Of a stretch of DNA of 64,000 nt, positions 1 to 64,000 are shown one piece after another. Source of the stretch: Pseudo-nitzschia pungens (lineage: Eukaryota > Bacillariophyta > Bacillariophyceae > Bacillariales > Bacillariaceae); contig CM074760.1 of the NCBI GenBank assembly GCA_037355855.1, positions 1,852,501 to 1,916,500 of the forward strand, read 5' to 3'. The number at the start of each line of letters is the position of its first letter. Position 1 is the first letter of the stretch. The translations under genes and the position numbers were made by a program. Below the pieces are notes generated by a model. The model made no database searches. It worked only from the letters and a program-made list of their open reading frames with translations, and was not told the origin of the DNA.

Positions 1-3000
1 TCATCTTGGTCATATTCGGATTCGATGCATTCTGTTTGCCTTCTCTTTCCAATTAGTTTTTCGTCTACTAAATTCGTCAAAGATACATCATCTGATTCGG
101 AACAATCTGATTGCGTTGATTTTTCGGGTGTTTGTATTATCGGGTCATCGATTGAAACATCACCCTTAACTTTGCATGCGTCCGGTTCTACTTCCGGTGT
201 TTGGTTCGATTCTTCCCCGTCATGGACCAACTGGACCGGCTCATTTGATTCTCCTTCAGAGTGACAATCATCCGGTGTTTGATTAGATTCTTCCCCGTCG
301 CATACTGATTGGACCGGTGGATTTGATTCTACTATGGATGAGTCCGCCTTTACTTCCGAACAATCTGATTGCGTTGATTTTTCGGATGTTTGTATTATCG
401 GGTCATCGATTAAAACGTCACCCTTATCTTTGGATGCGTCCGGTTCTACTTCCGGTGTTTGGTTCGATTCTTCCCCGTCGCGGGGTATGGATGAGTCCGC
501 CTTTACTTCCGAACAATCTGATTGCGTTGATTTTTCGGATGTTTGTATTATCGGGTCATCGTCCGGTTCTACTTCCGGTGTTTGGTTCCATTCTTCCCCG
601 TCGCGGACCAACTGGACCGGCTCATTTGATTCTCCTTCAGAGTGACAATCATCCGGTGTTTGGTTCGATTCTTCCCCGTCGCATACCGATTGGACCGGTG
701 GATTTGATTCTACTATGGATGAGTCCGCCTTTACTTCCGAACAATCTGATTGCGTGGATTTTTCGGGTGTTTGTATTATCGGGTCTTCGATTAAAACATC
801 ACCCTTAGCTTTGGATGCGTCCGGTTCTACTTCTGGTGTTTGATTCGATTGGACCGGCGGATTTGATTCTCCTTCAGAGTGACAAGCTTCCGGATTTGTT
901 TCTACTATGGACGAGTCCGCCTTTACTTCCGGTGTTTGATTCCATTCTTCCCCGTCGCATACCGATTGGACCGGTGGATTTAATGCTCCTTCCGGGTGAT
1001 AATTGTTAGCCTTGTTTTTCTTTTTAGCTGTTTTGTGTCCAATGTCATGACAGACCTTGTATTGAAACAATTCACGTTTTAACAGTGTGGCAAATTCCAT
1101 AAAATCGTCACGGAAACTTCTTATTGATTTTTCATCCAAAGTATTCCAAGTATCCTCGCTCCCGAGGATACTAAATGAAATGTCGCGTGCCGTTGTCCGT
1201 TTAGAATCCACTGATGGTTGTCCGTGAAAATCTATCGCCTCTATCAATTCGCTGCAATTATCTACAATAAAGTGGGCGTTGTGGCACAAATATATTCCGC
1301 AGCTGCAACCGTCATGCTGACTGTCCAAACACTCAAATGCCTCTTTTAACGCGGGGTGGATCTTTCGACCTTGATCGTCATCCTCACGGTATTTTATGCC
1401 CGGATAATGTTCGGAGAAATAAGACCGCAACATTTTCAGTTCGTAGTCATTGGGGGTATCATACGTTTCCTTTTGGGAGTCCAGAACTATCAAAGACAGT
1501 GTCTTATCTTTCTCCACGTAAGCTAGGAATAGTCTCCAATGGGAATTGTCGCATTGTGGTATTACAAATATTCGTTTTTTGCTGATGTCTTCGAACGCAA
1601 AATCGATCTTTAGTGCCTTCTTTCCGTCAAAATTTTGTTCATGTTTCATTTTAGAGTGTATTTCCAACTGTGTGAAAAATTGCGGTAAGAATACGTGGAC
1701 TTCTTTCGGCGCCCCAATGGAAATCAGAAGACACCAAAAACCGACCACCACGTCATTCAACCAGTTGTCTCCCTCAAGCGTTTTATAGTCGTCATCGGTG
1801 AATTCAAGTGTTGCCCAGTATCGGTTCTCGTTAAATCTGGTCCGATTATACATAACCGAAAAATCGATCTCTTCCTCTTGGCACCAATCCATCTGTTCCT
1901 CTTGGTACAAGCTTTTGAGAAGATACCATTTCTCCGCAAGGTTTTCTCTAATAAGCTTTTGACAAACAGGTAGTCCCATAATTGATGCAGAGAACAATCG
2001 AGTGCTACTTTCCTTAGCTACCTCAGCCTTTGTTTTGTCATCAATCAATTTACATCTTCCGTGATTCACGCCGAAACATATAGCAGCCTCTTCAGAAATA
2101 GTCAAAGCTTCGACAGATCCAATTTCGAGAAGCGCTTTATTGAAAGCAATTATATCTTCTTTACTTCCTTCAAAGTACAAACGACAAAGAGTTTTGTCTT
2201 CTTGCGAAGTCTGTAAATGCGACGAATCGGAGAAATTACCTGATTCGAACCGATCCATATCGAAAATCAGAGATGTGCGTGTAGGTTCGATCGTAGAATA
2301 CGCAATGAACACTTGTCTGCAACTCGACTTTTGGTTTTTCAGACTGATAGTAATGAAGACTCGGTTGTTGTCTGGATCAACCACTTGTAACTTTGGTAGA
2401 TCGCCGTGACTAACCAAAATCTTGGTTTGATTACCGTAGAAATATCCAGCCGGATTTTCTCTGAGATCGAGATCACAAAAGAAATCGGTATGATTAATTG
2501 TGACTATCGCATTTCCCTCGGGATTTCTTTGTATGATTTTCATCGGTAAAGGTGTTGCATAAAATGAAGGTGTCAGCAACTGAATAACCGGTTTTTGTAT
2601 CAATTCCTGTTTCGTGATCTCTTCTCTAGAACTGTGATCTCCGATTTGTTTAAAGAAATCGTTCGAGGCATCGATATAAGCCTGTTTAAAATTGATATTT
2701 TTAGCCCGTTGTATATATGGCCGTAAATCGATCGGAGTCTTCCCAACATACCCCAACTTTTTCTTCGGCGATTTCCAATCGACACTGCATTCACTCAGAA
2801 AAATTCGTTTTTCTGGGTTTAGCGGGTGAGCAATTTCCACTGTATTTTGATCACAGGGATACAAACGTTCGATAGAGCCATCTCTCTGTATTTGTATAGT
2901 TAGACAACCAGTCACGTTATTTTTGTGTGTTATCTTGGCCTGGACTGGTGTCTCTTGGTCCCCATCCTTATGGTAGTACATGAATCGGTTTGAACTTTTT

Positions 3001-6000
3001 GTAAACACTACAATGTTTGTGTTCGATGATTCTTCTTTGACATTACCCGTTGCCTTTTTCGGGTTGGCGAACAAACTACGCCTAATGGGATTCTTGAAGC
3101 AGGGCTCGCAATAAACCGAGAATCCGTCTCCATCCTTAGAATCGTTTCGAATTGGTAATGGTTCAAACAACACGTTGCAATGTAGGCAATTCCTATTCGG
3201 TGTTTCCCCGACAGTTTCAACACAATATCCACACAATCCACGGTCATTAGAACAAGAAAAATCACCCATTCCCCCGTGATAGAACCGGCGACAAAACTTG
3301 CACTTAGTCTTTGTATCATCAGGCCAAATTGTCATGTTTCCAAAGAAACAGAATGATTTTGCACAACACACTGTACTGTCATCTCCCAGACCACTTCTGT
3401 GGGCTAGGCTGTCCAGGTTGGAAGTCGGACAATTATCAGTCAGGTATACTGATTTACGTTTTAAGCTTGTATCCATAATGCCACTGATGATGTCCTTCAC
3501 AGAAATATTTGTATTGCTTGATACTTTTTTTCTCGCCCGCTGGCTGTGCAAAATCGCTCTAGCTCTGATCAGATGATATTGTGGATGATTTACCAAATTT
3601 CGGGCCATTTCCAGATAACTGCTTTTGGACTGATTGCTTTTGTATCTCAAGTCATGGACAAATAAAACAGCAAGTAGTTCCTTCGTAGTAAATTCAGACA
3701 TCAAACCGGACTGGGACCGTAGTCTGACAAGGAGACTTCTTTCGTCGGTTTTTTTAACCAATTTTTTGTTTTCAGTATCCTTTTTTGTTATTGGTAGTTT
3801 TCTTTTTCGGCGTTGAGCAAGTTTGTTTATAGCCGGATTTTTTCTTTTTAAACTTGAACGTAAAAAATCACCCTGATTTCCCAGTATAGACACTTCCTCG
3901 AAAATATCTGTTTTTAATGTCCATGGGCTGATGTACCTTCGAAGCAGGATCGAAAGAGGGAGACTCATGCAATAAATATTCCGTGATATCTTTGTTTTTC
4001 CCTTGTCTGCGGCTGGAATCGATCTTTCAAAAATTTTGTCCATTACACATATTCCAGAATCGATGTCGTCAAATTTATCTGAAAGTGACAAAATGCCATC
4101 TTCAGATAACTGCCACTCAATTTTATTTTGTTTTTTCTTTAAAAATTTAAGAAGGAAGGAATCGCGGAAATCACTGACTGATTTCTTACAAGAGTCTGGG
4201 CAATTCAAGTGATGGTATGTATGTATAAGCCCGACTCGTGGTAATAATAAGATCACCGACCACCATCTGTGACAATTAGATTCTGGCGATTTACAGAAGA
4301 TTGGGAAGTAAATCTGGTTCGGACAGAATGTTTTACCGTCATGAATGAACGTGTAGGGTATCGAATAATCCACTTGGGGATTATTGCTGTCCGCCGACTG
4401 GTGAACAAAAAACTTGGGTCGGGATTGGTCCTTGGGAAACGCCTGTCGATTGAACAGAACGACAAAAGCGTTCATGAAACAGGGTAGAATTCTACCATTT
4501 TTGCACTCGATTATATCACGAAACCATTCCACTTTGAAATTGAAATCCAACTCGTCACCAACATCCACCCTTTGTAAAAGCTTTTTCTCTAACTCGGATG
4601 ATGTGAACTGTTCTGCACACGATGACAACTTAGATACTACCTCTCGAAGTAATACACTAACATCCATATTTGAAACTCCCGAGAGAAATGTATTCGCGGA
4701 GGATAATCCACCGGTGACATTGGATTCAACCTGCTGGTGAGAATCTTCGTCGTCACCTACCACCATCTTGGCATGTCGTTCTGGGGTAATTTCCCCCTCG
4801 TTTGCAGCTATATTCAGCGCTGTAGTCAAAGCTGGACTACCCTGGATATCAGTTTCGGGGTCCAAAGCCGAAACTTGTGTTAACGGTACGTCGTTTGCCT
4901 GGCTACATTCGGAGTTGGAACTGACACTGTCGTTGTTTCCTGGATCATTCACACACTCCTGATTTGTCTCAGTCTTCGCTAAATATGCCAGCCTTTCACA
5001 GACGCGTTTCTTCCGACCCCTATCGACACTTGGAATTTCACCGAGATAAGAACCCAAGGAGCGTGCCTCGTTAGGTGTGTCCGTCAACGGGCATCCAACC
5101 CCATAATTCTCGCTTGATCTTCCAAGGGTATAGACATAGGACGACAAATCCTGACCGATCAGTTTTTGCGCGAATCGGTCTACTATTTCTCCCAAAGAAA
5201 AAGAGAGGATTTTGTGTTCCTGCAAGTTGAAGTTCCGCCCTTCATCTCCGAAATCAATTGTTCCATTGAGAGTATCAATTTCGTCTTCGTCCAATCCGTG
5301 CCCGAAGAATTTCTTCCGACACGGAGAATATACATTTTTATCATCGCCATCACACAACTCTATCGGTGGCATATCTACGGGAAGGTTTTCTTCGTCTGGG
5401 GTGTACGGTTGCTGCTTCGCCAAATCGCTGATTCGGTAGATGATATAATCGCCGGGCACGATTTCAGATAATGGACAAAAATTCTCCGGTTCTGCACTAT
5501 CATCACGTCCTGATGTGGTTCTCTTTTTACCATCAGTAACGAGGCTCATCTGATCTATTCCTTCCATCCCGAGATCACCATTCTCTTCCCGTTGATACTT
5601 CCTGTGAGTTGTGTCAATTTTTTTTTGCCTGGAAATAGTGAAAGGTTTGTTGATCTTTGCCAGTGGGGACAAAACACCGCCCTCTCTCTTACTAATTCGA
5701 CGGTACCCCGGTCTAAATGGAAAGGCAGTTAATTCTCCGTTCGATGTGATACGCTTGCCCTTGGATTCCTTAGACTTGGAATACCTCGGAGGAGGACTAA
5801 GTTGGAGTGGCGCATGTAAATTCCTTGTGTCAACTGTCGTTGGTTCATATATTTCCAAGCAATTCTTTGCAGAAGAAAAGGGATCACCAAAACAATATTC
5901 GTTGTTTGACCTCCGGATAAGGGTACGCGAGCAAGATGAAAGACTGGAAGAATGATAAACCAGGGACTCGATTATTCCCATTACAGGAATGGTAATAGGA

Positions 6001-8081
6001 AGGGGCCAACAGGGATGCCCCCTTGCCACAGACAGTCCAATCCGAAAACACGGACAAATAGACTGTCTCATTTGTGTGAATTCCACGTGTAACTGACAAG
6101 TAGTTGAAAGACATAAAGTCTCACGTGCACTCAATATGTCGTCTTCACATTGGGACAAGAAGGCGTTTCTCAGGTGATAACTTGTACGATGATTCCATTT
6201 CATCACATAAAGATGGGTGCATTCATCGCTATCGCGGCGAATTGTGATTCTGATACCATCCTTTCCATTGTGATTCGTAACGTAGCTTGGGGATCCATGT
6301 AGAGTGAAATCGTTGTTACTCGCTTCCCGGCTGTTAAACAGATTGATTTGTTGACCAATAGACGACAAGATGGAAGAACCTTGGTCATTGTTTAATTTCT
6401 TCAAAAACTTGGAAACAGCCTCATTGTACATATTAACAAAGGCGACGTTCGTGGAGTGTGGGAGTTTATTACGTACGTCGTTGGCAAGTAATTTTCCCGC
6501 GATAGTCTCTGCCAAATTGGTTCTCTTGAATCCCATTCTCAGCGTACGCTCTTCACGCCGCATTGGTGCTCTCTTGACATATCGAAAATTTGATGCATAG
6601 GCCGCTGCCTGACAAACACCAGTGTCTACCAACACTTGAGTAACATTATCGCCTCGATCAAACAGATCGTGCATATATTGCAAAAAATAGAATTGTTCCG
6701 CAAAAGTCTTCATGTTCAAAAAGAAAAGGTCCTCTTTGTAATTCTCCGAGTTACCGATAACCGTCCACAATTTTGGGTCATACCGGATTATGTACAAGAT
6801 CAAACCGGCACATTCCTTCCTACTTTGACCCTGGTTAAGATCTAGTATGTCGGAAAAAAGCGAGATCAAGTGACCGAAAAATGAGTCACTAGAAGTAGAG
6901 TCGGAAGCACCGATTATATGACGGGTAAGTGTCTGATGACTCTGTAACACCCAAGCGTTATGTTTGTTTGTATTTTCGCTTTTTCCGTGGCGATAGTTCG
7001 TGAAAAGTTTCTTGTGTTTAACGCGTATGGATCGAATTAGATGTTGCAAGCATAGAGTTACCCGGAACGATACTTGGAACTGTTTGAAGAATGCATCGAA
7101 CGTCGATATAAGTGGTCCCTGGTCGGTGACGAAAGCGTGTTGGTCGAGCTCGAGTCCATGCTTTATACAACACTGAACAACCCAAGCTAGCTGTGATTTA
7201 TTTTCCCGGGGGATTATTGCCCATGCAAGAGGTAAGGTATCACCGAATATGGTTTTTGTCACCAACACAAAACAAACCCCATCATAGTTTTTCTCCTTGT
7301 AGTGGAAGCAATCGCCAACGAAAACTGGTGTCGTCGTGGTTCCAAAATATCGTCGGTTTGCCATCGGTGTAGAAATGAAGGAACGATAAAAACGACAATT
7401 GTCGTCGGTCTGTAACATAACTGTTAGGTCTTTATTGGAGTCAGTTAATGCTTGCATCCAATTGACCATAGTTGAAAATTGTTGACGGGGTAAATGGTTC
7501 TGTACATGTTTGTAAACGGACAATTTTGCCCGCCTCATCAGAACTCCGGGTCTTGGAGATGCAGTCATAAACTCCGACTCTGCGAGCCATTTGAACATCA
7601 TGGGGTTTTTCAAATACTTGCTGTCGGGATATAAAGACATATTGTCTTGAATGTATTTCTGGAAAGGTGGGAAATGAACAAGAATATTCTGGCGATCGAA
7701 AACGGGTAGGGGTTTGCGAGCTTGTTCATTCACCTTGTCCAGGTCGTCCATATTTTCAAAAGGTAGAAGGTACCATTTTGTTGTACCGGCATTTTCGCCG
7801 CTCATTAAGGGATCGACTTCTTGATGTGCGTGTTTACAGGAGACTACGATGTAAATACCAGTACATTTGCACATGAAACGTCTTGTATACCTGTCTTTGC
7901 GATAAGTTGTTTTTCCGGAGGTGACGATATGGAGCCCCCACCGGTTGAAACAGTAAGAGGCTAAATCCTCTGCTAAATGAGAGGTTGTAGAAGAGAAAGG
8001 AGGAGGTGCCCGACGGTAAGACTCGAGTGACATTGGATGCCACCTTCTAATAGACACCGTGCCATCGTTGATAGTCGTCAT
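1..8081 (-). CDS. Giant Mutator-like transposase with Ulp1/C48 protease domain (3' end beyond window)
   Basis: One frame is open on the minus strand from an ATG at 8081 to the left edge (at least 2,693 codons, no stop seen). An in-frame stop at 8115-8117 lies just upstream, so 8081 is the first ATG. Residues about 240-350 look like a MULE DDE core: first Asp D257 in VGDCFHYK, second D320 in VTDQGP, then the C344-x-x-H347 pair. Residues about 1590-1650 hold a Cys/His-rich zinc-binding-like cluster. Residues about 2110-2275 match an Ulp1/SENP (C48) cysteine protease: WLND entry motif, H2181 (SHW), D2201 (LDSQ), Q2255 and the C2261-G pair. The last ~330 residues are acidic in-frame repeats. MULE transposases carrying Ulp1 domains are known in plants (Kaonashi type); KDZ/Zisupton elements also carry Ulp1, so the class is likely but not certain. 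No introns are needed. Terminal inverted repeats cannot be tested because the left end is missing. Confidence 0.85.
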   Translation of the reverse strand, partial: MTTINDGTVSIRRWHPMSLESYRRAPPPFSSTTSHLAEDLASYCFNRWGLHIVTSGKTTYRKDRYTRRFMCKCTGIYIVVSCKHAHQEVDPLMSGENAGTTKWYLLPFENMDDLDKVNEQARKPLPVFDRQNILVHFPPFQKYIQDNMSLYPDSKYLKNPMMFKWLAESEFMTASPRPGVLMRRAKLSVYKHVQNHLPRQQFSTMVNWMQALTDSNKDLTVMLQTDDNCRFYRSFISTPMANRRYFGTTTTPVFVGDCFHYKEKNYDGVCFVLVTKTIFGDTLPLAWAIIPRENKSQLAWVVQCCIKHGLELDQHAFVTDQGPLISTFDAFFKQFQVSFRVTLCLQHLIRSIRVKHKKLFTNYRHGKSENTNKHNAWVLQSHQTLTRHIIGASDSTSSDSFFGHLISLFSDILDLNQGQSRKECAGLILYIIRYDPKLWTVIGNSENYKEDLFFLNMKTFAEQFYFLQYMHDLFDRGDNVTQVLVDTGVCQAAAYASNFRYVKRAPMRREERTLRMGFKRTNLAETIAGKLLANDVRNKLPHSTNVAFVNMYNEAVSKFLKKLNNDQGSSILSSIGQQINLFNSREASNNDFTLHGSPSYVTNHNGKDGIRITIRRDSDECTHLYVMKWNHRTSYHLRNAFLSQCEDDILSARETLCLSTTCQLHVEFTQMRQSICPCFRIGLSVARGHPCWPLPITIPVMGIIESLVYHSSSLSSCSRTLIRRSNNEYCFGDPFSSAKNCLEIYEPTTVDTRNLHAPLQLSPPPRYSKSKESKGKRITSNGELTAFPFRPGYRRISKREGGVLSPLAKINKPFTISRQKKIDTTHRKYQREENGDLGMEGIDQMSLVTDGKKRTTSGRDDSAEPENFCPLSEIVPGDYIIYRISDLAKQQPYTPDEENLPVDMPPIELCDGDDKNVYSPCRKKFFGHGLDEDEIDTLNGTIDFGDEGRNFNLQEHKILSFSLGEIVDRFAQKLIGQDLSSYVYTLGRSSENYGVGCPLTDTPNEARSLGSYLGEIPSVDRGRKKRVCERLAYLAKTETNQECVNDPGNNDSVSSNSECSQANDVPLTQVSALDPETDIQGSPALTTALNIAANEGEITPERHAKMVVGDDEDSHQQVESNVTGGLSSANTFLSGVSNMDVSVLLREVVSKLSSCAEQFTSSELEKKLLQRVDVGDELDFNFKVEWFRDIIECKNGRILPCFMNAFVVLFNRQAFPKDQSRPKFFVHQSADSNNPQVDYSIPYTFIHDGKTFCPNQIYFPIFCKSPESNCHRWWSVILLLPRVGLIHTYHHLNCPDSCKKSVSDFRDSFLLKFLKKKQNKIEWQLSEDGILSLSDKFDDIDSGICVMDKIFERSIPAADKGKTKISRNIYCMSLPLSILLRRYISPWTLKTDIFEEVSILGNQGDFLRSSLKRKNPAINKLAQRRKRKLPITKKDTENKKLVKKTDERSLLVRLRSQSGLMSEFTTKELLAVLFVHDLRYKSNQSKSSYLEMARNLVNHPQYHLIRARAILHSQRARKKVSSNTNISVKDIISGIMDTSLKRKSVYLTDNCPTSNLDSLAHRSGLGDDSTVCCAKSFCFFGNMTIWPDDTKTKCKFCRRFYHGGMGDFSCSNDRGLCGYCVETVGETPNRNCLHCNVLFEPLPIRNDSKDGDGFSVYCEPCFKNPIRRSLFANPKKATGNVKEESSNTNIVVFTKSSNRFMYYHKDGDQETPVQAKITHKNNVTGCLTIQIQRDGSIERLYPCDQNTVEIAHPLNPEKRIFLSECSVDWKSPKKKLGYVGKTPIDLRPYIQRAKNINFKQAYIDASNDFFKQIGDHSSREEITKQELIQKPVIQLLTPSFYATPLPMKIIQRNPEGNAIVTINHTDFFCDLDLRENPAGYFYGNQTKILVSHGDLPKLQVVDPDNNRVFITISLKNQKSSCRQVFIAYSTIEPTRTSLIFDMDRFESGNFSDSSHLQTSQEDKTLCRLYFEGSKEDIIAFNKALLEIGSVEALTISEEAAICFGVNHGRCKLIDDKTKAEVAKESSTRLFSASIMGLPVCQKLIRENLAEKWYLLKSLYQEEQMDWCQEEEIDFSVMYNRTRFNENRYWATLEFTDDDYKTLEGDNWLNDVVVGFWCLLISIGAPKEVHVFLPQFFTQLEIHSKMKHEQNFDGKKALKIDFAFEDISKKRIFVIPQCDNSHWRLFLAYVEKDKTLSLIVLDSQKETYDTPNDYELKMLRSYFSEHYPGIKYREDDDQGRKIHPALKEAFECLDSQHDGCSCGIYLCHNAHFIVDNCSELIEAIDFHGQPSVDSKRTTARDISFSILGSEDTWNTLDEKSIRSFRDDFMEFATLLKRELFQYKVCHDIGHKTAKKKNKANNYHPEGALNPPVQSVCDGEEWNQTPEVKADSSIVETNPEACHSEGESNPPVQSNQTPEVEPDASKAKGDVLIEDPIIQTPEKSTQSDCSEVKADSSIVESNPPVQSVCDGEESNQTPDDCHSEGESNEPVQLVRDGEEWNQTPEVEPDDDPIIQTSEKSTQSDCSEVKADSSIPRDGEESNQTPEVEPDASKDKGDVLIDDPIIQTSEKSTQSDCSEVKADSSIVESNPPVQSVCDGEESNQTPDDCHSEGESNEPVQLVHDGEESNQTPEVEPDACKVKGDVSIDDPIIQTPEKSTQSDCSESDDVSLTNLVDEKLIGKRRQTECIESEYDQD
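58..990 (-). repeat. In-frame tandem repeats in the transposase C-terminus
   Basis: A composite unit recurs with its GAACAATCTGATTGCG core (plus strand) at 100, 358, 511 and 739. Spacings are 258, 153 and 228 bp, all multiples of three. The minus-strand protein therefore keeps frame and repeats acidic blocks such as DDPIIQTPEKSTQSDCSE and DGEESNQTPEVEPD. Unequal lengths suggest unequal exchange or slippage with selection for frame. Confidence 0.85.
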
Positions 8082-10478
8082 TACGGAATAAATGTGTTGT
8101 TGGAAAAAAAAATTTTAAGAATAAAAAAGTTTAATTACGGGAAACCATTGAAATGTATAGAAATGCCGACATAAAGGGATAAAAAATACCGACGTAACGG
8201 AAGAAACTAAAAGTTAACGTGTGCAAAAATTTATTATGATTCGGCGATACCTGAAAGTTTTTAGTTAGGAATCACACACGACATGGGTAAATATATGCCC
8301 AACTACCGATGCAAAGTATAACATGAATATAAGAGAACGGTGTTGTCTGATATGAAGTCAAAAGGATCACGGTTGAGACAGAAAAGTGTCGATATGAAGG
8401 AACATAGTATCGTAAAAGTCCGATCGCTAGTTCAATATATTTAACCGTCAAATTTTGTACCGAACTGAAGTAAAATTCAAATCGTAATGTACTATATACT
8501 GTTATAACTCCACCGTAGTACAGCCCACACAATTTCGGGAAAGTATGTCTGATCATGTTAGTCGTACAAGTAGTCCTACCTCACCAACTACCTTGAAGTA
8601 TGACCACGAATTTTCTTTTTGAGACCTACCGTATTCTTAGGAGATGGGTTTTCGTTTGCTCCAATAAAGAAACAGCAAACAATGTGACAATAACCTTACT
8701 GTAGCACTAACAGACTAAAATTGCAAAAGTGTGAAATACGAAATCGCATGGTGAACACCTGCTGTTCAAATTATCAGTAAGAGTACTTTGGGACGCTGCT
8801 AATTTGTAATTAGCGATATTTGCCCGTCGGCAATAGAGAGTACTAAGTGCAAAACAAGAAACAGTGAGTCTACAGTGGGTACGGTTCAAGCGCTATTGTT
8901 GCATACACTCAGATTCTACAAGATACTCCCCTACAAGTACAAAAGGATCAGCCGATATGGATGGCGTAATAAGGTGCTTCATTTTTACTGAACAATAGAA
9001 AGAAGTGCTGGTGGAAGCTGAGCTGAGCACATCTTACCTCTGTATTTGTGATAGCAGCTTGCTGTCTTGTACGGTACCTTATTACAGTAGAGTACAGGAC
9101 TGTAGCGTAATATAGTAGTGTTGCTTGCTTGCTATGCACGATTGCTAAGTGCATGGCTGGGTATCCGGTTCTACCACATACTGTACATACTACTGACCAT
9201 ATCCCACGGTAATAGCATTAGTACTGTAGTGAGTAACCTACTTCATATGTCATCACCGCAACATCCTTCACCATGTAGCAGGACTACTATGCTAGCTACA
9301 GTAGGTATCCTGTAAATCTTACTGGTTCAAATCCTACACAAGGACCAAACATACTAGCTGATAGCCACACCATAACACTCTGTTACACTAGCTTTCTAAG
9401 CCTATTTCTAAGCCTGCTGCTTAGCGCACCACAGCCAAGGATATTGTAACCTGTTACTACTGGGAGCTAAGGTATGTACCTCTGGTACAGATCCCTACAC
9501 ATGGACCCAGCGTCACCATACTTAGCATCATATTAACCATCTTTACAAATTTGCTTTGAGACTGTCAAAGGTGGCATGATGTTATTGAAAACCTTTTTGT
9601 CCTAAATTTGAAATTGATGTACTAGTAGAGATATTCACCTTTGCCATGGTGCTATTGGGTGATGCTCCGGATAGGATAGTGGGTCCCTGCTGAGTAGGGA
9701 TCTGCACCAGAGCTACATGCCCTACTAGTAGCCCTTAGCAATAGGACCATGACAAGACAGGATGCTAGTAGTAGTAGTATGACGCTATGTGAGGTGCTGA
9801 AAAGTTTGCTTGGTCCCGGCGTAGTGATCTGTAACGGAGCTACACGCCCTAGCTAGTACTAACAGCACAGAACACAGCACACAAGCACCGGATTATGAAT
9901 ATTCGATACGAGTAAGGTTACTTCGTACGGTAACCTTAACTTAAAATAATATGACCCCTGCTAGTAGTAGCCTTAAACCTTACTTCGTATTCGATATTCA
10001 ATGTGCATTCCTAATTGAATTCCTCCGTTTCGCTACAAGTTTACTTCGTAATAGTAATTGTAATTTTGTTGTGAAAAAAAAAAAGAATGATCGCCCCCCT
10101 TTTAAGAAACACAGACCAATACCGAACTGAAGTACGGTACGTACAAATTAATGTACCTAATTGGTGCTTATGAGTACGGACAGTACTTGTACATATTCAA
10201 AATTGAAACGTGCTTCGTGATAAAAATTTTAACACTCTTATTGACCATATGATGTTCCTTTTAATGATGTGTCGGTAGTTGGTAACACCTGTGGTTTGTG
10301 GTTTCTGTCTTTATTGAGATTTTTGGGTTCGCATTCCCTAGCAGGATTCAGCATTTCGATTGACCGAAAGCTGTCGCGCGTTCTCGTTCTAAAAAGAATG
10401 AAAAAGAACGGTGCTGAAATTTATCTTCTTTTCGATCTTTACTTATTATTTATTGTTTGTCTCTGATTGCGATTTGCC
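8082..10478. other. Intergenic region; no gene seen
   Basis: AT-rich spacer between the transposase start and the glutaredoxin gene. It holds short TAG/CTA triplet tracts (9720-9790) and paired AAGGTTACTTCGTA-type motifs at 9911-9990. Short open frames here have no recognisable content. If the transposase belongs to a MULE, its right terminal inverted repeat should lie here, but the left end is outside the window so it cannot be identified. Confidence 0.6.
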
Positions 10479-11403
10479 ATGTCAGCACTAAAGCAACATG
10501 TAACCAACCCATTAGGATTTGGAACAGCGATCCCTCCCTGCAACACGTTAGGATACAAGCGACAAGCCGAATCAAACCCAGCTAACAGCGGTTTACTAAA
10601 GAAAATAAAGGCTACGACAATGAGTGCCTCCGCCGAAGAACGCCTTGCAAAAGCGACAGCTTTAGTTGAGAAGGACATTGCCGATAATAAGGTAGGATTC
10701 ATAACGTTGTCGTTGTCTTCAGATTTGAAAACTGAAAATCATCTTCGGGGTGGTCAAAGCATCTCCCTCGTCGCCGCTGCTGCCATTATCACGAACATGA
10801 AAAATCGTTGTGATCTTGGTGTAATTTCTCATCATATTTTTCATTGGTCCTAAACATTCAGGTAGTCGTTTATGCCAAGACGTGGTGAGTACTCGCATTC
10901 TTTTGGCTACCTGAACTAGAATTTTTACCCATTATGGTTGCGGTATGACAACGTTACGTGCCTCATATTTGCTTCTTCTTTCAACAACAATCGAATCCGC
11001 TAAATTATCGTCTGAAATCACAAATACCTGAATTAACTCTGCAGGTGTCCACACTGTGACAAAACAAAGGATACGTTGAAAACCGATGCCTTCAAAGATG
11101 TCCCTGTTTTGATCCGAGATCTTGACGTGATGGATGATCCAACCGGTCCTTGTATGGCCAAGGCTTTGAAAGACAAGACTGGACAAGTAAGAGCTCTATT
11201 TGTTTTTGTTTGGATTTCGGATGTTCTCGCATAGACATTTAATGATGAACTCTTTCAACCCTCTGACAATCCATTCCTGATGTTTTACTTGTTCAACGTT
11301 GACATAGACATCGGTCCCGAACATTTTCATCGCCGGCAAACATTTGGGCGGCAATTCTGATTTTCAGGAAGCTCTAGCGAATGGCACTCTTAGTCTTCAG
11401 TGA
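10479..11403 (+). CDS. Glutaredoxin (dithiol type, CPHC), four exons
   Basis: Exons 10479-10691, 10862-10884, 11045-11186 and 11308-11403 join in frame to 157 aa; all three introns are GT-AG. The fold is a classic dithiol glutaredoxin: VVVYAKTWCPHC with redox cysteines C80 and C83, the TSVPNIFI cis-Pro motif and a GKHLGG glutathione-binding stretch near the C-terminus. It would reduce protein disulfides or glutathionylated proteins using glutathione. The W-C-P-H-C motif is split: exon 2 is only 23 nt, ending TG, and exon 3 supplies the third base of Trp79. The start at 10479 gives a ~47-residue extension before a second ATG at 10620 (MSASAEERL), which starts nearer the domain; the extension could be a targeting peptide or the shorter form could be cytosolic. 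It is convergent with the S9 peptidase downstream. Confidence 0.9.
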
Positions 11404-11779
11404 GAAAAAAATAGATTTAGAAAATCAATACAACACAAGGGGAATGGGTCGTTTTTCTTTCTTCGTTTGATTTGATTGGTTCAGATGACTTCCATAATAC
11501 AGAAGAAGACAGAAGAACACAAAAATTTGAGTACCTTGTAGAGGCTCAGGAATCTCCCATTACATTTCTACGGTCTAAGTTGAAAAGACTAGAATTGAAA
11601 GTTATGACTTTGTCGCGGTTCTGCAGTAGTTGTCGTACTTTAATTGTTTTTCGTATGGGTCCGTTGACATTCTTTTGCTCAGTTATTGCTCTTCAAGCTG
11701 CCATTGATAAAATGCTCAAGAAAACGAGCTCGCTGGAAGCAAACCACGATGGCTTTGCACCTTGAGACGGTCAGTGCAT
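11404..11779. other. Convergent 3' spacer
   Basis: About 376 bp between the stop codons of the convergent glutaredoxin and S9 peptidase genes. It probably holds both 3' UTRs. I see no further exon or RNA gene. Confidence 0.5.
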
Positions 11780-13964
11780 TCAGGCGACAGCCGTACTTTC
11801 TTCCAGCGGGAAAGTTGCAGTGGCACCTTCCATGGAGTCAAATGCTTCGGCTCTACCACCTAAATGAGTGGCGAGAAAATTTTCGGCCCGTCCATTGAAA
11901 TCGATTCGGTTATCGGGTCGTGCAAACCCATGTCCCTCGTCCGGATAAAGGATATATTCCACTGGAATACCCTTCTTCTTCATTGCAAATGCAATCTGAT
12001 CAGCTTCAGCCTGTTTAACTCGAGGATCATTTGCACCCTGTCCAATCAGAAGCGGAGCCTTGATGTTGTCAATGTGAAACAGAGGGGAAATCTTCTTGTT
12101 AAATTCCTCGTCCGCATCAACGTCACCGATCTTTTTCAACATATCATTTCGAAGCGGGCCCCAATACGGAGGTATGGAGTCGAGCAAGGTTTTAATATTT
12201 GACGGTCCAACAATATCCACACCACACTTGTAAACATCGGGGGTGAAGGTCAAGCCAGCAAGGCATGCATATCCCCCATAAGAGCCACCATAGATACAAA
12301 TGTTCTCAGAATCAGCAATTCCTTGATCAATAGCCCACTGAACAGAGTCCGTCAAATCATGCTGCATGGTTCCGACGCCCCATTCTCCATCTCCCTTATG
12401 AAGGAAGCTCTTCCCGTACCCGGTCGACCCTCTGTAATTCATTTGCAGAGTAGCGTACCCCCTGTTGGCAAACCACTGTGCTTGAGCGTTGAAACCCCAA
12501 TAATCACGCGCCCATGGTCCCCCATGAACCAGTAGAATTAAAGGTGTTTTCTTTTCTGTGTCGGCTCTAGTCAAGTAACCAACAAGCTCTAGTCCATCTC
12601 TGGCTTTGACCCGGATATCCTCCATCGGGGCAAACTCATAGTCCAAAAGATCGGGTTTTGAAACGAACAGAGGCTTTGTCTCCTTCTTATCTTGATCATA
12701 GAGAACAAATTCGGTAGGTCCATCGCTTCGAGAGTAAGCGACAATCCATGTTTTCTCGTCTTCGGTTTTACTTGCAGCACCTACTTCAGCACCGTCGGGT
12801 CCTAGTGATTTCAAAATTTCGAAATCCTTCTCAAGCTCCTTGTCGAAGAAAACTCGCTCAGTTCGAGCATAGTTGTAAGAAACCATCTTGATCTCTCTCG
12901 TGTCATCGTCAACCACAATGCTTCCAACATCACACTTGTCGTTGGCCGAAATGACTTCAAGGGTTTCTCCCGTTTTGGTATCTACCTTTAACAACGCCGT
13001 CGTCTCTCGATCGACACTGCTGGTCATCAAACAAGTCTTCCCATTGTCCGCACAAAATGTCACAAGGTTGCCATTTTCACCGTAAGGGAAGGTGGCAAGA
13101 TCGCGCCATTCCGAATCTTTGTCGTCCCTGACACGAATTATCGAACTGTTGTCCTCCTGATTCTTAACCAAAGCTTCTCGCACCTCAAAGGATAAATGTT
13201 CACTGCCCCAACCGAGAACATCGCCAGGATTTTCAGTGTCCATGATCTTCTCGCCGGTCTTGTACTGAACTCGATACATGTCAAACAAACTTGGGTTCCG
13301 TTCATTTGTGGCAACGAGAATTTCATTGGGAAATCTTTTGTTGGTTATGAGGTTAGATGCCTTCACGTCCTTTCCTGGTGTCAAATCTTTTGCAACTGCA
13401 TCAGGTTCAGTGGCATCAATCGCCCACAAATGAAAATTTTCATCTCCCTCAAAGTCTTGGAGGTAAAGAATGGTCTCGCTATCCGGCGCCCATCGATATT
13501 GTCGAATGCCTCGGGAAGTGTCGTTTGTCACCATTCTGGCGTTGTCGTTGTTTTCGTCATCTGTGTGGCGCAAAAACACATTGAGGACGCCTTCATCAGT
13601 CGGAGCCAAAAATGTTAGATACTTTCCGTCCGGACTCAACTTCGGCGCTGAAATCGCAACGAACACAAAAAGAATCGGCATGAGATGATTTCAAAAAGAG
13701 TCGGAAAAGCACGGAAAGCTGTGTCAAATAAACGCATACACACTCACCAGCATACTTCGGATTCCCAAAGAGCACTTCTCGCGGAATGATTTCCTCCGAT
13801 GTCGTGGTCGACCTCATTTGGGAACACGATTGGCTGCCACTGCCAGTGCGCGAAGATGCAATACCGATGCCTTTACCACCAAGCGATGTCGGTCCGAATG
13901 CCAATGTTGTCGAATAGCTCAAGATTGTAAACAGTACACAGAGAGTATTGCACGACACCTTCAT
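11780..13964 (-). CDS. S9 prolyl-oligopeptidase family serine peptidase, probably plastid-targeted
   Basis: Exons 13748-13964 and 11780-13647 (minus) join through a GT-AG intron of 100 bp; the split codon is GCG, giving PKYAAPKLSPDGKYL and a 694-aa protein. The N-terminal half has WD/TolB-like propeller repeats typical of acylaminoacyl or dipeptidyl peptidases (S9C). The C-terminal alpha/beta-hydrolase domain has the nucleophile S528 in GGSYGGYA, D613 in ANDPRVKQ and H645 in EGHGFARPDN, so it should be active. The first ~25 residues form a hydrophobic leader ending TTLAFGP, where a Phe follows the likely cleavage point. This resembles the diatom ASAFAP plastid signal, so a chloroplast location is inferred. 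The ATG at 13964 is preferred because it opens this leader; an upstream in-frame extension exists without supporting features. Substrate is unknown. Confidence 0.9.
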
Positions 13965-16327
13965 GATGCTTCTTGTGTTATTCGTGGTGTATTTGTGGCT
14001 TCGTGATTGTGACTTCCCTTGCCGAATGGTGCATGCCAATCGTTTCGTTGGAACAAAGATTGTGGATCCACTTAGCATGTCGATGACGAGAAAAGATGAG
14101 TCACAAAAAGCCTGAAACACGAAGATAAGATGGAACAAATCACAGCGTTGAAAGTACGTACCGTCGTTGGAAGTGGTTCTACAGTAGAAGTAAGCAATAA
14201 TTTTGCGTGCTGAGGACGGAATTCATGCCGTACTCGGTATGTACCGGTAATTTACCGGTACTATTGGGTTACCGTTCCGGTTTCTTCAAAACAACGTTTA
14301 CAGTTACAGCTACACGCACTAACAAGTAAGTTAACACCAGAAACCCATAGTAGTAATATTAGTATCATCATTATTTTAATAAAAATAACAACTACAAGAA
14401 TATAACAACAATAATACAAGTAATGCAACAAGTAATACAGATAAGGAGTGATCAAACCACCAATCCCTTTCCGTATGCGATCATGGATCTAAAATTCCTC
14501 ATTATTACAACATCTTTTTCTATTCAGAAGGGCGAATGCAGACGCCTTGGATCGTACTAAGAATGGATGGATATTCGTCTAGAAGTAGTATTACTAGTAG
14601 TACTAAGTGTCTCTCTACCACTAGTAGTAGTAGTCTAGGAGTGTCTACATTCGGGGATGTAAAGAACATGATGTGGTCGGACTTGTTGCATAGCACGTGT
14701 AGTAGTAGTAAGGTTAGTATATTATCGTCATTGAATATTGAGCAGAATCTTTGATTAGTAGTAGTAGTATGTACACCGTAGTACTAGAACGCAGGTAAGA
14801 CTGAAGACATCCTTAGACCAGTACACTTGACAATGCTCAGTACCGCATACTACTATCTACTACTAGTAGTACCAGTACTACTTTTTATGACTTACACACC
14901 CAATTACTACTACTAGTACTAGTATTATCGTACCATACCGATCCCGCCGTATCCTTCACGGTGTTTTCTTTCAAATCAGCTGAAAGAATCCAGGGAGAGC
15001 AGTAATTACTATCACCAATCAAATAATGCTTTCTATGCTGCAAGAAGCTACGAGCTAAATACTGTTACGAAGATGAATTGCTGTCGACGCGAATTACAAA
15101 CGTTGTCCTGTGTATTGCTTCGATTTGTTCAAGGTCCACTCCACGCTTCCGCCAAGTTATTCAGCAACGGCTTTGACGGGTCTTGTCCATCAAATTTATG
15201 TAGCACCAGAAGCAGGCGTAGTAGTAGAGGGAGAAATTCGATCGAATTTGTGTTGAAAGACAGTGGTACGCAGGATATTCAATGGATAAGCAGATTATCG
15301 TGGTCTTTGACCATGGATGATCTAGTGCGACGGAAAGAGAAGTTCTCGTCGTTGATGAGTATGTGTAAATCTGAAGATGCGACAGAAAGGCCACTGACAT
15401 AGTTTGATGACAATAACAACGATACTACTAGTACTACTAGTACTACTACTACTAGTAGTAGTGCAGCATTAAACATTTTACAAACAAGGCTGCTTTGGTG
15501 TCGATGATCTACTATGGTGATCGAACAACATCTGTGGGATTATCCTTTGGACACACACTTGAGGTTAGATGACAATGATTCACTATGTGAGTGGATGGAT
15601 CTGGTTGCTGTATTGTTGCAACGGAACATCCTTTGGACACACTTGAGGTTAGATGACAATGATTCACTATGTGAGTGGATGGATCTGGTTGCTGTATTGT
15701 TGCAACGGAACAAAATCATTACAATCGTGTTCCACGACCATGAACATCAAAAAGTGATGGAAGACTAGGGTTCTACTTTGGACATCAGAAGGATACCAGA
15801 TGACATAAATCGTAGTTGTTCATTTTCTGTGAGCCGCATCAGTCTCGTCTTTACTGGAAAGATAAGCCTCTCATAAGCAGATTTATTTTTTACAACTCTG
15901 CGAATCCGAAGGATTTCGACGAATTCGTTAATTGCACTTCTCATTTTTTAAACACAGATACTTGCGAAGGGTATGGCAACGAAAATTAGGGGTTTCTTAT
16001 GAATTTGCATTGAAGTTTGCCCTTCTCATATTATTATTTCGTGATACTCGCACACTATTTTGATCAATCTCGTCTTATTTTCCGAAGCGGAAAGTTGAGG
16101 ATACCAGTGTCGCCTTCACGTTTTAGCTCGAGAAAAAGAGTTGTCAGAGATCATCCAACGCAAAAGCACAACAGAGAAACATGATTTGGTATGCTTCACA
16201 AACGTAGCAATGAGTCCCACAATTTTGATTCGAATATTCCAACAATCCCCGTTAGTGCATACTACAATAAATCGAGGATATCAAAATTGGCTTCAAGTAC
16301 AATTGATCAACTATTGTCTTTTCTCCA
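13965..16327. other. Repeat-rich intergenic region; no convincing gene
   Basis: Spacer between divergent genes. It is dense in TAG/CTA/ACT triplet tracts, notably 14340-14420, 14580-14640, 14700-14770, 14860-14930 and 15420-15465, and contains the ~85-bp duplication listed separately. Open frames at 15073-15402 and 16141-16392 show no domain, no leader and no homology I recognise, so they are not called. Confidence 0.5.
15543..15712. repeat. Direct duplication of ~85 bp
   Basis: A unit starting TCCTTTGGACACAC at 15543 is repeated from 15629. The copies differ by a 2-bp CA change near their start and otherwise look identical. It keeps no obvious coding frame and appears to be a simple tandem duplication. 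Confidence 0.9.
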
Positions 16328-19141
16328 ATGACCGCGTGCGATGCGATTATCTTGTCTTCCTCTGTTCCCGCAACGGACAAGAAGGACGATAACCGACGGT
16401 TTCGTCTCGGAACGAAGGTATTTTTTCTTCTTCTACTTGTAGCGTTGACTGGCATTTCCATCATTTTTCTCCGCCCTGATGTTATTGGAGCGACTGGTGT
16501 CCGTGACATAAGTGGAGGAGCATCTCAGTTCAACACCAATGAGAGACGAGGCAACAAAGATATTAGCGGCGTTGCTGAAATCTCGATTGCCAGCCCGATG
16601 GCCGCCGCAGTTGAAACGTTGAAGATGTGTGACCCAGAGAAACCAGATTATTCGAAATGTGACGAAGGGGAGCAGTGCAAAAAGCTCCCCACTCAGAAGA
16701 GCAACGGAGAGCGGAAAGATGACATCAGTGAAACGGACATCTTCTACTGTGTACCATATTCATATGTTTCTAATTCCGGTTTTTCTCCACCACTATCTGA
16801 AGAGCTACATAAGGTGCGTTTTTTGACTTCTGTTACGCCTGTCGCGTTGTTCTTTGTTTCTGCGAGTGATGGGTTTTTCATGATATTTCAACGCTCAAAT
16901 TTTTTTCATAATATATCATTCTTATGTCTCTTTTAATATGATGGAAATGAATACACGGGGCAGGTCATTAGCGAAAATTCTAAGGAGTTTCTGACAAACC
17001 TTGACTCTAGGAGGAAGTTATCGAAAAAATATTACGGATTGAAAGGATCGAAGGGATCGAAGGGATCTAAAGGAAAAGGAGCGAAAGGATCAAAACAGAC
17101 CCCTACTTCTGAACCTACACCAGCCCTAGACCCAATTGTTACTGACAGGCCTACTACAATGCCATCACAAAACTCCATTCTCAGGCCTACCGGAAGCCCG
17201 TCACAGAGTTCTATTCTTACTGACAGTCCTACAATGAAACCATCTAAGACAAGCAAGAAGAAGACAAACAAAAAAGGCAAACCAACGCAGAGACCAACAA
17301 CTCAAACTATTCGTCCTAGTACTATGCCTAGTGCTGCACCTAGTACTACACCATCAGCAAAGCCATCTCAAATGCGTAATACTCAATCCCCCTCGGGGGG
17401 GGCGTTTGTTTTTCCATCATTCAGGCCATCAGATCCCCCCAGTGATGTACCATCCTCAAAGCCTTCAGATTCACCAAGCAATGTACCATCGTCCAAGCCA
17501 TCAGATCCTCCCAGTGATGTGCCATCCTCAACGCCTTCAGATTCACCAAGCAATGTGCCATCGTCCAAGCCTTCAGATTCACCAAGCAATGTGCCATCGT
17601 CCAAGCCATCAGATCCTTCCAGTGATGTGCCATCTTCAAAGCCTTCAGATTCACCAAGCAATGTGCCATCATCCGAGCCATCCAATTCTCCGAGCGATGT
17701 GCCATCATCAAAGCCTTCAGATTCACCAAGCAATGTGCCATCATCCGAGCCATCCAATTCTCCGAGTGGTGCGGAGGAACCACCACCAATGCCTGTGTGC
17801 CCTGATGCCCCAAGCGAGGAACCAAGTACGCCGCCAAGTGTGTCTTCACCTGTGTGCCCTGATGCCCCAAGCGAGGAACCAAGTACGCCGCCAAGTGTGT
17901 CTTCACCTGTGTGCACGGAGGAACCACCACCAATGCCTGTGTGCCCTGATGCCCCAAGCGAGGAACCAAGTACGCCGCCAAGTGTGTCTTCACCTGTGTG
18001 CACGGAGGAACCACCACCAATGCCTGTGTGCCCTGATGCCCCAAGCGAGGAACCAAGTACGCCGCCAAGTGTGTCTTCACCTGTGTGCACTGCTGCCCCA
18101 AGCGAGGAACCAAGTACGCCGCCAAGTGTGTCTTCACCTGTGTGCACTGATGCCCCAAGCGAGGAACCAAGTACGCCGCCAAGTGTGTCTTCACCTGTGT
18201 GCACTGCTGCCCCAAGCGAGGAACCAAGTACGCCGCCAAGTGTGTCTTCACCTGTGTGCACTGATGCCCCAAGCGAGGAACCAAGTACGCCGCCAAGTGT
18301 GTCTTCACCTGTGTGCACTGCTGCCCCAAGCGAGGAACCAAGTACGCCGCCAAGTGTGTCTTCACCTGTGTGCACTGCTGCCCCAAGCGAGGAACCAAGT
18401 ACGCCGCCAAGTGTGTCTTCACCTGTGTGCACTGATGCCCCAAGCGAGGAACCAAGTACGCCGCCAAGTGTGTCTTCACCTGTGTGCACTGATGCCCCAA
18501 GCGAGGAACCAAGTACGCCGCCAAGTGTGTCTTCACCTGTGTGCACTGCTGCCCCAAGCGAGGAACCAAGTACGCCGCCAAGTGTGTCTTCACCTGTGTG
18601 CACTGCTGCCCCAAGCGAGGAACCAAGTACGCCGCCAAGTGTGTCTTCACCTGTGTGCACTGCTGCCCCAAGCGAGGAACCAAGTACGCCGCCGTCTTCA
18701 CCTGTGTGCACTGATGCCCCAAGCGAGGAACCAACTGTCACTGCTGCGCCAACACAATGTCATTGCGACGACAGTGGAGATGGCTTCAGATCGTTCAAGT
18801 GTAGTAATTTTGTTTTCATTTGCCCCAATGTTACCCAGATTTGTACTGACCATGGCTGCGGAAACGGTAACAACAACAACAACCAATGCACTTATGTTCG
18901 TGTAACTGAAACCCAATGTGATTATCTGAAAGGACTAGGCTACGACGACGACCAGCATTGTATCGACGGTGAAAACCAGAGTGGATCATTGAGTAATCGC
19001 GCTTGTTACAACTCGGATCATGCAATCAAAGAAGAAGAGGAAAACTCGTGCAGCGTCTGTAAAAATCAAACGGAAGTTTCAAGTCTTGTTGTCATCACAA
19101 GCGAAGTATTGATCGAGAATAATTTTGAACTCGATGCCTAA
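16328..19141 (+). CDS. Type II membrane protein with KGSKGS tract, PS repeats and PSCD-like Pro/Ser/Cys/Asp repeats; cell-wall candidate
   Basis: Exon 1 (16328-16813) and exon 2 (16964-19141) join in phase 0 across a GT-AG intron, giving 887 aa. Order of parts: short basic cytosolic tail; one transmembrane segment around residues 31-50 (VFFLLLLVALTGISIIFL); a Cys-containing segment; a Lys/Ser/Gly tract (GSKGSKGSKGKGAKGSK); two proline-serine repeat arrays (SKPSDSPSNVP units, then 16 APSEEP units of ~19 aa, most ending in VC); and a Cys-rich C-terminal domain with several N-glycosylation sequons. Diatom pleuralins contain Pro-Ser-Cys-Asp (PSCD) domains, and Lys-Ser-rich tracts occur in silica-associated proteins. 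By analogy this could be an extracellular frustule or adhesion protein. That role is inferred, and the specific family is not recognised. Confidence 0.8.
17410..17768 (+). repeat. PSD/PSN proline-serine repeat array
   Basis: Degenerate in-frame repeats encoding KPSDSPSNVPSS-like units, with periodic CCATC(A/G)AAGCC and GATTCACCAAGCAATG blocks. They lie inside the cell-wall-like protein, ahead of the 57-bp array. Confidence 0.85.
17796..18740 (+). repeat. 57-bp coding minisatellite (16 APSEEP units)
   Basis: Near-identical 57-bp units encode TAAPSEEPSTPPSVSSPVC or the TD/PD variants. Two units are preceded by an extra TEEPPPMPVC module, and the 15th is shortened by nine bases. All length changes preserve frame. 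Low nucleotide divergence indicates recent expansion, so copy number probably varies between alleles. The array opens all the other frames too, which explains long spurious frames on both strands. Confidence 0.95.
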
Positions 19142-20678
19142 GCGTGCCCATGTAGTCATTTCATCTGGGAGGACACCTTGATATTCAAAACAAACAAATT
19201 CATTTTCGCAACAAGAATGAATTTCGATCTTATCATTGTTTTCAAAGATTGCCACGGATCTTTTTTTTTAAGAAGACACGAGTCTCGTCTTGTTTTTGTG
19301 AGACGAGACGTCGTGCTTTTCTAACGCGGATTTACTGGAAACCTAATGCGTTTTTCAACATCAAATCGCATATTCATAAGTTCATAATAGAAATAATCCA
19401 ATTTCACACCAGCGACTGCTGTGTACTCCTTTGAACCAGTAACGGCGGTTTGTCTAGTTGCTTGAAAGTGCGACATCGTCGTTTCCACAGTACCTATCGT
19501 CGGGTGACGCTGTTGCGCCTGACGGCGTTGGATGCAGAAAAAGTGTCGGAATGAACATCACTTCGTTGCTTGATGCAGACGGAGGAATTCGGACTCTGCT
19601 CTGCCTTTCTATCCGCGAAAGGACGAAAACGGGTGAATCCGATAAAATAAGCCGCTTTATTTGGGTTTCGAAAAAAAAGACGGCTGTCAGCAGTGAATAA
19701 CCAGTGCCATTCGTCCTGCCCACCATGGTCCATCCGCGACGGGTAATATTGAGTGAATAGCTTGGGTACGTGGGTGGTAAAAGTGGCCAAGGCGAACAAA
19801 GATGATGGCATACAAACCCATTCGGACGAAACCAACGTTTGTTGGGACACACGATTCTTGTGGTACAAAAGCTGACGATTCCCCGAAAAATGTCGATTCG
19901 AGGCTTCACACGGAAGTCAGTGGCTGGGCACTTTGCGAGAAAGACTTTGAAAAGGGTCGAAACTACGACGAAGCAGGACAATAAAGTCAGTTTTCGAACG
20001 ACAGTCGGTTCCGTCTTTACCGAGTGACCTCCCAAACTATTCATAGCAAGGAAGTTCACGCAGCTGTGTTCGAAGCCGCAGGTGACTAGCTACAATTGAA
20101 TGGTATGGAAAACTAATACCCTTACCGATTGAGTACGTTGAATGCCATACAGGTGCGACGTGCTTGGGATAGATTGCTGCACAAAGATTCAAAAAAGATC
20201 GTTCTTGCGATTTTATAACGATACGGCACTGATTATTACGAAGTACTAGTACTTCGTACGAAGTAATACGGTATGAGCTTATAAACACTTAAACAGCGAT
20301 GAGATGATTTTGATTCATCCTCACAGTTCGAGCTTCGAAAGTGCTACGAAGTACGAAGTAATTCGTGCACGCCGAGAGGGACAGACGGGAAAACTCCCTG
20401 GAACCTACGTACCGACACGTTAAGTTACCGGTTAGAACTACCAGTATCGTAGCCTACGTTAACCTGGTGCCTGTAGGTACGGGGACGTGTACCGGTACTT
20501 GCATTCAGGTCAATCAACAATTTGGTGATCGAAGCAACGGTTCCATCCACGAAGCGCAGAGCGCAGAGCAGATAACGAGTTGACAGTACGAGTAACCCTA
20601 TTACTCTTGCCTGGTGCCGGGACTGTGACGCTACAACTGCAACTGTGACACTACGATAAACAGAATATAACAAGCAGT
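19142..20678. other. Intergenic region; no supported gene
   Basis: A minus-strand open frame at 19454-20059 begins with GTG and shows no domain, so it is not called. Around 20230-20370 there are TACGAAGTA/TACTTCGTA motifs forming short palindromes, followed by GGTACCGGTA-type motifs near 20420-20500. Confidence 0.5.
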
Positions 20679-21380
20679 ATGGTCTCTGCAAATGACAGCA
20701 TTCCGTTGATTACTACGGACACACTTCAATACAGAATCGACACGCAAAATTTCGGCAAGAGCGGGGGCCAACGCGGTTCCCTAACACGATGTGCACAAAA
20801 ATATGGGAGCTTTCGGGTTACTTTGTCGTCGAATACGACCGACGCAGAAGTGATTGAGAGATCCAAAGATGACCTGGTCCGCGAGGTAGAACTATTCGAT
20901 CTTGAAATGACAAAACTGATTGCGTGGCAACACAATCTGGAACGACAAGCAAAGCAAAACGAAACGGCGCAAATCGAACGAAAGCGTGAGATCCAATCTG
21001 CTCAGCAGCAAGTCTGCGAGAGTCGAGGCCGGGCGGAGAAGTCGCTCGAACGACGGAACTGCCTCCTCGAGTATGAATCGCTGGCTAAAGCGATCCACGA
21101 ACATCATCCAACAACAAGCGCGGAATTGCAAGAACAAATCGACGAAATCCGGTCGGAACTCGCGAAGCTGGACGGCGAAATTGCTTCCAAGGATGGGACT
21201 CTCCGAGTTCGAGAAGCTCAGTATCAAACATTGATTCAATACATTTCGGATCTCAAACAAACACTGAAGGAAGGCGAAGAACGCGCTAACGGTCATGGGG
21301 GTTCTGGGACTGCTACAGAAAACAGCCATAACAGCAGCCCCCAACCGATGGAAACCGATGAATTGTACACGGACTTGTAA
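20679..21380 (+). CDS. THOC7: THO complex subunit 7-like protein
   Basis: Single-exon ATG-initiated protein of 233 aa. The body is predicted coiled coil. Family signatures include a charged helix ELFDLEMTKL, the segment EYESLAKAIHEHHP, which corresponds to the conserved EYDALAKVIQHHP region of animal THOC7, and a C-terminal ATENS...PMETD tail like that of the human protein. THO couples transcription elongation to mRNA packaging and nuclear export with TREX; THOC7 is a structural coiled-coil subunit pairing with THOC5. Length is close to the usual ~200 aa with an N-terminal extension (~35 residues). It would act in the nucleus. Confidence 0.8.
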   Translation: MVSANDSIPLITTDTLQYRIDTQNFGKSGGQRGSLTRCAQKYGSFRVTLSSNTTDAEVIERSKDDLVREVELFDLEMTKLIAWQHNLERQAKQNETAQIERKREIQSAQQQVCESRGRAEKSLERRNCLLEYESLAKAIHEHHPTTSAELQEQIDEIRSELAKLDGEIASKDGTLRVREAQYQTLIQYISDLKQTLKEGEERANGHGGSGTATENSHNSSPQPMETDELYTDL

Positions 21381-22783
21381 GAATGCATCCAAGTGACTCA
21401 AATCCTGTGTACTCAATAGAAATCGTTTGACTATTGACTATTGACCAGAGACCACACAACTTCGCCTGCAAGGAACGTTCCGGCAGCCCTCGAGAGTGTT
21501 TTGGAGTGAGTTTTGGGCATGCAGTGGTTCACAAATATCCACGGAAGAGAGATTCCCGCTCCATCATCCAACGCTATGGGATCAGATGCGTGACCTTGTG
21601 TCACGGTCTTGTGATCGATGCTTGCGACTTCGCCGCATCCATTCAACCTGCTCTCGTGCACAGAGTTAACCATGGGAAGCGAAAGAGTTGAATACGGGCA
21701 TGGGGCACGTTGCACGTTGCTTTCTTTCAGCGAGTGATTGCCCGTTTGCACCGGCGTGAGAAATTATTTGCCCATACAAGAAAAACTAAGATCAGGTCCG
21801 CCGGTTCTCGAGACCCTACGGATGAAGCAGCCACTAGTTACTAAACAGTTTACCTCTTCCGATACTATATTACGAACAGTCAAAAATTAAATGGTGTTGC
21901 CCCATGGCGTTGCCCATTAGAATGTGTTGGTTTAGACAACCATGGAGGAGCCTGTCGGACGCACCCCGGTCTCGATACAATTTCGGTCCGAACGAATTTG
22001 AAATCCTTGTTTTGTAAAATAATAGAATTCAATCCACTTCTCAACAAGAGTGGTCCACGTGAATGATTGCAATCATACACAACTGGTTGTGCGTTGAAAG
22101 AAATCAATGACGCATCCTATTCCAAATAAACTAGGTGACGAGTATTGTGATTGAAAGAACAATCAATTTTATTCGTTGTTCTTACTTGTATTTTTTATTA
22201 CACGTAACTTACGAAGTATTCTGATTGTGGAAACAGCTTCATCCTGCTTGTGACTGTAAAATAATTATGAAAACTCGCACAAGTAAGGTTACTGAACGAG
22301 ATGTCGCCACACGAACTAAAGCTCTCTTGTGATCACTGTTGCCGTATTAACCTTACTACTCGTACGAGAAAGGCTAGAGCCGCCACCTTGAAGCTGGCAC
22401 TTGACGAAAGATAGCGCAGAATTTTGTTAAAAAAGCTTTCCATCAAATTCAAAAAAATTTGATTGAAATTTTCCTTGACAACATATTGATTTTTGCTACC
22501 GGTAGCCTTATTTCGTATTGAAGTAACCTTACTTGTACGTTTGGATTCAAAATACAGTACAATAGAAGCATTACATACCAGTACTCGTACTCCATCGTAC
22601 TCTTAAAATGTCGTCGGCCGTCACCGTGAACCGTGTCCTCAACTCCAAATCCACTATTCTCTGCTCTGTCAACTCGAAGTGTCGAGTGTTGACATTCCAT
22701 TGAAAGAATAATTATTTACAGTCATACCTAGTGCCGACCCCAGCGTTCGCTCCTTGGACAACGCGACATTGAAACCATTCCAA
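21381..22783. other. Intergenic region with AAGGTTA/TAACCTT motifs
   Basis: No gene recognised. Paired motifs occur at 22283 (GTAAGGTTACTG), 22350 (TTAACCTTACTACTCGTACG) and 22520 (AAGTAACCTTACTTGTACG). The frame at 21431-21751 (minus) and its plus-strand counterpart show no recognisable content. Confidence 0.5.
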
Positions 22784-23983
22784 ATGGGGATAGCAAGGAT
22801 CGAAAAGCTCATGGCTTTCGTTCTGTTCTTGCTTTGTCTGGATTTTGCTGTAGGGTTCACGAGTTTAGCCTCTACGACCATTGGATCAGCCAGCAAAAAC
22901 AAAGATTCACCTCGGGTGAAACGACCGTCATCGTTTACCGATGTGAATAGAAAAGTATCAATCTCGTGCAGAGAAAAACCGAGCTGGCTGGATGATGCGA
23001 TGAAAGGTATACCATCGGATGACTTTGATGCAGAAAGTTACAAAGGTGGAATTGAACTCCAACCAGGCATTGCAGGATTTTCGATAGATTCAAACCTTGG
23101 ATTTGTGTGCATACTAGTGGCAGGTAACGGGACCGGAAGCAAGGGCAGCGGCTGCCAAGATGGCAGCACGCAGTACTGGATCCCCGTCGTGATTTCTCCT
23201 GTGGACACTGATCGTCCGAAATCAGCGGAAGCTTTGACTTGCGTGCAATTGGCCGGGGGATTGGATTTGGGGACGGCTGTTCTGCCGCCTGACTCCCTTG
23301 CCAAAATGGTGGCAGAGCACAACGCCGATGCAGAAGATACTAACAACGGCGTCGTCAAGGACAAGGGCTTGCTTCCCTCGAGACTTTCCTTGACAAAAAT
23401 CGTGGTTATGCCAAATCCGGAATCCGACGCAAAAGTTGCCATCGAGGAGGAGATGAAAGAAATCGTTGCAACTACTCCGGAGAGAGAGCAATCGATTTTG
23501 GACGCTCTTCCAAAAGTAGAGAAGGCGGTAAAAACCTTGCCGGGGTTACAAGAGACTGAAACTGATAGCGTGCTAGAGGCGATGCAGCAATTTGCGGATC
23601 CGAACGGCGCTGTCGACCGAAATGCCTTCTCGTGTATTTTGGAATCGTTACGCCTATCCAACACTCCATCGGTATCGCTCAAACCTCCGCTTTTCCATCT
23701 GGAGGTTTCGGTTATTGATGAGGATGGAATTTCGCAGGTCATCGTCGATACCAACAATTCGATGATTGCTCTGGGGTTGGCTATGAGATACAAAGTGATG
23801 GTAGAAGTCGAAAAAAACGACGGCCACAAGCTGGGCGGCAACGGGGTTGATGAGTTGCTTGAACGATTTCCTGCCTTTCGACCGATACAAGAACTGGACG
23901 AGGACTCGAGAATCATTGATGGCTTCATTCCCTCCATGTTCGAAAAGGCGAGAAAATTAGACAACGATATGAAGGGGGAATAA
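22784..23983 (+). CDS. Uncharacterised protein with plastid-type leader
   Basis: 399 aa from the ATG at 22784; the open frame extends slightly upstream but only to a TTG. The N-terminus is a signal-peptide-like hydrophobic segment (MAFVLFLLCLDFAVGF) ending in GFTS, compatible with the ASAFAP-like cleavage motif of diatom plastid preproteins. The mature part is acidic, with no transmembrane segment; it contains a Gly/Cys stretch (GNGTGSKGSGC, residues ~111-121) and a long helical, Glu-rich middle. I recognise no family. A chloroplast stromal protein is the best inference; a secreted protein is the alternative. Confidence 0.7.
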   Translation: MGIARIEKLMAFVLFLLCLDFAVGFTSLASTTIGSASKNKDSPRVKRPSSFTDVNRKVSISCREKPSWLDDAMKGIPSDDFDAESYKGGIELQPGIAGFSIDSNLGFVCILVAGNGTGSKGSGCQDGSTQYWIPVVISPVDTDRPKSAEALTCVQLAGGLDLGTAVLPPDSLAKMVAEHNADAEDTNNGVVKDKGLLPSRLSLTKIVVMPNPESDAKVAIEEEMKEIVATTPEREQSILDALPKVEKAVKTLPGLQETETDSVLEAMQQFADPNGAVDRNAFSCILESLRLSNTPSVSLKPPLFHLEVSVIDEDGISQVIVDTNNSMIALGLAMRYKVMVEVEKNDGHKLGGNGVDELLERFPAFRPIQELDEDSRIIDGFIPSMFEKARKLDNDMKGE

Positions 23984-24361
23984 TCGGTTTTGTGGTACCG
24001 TGATTAATTGATTTCAAAGCATCAAACAGCTATGATCGAGTGAATGGTCGCATGCTGAATATTCATCATTAAGCTCTGAGTGGAAAGACAAAGGTGTTGA
24101 ACTGTTCGAACTCTTTATGCGATCCGTGAAGACAAGAATGCTACGTCGGAGGTCTCCCGAAGGGGAAGGATTTTTGGCAAAAGTGAATGTAGTGGTGTTT
24201 CTGTTTGTATGCAGTCAGCGAGATTGTTTGGACGCTTGGATAATGCCTCATCAATATTTACACGCTTCGCAAATTGAGGCAATACGCCTCAGGGTGCAAT
24301 TTCTACTCGGAATCAACTGCCAACATAGAGTAACATTAGTTCTAATGCTACAGTAAACGAA
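23984..24361. other. Convergent 3' spacer
   Basis: About 380 bp between convergent genes. It presumably carries 3' UTRs; no gene or structured element seen. Confidence 0.45.
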
Positions 24362-25456
24362 TTAGCTGTTTGCAGTGGAGCCCTCGGATACCTGGGATTT
24401 GACCTTTCCAACTTGGATGTCTGCTAGGACGACCTTTATCAGTGGAGGCCCCGAGTTTTGTCCTGGGATCACCCCTCGAAAGCCCTTCTTGGTTGGCAGC
24501 GAAGCCAATCTCGCCAGATTTGTCATAGACTCCTCGTCCAAAAGTTGGCCGATCACTCTTCGGTTTTCTTTGTCCATGCCAGGGTTGGCCGATGCAGTGA
24601 TTTGAAAGGAAGATTCGAAGCATTCATCTTCCGACTCGAAACCTGTTCCCCCATAGCCAATTCCTTTTGCTGGAATCGAAACCAGACCTGCAGCGTCGTG
24701 GCCTCGAAGAATAGGAACGTCTTTCAGTTCTTTTGGTCGTGGCTGCGGGACGAAGTTGTCGCCAGCGTTGGACATTCCTTTGGATCGAGCATAAGCCGCC
24801 GACTGCAATGGAATTCCAAAATCCAATCTCTGACCAGGAACAATCTGGCCCAAAATTCCTCCTCGTGTCAAACTGACCGGTATTGCAGCGACACCCATGC
24901 CATTCTCAAAAACCAAGTCACTGGTTGTCTTCAATCCGGCTGGGCTCACAATGTTGAGAAATTCCTCCACGCTCGCAGCAACATCATTTCCATACAAGCC
25001 CATGCGTACGATACAGTCTTCGTTCGATCTACCAATTGAAATTGAAATCTGAACCACATGGGTAACTGCATATCCCATCGTATCTGGAACGTTCTCTCCG
25101 ACCAAAGGCGAGTCTCGAAGTTTCCCGTCTGATCCACAGTTCGGATCGGTAGCATCACAACGGTCTTTGGCACCCCAGTTCCATCCCAAAGCTCCATCCA
25201 ATTCAAATTTTTCCAAGCAATTGCCTGCTGCGCGGCATTCGATTTCAGCTCCTCCGACTGCTCGAGTGGCGTGCGCTTCTTTGGGAAGGATTAGAGCAGT
25301 TGCCGTAGCAGCGGCTATTCTCTCGACGAAACCTCTTCTGCTGTTGGCGTTGGCGCGCTGTCTGTCATGAACACTCAGTGCGGAAGTTTCTTGTGCGTGG
25401 TCGACGAGTAGCAAGAGAAGGACCAACCACGCGATGGAATTGCTGAGCGAATTCAT
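24362..25456 (-). CDS. Cyclophilin-like protein with bipartite (Tat-type) thylakoid-lumen leader
   Basis: 364 aa from an ATG at 25456. Residues 1-27 form a signal peptide. Residues ~39-64 then have a twin-arginine motif (SRRGF), a hydrophobic stretch and an A-H-A cleavage site, the layout of a Tat-dependent lumen targeting domain. The rest resembles a diverged cyclophilin (peptidyl-prolyl isomerase) fold: VTHVVQISISIG strand, MGLYGNDVAASVEEFLNI helix and a final LIKVVLADIQV strand. The canonical catalytic FHR and QGGD signatures are not seen, so isomerase activity is doubtful. Several cysteines in the region after the leader could form disulfides in the lumen. The assignment rests on pattern recognition and is moderate. 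Confidence 0.6.
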   Translation of the reverse strand: MNSLSNSIAWLVLLLLLVDHAQETSALSVHDRQRANANSRRGFVERIAAATATALILPKEAHATRAVGGAEIECRAAGNCLEKFELDGALGWNWGAKDRCDATDPNCGSDGKLRDSPLVGENVPDTMGYAVTHVVQISISIGRSNEDCIVRMGLYGNDVAASVEEFLNIVSPAGLKTTSDLVFENGMGVAAIPVSLTRGGILGQIVPGQRLDFGIPLQSAAYARSKGMSNAGDNFVPQPRPKELKDVPILRGHDAAGLVSIPAKGIGYGGTGFESEDECFESSFQITASANPGMDKENRRVIGQLLDEESMTNLARLASLPTKKGFRGVIPGQNSGPPLIKVVLADIQVGKVKSQVSEGSTANS

Positions 25457-26332
25457 GATTTGTTTGTTAGTGTCGTCTTTTTACTTTTCACTGAAGGAAG
25501 TTTTGAATATACTATATTCGCTGAGGATGTGGAGTAGTGAGAAGATGCTATTGATGACTCTCGAAGAAATTATTTTGAGAATAGATTGTGCAGTCAGACT
25601 TAAAGATAACGCTATTGGAATGCATCCGTCTCTGAAAAAGTGAAAGATCGCTATCTTTTTCTCGCTTTTTAACTCGTTGCCCATTGTCCGATGATGATGG
25701 AATTGACCATTGTTGAAGAGAATTCGGAAATTTTAGATTCTGGAACTATCCACAGAGTACGTACTCCTACGTAATTATCATAGGTACGTCATCGTAGTTG
25801 CGCTTTTGTACTCTTGTGAGAAAACGGTAAGGTTAATTAAAACCTCATTGGAGCCTGAAACGCAGATACGACAATCGAAGTCGAAGGGAACGCAGATGGG
25901 GTAAGTTATTCCGACTTAAAAGTGTTCGTACCAGCAAGTATGAACCCTCAAAAATGATGTTACCAAACATCAGACAGCCTTTCAACATGAGCGCAAGAGA
26001 AGTGTGCATAGCGGCATTTATCTCCTCTCAGGACCTACTCGTAAGTATGCAAATCACTTCACATCAATCCCATTCTTCCATTATTTCATCATTTCATCAT
26101 GCAGCCCACCAGTTCTCACCACCAGACCTGTTGCAAGATAACCTGAACATCCATGAACATCAAAACTCAGAAAATAAATTATTAAAATTTTCGCATGATA
26201 TGTGCTCAACCAATTAACTGAGGATTAGTACTGCTTTGATTCTTAACGATCCGTTTATGTTTCTTTTAGCTGCTGATTGATACAATGCGAGAATTGTACT
26301 ACTACTATGTGCCAGCCAAATCCATCCATCTG
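25457..26332. other. Intergenic region; no supported gene
   Basis: A short forward open stretch from 25954 ends at a possible splice donor (CTCGTAAGT, ~26040), but no partner exon is recognisable. A single GGTAAGGTTAATTAA motif occurs near 25826. Confidence 0.4.
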
Positions 26333-27214
26333 CTATTGGCTTTGTAGGTTCCATACTCCTTCGCAAAACTTCTCGTGGATAAAGCAAGTAACGAGGTCTG
26401 ATTCCAGTGTATAGTTTCTCCAGAAACCACCTTTACTAGTCGGACCCGCAGCCACGAGGGTGAATTCTGGTAAGATGTTGAAACGCCGAAAGATTTGACC
26501 GATTCCAACCTTACCGGACTCGACGAGATCTTCCACCTCGCGGCTATGCACCATGACCATCGAATCCGCCGTACAAAATGTCTGATTCCCAAAAATCTTC
26601 AACAGGACTCGCCGGTCCCAAACTGCAGGTTTGCGATCTCTCTTAATGTTCTGCTGTTGTGGTCGTCTCGTACAGTGGACCATTTCGACCACTACAGGTG
26701 CATCGTAGTAGGAAGAAAAGAGGCGTTGGAGGTTCCCGTTTGCCGTGACCGCCATTCGATCAAGCGGATTCGAAATTCCGTAGACTTGCTCCAAGGAATA
26801 GCTCTCTGACGTCACAAGACCATCTCGAAACAACAAATCAGCATCGTCAACTGTCGGCGACATAATATCACCGAAGGTTCCTACTGCTCGTTGTGATCCT
26901 TCTTCTTGCGATGATACAGAAGATGTCCAGCCATTGGTTTTGACAACTTCTACACCCTCAAAACCCGTGACATTGAGATTCGTGTTATTTGAGGGGAAAA
27001 AGGGTCTTTCTTCGCTGTACAATTCCAATGACGTCGTCTTTCGAGAAAAAACGGTTCGTAAAGACGTTCTTGGCCCATTGAAGTTTTTTGAAAGTGAACA
27101 GCATATCCAAGCAGAAACTCCGACAAAATTAGCGTTTGTTATCGAAACGAAAGCAATCCAAGTCGCAAGAACCACAAATCGTAAGTGCGAGAGAGGCACT
27201 CCATAACAGCACAT
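26333..27214 (-). CDS. Chorismate-lyase-fold (DUF98-like) protein with N-terminal leader
   Basis: 293 aa from an ATG at 27214. An N-terminal hydrophobic segment (residues ~10-38) suggests targeting to the secretory route or plastid. The C-terminal ~140 residues match the DUF98/chorismate pyruvate-lyase-like pattern: a strand pair with ADSMVMV, then GKVGIGQIFRRFNILPEFTLVAAG, then FWRNYTLESDLVTCFIHEKF. In that family the Arg of WRxY and the Glu of the terminal IxExF element line the ligand pocket. Both are present here. Chorismate lyase makes 4-hydroxybenzoate for quinone synthesis, but many DUF98 proteins have no proven activity. Family call moderate, reaction speculative. Confidence 0.6.
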   Translation of the reverse strand: MCCYGVPLSHLRFVVLATWIAFVSITNANFVGVSAWICCSLSKNFNGPRTSLRTVFSRKTTSLELYSEERPFFPSNNTNLNVTGFEGVEVVKTNGWTSSVSSQEEGSQRAVGTFGDIMSPTVDDADLLFRDGLVTSESYSLEQVYGISNPLDRMAVTANGNLQRLFSSYYDAPVVVEMVHCTRRPQQQNIKRDRKPAVWDRRVLLKIFGNQTFCTADSMVMVHSREVEDLVESGKVGIGQIFRRFNILPEFTLVAAGPTSKGGFWRNYTLESDLVTCFIHEKFCEGVWNLQSQ

Positions 27215-28101
27215 TGTTCAGTGTTATTGTGCCGAAAGCAAATGCCAATAATGAATAAGAAATTTGCCAATCCTATCGGTACCCATTCTCCTTCTGTCGA
27301 AAAGTGATTGAGAAAAAATGGATCGAACGGTAAGATTAGCTAAGATGCGATCAACAACAGCTCCTGGTTGTTCCGAGAGAAAGAACAGTGTATCGAAGAA
27401 GCTGATGATGAATTAATTCGACGTGAATGTGGACGGAAGAACGAATGAAAACCAACACTCTGGGCCCAGTTTGAGAATAATCTTACCGATACCATAAATA
27501 AAAAATACTGTATTACCGTAACCTTGCTCATAGTATGCTGCGTTCATTTACATGCATGCAATTTCGAAGAAAGGAGAGCAATTGGGAAATGAGAAAAAAC
27601 ATGCTCGAATGATTGATGATTCATTCATTCGAGGAGTCTTGTTTTCTTTTTCTGTGTGATTGAGGGACCATATGACACGGATGCAGGTCAGACATTTGGA
27701 TTAGAGCGGTTGTTCACAATATTTTTCAATTTCTATCTTCACATGAAGGGAAAAACTCATACCGTACCGGTACGGTAACCTTACCGGTTGGCATTTGGCA
27801 CGCCAGCTCCTTTCAAAATCCAACGAACGATGATCCAGTCGTGGGAACGGGAGATCATTTTACTTTCCACACGTGCCGGTATGCGTACCTCTAGTGCAAA
27901 GTACGACGGATTTCACTCCTGAAACCGCGAAAACTTGGAACCAAAGCCGATACGCGAGCAGAAACCAATTTGTGATACAGTAGATGATTAAGATTTTGAT
28001 TCATTCATTCCGATAGGCAGAGCCCGAACAGAGGAAAATGCTACGGTAGCGGTACAGATAGACACAGAGAATGACTTCATACCAAACAGAACTGTAATAT
28101 T
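27215..28101. other. Divergent promoter-side spacer
   Basis: Spacer between divergently transcribed genes; both promoters should be here. It holds GGTAACCTTACCGGTTGG and GGTACGGTA motifs at ~27765-27790, a short TACCGTAACCTTGC motif at 27514, and an inverted-repeat-like ATTCATTC pair near 27610-27640. No gene seen. Confidence 0.45.
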
Positions 28102-29580
28102 ATGACGATGAACAACTTCAGTGATGATGAGATATTTCTGTTGCCTAGCAGTGAAAAGAAAACGAAGCCCCTGTGCTCTCCTCCAAGGATAAAGAGACTC
28201 CAAAATTGGAAAGCAAGAACGGAAAGTGAATTCAATGGGATTGGGGACGAGAATGAACGGCTGCATCAATGTTTGGCTCATTCACCACAAAATGAAAACA
28301 TGGCTGCGTCTACTGAATCTATATCGCCCCTCTCAATGAAATTCTTCTCGACCTCACTTCTTCAGCCAACACATTCGCCGGCTCCCTATGGGGACATCAC
28401 ACACTTTAGACAAAGGCTGAAAGCGGTTCAGGAGAGACGAGTACGACATCAGAAGCAGTCCGAAGAAAGTAATTCATTAGTACAGCGAAAAGGTCAAATC
28501 GAGGTTGGTCCCGGAAACAACCCAATTGCAGACCCAAATAAAAGACAATTGCTATTGTCAACGAAGGAAAATGTCGAAGTGAGAAAGGAAATGTCGCACG
28601 ACGACGGGCTCTGGGGCGCAACTTCAATCGATTCCAATTTTCCTCAACATATATCAACTGCATCGACGTGCCAAACCTTTGACGACACAACAATAGACTT
28701 AAGCACAAATGCAACAAATAGTTGGCATGAGTTCTCCCCAGCACATCGATTATCGACGCCGTCACCAATCACGAGTATGAACAATGGCGATGGAACAGGT
28801 GGAAAAACGAAAACCCGTGATAATGCTCGGAGCCTCCGTCGGTTTCTATGCACGGCTCCAGAAAAGAGTGTGGATACCAGTTTTGCACAAATCAACGCGA
28901 CGAGATGCAGTCGTGTCGCTGCAAACCGGAGCAGGTCCCAAATCAAAACGACTTCCACAATCAACAACATGAATATTTATGCACATTCGGGAGTAAAACA
29001 AAATCATTGCGGAGCTGGTTTTCCAAAAAGCAACGCCCCCCTCGACATTCGTTCGAACACAAGGTTTGGGCAACCTGGAATTGATCAATCGTGGTGTGTC
29101 GGACATTCGTTGTCAAATGCGCAGCACCCTCGTTATTCTTCCATTTCTTTTCAACCACTCCCCAACGATGACGATAGTAACAGCAATGCTGATTGCTCAA
29201 GTCGTCAGGATGAAGTCTGTAGTGGTGATACAAATTATCTGGCCACAAATCACCCCAGTCCCACTCAACGGGGTGTTCAAGAGAGTTTACAAACCATTGA
29301 TACAACATCGCCGAAGCTTTGCCATAGCGAGATATGTTCTGACGAATCTGACGTTAAACGCTTTAGGAAGACGTCAGACGAGGAAGCTACGATCGACACA
29401 TCTGCTGGCAGGAAGCGCAACTTGTCGCGCTTCTTATGGCTGAAAAAAGATCCGTGGTATGTGAGATCTGCCGGCAAGACTAGGGAGTGTGACAATGTTG
29501 TCCAAGGCGATAGGACTAACGATGAATACATGGAACGCATAATGCATGCAGTGGTTTTCGTGAAGGAAAAACAGACCTAG
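28102..29580 (+). CDS. Uncharacterised low-complexity protein
   Basis: 492 aa from an ATG at 28102, no intron needed. It is rich in Ser, Thr, Asn, Gln and Arg, has no signal peptide or membrane segment, and looks largely disordered. Slightly ordered blocks are near the start (DDEIFLLPSSEKK) and the end (NLSRFLWLKKDPWY). Basic clusters could serve nuclear localisation. No family is recognised. The frame length and normal ATG context support a real gene. Confidence 0.6.
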   Translation: MTMNNFSDDEIFLLPSSEKKTKPLCSPPRIKRLQNWKARTESEFNGIGDENERLHQCLAHSPQNENMAASTESISPLSMKFFSTSLLQPTHSPAPYGDITHFRQRLKAVQERRVRHQKQSEESNSLVQRKGQIEVGPGNNPIADPNKRQLLLSTKENVEVRKEMSHDDGLWGATSIDSNFPQHISTASTCQTFDDTTIDLSTNATNSWHEFSPAHRLSTPSPITSMNNGDGTGGKTKTRDNARSLRRFLCTAPEKSVDTSFAQINATRCSRVAANRSRSQIKTTSTINNMNIYAHSGVKQNHCGAGFPKSNAPLDIRSNTRFGQPGIDQSWCVGHSLSNAQHPRYSSISFQPLPNDDDSNSNADCSSRQDEVCSGDTNYLATNHPSPTQRGVQESLQTIDTTSPKLCHSEICSDESDVKRFRKTSDEEATIDTSAGRKRNLSRFLWLKKDPWYVRSAGKTRECDNVVQGDRTNDEYMERIMHAVVFVKEKQT

Positions 29581-29980
29581 AGCGCGGCTTCTGGAGTCAA
29601 ACCATTTGGACTGGTAGCAGGAACACATCGAGAAATGGGAAAATGGTTGTGGCTGCCTAGTCTTGGAAAACGGGATGAAGTGCCGAAGAAAACCTCCAGT
29701 GTGAAAGCTTGAATCGAAAGTCATTGGAATCAGTAAAAGTTAAGACGTTACTGAATTTTCGATCTCCAGTTTACATGCCCAATTTACATGCGACTTTGAC
29801 CAAACAATTGTACAGTATTCCACATTTTTCTACCGAGGACGCTTTTCTCGATGGTATGTGTTCAAAGGCGTTGGCACTTTCACTAAAAAGTCTGTCTCCT
29901 TTCAATTTCACTGCCTCAATGCAAATTGCCCATCATTTGGACAGTGGTATATTCCACTATTCTTCTGCAAGAGCGATCGT
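29581..29980. other. Convergent 3' spacer
   Basis: 400 bp between the uncharacterised gene and the SOUL gene, which converge. A short forward frame (29709-29984) has no recognisable content. Confidence 0.4.
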
Positions 29981-30808
29981 TTAGTTCACCGCTTCGGTTT
30001 CAAACTTTCCACGAAGAATTTCGACTTCTTCCTTAGTCAATTCCAACCATACCTCGTTCCGACGAAACATCGGGAGTGTGAATGGCGGATTGTAACCCCA
30101 AAATTGGTAGTTCTGCAATACATAGTCTTCCGTCATTCGATCGATCCCATCCTCTCGCAACTGTGCTGACAACGCTTTGGCTTTCTCGTCGTGCAACTCG
30201 TCGCTCAGGCTGCCCGAATACCTATGAACGACGCCTACTTGAGGTGGAATCTCGGTAATTTTGACGTTAGGATTTGTTGGTTTCGGAATTTTCTCCAGGA
30301 CATCGTATTCTGCCGGAAGGAAAAATTTCATTCGTTTTCCTCCTTGTTCCGCCGTCGTCTTTTCCATTGCAACCGGTGCCGTCATGGCCATTGGGGTGCC
30401 TTTTCGTTCCATTGCTACCGGTGCTGTCATTGCCATCGATTCGCTCCCTTCGTTTTCTGCTTCTCCAAAAACTCCAATGTATCTCGCCAAAGCTCGGAAT
30501 GGCGTACCGGTATTCCGATCCCCCCCGGCATATTCGACCTCGGCTTGGTTGGTGCGACAAGAGAACGGCAAAAAATGAGTTCAATCTTGACGGCAGAGTT
30601 CTTGCACTGTGCTTCGACCGAAGATCGATTCGCCGTCTCGAACGTTTGGTCGACTGTCGCTCATCGACGAAACACGAGGGCATAACATACCTACGAAACG
30701 AGTCCCGTACTCCCGGATTTGGTATGTCGTTTGAGCGAGCGCAGGTCGCTGGAAGATCGTCTTGAAGGCAGGTTCCTTCACGGTCTCTTTTCCAAACACG
30801 CTTCCCAT
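29981..30808 (-). CDS. SOUL-family haem-binding protein, two exons
   Basis: Exons 30691-30808 and 29981-30543 (minus) join as GTA-G|CC to give TRFVAEVEYAGG in frame, 226 aa; the 147-bp intron is GT-AG. The domain runs from YQIREYGTRFVAE through NTGTPFRALARYIGVFG to the Phe/Pro-rich C-terminal stretch. SOUL/HBP proteins bind haem or porphyrins and occur in plant and algal plastids and cytosol. The family's IAMTAPV signature is present twice, 14 residues apart (SMAMTAPVAMER, then PMAMTAPVAMEK), an internal duplication. Start chosen at the ATG of MGSVFGKETV; the upstream in-frame stretch lacks an ATG. No leader is evident, so cytosolic location is likely. Confidence 0.88.
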
Positions 30809-32705
30809 TGTTGCTGTTCTTCTTGTGTCTCGCTTGAAATCTATGGATGCAATTGCCACCAACTATGTCTCTGCTTTGAAGTTTGCTGCGTGATAAAAGG
30901 TTGTGAATGGAGAGGGTTTTGAGCTTATTCCGCGCGGGGGTATCGGTACCCGGAGTGATCCTTTAAGGAAAAGGATAGAAACATTGTGCTATGGTGTTGT
31001 TGTTGACTAAGGTTACGAAGTCATGCGTTCAAAACAACTACGAGTAAAAAGTTAACTGTAGTTTTTTCCTCTATTCACGCATGACGCATGAATGCCTCGT
31101 CATTGATTGTTGACAACAAAAACTGCACGACTGGAAAAGCAATTGATTTTGAGATGATGTTACAGCCGTAACATACGGTAGGTACATACGGTACCATGAT
31201 CATGATGTCTGAATATCCAATGGGTCTGAGGAATGGTTTTTGCTTGCGGATGTGAACGCCTTTTGCTCTCAGCAGTTGACAAAGTTCCGCCCTATGGATA
31301 CCCTCCTTGATGATGTTTTGGAAACATTCTGGCTCGCCCAATTTGTTGGACTGGGCTTCGTGTACCCTATCATGTTGTCATCGTGCATCCCATTACTAGT
31401 AGTAGGATCAAAAATTTGCTGATCATGCTGCAAATGTTGTTGGCATGTATTATTACTAGTACTACTAGTAATCCAATAGTGGGTAGTTGTTGCTTGGGAT
31501 TCTTGATGAGAAATCTAAGAATCCCATACTCCTCTCTACAAAATTGCTGTAAATTGGTGGCAAGATCTTTTGATTTTTGTTGCTGCTTGTGATTTGTCTC
31601 CTCCTACACACAGATTACTACTAGTTTCAGGACTGTAAAATTTTGTTTTTCTAAATTCAAATGCAGAAGCAACGACAAGCACACCAAGAAATATCTCGTC
31701 CTTTATGACTTCATTTCTGATATGAGGAGTTATTACAGCTACTAGTAATTTGCTATAATGCTGGTATTTATTTTGATAGCTATTTCGGTACTAATAGCAA
31801 TGATGTGGTGAGTGCCTGTTTGGCATTCTGCGGTACCACCAGCAGAGTCTCGTGAGGATGTTTGTATTCGTGGAATAGTTACGAATATTCTTGCAGTGGT
31901 CGACACATTGATTCTTGTAGCATCACAGCCACCTTGTCTTCTTCTTCTTCTACTACTACTGCGTGTACTACTACTACGGTACTAATAGTTGTAAGGTTAC
32001 TCTTATTTAACCCGTTAAAAAAATAATATACGACCAAAACAGTACTATTTTTTGGAACCTCCTGTGCCTTTAAATAAATAGAAGTAATTTTGGTGTTGTG
32101 ATGGCGAATCTTACGTGACAGAGTCGGAAAGAGAAGCTTGCGGGACAAGGGAAAGTTGTTGATTTGAGATCCGTTGGGGAAAGTCATACCGGTATTCGAT
32201 CCCGACAAAAGTAATACGAAGTAACCTTACTTCGTGTTTAAGATCTACTACTAAGATCTTACTACTAAGATTACTACGAGTACCGGTACTACTACTTCAT
32301 AAGATAACTTCGTAGTACGTTCGTGTTTTATGTTTTTACAGTACTTTTTTAATTAAAACGAGTACGTGTACGAGATCGTACGAATAGTGGTGAATGAACT
32401 GCCGGTGCTACGATACAACTTCATGACAACGTGTTACTGCCAATTACCCTGTATTCGTATGGACACTGTAAGGTTACGTACAACATTGCAATGACATTAT
32501 TCTGAGTTTAGAATAAGGTCCATTGAGCGAAGCAGTCCTCCGTTCTTTGAGATTGAATTTTCCGAAGGGCGAATTTGGAAATCAGATCAGGTGTACAATG
32601 TATGCCGTCTGTGATTTGTTCGTTCAAACGAGGTACATACTTTTGAGAGTTTAACCAGATGCCCAGATCAGCAAAGACGACAACCGCAAACGTAAACGTC
32701 GAACA
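30809..32705. other. Repeat-rich divergent spacer
   Basis: Nearly 1.9 kb between divergent genes, with no supported gene. TAG/CTA triplet tracts lie at 31395-31470 and 31945-31990. AAGGTTA/TAACCTT motifs lie at 31006, 31990, 32217 and 32468; around 32240-32310 there is ACTACTAAGATCTTACTACTAAG and GTACCGGTACTACTAC. Confidence 0.5.
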
Positions 32706-34283
32706 ATGCGTAAACAAAATTGCTTGACGTCGTTGTTTCTATTGGCATTCCTTTTTGAGATCCTATCGTTGTTCTCGATCACAACTCGACAGATAGTATC
32801 GTATTCTCCAGTGGAATGGAGTTACGCAGAAAATGAAACAGCAGGTCTGGTTGTTACCATAAACGCGTCCGATGACAACGCTACCAATACCACACTGGCA
32901 GCAAACAGCAATGATGGGCATACTCTTCGTCACATGAATTCACATCCCAACGCGAGCAGCAGTCATGACGAGGGCACGAAATCCCATCAAGATTCATTCA
33001 ATTTTCAACATCTCGAAAAAACAACGACATGCAAGGCGCGGGAAGGCCTCGAAAATAGAACTCTCTTGCCGATCAAGATTTCAAAAGAAGGAGGATTTCC
33101 AGAAACACAATTTACACACCATATCAGGACTGCCATTGTCCAACAGCTCAACACTACTCCCCTTGCAGAACCTTGCGATGCTGGCTTTATCAGCTTTAGG
33201 CAAAAAAAGAAAGCTGTGGTTGTCGAGGAGCACCTCCCCGAAACAAGGAGAAATTATTGGTTGGTCGATCGATACACTGATCTCTTCGAGAAACGGGTGT
33301 TTTCAGAAGGATGCCGTCGCCGTCTTCCAAGGAAGAAACATTCGACAACAACAACAACAATTGGTTTCCAGTCTGGCGATTGGTCAACACAGTATTGGCA
33401 TCATTTTCACTGCTTTGTAACAGGTTCCAGCCCGGGAGGGATTTTTCATGTTTTCAATTTCCATGCAGTCCGTGATGGAACTTTTAGAAAAAGTATTGGG
33501 ATGCTAGATAATCTAGTCACTTCTGACACACCCAAGGTGCTATGGGAAGAACGAGATCCGATTCCAGTTTGGCGGGGAACTTTGTGGGGGTGGGAATCAT
33601 ACGCAAAACAAGCCATTAAAGAAGGGGGAGGCAGAACGTCTCAAGAAGTCCTTGACCATTTCTTTGACCTAATTCCCACTCCGGAGAGGTTCCATCACCA
33701 ACGAATCCGCCTAGTGGGATTTTCTCGCAAGCATCCTGGTCTCTTGAATGCCGCAGGCGGCATACCCGACAAATGGAAAACCGATAAGAACGGAGAAAAA
33801 TTTCTAGAATTCGTGAAGAAAATTCCAAACAGCACTTTGACGGGCGACGACTTCTTCCCACCGTATGAAAAAATTGATAAGAGAGAGTACTATTCCAAGT
33901 ATCAGGTGGCAGTAGTAATGGGAGGAATTGGAGCAGCCTTTCGGACTGCCGACCACTTGGCCATGGAAACTGCCGTGATACTGCAAGACTTCCCATATCA
34001 AGAATGGTTCTACCCATACCTTACACCATTCGTGGACTATATTCCATTGGATCGAGAACTGTCGAACCTAACGGAGATTCTTCATTGGGTCAAAGATAAT
34101 CCTCAAAAAGTCAAGGACGTTGCAAGGAATGGTCGGTTGTTTTACGAACGATACCTGTCTTATGAGAAAATGGAAGAGTATTTTTACGAGCTTGTCTATC
34201 GACTGACAGAGGCGAAGATCTACAATGACATTCACCTCAACATACCAGAGTCCGTGATGAATCTGACGACGACTAGAGAATAG
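32706..34283 (+). CDS. GT90 (CAP10/POGLUT-like) glycosyltransferase, type II membrane
   Basis: 525 aa from an ATG at 32706. An N-terminal signal anchor (residues ~8-25) is followed by a Ser/Thr/Asn-rich stem with several N-glycosylation sequons, as in Golgi enzymes. The C-terminal half matches the CAP10 domain: PIPVWRGTLWG, FSRKHPGLLNA, then KYQVAVVMGGIGAAFRTA, the EWFYPYLTPFVDYIPLD stretch and the final NGRLFYERYLS helix. Family members transfer glucose or xylose (POGLUT/Rumi) or build capsule xylan (CAP10). In the usual motif the loop reads xxDGxGxSxR; here it is MGGIGAAFRTA, so donor-binding details differ. Acceptor unknown; secretory glycoprotein or cell-wall polysaccharide is inferred. 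Confidence 0.85.
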   Translation: MRKQNCLTSLFLLAFLFEILSLFSITTRQIVSYSPVEWSYAENETAGLVVTINASDDNATNTTLAANSNDGHTLRHMNSHPNASSSHDEGTKSHQDSFNFQHLEKTTTCKAREGLENRTLLPIKISKEGGFPETQFTHHIRTAIVQQLNTTPLAEPCDAGFISFRQKKKAVVVEEHLPETRRNYWLVDRYTDLFEKRVFSEGCRRRLPRKKHSTTTTTIGFQSGDWSTQYWHHFHCFVTGSSPGGIFHVFNFHAVRDGTFRKSIGMLDNLVTSDTPKVLWEERDPIPVWRGTLWGWESYAKQAIKEGGGRTSQEVLDHFFDLIPTPERFHHQRIRLVGFSRKHPGLLNAAGGIPDKWKTDKNGEKFLEFVKKIPNSTLTGDDFFPPYEKIDKREYYSKYQVAVVMGGIGAAFRTADHLAMETAVILQDFPYQEWFYPYLTPFVDYIPLDRELSNLTEILHWVKDNPQKVKDVARNGRLFYERYLSYEKMEEYFYELVYRLTEAKIYNDIHLNIPESVMNLTTTRE

Positions 34284-34596
34284 ATTGCAACAAAAGAGAA
34301 TGATATCACTGTGAATTTCAGCTTTGTATTAATCTGCATCTGACTTTTTCTACCAACAGCAAGAATTACCAAGAAAGGGAACTTGTATCATATTACTAGT
34401 ACTTATTTGTGTTGAATTGTGTCACCCAGTTTCATCCATTTAAGATGGAATGATTGTGGTCGATGACGGCACTACATACTATTCAACATTCGTGGTCTCA
34501 TCGTCTATGAACTGGAATGATTGTGGTCGATGACCGCAATGCAGATGATTCAACATAAAGCCCCGGGCATGCAGATTCAGCAGGTATTCGAGTCTG
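34284..34596. other. Convergent spacer with short direct repeat
   Basis: 313 bp between convergent genes. The phrase TGGAATGATTGTGGTCGATGAC occurs twice (34447 and 34512), each followed by an ATTCAACAT block, so the spacer is largely a ~65-bp diverged tandem duplication. Confidence 0.7.
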
Positions 34597-36075
34597 TCAC
34601 TTGGAAGAGAAAATTTTTATCTTTCGTTTTGGTGAATATACCTCGTAATTGTCGTATTCAAATATGGGCGTTTCCTTCGGCAACTCAGAATATTGAGCAC
34701 AGCATGGCATCGCAACGCATAACTTTGGAGTCGGCATTCGTTCCCAAAATTCTTCGAGAGGGGCGTGTGAATGGCAGGCAATTGCAATCGACAGTGGCTC
34801 ATGGACTTCAGTTTTAGTTGGATCTTGAGAAGGACCGTTCTGTGCAATTCCACGCGGTGCTGGTTTGTAGTGATCGTTTACAATGCAATAATCCTGAGAA
34901 AAGCCACTGAAAAGATCTATCCTGTCATGAAAGACAGTCGTTACGTTTTTGTGCTCGATGGCATTAGTATAAGTCGGTATTGACTCTCCCGAAGCATTGT
35001 CTCCTTTTGGAAGAAGCGGATCGATGGCGATAAACTTCCAATTGTTCTCGTTATTTTTCGGTAGAAAAAGTTCAAGTGCTGCAGCCCCGATGGGATACTT
35101 CCCATCTCCCAAACAATAGCAAATAACTGGTGTCTTTAGATCTGCAGAGGTTAGTCCATACGCGAGCTTGATTCCACGTTCGAGTGCATCAACCATTGCG
35201 AATACCTCGGATATTTCTTTTGCATAACGCTGTACCGATCCACAACCGAGTATCGAAACGTCTGATAGCAGACGCAATAATTTTCTGTCTTGCTCTCGTT
35301 GGTGCCGGCCCTGGTTCTCTTCGTGTGAGGCGGTTACATCTATGGCAGCAGACAACCTTTGAATTAATTTTGTCGGGTACATTCCAGATGGAAAAGGGTA
35401 TTCCATCTCCCCAACCGAAATTGAATTGTGCGAATATGTGACGACGCAATGATCTTCTTGATGCGTGCCATTCGTCGTTCGTTCCTTTTTCTTTTTCTTC
35501 TTGGCTTTATTGCTGTTGGTCCCATTTTGCTTTTTCTTGGGTGTCCCTCGTCGGCGTTGAATTCCACGAAGAATAGCTGTGTGCGTCGTCTTATCAGTAA
35601 TGCGCGTGCCATTCTTCTCGACCCCCCGCTCCAATCTCGCGCACAAGATACAGCCGCGAACAGCCTTTCCGTGCAGCGCTCCGACTGCAAGCCTGGCATC
35701 TTCGGCATCCTTGTACAACGCCCAAGCACGGCCACCTGTCTTCATGAAGGAAAGCTCCGACGCGTCAATTTCGATCGGAGGTCTTCCATCACCACTCGAG
35801 AAAAGTTCTACGAGTTCCTCCTCCCCGGTCTCTTTGTCGATTCCTGTCAAGTACACGATTCGAGGGTGTTCTCCGGGGCGCGGAGTCACGTGTCGGAGTG
35901 GGGGCTTGATGATTCCGATCTCGGAATCGTGTTTGCGATTGTGTTTTTCGTTGTTTTTGCTTCTGTACCAAAAATAGCGATACGTCATCGCAGTAATGGA
36001 TAGCGCGGTGGCAGCAACAGCTGGAAACAGAGCGAGCGTTCGAATAGGGATCATTGGCCTTACAGAAACACTCAT
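34597..36075 (-). CDS. Membrane-anchored RRM-like plus Rossmann-like domain protein
   Basis: 492 aa from an ATG at 36075. A transmembrane segment lies at residues ~12-30. Residues ~70-145 resemble an RNA-recognition-motif fold (RIVYLTGIDKETGEEELVEL ... RAWALYKDAEDARLAVGALHGK). A very basic Lys tract near residue 200 follows. The C-terminal ~230 residues look Rossmann-like: VICYCLGDGKYPIGAAALEL, KFIAIDPLLP, then VAMPCCAQY and an NYEVYSPKRKIKIF end. The GDGKYP loop and acidic residue after the second strand hint at a methyltransferase-type nucleotide-binding site, but no catalytic motif is certain. Possible organelle or ER-bound RNA-modifying enzyme; function unproven. Confidence 0.6.
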   Translation of the reverse strand: MSVSVRPMIPIRTLALFPAVAATALSITAMTYRYFWYRSKNNEKHNRKHDSEIGIIKPPLRHVTPRPGEHPRIVYLTGIDKETGEEELVELFSSGDGRPPIEIDASELSFMKTGGRAWALYKDAEDARLAVGALHGKAVRGCILCARLERGVEKNGTRITDKTTHTAILRGIQRRRGTPKKKQNGTNSNKAKKKKKKERTTNGTHQEDHCVVTYSHNSISVGEMEYPFPSGMYPTKLIQRLSAAIDVTASHEENQGRHQREQDRKLLRLLSDVSILGCGSVQRYAKEISEVFAMVDALERGIKLAYGLTSADLKTPVICYCLGDGKYPIGAAALELFLPKNNENNWKFIAIDPLLPKGDNASGESIPTYTNAIEHKNVTTVFHDRIDLFSGFSQDYCIVNDHYKPAPRGIAQNGPSQDPTKTEVHEPLSIAIACHSHAPLEEFWERMPTPKLCVAMPCCAQYSELPKETPIFEYDNYEVYSPKRKIKIFSSK

Positions 36076-36945
36076 TAGTGTTGGTGTATGCGTGGCTCTG
36101 GGCTAGAATTGGCCGTCGTTGCCGCTTGTACTCTATTGTCGTCAGTCGCTTTTAAAATTTTGCTTCACTTCCTTCACCACAAACCATGTACACTACATCG
36201 GATTGATACTACCGTATCTATGCGGCTGGAGTATATGCTTCTTCCGGTACGACTGTAGGATAAACTGAAAATAGCAACTCTGTTCATTCTATTCCCCTGA
36301 TGAAAAGTATCATTCCATCTCCGATCATGTTTCCCGTGCCCTTCATTGACGGTTGGTGTCATACAACATCTTCATCATCATCATGATTGTTGTACGGTAT
36401 TTTACTAGTAAAAGAGATGATGGGAAATGGCCTCCTATTCATACCTCCAAATTTTTTACTACGAAATAAGGTTCTTACTCGTACGTGTACTATCTGTACA
36501 CAAAAAAATAATACTTCGTACTAGTATTATTTGTAAGTGTACGTACTGGTATGTAGGTCCTACGGAACGTAAGTAGTGTACCCATGACCAATCACAGCCT
36601 GCCTACTGTCCTCTGGTCCCAGGAATGGCACATACTGTACGGTATGAGATATCACGTCAACAAGATCACAATGGAAATGAACTTCTGTTGGGACAACTCT
36701 CGGGTCCTTCTCATGAAAAGCATTCCTCCTTGACTATGAGCACCAGATATAATGCTAATGCTACTTTTGTTCCCACGAAAAATGACATGAATTTGCTTCC
36801 AATACTACGTACGTGACATAGAAATCAACACTATTTCAAAAAAAAATATCCTCTGATTCGCTGGACAAATCTCAAACCGTCTTGAGGAAAGGTAAGTTCC
36901 AATTATCTGACCTACTGATTTCCCGGCATAGGCTCTAAACTGATT
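36076..36945. other. Intergenic region; no supported gene
   Basis: Spacer with ACGAAATAAGGTTCTTACTCGTACG and TACTTCGTACTAGTA motifs at ~36460-36530. It includes the promoter side of the RRM-like gene; the downstream end is the 3' side of the proteasome gene. Small open frames have no recognisable content. Confidence 0.45.
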
Positions 36946-37928
36946 TTAAGTTTCCATGGCTTGGGCTTCATCATCGGACTTCTCTTCTTCTTCATTGTCG
37001 TCTTCCTCGGCGTTTTTCACTTCTAGTTTGTCCAAATATGGCTGAAGCGCATCTCCTTCTAAAATAACATATTTTTGATCTTTTCCTACAAAAGCAATGC
37101 TTCCATTTTCTTTCGTAAGTTCGTCATCACCGCTAACGCAACCTACCAATGCTTGGAGAGCATGAACGATCAAGTCATCCAAGGAAGATTCCGGGAATGA
37201 TTCGTAGTGTTTCTCCAGGTACGTGCGAGCGGATTGGCTTCTCGCCCCAACAGCGGAAGCGTAGAACTCATACATGTTTCCCGACGGACACGTCTGATAC
37301 AAATGGGGCGTCTGGAATTGTGGATCAACACCGGCCACTAGCAAACCCACTCCAAAGGGCCGTCTCACATACGTTTGAGTCGTCCGCTGGTGTTTGTCAG
37401 CCAGATCCCCCATGATCACGGCAGGAGTTATGGGAGCCCCGTAAATATATTTGTGATTCAGACACTCGTTGCGCATATACTTTGCCAGAGAACGAGCATC
37501 CGCTGTCAAACCGGCAATGCCCATGCAAATGTGGTCGTCGATTTCAAGAAGCTTCTTTTGGTGACTCGAGAGTTCACTAACGGAACGTTTTAGAGCTCCC
37601 AAGACGACGTGGGTGTTACTCTTTACCCCTACGCACGCAGATCCCTGTTTGACAGATTCCATTGCATATTCGACCTGGCAGAGAACAGAATCCAGAACAT
37701 GAAAGTGAGCAAGGACATGGTTTTCTGCTACTGCCGACGATTTCAAAGCCGATTTCAAGTAAATACTGCTAGCATTGATAAACTTGACCAACAGTGCGAT
37801 TTATATCCAATGAAAGACCAAGCGCACGTTGTGGAGGTCCAATTGAACTACCTTTTTTAACTCACCTGAAGCAGTCGTCCTTCAGGACTCCAGACAGTGA
37901 CATCAGTATCGTATTGGTTGCGAAACAT
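36946..37928 (-). CDS. PSMA1: 20S proteasome alpha subunit, PSMA1 (alpha-6) type
   Basis: Exon 1 (37866-37928) encodes [25 protein letters not shown] start, exactly 21 codons; exon 2 is 36946-37674, after a 191-bp GT-AG intron. The 263-aa product equals the length of the animal subunit. Signatures are the alpha-type N-terminus with the [19 protein letters not shown] block (spanning the intron), [13 protein letters not shown], the GLTADAR motif and RRPFGVGLL. Alpha subunits form the outer rings gating the catalytic chamber and are not proteolytic. The C-terminal tail is very acidic ([14 protein letters not shown]), as in other PSMA1 orthologues. Highly confident. Confidence 0.96.
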
Positions 37929-38683
37929 TTTCTTTCTTCTTCTCTTTCGAGCTGCTGTTAAACAAGTAAATCAAATTAATCAGCTTTTTGGTTGGTCTTA
38001 TTGATGTTCTTGATGCAGCTTTGTCCCAATTCACGGCAGATCCAAGCTAGTGCGGTCACCAATCTTCCTTTTTGGCGTAGTTTGGTGTTGTGTTCAGTTC
38101 GGCTTCCATTTTCCAAGTTGTCGGTGAACGTCTTGCGTCTTGCGACCAAGATCCATCGCTTTCTTTTGGTTTCGACACTGAAAAAATAAGGTTAGGGATA
38201 ATAGGGATATATTCTGAATACGAATAAAAAGTATGAGTAAGACTTTACCTTACTAAGACTTGTACCGTAGGAAGGACAAGTAACCTTAACCTTACCTGTA
38301 GGAGTACATTTCACCTAACATACGTAGTCATAAAGCATACCAACAGACACGATTCATTCTCAGCTGGCATGCTCGCTTCAAACTTTGAAACGACCAACGA
38401 GCTTTGTAAGGAGGCATCAATACTACAAAATTCTTATCAGCTGTCCCCCGGTTCTACGTCCCCGACTACTAATTTCAACTGAAACCCGGGGACAGCTGAT
38501 AGGAATTCTGTAGTATCACCCCGTATCACCTATCATGGAACGTCTTTTCATCGGAACCTACACAATAACGCTGTCCCATTCTTTTCGTATCAGACATCGG
38601 AGCAGTACAGTCGATACTGATCTGGAATTGGAAACGACCAAACAGTTATAAAGAATTTACAACTAGTGCGAAATACAAACGAA
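37929..38683. other. Divergent promoter spacer containing an inverted repeat
   Basis: Bidirectional spacer between the proteasome gene and the gene at 38684. Apart from the hairpin listed separately, it holds AATAAGGTTAGGGATAATAGGG (38187) and AAGTAACCTTAACCTTACCTG (38280). A spurious forward frame (37992-38189) is not called. Confidence 0.6.
38422..38518. repeat. 34-bp inverted repeat (hairpin) upstream of 38684 gene
   Basis: Left arm 38422-38455 and right arm 38485-38518 pair at 31 of 34 positions around a 29-base loop. Arms begin ATACTACAAAATTC and end GAATTCTGTAGTAT. The core includes CAGCTG. It could form a stable cruciform or, if transcribed, a miRNA-like hairpin. It may also be a small MITE relic. 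Confidence 0.9.
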
Positions 38684-39670
38684 ATGGCTCTGCAGGAGGA
38701 AACGAGAATCGACGAAGACTGGAACAACATCGTTGCACAATCGGAACACGATGCCGCTCTGGCCGCGATCGAATCTAGCTTCAATAAATTTCAATCATCG
38801 TACTCACAAGACAATCAGGAAAGTCCTTTCGATCAGGAGATGATACAAACCATCTATGAAGCTACAAAGGAGTCTCTCGTGAAGAATGTAAAACGCGTTG
38901 TTCGACCCATCAACGACGATCATTACAGTGACTACGTAGACCAATACCATGTTGTTTTGGACGGCGAAGAAAACGAAGACGATCATAGCGACATTGACCT
39001 ACAACGCGAAGCTCTGGACGAGTTAGAGAACCAGCCAGACGAAGAAGATCAGGAGATTGACGAAGAGGAACTCGTTGATAAGAAGGCCTGGAAAGATGCC
39101 CAAGAGCTGCGAAAGCGAATTCGTGCCATGGCTGGTACTGTAAAAAGTGTCCGAGAACGTGTTTTAAAGTGGACCGAAGAAGGAATATCTTCTGCGTTCT
39201 CAACCGACCTTGTCGACGCACCAACTCAGGTACATTTCGATGGAGAAGACAACATCGATAACAAAGAGCAAGAGACGAAACGTGATGCATTGAATGGTGT
39301 AGGGCACCTCGTGCAGCGCAACACTAGCGAAAATATTCCCAATGACACACATGAATACGATTTCACCTCGCTACAAGATTCACTCAAGAACTTGACTGAA
39401 CTTTTGCAAGATACGCGATGGAAACGCCTCCCAACTGGAATGAAATCCTTGCAAGAAACAATAGAAACTATCGAGAAAGAGACGTCAGAAAATCGAATTA
39501 TGTCCCAAACCGAAATTGCAATCACAACCCGGTGCAAAGATACGATCGATCAGTCTGCTCGACAAAAGCTTTTTGAAGAATATTTTGAACAAGATAGTTT
39601 GTCATCCATGGTCAGTAATACTATGAATCCGATGGACCGTCTTGCGCTTTTCGGTCAAACGTTTTCCTAG
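38684..39670 (+). CDS. Uncharacterised acidic, helical protein
   Basis: 328 aa starting MALQEETRID at the ATG (38684); a slightly longer frame starts with GTG. Composition is strongly acidic and predicted alpha-helical with coiled-coil tendency, especially residues ~120-170 (EDQEIDEEELVDKKAWKDAQ) and ~220-280. No signal peptide, membrane segment or known motif. It might be a cytoskeletal or kinetochore-type helical protein, but nothing in the sequence proves this. Confidence 0.65.
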   Translation: MALQEETRIDEDWNNIVAQSEHDAALAAIESSFNKFQSSYSQDNQESPFDQEMIQTIYEATKESLVKNVKRVVRPINDDHYSDYVDQYHVVLDGEENEDDHSDIDLQREALDELENQPDEEDQEIDEEELVDKKAWKDAQELRKRIRAMAGTVKSVRERVLKWTEEGISSAFSTDLVDAPTQVHFDGEDNIDNKEQETKRDALNGVGHLVQRNTSENIPNDTHEYDFTSLQDSLKNLTELLQDTRWKRLPTGMKSLQETIETIEKETSENRIMSQTEIAITTRCKDTIDQSARQKLFEEYFEQDSLSSMVSNTMNPMDRLALFGQTFS

Positions 39671-41122
39671 TAATGGCGTTGAGATTGATATCGAACGACA
39701 CTATGAACCGGCAAAACGATCAAAGCTGTACGAAGCTATTGAAAGGGGAATCTATCGAAGACAAAGACTAATTACAATGATGGAACACCAAACACTATGC
39801 TGCTATTCTCTCTGTGACGATTATTGAAGAATTTGTACAAACTTGGTTGATATTGTTCGTCAACAATAACAAGGCTGTGGTGGAGGAACATAAACAGCAG
39901 CAATAACAGCAGCACACGAGGTGCATGATAGATACAGGCTACCAAATCAAGTCTTCCAGGTTCGCACAGCCGGTTAGTATGACCAAATCATGTCTTCCAG
40001 GTTCGCACAGCCAGATAGTGCGATGATTAAATCATTAGCTACTATTCGTGTATGTAAGCACCACAAATATATTATGATCCTTCAAATTACTCAAGTCAGA
40101 TGCTATTGAAATAGCATTGGCTCAGGCTACAAGCAAGTATGTGTCTATCTTTCGTTGCATGCAAAAAGTTGTGAATCTTTTAGCGGACCAAAGTAATAAC
40201 AACCTCCTCAGAATAATCATACAAAAATACTAGTATATGCGCTGCTGGAAGTTATCACAAACACCTTTTGACCCTCTATGCAACTGATTGTATGTGATAT
40301 GTACATTTTGCAAGTGAAAGGGCCAGATCTAGCATTGAAGAGTGCTGTCAACTGAAACAAGTCACAATGCTGGTTCTGAGAAGTCACAAAAAGGTAGTAT
40401 TTCTTGGATGGGATAGATCGTTTCTCGAAGACAAGATTGAGGTGAACTGGCTTTCTTATTCCTGAGACCAGGGAGATGTACAAGGAACTGTGCGTAGGAT
40501 CCCACCCATTGTAGTACTAGTATGCTATACAAGTGGCCGTCCTACCCTCCTTCTTCTGCACGTTGGAAAGTAAGTCCTTTCCAGCATTTTCGAAGCAAGA
40601 AGATTAGTATGATGGTGGTCTATGGAGCTAAAAGAATCTCTTCCTTGCAAACACAACTGCATATCATCAACTCGAGGCCCACTCACCAGTTGATCTACTA
40701 GTGTTAGTTTTTTTCCTTGTGCAATGACTCCTCACAGTCTCCACCAGCACTGGGTTTCGTTTCCTACTAGTAGTAGTACTAGTACCGTAGTCCGTTCGTA
40801 CATGCGCTGTAGATATCCATCTGTAGTAGTACCGTAACTGTAAATGTACAGTAGCTCCAAGGCGTCATGACCCATAATGAAACTTATGAAAAACTACCAC
40901 CGTAGCCTTTTACTTTACTACCTGTACAGTTCCCCTTGACTCATCACCCATCACTCATCACCCATCATTCACTCATCGCTTTTGTTCCATTACTTGGAAA
41001 TCATTATTGTTACAGAATTATACGAAGTGATTATCTTTATCGATCGGGGCCTTGACAACCCGTTCTCCATGCTACCGACCTTCTAAAGAATTTCATAATC
41101 AAAATCTCTTCGGTAAGAAAAA
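39671..41122. other. Intergenic region; no supported gene
   Basis: Contains a ~41-bp tandem duplication (39941-40021) and TAG/TAC triplet tracts near 40760-40850. Short tandem CATCAC(C/T)CAT motifs lie at 40940-40980. No coding content recognised. Confidence 0.45.
39941..40021. repeat. ~41-bp tandem duplication
   Basis: ACCAAATCAAGTCTTCCAGGTTCGCACAGCC-type unit appears at 39941 and again at 39982 with a few substitutions. Simple tandem duplication in a spacer. Confidence 0.85.
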
Positions 41123-41780
41123 ATGAATAGTCTTCTCTCGTGTCTGCTACTGGTCGTCGTAGGATGGGCTCTTCCACCATCTGTTGCATCGGCTTTCGTA
41201 TGCATCCAGGTCCAACAAAGTTGTCGTTCTACACACGGATTCCAACGAGCATTTGGACTGCGTGCAGCATCAGATTCCAATATCGAGGAAAAGCTGATTG
41301 AAGATGTATGGCGGTATGTGAAAAAGCCGCTGGTCTCCGTCGGAGCCAAGGGAGCAAATGAAAAGCATGGAAATTCGTTGCGGCAACTTCTGAACGATCA
41401 CACCGCTGTGAAAGTCAAAGTGAACACAAAATCCTTTGGTGAGTTGGAAAGCAGTTTTGGGCATTGATCGATCACTGTTCGGTCAGCAACAGATGTCATC
41501 CAAGTGAATGTCAAAAAGTCGTTTTGACAATGCTTCACTTTCGGTCTCACGAAAGATGATTTCGATCTCAAACAAAACGACAGGGACGCTGGAAAAGGCA
41601 TATGAACGGTTGAGAGAATTAACGGTTGGAAGCGGTGCATCGGAAGATATCGAATTAATCCAGATGCGTGAAAAAGATAGGACAATTTTGTTTGGTCTAC
41701 CAGGAACTTTAGAGAATATGAGAAATGGAAGCTTTCCACCAGTGGAAGATGACGGTGACGATGACGACGACCTCGAGTAG
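41123..41780 (+). CDS. Plastid-targeted CRM/YhbY-like RNA-binding protein, two exons
   Basis: Exons 41123-41438 and 41584-41780 join as TTTG|GG across a 145-bp GT-AG intron, giving 170 aa with continuous KSFGTLEKAYERL. The N-terminus is a signal peptide ending SVASAF|VC, a textbook diatom ASAFAP plastid signal. The mature part has a small CRM/YhbY-like domain: LRQLLNDHTAVKVKVN (a helix then a KVKVN strand), an AYERLRELT helix and IELIQMREKDRTILFGLPG. This fold binds RNA in chloroplast splicing (CRS1/CAF) and in bacterial ribosome assembly (YhbY). A stand-alone plastid RNA-binding or ribosome factor is inferred. The C-terminus is acidic. Confidence 0.78.
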
Positions 41781-42137
41781 AGAAAACCAGACAATCTTTT
41801 CAGGTTCACCAAACAGCCCTTTCAATCAGACAAAAGTATTGAGTATCGTGGACAGCTGTAGTGTATGTAGCGAGCGTTGTGAAAACCGTAGAAAATCGAT
41901 TCCTTCTTGAGCATGATCAAATTGTGAAAACTGTTCGGTAGACAAAAGTACGAATATAGAACGAGAGACGAATACGACTTCTACCCTTTCAAACACCATC
42001 AAATGGAATCAATATGCACGCCGAAAATGGCTGAGGTGTAAAGTTGAAGCATCCGATAAAAAGATTGTTGCGTCGACAAAAATACTCCTTTATCTAGACT
42101 CCTTGTCGACCTGAATATTGTAATATTTCGACAGGAC
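41781..42137. other. Convergent 3' spacer
   Basis: About 357 bp between convergent genes; likely 3' UTRs, no gene seen. Confidence 0.4.
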
Positions 42138-43112
42138 TTAGAGCTTTAACCAAGATGCAATCGCATCAACAACCCCCTCTGCATCATTTGGATCCGAATG
42201 AAAATGATGACTTCCAGGCAACGATCGACAGACTTCGGGTTTCAGCAGAGTTCTCAACCGAGATATGCTCTCCGGAGGAAACGGCATACCATCGATTGCT
42301 GTCAACACGCACGTTGAGGTTTTCTGGTTTACAACATCTTTATACATTTGATCCAACTGATTCACTGACAGGTATAACATACTGGGCCAGTTCAACCGCT
42401 GGTCGTGTCGAAACTGCAGTCGTCCGTCCTCTCTCATAATCGATCCACGTTCGACCAAAGCTTTAGCCGTAGCTTCGCTTATGTATTGTTTTCCGGGAAA
42501 CAATAACCCAGGAGTTTTGCATCGTGTCTCTACAGCTGTTTGGAAATTTGGATAGATCGAACAAGGCATCTTTCCCTGTGCCCGTATTTTTATATTGGAA
42601 CGGAGATTCTTCGAAATGGTCTCCGGAGGTTTGGGCATCGGGCCAAGCGTGTCCAGCATGCAAAGCCTTTGGACAGGGAATGCAGCTGCGTACATCAGTG
42701 ATATCGAGCCACCCATTGAATGTCCAATCAGCGTCAAATCCTCCGGTTTCCATTGCAATTGGCGCACGATCTCGAAGACATAGTAACAGTATTCTGCCTG
42801 TACCGAAGTTGGGCCGTCCAAAGATTTGTGTGACGAATATCCGTGACCGGGTAAGTCAATGGCAACAAAGTCAATGTCGGTAACAGAGTTTCCCGTTGCC
42901 ACTTTGTTCATCAGACCATTTGACAGGGCGTCAAAAGTAGCACAGTTGTCCATCCAACCATGCAGGGCTAAAATTCTGACTTTCTTCCCACGGTCATTCT
43001 TTGTCGTCCACCGTTTTCCCGAGATTTTAATACCATCCGAGCACGTCCATGTGGTTTCGTTTACTACTTCAAGCGAACAAGACATAGTACAACAGTGTGT
43101 CCAATTCAGCAT
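42138..43112 (-). CDS. Alpha/beta-hydrolase (serine hydrolase-like)
   Basis: 324 aa from an ATG at 43112 (a second ATG begins MSCSLEVVNET, nine residues in). Fold landmarks: HGWMDNCATFD oxyanion-hole loop, IDLPGHGYS, nucleophile elbow GHSMGGS and the terminal GSHHFHSDP histidine loop, so the triad looks complete. It resembles SERHL-type hydrolases, whose physiological substrates are poorly known. The GC-rich mobile element begins only 128 bp upstream of this start, in the promoter region. Confidence 0.85.
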   Translation of the reverse strand: MLNWTHCCTMSCSLEVVNETTWTCSDGIKISGKRWTTKNDRGKKVRILALHGWMDNCATFDALSNGLMNKVATGNSVTDIDFVAIDLPGHGYSSHKSLDGPTSVQAEYCYYVFEIVRQLQWKPEDLTLIGHSMGGSISLMYAAAFPVQRLCMLDTLGPMPKPPETISKNLRSNIKIRAQGKMPCSIYPNFQTAVETRCKTPGLLFPGKQYISEATAKALVERGSIMREDGRLQFRHDQRLNWPSMLYLSVNQLDQMYKDVVNQKTSTCVLTAIDGMPFPPESISRLRTLLKPEVCRSLPGSHHFHSDPNDAEGVVDAIASWLKL

Positions 43113-43240
43113 GTCTTGAGAAAGGCAGAATGGCGTTTAACAACGAGCAACAGGAATCGATCAATCAAACGATAAAATTACGGTGTGCGGTGTGCTCTGC
43201 ACGTTGTGCATCATGCGGACATTTTTCTACACGTCCGCTT

Positions 43241-43579
43241 CTGTTGGGCAAGACACAGGTCACCGCAACTGCAGGATGCGGGTGGGGACACGCCCGCACC
43301 ACCACGCGCACCACCTGTGAACTTGCCGCGCGCGCCGTGACGAGCACTACGACGTATGTGAGGAAGGTCCCAATGGTAGGTAGGTAAGTGTCACGAGAGG
43401 GCCGACAGCGCGCGTACCGTAGACGGGCACAACGCGGTGCCCGCACAAGGTACGCAGCCGCTACCGGGCACGGAGGTGCGGGACGATGCCTTCCCCATCT
43501 GCTCACCTCATTGTCCCTTGGCCAACACCAAGCCGACGACAATGAGGAGTGCTGTTCCCTGTGGGAGCGGATCAACAAA
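43241..43579 (+). repeat. Split direct repeat A1 (left terminus)
   Basis: 339 bp, identical to 47510-47848. Begins CTGTTGGGCAAGACACAGG and ends GGATCAACAAA. It forms the left end of the element. Confidence 0.97.
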
Positions 43580-43780
43580 CCTATTCCTTTCTCCCCAGCC
43601 ATACACCTCCACACAATACACACCAATACCAACACCACCCACGCCCACACGCTGGCTACCCCAGCACGCTGGCTACCCCAGCCCCCGATCCAGCCGATCA
43701 CGATCCTGCCGATCAACCCCGGACCACACCGTGCCCCCCCGCTGGCTACCCCAGCACACTAACCACCCCAACACCACCCC

Positions 43781-43843
43781 GATCCTGTCGATCACCCCGA
43801 TCCTGTCGATCACGATCCTGTCGATCACGATCCTGTCGATCAC
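43781..43843. repeat. 15-18-bp tandem repeat in element leader
   Basis: Four units of GATCCTGTCGATCAC (one with a CCC insertion) lie between A1 and the recombinase gene. It leaves long frames open but has no clear coding role; it may be part of the 5' leader. Confidence 0.85.
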
Positions 43844-44238
43844 TCCCACCCCGTCGCCAACACCACGCGACTCCCCACTGGTTGGCTACCCCACCCATAC
43901 TCCCGCCACCCGGTCCCGCCGACCACCCGCCCCGGACTACCCGCCCCGCCAACCAAAAAAACGCGGTTTCCCCTATCCCCTACACCGAGATACCCCCGCG
44001 CGCCAGCCCCAAACTTTTGACACCAACCCTGACACCACCCCTCGCCAACCAGAGCGATCGAACCGTTGACACATCCCCTAGCGATCGAACCGTTGACACA
44101 TTCCCTCGCCAGCCCCTCCCTGACACTTACCCTCGCCACTCCACAACTTCCCACCCAACCCCTCCCCTGCGCATCCACTCCCCCACTCCCACAAACCCGA
44201 TCTCATTCAACCACACAAACAAGTCCCAAACATACACC

Positions 44239-45291
44239 ATGCCCCCCATCCCGGAACTCGCCCAGCTCCAGATGCGTTGCCTATCTTCCGGCTTCCTGAA
44301 TTTCTCCGACGCCCCACCGACCAACCGCAACACCACCGACAATACCCGCACCGCTAGCAAATATCTCTTGGCTGCCAGTACCCTTCTAGCCCATTTTGAC
44401 CCCGTCCCTGACCGGGATGCCCGCAAAGAGTCCCCGCTCCGCACCGGCTTGTGCCCGGACATCACCGCTGTCCTCCGCGAGGCCCGCCGTTACGAGTCGG
44501 TCCCCGACCGCAAGGAACCAGTCACCATCGCCATGCAGCAACACCTCCTAACTGCCTCGGCTACCGAGCCCCCCGATTCCCTTCCCGCCACCCTCGCGGA
44601 CTGGCTTACCGTTGGCCTCGCCGCTGGCTTCCGTAAGAGTGAGTGGTGCCAGACTCACAGCCACCGGTGCCTTGGCACGTTTGCCCGCAGCCCTTCGGGC
44701 GACTGTGTCGCCCTCATCCCGGCTGACATCACCCTGTTAGACCGCCATGGGAACCTCCTCCCCCATCCTTCCGGCCTCGCCTCCCCCAGCTCCGTGATGC
44801 GTGTCTGCGTCCGATGGCGATGGCAAAAGAATGGCGAACGGAATGCTGTGAAAGGATTTTCTCGCAACTCAACCGCTTCCCTCAATTTGGTCGCGGCGTG
44901 GTTGCGCATCCTGGCCCGCTATTATCGCCTCTTTCCCGCATGGGCCCCCCATCCCGGCCCTTTGGCGGGCCCCCTCGCAGTCTACAGCCCCTGCCCCAAG
45001 GTGGCCGTTTACGTGGTCGACTCCGACGTCGAAACCACCCTCCGCTCCCTTGCCCGCGACGTCTACGGCGTCACTTCTCCGTCCGCCCTCAAAAAATTTA
45101 CATGTCATTCTATTCGCGTTGGCGCGTGCTGCATTCTCCAGGCCGCCGGCGCGTCTCCCGAATTTATCAAAAAACAGCTCCGGTGGAACAGCGATTCGTG
45201 GCAAATTTACACCCGCGACCTCCACATCCTCTCTCACCAGCATAACGCCATCCTCACGGCTGGCGCCGCCCGGCCCCCCGACCGCTGGTAA
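44239..45291 (+). CDS. Tyrosine recombinase of the mobile element
   Basis: 350 aa from the ATG at 44239 (MPPIPELAQL, preceded by ACACC); the frame is open further upstream but only with GTG and low-complexity sequence. Catalytic pattern: Arg I R132 in GFRKSEW, a probable lysine K197, H290-x-x-R293 in CHSIRVGACC, a Trp (W317 or W321) where many members have His/Trp, and the nucleophile Y324 in QIYTRD. This is the tyrosine recombinase signature; the enzyme would cut and rejoin DNA through a Tyr324 covalent intermediate. The order of helices (~90-130 N-terminal core-binding part) fits DIRS or Crypton recombinases. Strong C-rich codon use sets it apart from host genes. All catalytic residues appear intact, so it may be active. 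Confidence 0.88.
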   Translation: MPPIPELAQLQMRCLSSGFLNFSDAPPTNRNTTDNTRTASKYLLAASTLLAHFDPVPDRDARKESPLRTGLCPDITAVLREARRYESVPDRKEPVTIAMQQHLLTASATEPPDSLPATLADWLTVGLAAGFRKSEWCQTHSHRCLGTFARSPSGDCVALIPADITLLDRHGNLLPHPSGLASPSSVMRVCVRWRWQKNGERNAVKGFSRNSTASLNLVAAWLRILARYYRLFPAWAPHPGPLAGPLAVYSPCPKVAVYVVDSDVETTLRSLARDVYGVTSPSALKKFTCHSIRVGACCILQAAGASPEFIKKQLRWNSDSWQIYTRDLHILSHQHNAILTAGAARPPDRW

Positions 45292-45633
45292 CTTTCACGG
45301 TCTTCTTCCACATCCGTGTCTACTCCCCCCCCCCACGATGCCTAACCCCCCACGATCGCCTCCGTACACATCCCTTACTAAGCGACCAGTTACACCCCGT
45401 TTTATTATTTTACAACCAACACGTTTTATTTTACGATCTATTTTCCGTTTCAGCATGGTTTTCCCACCGTTTCTCCTCCTCCTCTCCCTACCCCTGACCA
45501 TGGCTACACCCGATCCCCTCTTCCCGTGCTTGTCCACGGACTGGGTCCTCTTTGCCCCCCTCCCACTGGTCTTCGCATAATTCCCACTCTGGACTCCTCC
45601 CAAACACCACCTAGCTTTGTTGCCGCCCCCACC

Positions 45634-47040
45634 ATGCTTGCCACCTCGTTCCTCGCGAGGGCCCGACGCCTCCTCGACACCATGAGCCAGGCCATTACCC
45701 TCATCACCAACCCAACCCCCGTCGGCGTCTTCCGTTGTTTCAACCGTCACGGCGACACCCTCGAAGCGGCCGCCCCCACCGCTCCGTTTCGCCCCCCCTT
45801 CACCCTCCCGGTCGACCTCCCACCTTCCTCCCTCCAGGACTTTGAGACTTACGTCGGCCTCTACGTCGATTTCCTTGCCGCTTGCTCCAAAGCCGACTGG
45901 CCCCGAGCTTCCACCCACGCCAAAGACCTCAAGACCCTCCTTCCCTTTCAGGGCATCCCGGAGGACCCTTCCCCGTCCGCCGGCGATTCGCCCACGTCCG
46001 CGTCCGCCCGAACCCATTCCAGAAACTCCTCGCTTTCTATCCGTTCTTCCGATTCCGACTCTCCTCTCCCTTTTGCTCCTCTCGCCCACGGGGCGATGGT
46101 AGTGCCGCCCGCGCCCGCGGGAAATCCTGCTCCTGTCCTCCCAATCCCGGGCCCGCCCGCTCCCCGCGACCCTGCCCAGCCTGAACCTACTGCCATCTCG
46201 TTGACCATCGCCCTCCTTGAGGGCAACCTCAGCAGCCCACCTTCCGACAGAAAGGTCCTGAACGCTCTTCCGCTCACCTCTGCCAATCGAAACCTCACCG
46301 GCTACTCGGACAGCCCGCTCGACACCCCCACCGGTCCCCGCCCGTGGCTCGCCAAGTTGCACACTCTGTACGCCAACCCCGCAGGTGCGGCTGTAGCCTC
46401 TGCCTTGGCAGAATTGGACATGGCCCACCCTTACTGTCCCCATTACCAAACCGCCGTCACCAACTTCCGCCTTGCCTATACCGTCTACCACGGTGTTCAC
46501 TACGCCGAGCCCGTTCCGGCACCCACCACCGCTGCCATCGACCGTCTCCTAGCCCGCGTTACCGCCGCCCGTCCTTCCCTCGACGTCCCGCCTTCGACCA
46601 GCCACGCCCCCAACCAGACCTTGGTCGCTACTCTCAACGCTCTTGGGCTTGAGTACTCCCCCGGCGACGAAGTGGCCACACGTCTGGGCACCGACGCCTG
46701 CCCCTTCCTCCTGTGCCTCCACGTCCCCACCCTCATCGACTACCACGGGCACTACGTCTTCGGTGTCGTCATCCCTAATGGCCGCCTCCTTTTCCCTTGC
46801 TCCACGCGGGGCAAGGTCTTGTGCCAATTCACCGCGGAGACCACCCAAGACCGCTTAATGGCGAATGTTGCCACCGCCTACGGCGCTTCCCGCAGCACGC
46901 TCGCCCCGATCTCAAGCTACGCCTTTGTCTTCCCTCCCGGTCGCGCTTCCACCGCCGCCCTTCCCCCGGCCCCCGCCGTGGGCCCACTTGCTCCAGCCCC
47001 CGTGGGACCACTTGCTCCGGCTCCCGCCAACGCCGCCTAG
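45634..47040 (+). CDS. Second element protein, Pro/Ala-rich, unrecognised (gag-like candidate)
   Basis: 468 aa from the ATG at 45634 in an ACCATGC context; the frame is open to 45526 (ATG MLVHGLG) as well. The middle and end are rich in Pro, Ala and Ser, with a more ordered part (FETYVGLYVDFLAAC) near residues 70-90 and a region with Cys/His pairs (DACPFLLCLHVPTLIDYHGH). No YxDD, RNase H, methyltransferase or zinc-knuckle motif is seen. By position it could be a gag-like or DNA-binding accessory protein; function unknown. Codon use matches the recombinase gene. Confidence 0.7.
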   Translation: MLATSFLARARRLLDTMSQAITLITNPTPVGVFRCFNRHGDTLEAAAPTAPFRPPFTLPVDLPPSSLQDFETYVGLYVDFLAACSKADWPRASTHAKDLKTLLPFQGIPEDPSPSAGDSPTSASARTHSRNSSLSIRSSDSDSPLPFAPLAHGAMVVPPAPAGNPAPVLPIPGPPAPRDPAQPEPTAISLTIALLEGNLSSPPSDRKVLNALPLTSANRNLTGYSDSPLDTPTGPRPWLAKLHTLYANPAGAAVASALAELDMAHPYCPHYQTAVTNFRLAYTVYHGVHYAEPVPAPTTAAIDRLLARVTAARPSLDVPPSTSHAPNQTLVATLNALGLEYSPGDEVATRLGTDACPFLLCLHVPTLIDYHGHYVFGVVIPNGRLLFPCSTRGKVLCQFTAETTQDRLMANVATAYGASRSTLAPISSYAFVFPPGRASTAALPPAPAVGPLAPAPVGPLAPAPANAA

Positions 47041-47098
47041 GTTGCCTAACTGTTCGCGCCCTGCGCTTTAAGCCCCGTTAGACAACCATCCCACCCTA

Positions 47099-47128
47099 TT
47101 TTTTCATTTTTTTTTTTTTTTTTTTTTC
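47099..47128. other. Poly-T tract
   Basis: A near-homopolymeric T run (about 25-29 T) follows the second element gene, on the plus strand, just before the B1 repeat. It could be a slippage-prone tract or mark a transcript 3' end on the minus strand. Confidence 0.7.
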
Positions 47129-47231
47129 CCGGCTGTACTCGTCAACTTCGAGAGTGGCGGTGGCTCGACTTTCCATTCGCGCTTCACCCCCTCTTCGAGC
47201 GGGTTCACGAACTCTCCTCTCCACCCGTTGT

Positions 47232-47510
47232 GGCAAGGACTCTCTGTGCACTGTACTAACCCTACATACCCCTACTACATAGGGGTCCCACCCCGATTAG
47301 GGTTCGGGTTAGTGACTAGATAGCTACCGCGCACACTGCGCGCGCACGCTATACCACACATTCGCCTAAAGCTTCGTCAATCCGCCATCACTACAGAATA
47401 GACATAGTGTATACCGCGTATGACCTAGTATAGACAAATGTGAGCACAGAGTACGTGCACTCCGAAGTTGACGTACACCCGAGACGGCGCCGGGGTATCC
47501 CATAGGATAC
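47232..47510 (+). repeat. Split direct repeat B1 (internal)
   Basis: 279 bp, from GGCAAGGACTCTCTG to CATAGGATAC. Differs from B2 only in the GCGC tract (one base longer here). It contains an inverted pair of telomere-like heptamers, CTAACCC (47256) and GGGTTAG (47306). Confidence 0.95.
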
Positions 47511-47848
47511 TGTTGGGCAAGACACAGGTCACCGCAACTGCAGGATGCGGGTGGGGACACGCCCGCACCACCACGCGCACCACCTGTGAACTTGCCGCGC
47601 GCGCCGTGACGAGCACTACGACGTATGTGAGGAAGGTCCCAATGGTAGGTAGGTAAGTGTCACGAGAGGGCCGACAGCGCGCGTACCGTAGACGGGCACA
47701 ACGCGGTGCCCGCACAAGGTACGCAGCCGCTACCGGGCACGGAGGTGCGGGACGATGCCTTCCCCATCTGCTCACCTCATTGTCCCTTGGCCAACACCAA
47801 GCCGACGACAATGAGGAGTGCTGTTCCCTGTGGGAGCGGATCAACAAA
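47510..47848 (+). repeat. Split direct repeat A2 (internal)
   Basis: 339 bp, identical to A1. It directly follows B1 with the junction GGATAC|TGTTGGG, sharing the single C at 47510. Confidence 0.97.
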
Positions 47849-47866
47849 ACTCCCGCCCGCCCACCC

Positions 47867-48144
47867 GGCAAGGACTCTCTGTGCACTGTACTAACCCTAC
47901 ATACCCCTACTACATAGGGGTCCCACCCCGATTAGGGTTCGGGTTAGTGACTAGATAGCTACCGCGCACACGCGCGCGCACGCTATACCACACATTCGCC
48001 TAAAGCTTCGTCAATCCGCCATCACTACAGAATAGACATAGTGTATACCGCGTATGACCTAGTATAGACAAATGTGAGCACAGAGTACGTGCACTCCGAA
48101 GTTGACGTACACCCGAGACGGCGCCGGGGTATCCCATAGGATAC
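47867..48144 (+). repeat. Split direct repeat B2 (right terminus)
   Basis: 278 bp; ends CATAGGATAC at 48144, where host minisatellite resumes (CCCACTATCTG). Contains the same telomere-like inverted pair as B1 (47891 and 47940). Confidence 0.95.
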
Positions 48145-48430
48145 CCCACTATCTGTCTGTCTCCCCTCCGGTCTGCTTCCCCACTGTCTGTCTGTCCCCC
48201 CTCCAGTCCGCTTCCCCACTGTCTGTCTGTCCCCCCTCCAGTCTGCTTCCCCACTATCTGTCTGTCCCCCTCCAGTCCGCTTCCCCACTGTCGAATTGGT
48301 TCCCCTTCCGGTCGGCTTCCCCACTGTCTGTCTGTCCCCCTCTGGTCCCCTTCCCAAATGTCTGTCTGTCCCTCCTCCAGTCACCTCCCCACTGTCTATC
48401 TGTCTCCCCACTGCTCCGGTCTGCCTCCCA
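48145..48430. repeat. Minisatellite, ~8 units of 34-38 bp; target of the element
   Basis: Units of the form GTCCGCTTCCCCACTGTCTGTCTGTCCCCC repeat about eight times with variation. The bases left of the element (GTCCGCTT, 43233-43240) complete the first unit when joined to CCCACTATCTG here, so the element sits inside this array. Confidence 0.93.
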
Positions 48431-48848
48431 TTGGTCGGCATTGGTTTTCTATTTTTACGATAACTGAATGTCCCACCAAACCTTTATCCGTTGCGGACAA
48501 ACCAAGGACATTAGGTCGGAGGGAATGAATAGATTTAATTAGTGTTAACAAGGAAACGTACAAAAATAGAAATTGACAATTAACCTGACTCTTGTAAAGA
48601 GATAAAGAAATGGCGGTACTGGGACATACCTTGGTTGGGTCCACGGGTATGCAGATATCAGTCGGCTCCATCCGTAAAATAACAAAACCTGGACAATAAA
48701 GATGGGGAGCAATCGTCCTCATAATTTGCCAGTTAATAATAATCGAGAAGCAACATAAAGTTGGTTTGTGATGATACGGTGCAAATTGGTGCCTGAGTTG
48801 AGAATTGGTGGATTGCACGCATCTTGATGGCTAGTGACAAGAACAATT

Positions 48849-49118
48849 TCAGGCAGGAAAGGGAAGCCAAGTGGCCTCTTTAGAAGATATGGGGAATAAT
48901 AACGGCGGTGAGAAGCTTGCTATCAATGCCAACACAAGAATTGCTACTACTGTCATTGGTAATGTGACGCGATTGTTGAGGTCAAAAAGGTCGGACAGTA
49001 GTAGTACCGCTGTGAATGACTGAAGGAGCAAGTTCCATTTGGAACTGGAGTAATGCAAGACACATAAAAGTGCGATTGGGAGAATGAAGAATGAGGATGT
49101 TATTCCACGACATTCCAT
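48849..49118 (-). CDS. Possible small membrane protein (89 aa)
   Basis: ATG-initiated frame with three hydrophobic segments (SFFILPIALLCVLHY, LLLQSFTAVLLLSDL, PMTVVAILVLALIASF). It could be a small integral membrane protein or the first exon of a longer gene, since more open minus-strand sequence follows at 48640-48820 with a plausible acceptor near 48835. No family recognised; low confidence. Confidence 0.28.
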   Translation of the reverse strand: MECRGITSSFFILPIALLCVLHYSSSKWNLLLQSFTAVLLLSDLFDLNNRVTLPMTVVAILVLALIASFSPPLLFPISSKEATWLPFPA

Positions 49119-49375
49119 AATGGAGAAGGAGAACTCCTTACGTCATATTGATATTTTTTACGAACATACATGCTTTAGTTAAAGTAGGTAAAGGAAGCAA
49201 GTGTGAGGGTAATTAAGTTACCCCATGTCCCGAAAAAAAGTTGTGAAGTGAATAAAAAATTCGAGTCCCACCATTCACTGATACGTGCATTTGGACGAGT
49301 TTTTTTATTTCCGAAAAACCCTATGCTTTTGCGCGGTAAGTTAGCTCATAATCTGTTAAAAAAACTAAACTTGTA

Positions 49376-49420
49376 CTAAGGTTACTACTACTACGTAACC
49401 TTACTTCGGTAAGGTTACTG
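49376..49420. repeat. Palindromic AAGGTTAC block, copy 1
   Basis: CTAAGGTTACTACTACTACGTAACCTTACTTCGGTAAGGTTACTG-type block: inverted copies of AAGGTTAC/GTAACCTT flank a short loop, then a third inverted copy follows. Confidence 0.85.
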
Positions 49421-49682
49421 TCTTTACCACGTCGAACTCTTCTCCGTTGAGAAGGATGGCTGGGACTGCACAGGTTTGGTACGTAGGAATCCTACCAGTT
49501 ATGGATGCCAGTGCGGTCCCTGAAATCTTATCCAACGTCGAACGGCGGGAGTGTACGTATTCCTGTCAATTTATTTTAAAGTTTTTATTTTCGTGGTACA
49601 TTTTCTACTTAGTTGTACGGTAAACGTTCAGTTATTAGGAACGCACACATATCGGTCATAGTTCAGTTATTTCGGAACAGAG

Positions 49683-49734
49683 GTAAGGTTACCGGTAGTA
49701 TTACTACGTAAACCTTACTTCGGTAAGGTTACTG
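49683..49734. repeat. Palindromic AAGGTTAC block, copy 2
   Basis: Shares the right half ACGTAAACCTTACTTCGGTAAGGTTACTG with copy 1 about 310 bp away; the left half is GTAAGGTTACCGGTAG. Stem pairing is again possible. Confidence 0.85.
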
Positions 49735-49993
49735 TATTTCGGAACAGACACAGAAACAGTGATCGCTCGAGGAAAGCACACAAAACAGTCACCGCTCCAG
49801 GGAGTATCTCCGTTTCTTTGTATTATTACAGCCACATTGGAAGCCTTCTTCCATATCGTCCTTAGGCCACGCAGCTCCTTCTGCGTGGCATTCGTAACAG
49901 GGATTCGAAACAGTCCCTGTTATATACCACGTATACTGTCTGTTGTCTGATGTTGATCTTCAACCTCAACACCGATTGCGTTTCCTTTTCACG

Positions 49994-51025
49994 ATGAAGA
50001 AGAGAAAAAAATCTAGCAAGAAGAGTGAACCCATCGGGACTGGGCAGTTGAATGCTCGAGTACTCATGGTGCTGATTGCTTTTTCCATTGTTGCTTTGTT
50101 TCGCTACCAAACGTTCTTCAGTGACCTAACGAAATCATTTTCCGAGACATACACGTGTGGAGCACAACTCGCCGTAAATCTGAATACCAACGAAGAAGCG
50201 GAAGAAATCCGGCTCGGTGATGGTTGCTACAACGTATTTTTGGACGTCGGTGCCAATCGGGGTGTTCACGGGCGCTTCCTGCTGGAACCCAAAAAATATA
50301 ATCAATCCAGGCGTGCGGTTCCACTGTTTGACTACCAGTTCGGAAAGAACCGCCATAACGAAGATTTTTGTGTTTTTGAGTTCGAGGCAAATTCAAAGCA
50401 TTGGCCGCGGCTACAGGAAATATCTTCAGCATACGCCAAAATGGGATGGAGGTACCACGTGGTCGAAGCAGCTGTTGGTGACAGGAATGGGACAGCAACC
50501 TTTTTCCACCAGGGAACCCAAGATAATAAGTTCGAAGAATGGGGTTTTTCTGGTGCCAAGAATTTAGGCGAAAGTGGGGGATATGAGGAGCAGGTGCCTA
50601 CAATTCACCTGAGCAAGTGGATCCAATACCACATCCACGAACGGAAAGTACCGGAGGTACCCCCCAGCATCAGCGCCAAAAAGAGTACCGATGATATTAC
50701 CAATACAAAACCACCAATGCTCGCAATGAAAATGGATATCGAAGGCTATGAATATGTCGTATTGCCCGATTTGATTCATTCAAATGTCTTATGTCACTTT
50801 GACTTCGCTTTCGGTGAATTTCATTCAAAGTTCTTTCCCATAGAGCAGTTCAATACCGATAGCAGCAATCCCCATCGGGTAAGTCTGCGAACAAAAAGAG
50901 AAATCGATGACTTTAACCGCGCTCTGGTTAAAGTAATGCATTCTTCCCGAAATTGTGGTGTGAAGTGGCAATCGATCGATGATGAATCCTATTTGCATGA
51001 CGACATGCCTTTGCCTTCTCCATAG
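49994..51025 (+). CDS. FkbM-like methyltransferase, type II membrane
   Basis: 343 aa from the ATG MKKRKKSSKK at 49994; the frame is open further upstream but begins with TTG. A basic tail precedes one transmembrane segment (residues ~23-38, VLMVLIAFSIVALF). The lumenal domain has FkbM/Methyltransf_21 features: VFLDVGANRGVHG (SAM-binding loop), CVFEFEAN, VVEAAVGDRNGTATFF and MKMDIEGYEYVVLPDL. FkbM proteins O-methylate sugars and polyketides in bacteria; eukaryotic relatives are often Golgi-like and of unknown substrate. The signal anchor suggests a Golgi or ER lumen enzyme, possibly methylating glycans. Confidence 0.82.
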   Translation: MKKRKKSSKKSEPIGTGQLNARVLMVLIAFSIVALFRYQTFFSDLTKSFSETYTCGAQLAVNLNTNEEAEEIRLGDGCYNVFLDVGANRGVHGRFLLEPKKYNQSRRAVPLFDYQFGKNRHNEDFCVFEFEANSKHWPRLQEISSAYAKMGWRYHVVEAAVGDRNGTATFFHQGTQDNKFEEWGFSGAKNLGESGGYEEQVPTIHLSKWIQYHIHERKVPEVPPSISAKKSTDDITNTKPPMLAMKMDIEGYEYVVLPDLIHSNVLCHFDFAFGEFHSKFFPIEQFNTDSSNPHRVSLRTKREIDDFNRALVKVMHSSRNCGVKWQSIDDESYLHDDMPLPSP

Positions 51026-52189
51026 TTTCATCATAAGCCGATGGCTAAGAACCGATTGAACCAGAGTCTTTTGCAATGAAAAACAAAGAAATTAAAGACA
51101 GTGTTGAACGAAGACCTCAGAGAATTTGTGTGATTTACTTCGTCCGATTCTGAGAATGACTATATAACTAATCTTGACTTGACAACACTATATAAACCAA
51201 CTCTTGGCACAAGGGTTGGATTGGCATTGGTGGCATGACTACAAGTCTATTGCACCTGCTTCCAATTCAATCACCATAGTCAGGAGGGTTTGTGGCCTAC
51301 TATTATTTGGTACAAGAATAATATTTGTGTAGGAAATTAGAACCACAGTTTCTACTTCGTATTACTTCGTAATTAGTACGAAGTAAGGTTAATTAAAGAT
51401 CAGCTCGCAATTCATGAACCTAAATCGCATCCATTGAAAAATGCAACCCATTGTAGAACTAACCCCACTCCCTAATGATAATAGCCTCATGAACAATTTA
51501 TGAGCTGAGAAAAATACCCCTCCGCAACACAATGCCTTGTCTTTGACAAAGATCTATTCAATCTATAATCAAGTGGAGCTTGTTCTCTCTAGAGAGGCTC
51601 TTTGAAATGCATTTGGTATAACTTTTGGGGCTATACCGGTAATACTAGCCGCACTTTACTTTATTTGTTTTTTGTATTTTTTGTTGCATTACTATTCTGT
51701 TCACTCACGGTTCGTACACGTGTACGGAATGGACGTGAAAAAAGTTCATTGTGTTCCATTTCAATCTGAAATCAAGAACAGAAACTTCATCAAACACTGA
51801 GGTCAAGGGCATTATTTTTTTATTTTTTAAGTGAAAATAAATACGAAGTACCAAGTACAAGACGTATGACGTATGGATTACCTCTACGTGGTACCGTACT
51901 TTGTAATTAGTAGTATTCCGCATTACGTAGTACGTAGTATTTACGTAAGGTTTACCGGTATCGTAGATAGATGAGTTTGACCCATTTTTTCATAGCGTTT
52001 TAATGTGGAATAGAATGAATGGAATCAACAAACAGAGCATTTTTAGAATCTGAGGTTTCGATAGAGCTTTACTAGCTTCAACCATTTGACTATCAACAAT
52101 GAGAAGAATTCTGTCCGACATCGCGCAAGACAGCAAACAAAGGAATAGCCTTCTTTCCCGTGGAAACGAGGCAGCACACAGATACCACC
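51026..52189. other. Intergenic region; no supported gene
   Basis: Motif clusters at 51355-51400 (TACTTCGTATTACTTCGTAATTAGTACGAAGTAAGG) and 51900-51965 (CGTAGTACGTAGTATTTACGTAAGG) form short inverted repeats. No coding content recognised. Confidence 0.5.
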
Positions 52190-53584
52190 ATGCCCGATTT
52201 ACGAAGGTACAGAGCGAAAGTAGGATATATTCTTCTCGTCGCGCTTTTTCTACTCTGTGGCTCCATGAAAACAATCCGACACATCGAAAAATATTATCCA
52301 ATTCCGTCAATTGACACACGAACCACTTCGACGTTTGCTTCGCATACCAAAGTGACGTCGCCGTTCTTGTTTGACAAGAATTCTGCAGATTTCAAACCCA
52401 GTACAAGAATCATCAGAAAAAACTGTAACCCTATTGCAAGTCGACCCCTGAAAACAATTTCATCCTTCAGAAACTACACGCATTATCGAACCATATCAGA
52501 GTTAGCAGTCACTGAGGGCGATTGTGATACCCCATTAGCCGTGTGTAAAGTTTTTCATCCATATCCAGGATTTGATAGCCTCCTCTCCACTCATTTCCCA
52601 CACATGATGCAGATGGTCTACATGTGTTACTCTTTCTGGCAAGCGAATCCTTCCCAAATTCCTGTGCTGTATCCGTATGAAAAGAATAAAATGATCCAAA
52701 TCTTTGAACAAAATCAGTTCTTAAGTGGGTTCATGAGACTCATGAAATCTGAATTAAATCTTAAAATCCTTGACTACGATGAAATCCAACTTTGGTTGAG
52801 AGCCAACACGGTCAAGCCAAGTGAGAAACAGATTGTCAAAAAGCGTAATGACGCCGAGCGGGGCGGTGGCGGAGAAACTGGCAAGTGCACTCATTTCAAG
52901 ACAGTCCAAATGGAAAAACCACGCGGTTATCTTCTTTCCCATACAGAAAAATTGAACAAATTGGTAGAGCACCATTTTTCAATTAGTGGGACGACGGCAA
53001 AACGGGAGAGTGCAGACATCGGATCTTGCTCTACGCCGAGAATCGGAGTTTTGAATCGCAAGCCATCAAACAAGCGCTCCATTATAAATTCGGATCAATT
53101 AGTTAATGAGATTCTTTTCCAGATTTTCGGTGATAGTGGTAACAAAGATGAATCATCATCTTCGTTGGTTTCTTTGAGATATTTTGAAGGAGAAACTTTC
53201 GAGGAACAAGTTCGTTTCTTTCACAGCATTGACTTGTTGATTTCTCCACATGGGGCGCAACTGACTGGCATTCCTTTCATGGCAAATAAACGTTGTACAC
53301 AACTTATTGAGCTTTTCCCCCACAACTATCTGATGCCGGATTTCTTCGGAACATTGGCGCGGGATTCCGGTATAGAATATTCTTACATCTATGTATCGAA
53401 TAGTTCTACCGAAGACATTCAGAAACTTGAAGCGTTGTCAGAAATCGAGGGACGAATCGTATCATCAAGTTTACATCAAAGAACAATAGATCGGAGCCAG
53501 AATTTCTGTGTCAATCCCAAACTCATAGTAGAGGCTACGCGAAACTCACTTCGAAAATGGTGCGAATGTATCACTTCGGTTTGA
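52190..53584 (+). CDS. GT61-family glycosyltransferase, type II membrane
   Basis: 464 aa from the ATG MPDLRRYRAK at 52190 (an upstream in-frame GTG is not used). Residues ~12-25 are a signal anchor (GYILLVALFLLCGS). The C-terminal domain matches DUF563/GT61: RIGVLNRKPSNKRSIIN, FEGETFEEQVRFFHSIDLLI, SPHGAQLTG and a LIELFPHN element. GT61 includes plant beta-1,2-xylosyltransferase and animal EOGT, adding xylose, arabinose or GlcNAc in ER/Golgi. The SPHGAQ loop is the expected nucleotide-sugar site. With the neighbouring FkbM-like gene it suggests secretory glycan modification, though the two are not proven co-regulated. Confidence 0.85.
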   Translation: MPDLRRYRAKVGYILLVALFLLCGSMKTIRHIEKYYPIPSIDTRTTSTFASHTKVTSPFLFDKNSADFKPSTRIIRKNCNPIASRPLKTISSFRNYTHYRTISELAVTEGDCDTPLAVCKVFHPYPGFDSLLSTHFPHMMQMVYMCYSFWQANPSQIPVLYPYEKNKMIQIFEQNQFLSGFMRLMKSELNLKILDYDEIQLWLRANTVKPSEKQIVKKRNDAERGGGGETGKCTHFKTVQMEKPRGYLLSHTEKLNKLVEHHFSISGTTAKRESADIGSCSTPRIGVLNRKPSNKRSIINSDQLVNEILFQIFGDSGNKDESSSSLVSLRYFEGETFEEQVRFFHSIDLLISPHGAQLTGIPFMANKRCTQLIELFPHNYLMPDFFGTLARDSGIEYSYIYVSNSSTEDIQKLEALSEIEGRIVSSSLHQRTIDRSQNFCVNPKLIVEATRNSLRKWCECITSV

Positions 53585-53892
53585 GGTAATTTTCTCCCTA
53601 CTCGGTAACTCAGAGTGATGGATTGTGTTTTTAGCACGCCGCGAAGCACCTGCAAGTATGATCAGAAACAAGTAATAATTCATAGTGTGCTACTGTTCCA
53701 CTCTAAGATGACACCGAATCGTTTTCTAATATATCTATTGCGATTAAGTATTCGACCAGTTGCCTCTCATATATCGTCAGTACCACAGATTATTCTTCAA
53801 GCCGAATCAACGGAATATTCTGTTTCTTTCGAGAGTTTCCTGTCGACTGATGAGAAAAGTATGTGCATAAAACGAGAGGAAATCCTATTTGT
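53585..53892. other. Convergent 3' spacer
   Basis: About 308 bp. A short frame at 53615-53923 overlaps the permease 3' end and has no recognisable content. Confidence 0.4.
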
Positions 53893-55525
53893 TCACATCA
53901 ACCCTCGAGTGCTGCAAGTTTGAACTAACTCTGCACCAATTAACGCGGCGGATCCCAACGCCAATGCCCCTAGTCCGGTGTTTCCCCCTGGGATGATACT
54001 AGAGTTTCTCATGTTCATAGAATCTGGAGAAATAGGAATTTCAGTGCCGAAATTTCCATTCTTGTTTGCTTGCCGTTGCTGGATCAATGCCATCGACACG
54101 GGGATAAGCCCATATAAGATGGGAGAACCAAAGGCTCCCGCGATTTTCAACGTTTCGGTGATATCCGAGGAGAAAATCTGAGCTGTAATGAGGGCGATTC
54201 CGATCGGCATCGCTACGCTTGGTAGGGAAAAGGTATCATCCCTCCCTTTGTAATCTGCTTCACGAATGCTTCCATTGTTTAACGAACAAGAACCAAGCAA
54301 TATTTCGAACTCTTCCGACAAGGACATGGAAGTTCCCAACGATGACCCCGCTACTGTTATGAGTGAAAAGACGGTCAGCAGACCACCCACGCTGGGTCCA
54401 GAAACAGAATTGACATCTATTCCACCTCCGAGAACCGTCACGATCCATGCCATGTACATGAGAAGTGGTATTAACGACCCAAAAACGAGTGCGGTTCCAA
54501 TCTTCGCCCTGTCGTAGTCCAATAGTCGTGTAATTGTTGGCACAATGTTCTGAAATACAAGAACCGAAATCACAACTGGTGTCATTCGAAGGATGCCATC
54601 GGCGGTTTCTGCCGGTGGCAACAACGGTGGCAATGATGTCACAGAAAGAGGATCTGGGACATTCGCTAGACCGGGCAGTAAAAGCCCGGCAAACGTCGCA
54701 AAGAGGCCCACTACCAGCGTGCTTGCGACTCGAGATAACATTGTAAGAGACTGAGTGGAAACCAAGACTAACCAAAATTCCCGAGTAAAAATAAGACAGC
54801 ATCATTCCGTCCAGTGGCAAATCGGATGGGAGCAGAGAATGCACTATTTGCCCCGCCTTAAAGACGTCGAACGCTACTATCAACGTGTTTATGAAGACAG
54901 AAGTGCCGGAAACCATGTTTGAAGCACTTGGCAAAGTAGCCTCCGCGAACTCCTTAAAGGAACTCGGGACTTCGCTCCCACTAGCTTCGTGCTCTTGAAT
55001 CGCAACTTGCGCGATGGTGAGGCCTGAGGTGAGGCACACTATCCAAGCTCCAATCATTACGCAGAACGTTAACATCGGTCCAGGACCAGCTGCCACTTCT
55101 GGCATTACCAACATTCCCGCTCCAACTGTATTTCCGGTCACCATCATAGATGCCATGGATACTGGGAGTAAAAATGATTCGAGAAACGACGAGCTGGGAA
55201 CTGTCGGGGTCCTAGATGTATCGTACTCGACGAGTCTTGAGTTGTAGGCCGATAGTGAAAGTTGCTGTTGATTCTCCTCGTTGCGTCCTGGTAGTTGCAT
55301 GTGAAGCGGCAAAATCACAAGCTGATTTCGGTCGCGTTGGTTTTGTGGTTTCAAAGGTATATCGAAAGTGGATCGCGAAGTAGGCGTCTTGCCAATCCTC
55401 AATCGCGAAGAGGAGAAACAGCTTCCCGTCTCGGCTAAGGCGAACAGACCTATCGCCAATGCGAAAACCTTTGCACTACTGTTGCTACTACTATGCTTCG
55501 CCATGCTTTCGTTCCGATCACTCAT
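53893..55525 (-). CDS. Aromatic amino-acid permease-like protein with reading-frame break
   Basis: The gene is read in two frames: 54773-55525 then 53893-54750 (minus). The N-terminus (MSDRNESMAK...) has a hydrophobic leader ending GSCFSSSR, like a plastid signal. Then come GNTVGAGMLVMPEVAAGPGP and later SRVASTLVVGLFATFAGLL segments typical of the Tyr/Trp-specific permease (AAAP/ArAAP) family, which imports aromatic amino acids. The switch (+1 relative to the first frame) occurs near 54751-54772. A 22-nt stretch there has GT...AG ends, and removing it restores frame (536 aa), but such a tiny intron would be exceptional. A one-base insertion or sequencing error is the main alternative. The gene is otherwise intact. 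Confidence 0.7.
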
Positions 55526-57581
55526 TCTGTATGTTTGCCTTCAGTTCGCTCAATTCTTTTTTTCATCAAAGTAAATGTTGATTCCAAAAATTATTTGATG
55601 GGTCAAAATGTCGGTAGATGAGATCGGTAGATGTGATCGGTTCAATGAGGAATGTGGCGTGCACTATTGATCACAATGTCTGATCAGAGATTTCCTGTGT
55701 TTTTTCTCGGACTAGCATCTTACAACACATAAGACTAAAATATTCGAAGTCAATGCTTGATGAGTGAATTCTGACAATCGGTTCTGATGCGCTTGTGCTG
55801 AATTCAGTTTGGAACTTGTTTGCCGTAATTTCAAATTCGAACCTGCGATCGGAAATACAAGTAGTAGTTTTCTCACTACTCGTAATTTTGACCACATGGG
55901 AATTGTTCTGTTGTGATGATGTGGGATTTCCTTCTCGTACTTTTCTACGTTAAGTTTATTTTTAGAACAAACTTTACGAGTAGAACAAATGAGGAGAAGT
56001 CAGAAAGTCGAGAATTTTTCCGAACACGTCCGTTAGAAGAGAAGAGGACATCATTATGATTGTAAGAAGTAATCTTACTTCGTACTAAGTAAGGCTTACG
56101 AGTATTACATTGTCATTATTATTACGAAGTACGGTACGTACTAAGATTTACTTCCATCATTCTGATAGAATTTCAAAGGTTTACCGTAAGACTTACAAGG
56201 TACGAAGTAAGACAAGACTTACCATACATAAACCTTACGATGAGATGTTTTGGCGGTTCGCCAGAATTAAAGTATGAATAATACCTTAGCAGTCCCTTTA
56301 CTGGTACCGGTAATTACGAGATATGGTCTTCAGGGATTTAGAGAACGCTACATTACGTGTACTGGTAACCTTACCGTTACATCATGGTAAGTTACGTGTA
56401 CTACTTCTACTATTCAATCAATCAATCAATCAACAAAATACCGACGAGTTCTTCCAAAAAACAACAATACGGTAAGATTATTCATACTTACTCGTACGGA
56501 TACGTAAGATCTTACGGTAGATTGATTCGACTCTCGAAACAAATAATTTTATGAATCATCACAAGACTAAAATTTCAGACATCGAATTAGTACTAAGGTT
56601 TTTACCGTACGGTAGACCTCTCTCTGGAACACAGGCTAAGATTACTGTATTTATTATTTATCTTAGTTTAGGACACAGTCGACAGAATCTCCTCATGACA
56701 ACAAGCAAAATACTTCGTATGAAAACAAGAATATCCTATTACTGTAGCACCATCATGCATGGGAAAATGAATTTCAACAAACTGAAAAAGAGAGGCATGA
56801 GATGGTCCAGATTTTGAACGAACCTGGTGTTGAATTGAAAGAATGCCATAGCCCACAAAAGAAATCCAAATCTTTAAGCAACTCACTTTCATTGTGTTGA
56901 TGGCAGTAGTAGGAGGATAGAAGTAGTACTAGTAGACAGTTAAAATAGAATTACTGTGAGAGACGAGCGTTTTTCCCATTGTACTTCTTACGTGCTATTA
57001 CTAGTACCGTACGTGTAGGAGGTGCGTACTACTAATCACTTGTATGTGTAATTGGATTAAAAGGTCTTACAGGAACTTTTTTGACATTCTCTCTCAAAGA
57101 GGGGGAAAGACGAAAAGGGAGTGTTGCTCTCTTCCGAGTAAGGTTACGACTACTTAACCGTAACCTTACTCGAACGGGTACTTTTTGCGTAAAGTATGTG
57201 GTAACCTTTTAAAAGGTTTACTGCAACAACAATAAGTAAAAACCAAGTTTGTTCGCAACAACACGGTAAATCTGTTGTTGATTGATGAGAATAGACTCGA
57301 GGCCGTCATTAATATTATGAGAGTACTTCGTATTTCCTAAGGACTCAGCGTGGACTAATGAGCAATCATACGGCAGATCATTAATCCTAAGAAACTGTCT
57401 GACACGAACTCTTACCCATCGTCGCAACGTTGAGTGACCAGTAGGCGATCTGCGGAATAGGACAGGGATATTGAGAGATCAGTAGGAGCCGAACGAAAGC
57501 AGCAAAAAAAAACACACCGAGAAATAATATAGAATTCAGATAATTATCTACCACTTTCTGGTAAATCGTCGCGAAAAAGCA
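55526..57581. other. Long motif-rich divergent spacer
   Basis: Over 2 kb between divergent genes. Dense AAGGTTA/TAACCTT, CGAAGTA and GGTACCGGTA-type motifs at 56060-56400 and 57130-57180 (GAGTAAGGTTACGACTACTTAACCGTAACCTTACTCG is a long palindrome). A run of ATCA repeats lies at 56415-56432. Small frames (56551-56817) are not supported. Confidence 0.55.
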
Positions 57582-58325
57582 ATGGATTCGACACAGAGCG
57601 ATGGAGATGGTGCTCCTGGAAATGATTACATCAAAACAATGACTCACAACTATGTCTCTCGCAAGGCCATTATTGAGGGGGCCAAGCGCGTAGAAATAAA
57701 GGGTCGGTCTATATTGCACGAGGGCGTCAAAGTTCGAGGTGACCTTCAAATAGTGAAAATCGGACGGTACTGTGAGATTGGTGCGTCGACTTCCCTCGAG
57801 CCACCAGAAAATCCATTTCAAAAGGAAAGGCGCATACCCATGATTATCGGAAGCCACACGCACATTGGAAAGGAATGCGACATTCGGGGGGCAGCCATTG
57901 GAAGCAGTAAGTCAGAGCACGGCAGACCAGTGTAACTTTGGAGCTCCGATTTGATTTGTTCGATGCATTCCGCTCTCACATTTGGCTTTTTCACCATGCG
58001 GGATAACGTATTCGACTTTTCTTTCCTTCATGATCATGTTCGATATCTGATGTCCAATATCATCGATATCATTAATTCTTCCATTGCAGTGGTCTCGATT
58101 GGAGACTATGTGAAAATTGGCAAGAGGTGCATTATCAAAGACAATTGTGTAATAGAATCCAACGTTGTATTGGGCGACGACACAGTCATTCCACCATTTA
58201 CATTGATATCGAGTGAAAATCCTACGTTTTATCAGCAATTGCCGCCAAGCGTAGCCGTACAAACACAAGAAGTATCTTTGGACCGATACTCCGAATTTAA
58301 ACAAGAACAACGAGGGAGACAATAA
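57582..58325 (+). CDS. DCTN5: Dynactin subunit 5 (p25)
   Basis: Exons 57582-57906 and 58090-58325 join as AGCA|TG, giving GSMVSIGDYVKIG in frame; 186 aa, close to the ~182-aa animal p25. The body is a left-handed beta-helix of hexapeptide repeats (IKGRSILHEGVKVRGDLQ, VKIGRYCEIG, IIGSHTHIGKECDI, VKIGKRCIIKDNCVIE). Specific p25 features include YVSRKAIIEGAKRVEIKG near the start and the VIPPFTLISSENP end. Dynactin pointed-end subunits p25/p27 link cargo to cytoplasmic dynein. The family is broadly conserved in eukaryotes. Confidence 0.88.
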
Positions 58326-58567
58326 CGAATAGACACGAAAGTTAACCATACAGGCGAGAACGTCTGGAAGCAGCTTCTTTCAAATGTAAGGAATACCATG
58401 CAGAATACATATTTCTTAAAATTCCACCTGCAATTCTTGTATACGTCAGTTATACAGCAGCTTTTCTTTCATACTTTGCCTCTGCTGCTTGAAATCGAAT
58501 CATACGCCGTTCCGTTTGGCACCATTATTAGTTGCGAACCCCAAACTATTTTTTCCACCAGAGCTGA

Positions 58568-60037
58568 TCACTTGTCTCGGAATTTCCCATCCCAAACCTT
58601 TACCAACGTATTCCAATAGCATTTCTTTTTATTTTCGTCCAAGAAATCCAAGTCATTCGAAACTCTCTTCACAAAATCCTCCAAAGTCATGGAGAGACTG
58701 CTTGATGATGACAAATCACGATCGGTTGACATCCTGTAGTGGTGAACGCCAAACGCAACCGCGAGCTGGAGAGTTGTCGGTGTGAAGTCGGACCGACACT
58801 TATGTTCGTCGTTACTTTCGCATACGTTGGTACATGTTTTACTATGATGACCGGTATCACCATTGTAGACTGCCGATGTGGGTATGGCAAAAAATTGGGT
58901 ATTTGCGTTGCCGGTCGTCGTTACTCGCAACTGATGTTGTTGCACTTGCTTCTCCGACGTATCATCGTTCACCGTATTGTGAAAAAATATATCAAGCCTA
59001 GTATCGTTTGCAGCAGCAAGGTCGGTGTTTGTTTCTGCCGATGCTTGAAAAAGAATGGCCAGGTCTACTGATGATCCGAGCCTTTCAACCAATGCGTCGA
59101 TTATTTTGCCGGAGATGTTGTCTTGGGACTTCTTTCCGGTTTTGATGGTTTCAGTATTGGCATTGGTCTTGCTACCGCGACTGGACGTGCCATCTTCTTC
59201 GCATTCTAGTAACGTGTCGTTCACAGTGCTACATGCAGACTCTAAAAGAACCATTCTTTCACACGGAGTATTTATCGTCGATGACGACCAATATTCCATA
59301 TGAAGCAGAAGACAAAGAACTGCTCTCAACGATTCAGGCAAGGGCAATGACGGCCGGAGAAGCTTGTAAACTTCGCTGCAGAGCAGGTCCCGAGGGATTT
59401 TGGAGATTTCACTTCCATCCATCATCTCAAAGGACGTTGGGGGTTTTTGATGGTTTCCGGCGAGACTTCTTTTTCTATGACAGTGAGAAGTGGATGGCCT
59501 GATTTCTGGAGTACCAAACGTAGCATCGAAAGGCTTGAAAACATCAATCAATGGGAAAAGAAGTGTTTTTGCATTGTCGTTTTTGACAGCTGATGCTTCG
59601 CTCCGTGTACCGAAGTTCTGATCGCTCATGATCAAGGATTCGACTGGGAGTTCGTATCCGATAGGTAAAGGGTCTAAACTAATTTCCGAACGTTCGGTCC
59701 TTTCCGGGGTGACTACAACCGGAAGCTGAAAGATTGGCTTCGACGCAGTTTTTCTCCGTTTCACACTCCGTTCCATTCCGGCATCAGCTATTGACCAGTT
59801 TTCCTCTTTGTCGACAGCGAAGCAGTTTTTCCTCGTAACACCAAGTCCACTCATATCGCTTTCGTCAACGCTATCACAAGAAAAGGTTCTCAGTAATGGC
59901 ATTGCATTAGTGGCATTATCCAGATAATCTCCTTTGGCACTGGAGTATAACCACATCGCCCCGTTGTGTCCATCTTCACTCTGCTTTGTCTCTCGAAAGG
60001 CAGCAGCTGCTGTCGCTTTCGTCTGATGATGATTCAT
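58568..60037 (-). CDS. Uncharacterised, largely disordered protein
   Basis: 489 aa from an ATG at 60037. A bipartite basic cluster near residue 90 (SVKRRKTASK) may be a nuclear localisation signal. A helical part around residues 200-240 (PRDLLCSEVYKLLRPSLPLPESLRAVLCLLLHMEYW) looks ordered; the rest is Ser/Thr/Asn/Glu-rich. No family recognised. Confidence 0.6.
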   Translation of the reverse strand: MNHHQTKATAAAAFRETKQSEDGHNGAMWLYSSAKGDYLDNATNAMPLLRTFSCDSVDESDMSGLGVTRKNCFAVDKEENWSIADAGMERSVKRRKTASKPIFQLPVVVTPERTERSEISLDPLPIGYELPVESLIMSDQNFGTRSEASAVKNDNAKTLLFPLIDVFKPFDATFGTPEIRPSTSHCHRKRSLAGNHQKPPTSFEMMDGSEISKIPRDLLCSEVYKLLRPSLPLPESLRAVLCLLLHMEYWSSSTINTPCERMVLLESACSTVNDTLLECEEDGTSSRGSKTNANTETIKTGKKSQDNISGKIIDALVERLGSSVDLAILFQASAETNTDLAAANDTRLDIFFHNTVNDDTSEKQVQQHQLRVTTTGNANTQFFAIPTSAVYNGDTGHHSKTCTNVCESNDEHKCRSDFTPTTLQLAVAFGVHHYRMSTDRDLSSSSSLSMTLEDFVKRVSNDLDFLDENKKKCYWNTLVKVWDGKFRDK

Positions 60038-61446
60038 TCCGTGAGTTTTTGGATCGCAGAAGTGAAGTTTTTTGAAATTTGATGTGCTGTCGATTTTGAT
60101 GGATGAAGTCGTTAGTAGAAGGAAGTGAAGAATTTACCTTGCTACAAAAATGATTTTCAACCGAAAGGGTAGCTGACAACTGTACCGTGGGCAAGAAATG
60201 AAACAATTGAAGAAAATCTACAGTGTGCGTCATTTCCTACAAGGCATTGCAATAATCATGTAAGCGTGGTAAAACACTCTATCCATTTCTCGAACTCGTT
60301 GCACTCTGTGGTTGCGCATTTCTCTCGTTTAATTTACCGGGGATGATGTGAAGCAATCGCTGCTTCACATTCACTGCAACGTAAAATTGAAAATCGAAAC
60401 GGACGAGAAACCGAAAAAATGCAGGAAATTCGAACATCTCAGATCTCTCGATACATTAGCCAGCTATGCCCTGACTATGAAACAATTATTGTTCAGCCTA
60501 TTCATGGTGTGAGCGGGAGTTTCGTTTTTCATTTTGTAATACTTCTCGACGAAGACAAAATGCAGTCACAACCACTGTACGACACTAGACACCATCATCT
60601 ATGCTGCAGAACGAAATTCCTGTTCTTGATTTTGAGAGATGAATACCGTTCTGATCTGTGATGGTTGATTACCGTGGCAGGTACGTAGTCCACCATCCCC
60701 TTCTCGCTTCTACCGGTAATTACGTGTACCGGTACTATTGTTTTTTTGAAGATGATTATCAGTCGTGCTTCTACGGTACTTGTAGTTACGAGGACGGCAG
60801 AATACGTGCATGCACTCGTACAAGAACCAGTAAATCTTACCTTTTTGTACCGTACGAAGTATGAGCCTCATTTTGACAAAAAATAGTAGTAACTTCCGCC
60901 GACTAACTTAAAAGAAAAACGAGTCGAATTGATCAAGTTTGTAACGAATTTTCCAGTCGTGGGCGCATTCATGCGTTGGTTGTACTTGTAGTTTCACTCG
61001 AACTCATGGCTCTCACACGACCCAGGAAAAAAATAAGGTTACGATGCTTCGTATCTCAAAATTACAGCACGGTAATTATTGCATACGAGTGATTACAGTA
61101 CCTGGTAATTTACCTGTACTCGTATGTGTACTTAAAAATACGGTTCGTCGGAAGCAAGATGATTATTATTATTATTTTGTCGAGATACCAAAGCCCCGAA
61201 AGAGCACGATTACGGAGGTTAGCGTTTCTCAACGCGCCAACGGATGAAAAATAATCGATCATGGATCATAGCACCGACTTACTGTAATTCTGTACTACGA
61301 AGTGCGTGTACAAGTACTGGGATGAAACCAGAATAACCTTCTGAAAAGAAGTTGCAACTCCATCGAGAGGTGAGAAGAAAATAGACATCTCATACCAATC
61401 GATACTTACCGTACTTCCAGAAGCATCCAGTCGATGAAAACAAAGG
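60038..61446. other. Divergent spacer; no supported gene
   Basis: Contains GTACCGGTA and GGTAATTACG-type motifs (60710-60760), AATAAGGTTACGATGC (61032) and GTACGAAGTA near 60852. A frame at 60419-60661 starts with ATG but shows no recognisable content. Confidence 0.45.
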
Positions 61447-62370
61447 ATGACGGATATCTCTCACAACAACACGGAGAGAACTCAAAAACGAACGAAAGGA
61501 TCTAAAATGGGGCGTCCGAAGATCGGTATGTTCTTCAACAATGGAACAGGACGCAAGGAATCATCGTCCGAAGACATTGTTCAAAGACTTCTGCAGGAGA
61601 ATCGACAATTGCGACAAGAACTGATTGATGCTAACAATCGAATTCGAGAACTGGAGAGAGCAGCAGCAATATCAAAAGAGTCAATCGAACACGAGTTCCC
61701 CCTTTCAGCACCCAAATCATCGGATGCTGAATCCGCTAGTGCTCCAGGAGCAATGGATAATAGGGACGATGATTCGTACGCCTTGAGCGATGCTACACAA
61801 TATGATACCGACGACTTCAGTGTTGAAGTAGAAGCATCTGAGGTAGAATTCCTGATGCGAGAACTGCAACAGAGAGAAGATGAAGAAGAGCTTCTAGATT
61901 TTGACGAGGAGCAATCGGCGACTTCATCTGCCTGTACCATTCCGACAGGAAATGACAAGAAAAGTAATACCCGTCGTCGACAGTCACAGCTACGTCGACG
62001 TGCGCGAGTCAGTGATAGGAACCGAAACGAGGTTCGTAAGAATCACGATGCTCGCCACTGTTACTTTCCACAACAACAGCGGCACCCATCGATTGAAACC
62101 ATCACTGAAATGGCACAAAACCAAAGTCTTTTGGACATTTATGGCATTGGAGATTTGATCAGCATTACCAGTGATCTTTCATCTGTTTCTTCGTCGGTAG
62201 AAGATGATGTCAGTTCGGTGACTTCAAACTCAAAAGGCAATTCATTGATGTCGGGTAAAATGCTTCCCCTATACGCCATGAAGTCCCTACTCAGGATCAG
62301 TTCCACGGATTCTGATGTCATTTCTTTAGGATTAGAAGATGAAGAATCTATCTTGCTCGGTGAAATTTGA
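61447..62370 (+). CDS. Uncharacterised protein with short coiled coil
   Basis: 307 aa from the ATG at 61447. A basic N-terminus (KRTKGSKMGRPKIGMF) is followed by a leucine-heptad helix (IVQRLLQENRQLRQELIDA, residues ~45-75), a layout resembling a DNA-binding/zipper protein, although no bZIP basic consensus is visible. A middle acidic region and a later Arg-rich tract (RRRQSQLRRRARV) follow. Function unknown. Confidence 0.6.
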   Translation: MTDISHNNTERTQKRTKGSKMGRPKIGMFFNNGTGRKESSSEDIVQRLLQENRQLRQELIDANNRIRELERAAAISKESIEHEFPLSAPKSSDAESASAPGAMDNRDDDSYALSDATQYDTDDFSVEVEASEVEFLMRELQQREDEEELLDFDEEQSATSSACTIPTGNDKKSNTRRRQSQLRRRARVSDRNRNEVRKNHDARHCYFPQQQRHPSIETITEMAQNQSLLDIYGIGDLISITSDLSSVSSSVEDDVSSVTSNSKGNSLMSGKMLPLYAMKSLLRISSTDSDVISLGLEDEESILLGEI

Positions 62371-62858
62371 AGTTCTGCTGGATTTATCTCAATATTGACT
62401 GGTTCCACGTTACGCACCGGGAATTTTTTTAATTGGGTGCAAGCCAAGATTTTTAAAAAAATTACGTATGCTTCTTTCAAATTTACCAATGAGTGCAGTT
62501 TTCGTAGCACAATTCTTCGAAAGGAGGACAGAGACCCAATTGGTCACCCGGTTTTCTTCATAGAGCAACAGACTTCATTTACCTTCTCACTAAGTTGGAA
62601 GATTGAACTGTTATCTATGGCATTTACTTACGCCTCAGACAAAATACCCCCGTGTACTATGCTGAATGTGGAGTACTGGAGAACATCATCGAGGATACAA
62701 AGAAATGAGTCGGAACCTGAAGCGAATCTTTTCGAGTCGTCTGAGTGCTTCAGGGAGTGACGTCCCTTTTTTCCTTGATGAGTTGTTGGAATTAGATCAT
62801 CCTGATCCTCCCCAGTGAACGCGACGGTGTTGCCGGCACTCTTTAGGCTGGATCGAAG
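62371..62858. other. Convergent 3' spacer
   Basis: About 490 bp between convergent genes. A forward frame (62395-62760) has no recognisable content. Confidence 0.4.
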
Positions 62859-64000
62859 TTAAGTTTGCCACAAGGGAGAATCTGCGATGCTTTTGTTTGC
62901 AGCAGATACCCTGCCTTCGCAGTTCCCGAGTCCTTCGAAGCACTTCAGCTTTTTTTCTGCCGATTTCTTTGCCTTCTTCAGCCGAATGACATCTATCGTC
63001 AATTCTTTCCTCGCCTCCCTCTCCTCGTCGTATAATCTTGTTGCTCTCGTCAACGCATCTGTCATTTCGCTGTGTCGTTCGTGGCAAACGAGCAATTTTG
63101 AGGTTAGTGCATCGACGTTCCTCTGTTTACCTTCGACCTCCAACTTCAAAGTTTCAACCATCTGCTTTTGCTCCTTAATCTGTAGATTTTGCTCTCTCCA
63201 GCTCTCATGAATTTCCTGAATTCGTCTTTCGTAGTCTTCGTTAACAATGTTTCTAGCGTTGTCAATTTGCTTTTCTAGATCTTCACAAGCATCTTTTACC
63301 AAATCAAGTTCCTTCTCTTTTTGACTGCATTCAGACTTGGACCGCTCAAGCTCCGACAAAACAATCTCACATCTTCTTTTCATCTCGTCATATTCGCCCT
63401 TCTCAATCATTTTCTTAGCAGCACCTCTTGAATTATCGCTATTCCCATCTTCGTCATTGCCTGAAAACTGCAATTCGATCGGTTGATCACGAGTACCAGG
63501 AGCGATTTCGTTTTCAGAAAGTGGAGCAGCCACTATGTGTTCTAATTTCACGGCCGACTCGTTTAACTTCTTAAGGTTCTTGTTTTCTTTCAAAAGTTGT
63601 ATGATACGGTTCTCAAGTTTTTCGTTCTTCTCCTGCAATTGCAACACCAGTTCGCGATTTGCTGTACCAGACGCACCCGCTTCCGCTATCTTGTCATTTC
63701 GTGATGTATCACTACAGAGCTTATCGACCCAATTTATGGCAGTCGCTTCGTTCTGATTACGTTTGTAAGCAAGTACAAACTGATGGATGTCATCGAACCT
63801 AGGTGGCTTTCCTTTGTAATTTTTGTGGCGACTTAAAAAAATAGTCCACGGTGGTAAATGAATTTGATTGAAATTCATGAGAGCCATGGCAAGCTGTGGA
63901 GTAGCCATCTTGATGACCACGGTCTTCTTTACTTGACTACAAGACATCATGGATTTTTCAGATCCATGGTGCAACTTGCTAAAACCATATTTTCGCAATT
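62859..64000 (-). CDS. Coiled-coil protein (5' end beyond window)
   Basis: The frame is open from the right edge to a stop at 62859 (at least 380 codons); the first in-window ATG codons lie near 63950 (SMMSCSQ), so the true start may be outside. An N-terminal globular part (ATPQLAMALMNFNQIHLPPW; DDIHQFVLAYKRN) precedes a long predicted coiled coil from residue ~110 to ~345, with heptads such as LQEKNEKLENRIIQLLKENK. A structural or tethering role is plausible; family not identified. Confidence 0.65.
   Translation of the reverse strand, partial: LRKYGFSKLHHGSEKSMMSCSQVKKTVVIKMATPQLAMALMNFNQIHLPPWTIFLSRHKNYKGKPPRFDDIHQFVLAYKRNQNEATAINWVDKLCSDTSRNDKIAEAGASGTANRELVLQLQEKNEKLENRIIQLLKENKNLKKLNESAVKLEHIVAAPLSENEIAPGTRDQPIELQFSGNDEDGNSDNSRGAAKKMIEKGEYDEMKRRCEIVLSELERSKSECSQKEKELDLVKDACEDLEKQIDNARNIVNEDYERRIQEIHESWREQNLQIKEQKQMVETLKLEVEGKQRNVDALTSKLLVCHERHSEMTDALTRATRLYDEEREARKELTIDVIRLKKAKKSAEKKLKCFEGLGNCEGRVSAANKSIADSPLWQT

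What the first reader, a model, noticed from the sequence alone, without database searches (positions are those of the whole stretch)
43241..48144. Tyrosine-recombinase element with split direct repeats but no visible reverse transcriptase
Seen: A1-genes-B1-A2-B2 topology, 100% identical 339-bp A copies, an intact tyrosine recombinase (R132, K197, H290-x-x-R293, Y324) and a second unrecognised protein. Known: split direct repeats of this order occur in PAT/Ngaro elements of the DIRS order, which also encode RT and RNase H; Cryptons have a recombinase without RT but no such repeats. Inferred: this is either an RT-less DIRS derivative moved in trans or an undescribed recombinase-only lineage that replicates or moves through a circle.
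Basis: partly seen in the sequence, partly recalled or inferred. Interest (0 to 1): 0.88.

Follow-up and report, generated by a model that had tools for sequence, protein, structure and literature searches.

The report
Broken copy of a diatom retrotransposon
The element is a shortened copy of a larger jumping gene that the same genome, very probably a diatom's, carries in longer copies whose likely reverse-transcriptase gene is still there; it belongs to a known kind of mobile element, and the missing enzyme is explained by an internal deletion.

Summary
The repeats are real: A1 and A2 are identical, B1 and B2 differ by one base, in the order A1-genes-B1-A2-B2. It is not an RT-less lineage. 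In the same genome 11 longer copies carry an open 963-codon pol frame. The window copy lacks about 5.3 kb: most of ORF1, all of pol and the start of the recombinase gene. The joint at 44349-44350 occurs once in the genome. The recombinase is therefore not intact: catalytic residues remain, but 131 N-terminal codons of its 444-codon open frame are replaced by 37 ORF1 codons. Other copies carry other deletions, and solo A-B copies occur. Insertions have fixed ends, no target duplication and a GATAC-like target matching the element's end GGATAC, as expected when a recombinase joins a circle to a chromosome. Best filing: a new family of DIRS-order (Ngaro/PAT-type) elements, very probably in a diatom, seen here as a non-autonomous deletion copy. 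RNase H has moderate profile support; RT rests on motifs. DIRS elements were already listed for one diatom (PMC5859163). Interest is modest.

The parts
43242..43579 (+). A1 repeat, left end of the element (TGTTGGG...); base 43241 is a C that the flank and the end of B share
   Evidence: identical to A2; the same start was found in 19 of the 20 left-end stretches and in the 18 stretches L053-L070 (two of these with one base changed)
43580..44238 (+). C-rich 5' region before ORF1, with short internal repeats
44239..44349 (+). first 37 codons of ORF1 (gag-like by position), the rest deleted
   Evidence: the same start opens ORF1 frames of longer copies, 812 to 1007 codons in most
44349..44350 (+). 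deletion joint with 2-nt microhomology (CA); about 5.3 kb (rest of ORF1, pol, start of TR) missing
   Evidence: two longer copies mapped on both sides, a third on the left side only; joint occurs once in the genome
44350..45291 (+). C-terminal 313 codons plus stop of the tyrosine recombinase (TR), catalytic R-K-HxxR-Y retained, N-terminal part missing
   Evidence: (Phage_integrase E 0.0014, 18.8 bits, below Pfam's cut-off of 27.1)
45634..47040 (+). ORF4, 468-aa protein of unknown function
   Evidence: no homologue; dN/dS 0.54-0.75; 24% identity, E 2e-7 with part of a Pseudo-nitzschia gene model
47232..47510 (+). B1 repeat
47511..47848 (+). A2 repeat
47849..47866 (+). 18-nt linker between A2 and B2
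47867..48144 (+). B2 repeat, right end of the element (...GGATAC)
48145..48430 (+). target: a 34-35 bp minisatellite; the element lies inside its first unit
   Evidence: flanks joined without the element match neighbouring units at up to 27 of 29 positions

Best explanation
The window holds a young, non-autonomous internal-deletion copy of a 10.2-kb tyrosine-recombinase retrotransposon of the DIRS order (Ngaro/PAT-type repeats), in what is very probably a diatom genome. Shown: the full copies have the order A1 - ORF1 (gag-like, weak CCCH zinc finger) - pol - TR - ORF4 - B1-A2-B2, and this copy lost ORF1 (but for 37 codons), pol and the N-terminal part of TR. Inferred from the pattern of insertions and from published models of the order: the RNA is copied to DNA, the split repeats allow a circle with a GGATAC/TGTTGGG joint, and TR supplied by full copies recombines that joint with a GATAC-like chromosomal site, leaving no target duplication. 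The window copy keeps A1 and B1-A2-B2, the sequences that such a cycle would need, but makes no RT and probably no working TR; it would depend on full copies if it moves at all.
For: Longer copies: one search shows the two halves of the window element about 5.3 kb apart in several copies; one search shows the missing stretch with a 960-codon pol frame and a 762-codon ORF1 frame; one search shows 11 of 49 rows with an open 963-codon pol frame without stops. Clean 2-nt joint, unique. RNase H: hhalign of the pol family against frames of the same genome that match Pfam RVT_1, E 5e-4 (probability 31%), aligning TDAS..GIGAV and PGSDNALADAVSR; the second motif alone (E 0.0027). RT-type motifs in order, read by eye in the six proteins: D(N/D)D..NA(F/Y)R, TG(Q/N)(S/T)F, and VDD in five of six (P0002 has IDN). 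Purifying selection: pol dN/dS 0.11-0.13, TR 0.12-0.17. The lost TR N-part is conserved in family 2 (E 7e-29) and Nitzschia (E 1e-18), so its loss matters. Ends TGTTGGG and GGATAC fixed; 37 left flanks favour GATAC at -5..-1 (single-position p down to 3e-9); no target duplication, 0 of 20 copies share 4 bases. A second family (43% pol identity) shows the A1..B1-A2-B2 plan in one of the two copies fetched.
Against: RT itself is not recognised by Pfam, NCBIfam, PADLOC or PDB sequence searches, and hhalign aligns the RNase H part but not the RT part with significance. The one AlphaFold model of a relative's pol was poor (mean pLDDT 38.7), so RT rests on motifs, position and architecture. The TR N-part gave no match to one degraded Pseudo-nitzschia model (P0007). 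No phylogeny against reference Ngaro, PAT or VIPER was possible. No evidence of transcripts, circles or movement.
Confidence: 0.92

Rival explanations
1. An independent recombinase-only lineage with split direct repeats that moves or replicates through a circle without reverse transcription.
For: The window copy has only TR and ORF4 between the repeats, and other copies without a usable pol exist (C4:5274009, C2:1179203, C5:1935790, C4:4932843).
Against: The deletion joints differ from copy to copy, the window joint is unique, the TR is N-terminally truncated, and what is left is the two ends of the pol-carrying copies at about 99% identity.
Confidence: 0.03
2. A Crypton (DNA transposon with a tyrosine recombinase and no RT).
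For: Cryptons are reported from the diatom Phaeodactylum (PMC3212892, passages read; PMC5859163, table passage read).
Against: Cryptons have no long direct repeats (PMC3212892); here long split repeats are present, and the parent copies encode pol.
Confidence: 0.01
3. An assembly artefact: a full 10.2-kb element collapsed at this locus.
For: The repeats are long, near-identical and present many times, and the joint is seen in one assembly only.
Against: The joint lies in internal sequence with 2-nt microhomology and not inside the A or B repeats; over 3796 bp the copy differs from the two nearest copies by 11 and 13 substitutions plus 3 gap openings each.
Confidence: 0.04

Closest known systems
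Ngaro elements, for example those of Cafeteria burkhardae (PMC8547959, passages read)
   Same: A1-[ORFs]-B1-A2-B2 split direct repeats, gag-like ORF1, RT/RNase H then YR, scattered solo A-B repeats already described there
   Different: About 10.2 kb against about 6 kb; there RT was found with Pfam PF00078, here it was not; an extra ORF4 here; phylogenetic position not tested
PAT-like elements (PMC4157794, PMC6681497, passages read; reported with Ngaro in the brown alga Ectocarpus, PMC12477816, passages read)
   Same: Split direct repeats; zinc finger in gag of Pat1 (here only a weak CCCH match)
   Different: PAT elements belong to the group with a methyltransferase domain; none was detected here, though the same search also missed RT
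DIRS of the diatom Phaeodactylum tricornutum (PMC5859163, table passage read: 14 copies, 18 kb)
   Same: Same order of elements in a diatom
   Different: The passage gives no structure or sequence, so kinship could not be tested
VIPER and its short form SIRE (PMC6681497, passages read)
   Same: Split direct repeats A1..B1-A2-B2; SIRE corresponds to A2-B2, like the solo copies here
   Different: In VIPER the YR lies before RT/RH (recalled); here pol precedes TR
Crypton (PMC3212892, passages read)
   Same: Tyrosine recombinase, no RT in this copy
   Different: No long direct repeats in Cryptons; here the parent copies encode pol

Membership tests
DIRS order, split-repeat group (Ngaro/PAT/VIPER type) | A1-[ORFs]-B1-A2-B2 split direct repeats | tested here: met
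   in family 2 shown in one of two copies fetched
DIRS order, split-repeat group (Ngaro/PAT/VIPER type) | tyrosine recombinase with R..K..HxxR..Y | tested here: met
   Pfam Phage_integrase E 0.0014 (18.8 bits, cut-off 27.1), residues aligned with the Nitzschia relative; the window copy is truncated
DIRS order, split-repeat group (Ngaro/PAT/VIPER type) | RNase H in the parent family | tested here: met
   moderate support only: hhalign E 5e-4, probability 31%, one motif, E 0.0027; Pfam gave none
DIRS order, split-repeat group (Ngaro/PAT/VIPER type) | reverse transcriptase in the parent family | tested here: inconclusive
   motifs in order (by eye); no profile hit; poor model
DIRS order, split-repeat group (Ngaro/PAT/VIPER type) | RT/RNase H in the window copy itself | tested here: not met
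   deleted
Ngaro | no methyltransferase domain | tested here: inconclusive
   no Pfam match in pol, ORF1, TR or ORF4, but the same search misses RT
Ngaro | RT or YR clusters with Ngaro references in a tree | not tested
   no reference sequences at hand
PAT-like | methyltransferase domain | tested here: inconclusive
   none detected
Crypton | recombinase without RT and without long direct repeats | tested here: not met
   long repeats present; pol in parent copies

The most novel reading that the evidence does not exclude
The diatom elements form a separate deep branch of tyrosine-recombinase retrotransposons. Their RT is too divergent for present profiles, the recombinase has no start codon of its own and lies in the -1 frame over the end of pol, and a fourth protein is conserved at least as far as Pseudo-nitzschia. 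Full-length circles could be resolved by TR at the B1-A2 joint into two smaller circles, A-ORFs-B and A-B, each of which can integrate, which would explain the three integrated forms seen here without homologous recombination.
Probability: 0.15. Interest if true: 0.55.

Novelty: new member of a known kind. Interest (0 to 1): 0.3.

Why it matters
It turns an apparent new class of mobile element into a documented new family of a rare one. It adds two tyrosine-recombinase families in one genome, very probably a diatom's; the first has fixed ends, a readable target signature (GATAC, equal to the element's own end) and a series of full, deleted, single-repeat and solo copies. That series makes the circle-integration model directly testable if the host can be cultured. 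It also warns that Pfam RT profiles can miss whole families, so 'no RT by profile search' does not show a recombinase-only element.

Tried and rejected
Pfam, NCBIfam and PADLOC for RT, RNase H and methyltransferase: no usable match (weak matches such as PANTS-like, AgrD and DUF6933 ignored). PDB by sequence: nothing relevant. AlphaFold of the relative P0001 with 7 sequences: mean pLDDT 38.7, so no fold search was made. Structure of the window TR: never accepted, the machine was busy. hhalign: an RT set that included L087 gave only a short DAS match, a second set one RNase H motif, a third the longer RNase H match; several option settings were tried, and no E-value is corrected for that. A first script that picked RT frames had the wrong orientation for nine loci and was redone. 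Search for a slippery heptamer in the pol-TR overlap: none in the pol frame in either family. ORF4: no homologue in the large protein search, no similarity to the ORF in the same place in family 2 (best E 1.3), but similarity to a Pseudo-nitzschia gene model; dN/dS 0.54-0.75 in its frame against 0.87-1.12 in the other two, with 31 indels in the oldest copy, so selection on it is weak. A first dN/dS run for TR used a wrong frame and was redone. I considered that the in-frame ORF1-TR joint reflects splicing before reverse transcription: the possible joint positions do not give GT..AG (read), so I dropped it. L043 held no A end because I fetched the wrong place; one search found 259 bp of A nearer to pol in that copy. 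L043 and L066 (flanks equal to L065) were left out of the flank statistics.

Paper searches: listings only, cut at 20 of 107, 20 of 54 and 15 of 16 in three of them, apart from the passages cited. One diatom paper lists DIRS elements (PMC5859163). PMC2806351 (two passages) used DIRS sequences as probes and in a tree; PMC3155517 (one passage) names DIRS-1 of Dictyostelium only. Split-repeat elements in a diatom were not seen in these listings or passages; subscription papers are mostly not in the library.
Full report
What is there. A1 and A2 are identical over 339 bp and do not extend further. B1 and B2 differ by one inserted base in B1; the other 39 rows span 276-277 bases where B1 spans 278. 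Between A2 and B2 lies an 18-nt linker. Between A1 and B1 are a C-rich leader, a frame with the recombinase (ATG at 44239, stop at 45291) and a second frame, ORF4 (ATG at 45634, stop at 47040).

The rest of the genome settles the question. The window lies in a 66.9-Mb assembly of 28 contigs. Searching it with the element returned 48 matches from 40 scored of 156 candidates, so counts are lower bounds. Several copies match in two blocks, query 2-1110 and 1109-4904, about 5.3 kb apart, for example C6:1249978-1260158. The missing stretch holds a 762-codon frame that continues ORF1 and a 960-codon pol frame. A protein search with pol returned 49 rows: 11 cover at least residues 2-960 in an open 963-codon frame without stops, and 7 are near-full-length rows of a second family at 43% identity.

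The deletion. Of three longer copies mapped, all three place the left breakpoint at 44350 and two place the right one at 44349; in the third the right side could not be placed. CA is shared by both sides. The joint occurs once in the genome. The window copy differs from its two nearest relatives by 11 and 13 substitutions and 3 gap openings each over 3796 bp, so it is young but not a direct duplicate of either. Whether the deletion arose before, during or after insertion is unknown.

The recombinase is not intact. In full copies TR lies in a 444-codon open frame that overlaps the end of pol by about 95 codons in the -1 frame and has no methionine before codon 193. The window protein starts with 37 codons of ORF1 and joins TR at codon 132. 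The lost part is conserved: 41% identity to family 2 (E 7e-29) and 35% to a Nitzschia protein (E 1e-18), though a degraded Pseudo-nitzschia model gave no match. By analogy with other tyrosine recombinases (recalled) this would be the core-binding part, so activity is doubtful although R132, K197, H290, R293 and Y324 remain.

What pol is. RT-type motifs stand in the expected order in the six aligned proteins (motif names recalled); the VDD motif is in five of six. Profile comparison with frames of the same genome that match Pfam RVT_1 gives a match for the RNase H part at E 5e-4 (hhalign probability 31%), including TDAS..GIGAV and PGSDNALADAVSR. No library search recognised RT, and the only structure model was poor. 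RNase H is therefore moderately supported; RT is likely but not proven here. Between copies, dN/dS is 0.11-0.13 for pol and 0.23-0.26 for ORF1, and 0.12-0.17 for TR in its frame against 1.27-2.86 in the other two; ORF4 is at 0.54-0.75 against 0.87-1.12.

Forms of the element. Ten copies (F1-F10) have A1 at the left and a terminal B at the right over 10-16 kb, and in all ten one search aligns through B1-A2-B2. Four besides the window are internal deletions that keep A1 (one of them 328 of 339 bp) and B1-A2-B2, about 6.4, 4.3, 3.7 and 2.0 kb long; none has more than a 34-residue pol match. The 4.3-kb one also holds about 1 kb that matches no other locus over 2 kb held here. One more (C7:3792133) keeps 259 bp of A near pol, apparently a 5' deletion. 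Six end after B1, with no A or B in the 0.9-1.0 kb beyond (left ends). Eight are solo A-linker-B, two of which share flanks and so are one event duplicated. Ten more begin with A and run into the leader; five of these (L055, L061, L064, L069, L070) are seen to jump to the B end, the others were not followed. L071 is an older, rearranged copy. Solo A-B copies are already in print for Cafeteria (PMC8547959) and, as SIRE, for VIPER (PMC6681497). Copies lacking A2-B2 could come from recombination between B1 and B2, and solos from recombination between A1 and A2, by TR or by ordinary homologous recombination; nothing here separates these.

Integration. All 22 right ends of long copies examined (21 fetched plus the window) end in GGATAC; of 14 shorter copies looked at, 10 end so exactly, 2 with one base changed upstream of the end, and 2 were cut before the end. 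The left ends found start with TGTTGGG or, in L065 and L066, TGTTGAG. In 37 left flanks the five bases before the element favour GATAC: 19 G at -5, 21 A at -4, 28 T at -3, 18 A at -2, 21 C and no G at -1. Mean match to GATAC is 2.25-3.20 per class against 1.28 in background sequence (the consensus was chosen from the same flanks, so this is descriptive). No target duplication: 0 of 20 copies share 4 bases at the two flanks, and 1 of 20 shares 3 (0.74 expected). At the window locus the joined flanks rebuild a minisatellite unit, 27 of 29 positions at best, so the insertion is clean. This fits a recombinase joining a circle to a short matching site, as published for DIRS1-like elements with a 3-bp joint (PMC3266345, passages read).

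Relatives. The pol search scored 8000 candidates and returned 10 proteins: six gene models labelled Psemu1 (Pseudo-nitzschia multiseries, label read from memory), one Nitzschia inconspicua protein that holds pol and TR in one model after a Cys-rich stretch like that of ORF1 (by eye), and three unnamed ENA proteins. The host is therefore very probably a diatom; this is inferred. In family 2 the copy read from L078 and L079 has A1 1149-1403, B1 9958-10209, A2 10209-10463 and B2 10484-10736; the other copy fetched (L076, L077) has B1-A2-B2 but no A1 in the 14 kb held, and its 5' part differs. The repeats of the two families are mostly unlike (one 16-nt match near the B end, E 0.004), though both elements begin with a stretch containing GGGCAAG. 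ORF4 resembles the end of a Pseudo-nitzschia model (24%, E 2e-7).

Filing. By repeats and gene order it works like a Ngaro or PAT element. The parent family meets the repeat and recombinase tests and, with moderate support, the RNase H test; RT is inconclusive, absence of methyltransferase is inconclusive, and the tree was not made. The window copy is a non-autonomous derivative and not a new class. DIRS elements have been listed for Phaeodactylum (PMC5859163), so the order is not new to diatoms.

Noticed in passing
window 47099-47127: A T-rich run (6 T, CA, then 21 T) lies between ORF4 and B1 on the + strand.
   Followed up: no
window 43626-43856 and 44053-44106: The leader before ORF1 carries short repeats spaced 17, 15 and 27 bp.
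   Followed up: no
L003 (reverse strand) 1109-1395; L078+L079 7224-7527: In both families the TR frame overlaps the end of pol in the -1 frame and has no early ATG; no slippery heptamer in the pol frame was found.
   Followed up: partly
G000:C7:3948735-3955830 (L082): A copy without A2-B2 in which 5' ORF1 sequence is fused in frame to pol (1183-codon open frame), a second in-frame joint close to the ORF1 start.
   Followed up: partly
G000:C9:2035222-2051105 and C6:3165578-3181534: Two copies about 5.7 kb longer than the rest; the first has an RVT_1-bearing frame inside (C9:2043408), so it is probably interrupted by another retroelement; the second was not examined.
   Followed up: no
   Followed up: partly
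window 42138-43112 (-) and 49943-51025 (+): Neighbouring host genes: an alpha/beta hydrolase (Abhydrolase_1, E 9e-12) and an FkbM-type methyltransferase (E 2e-8).
   Followed up: yes
whole genome G000: All 150 scored places, of 1225 candidates, match RVT_1 above its cut-off, so other RT elements are abundant while the pol of this family is not recognised by Pfam.
   Followed up: no
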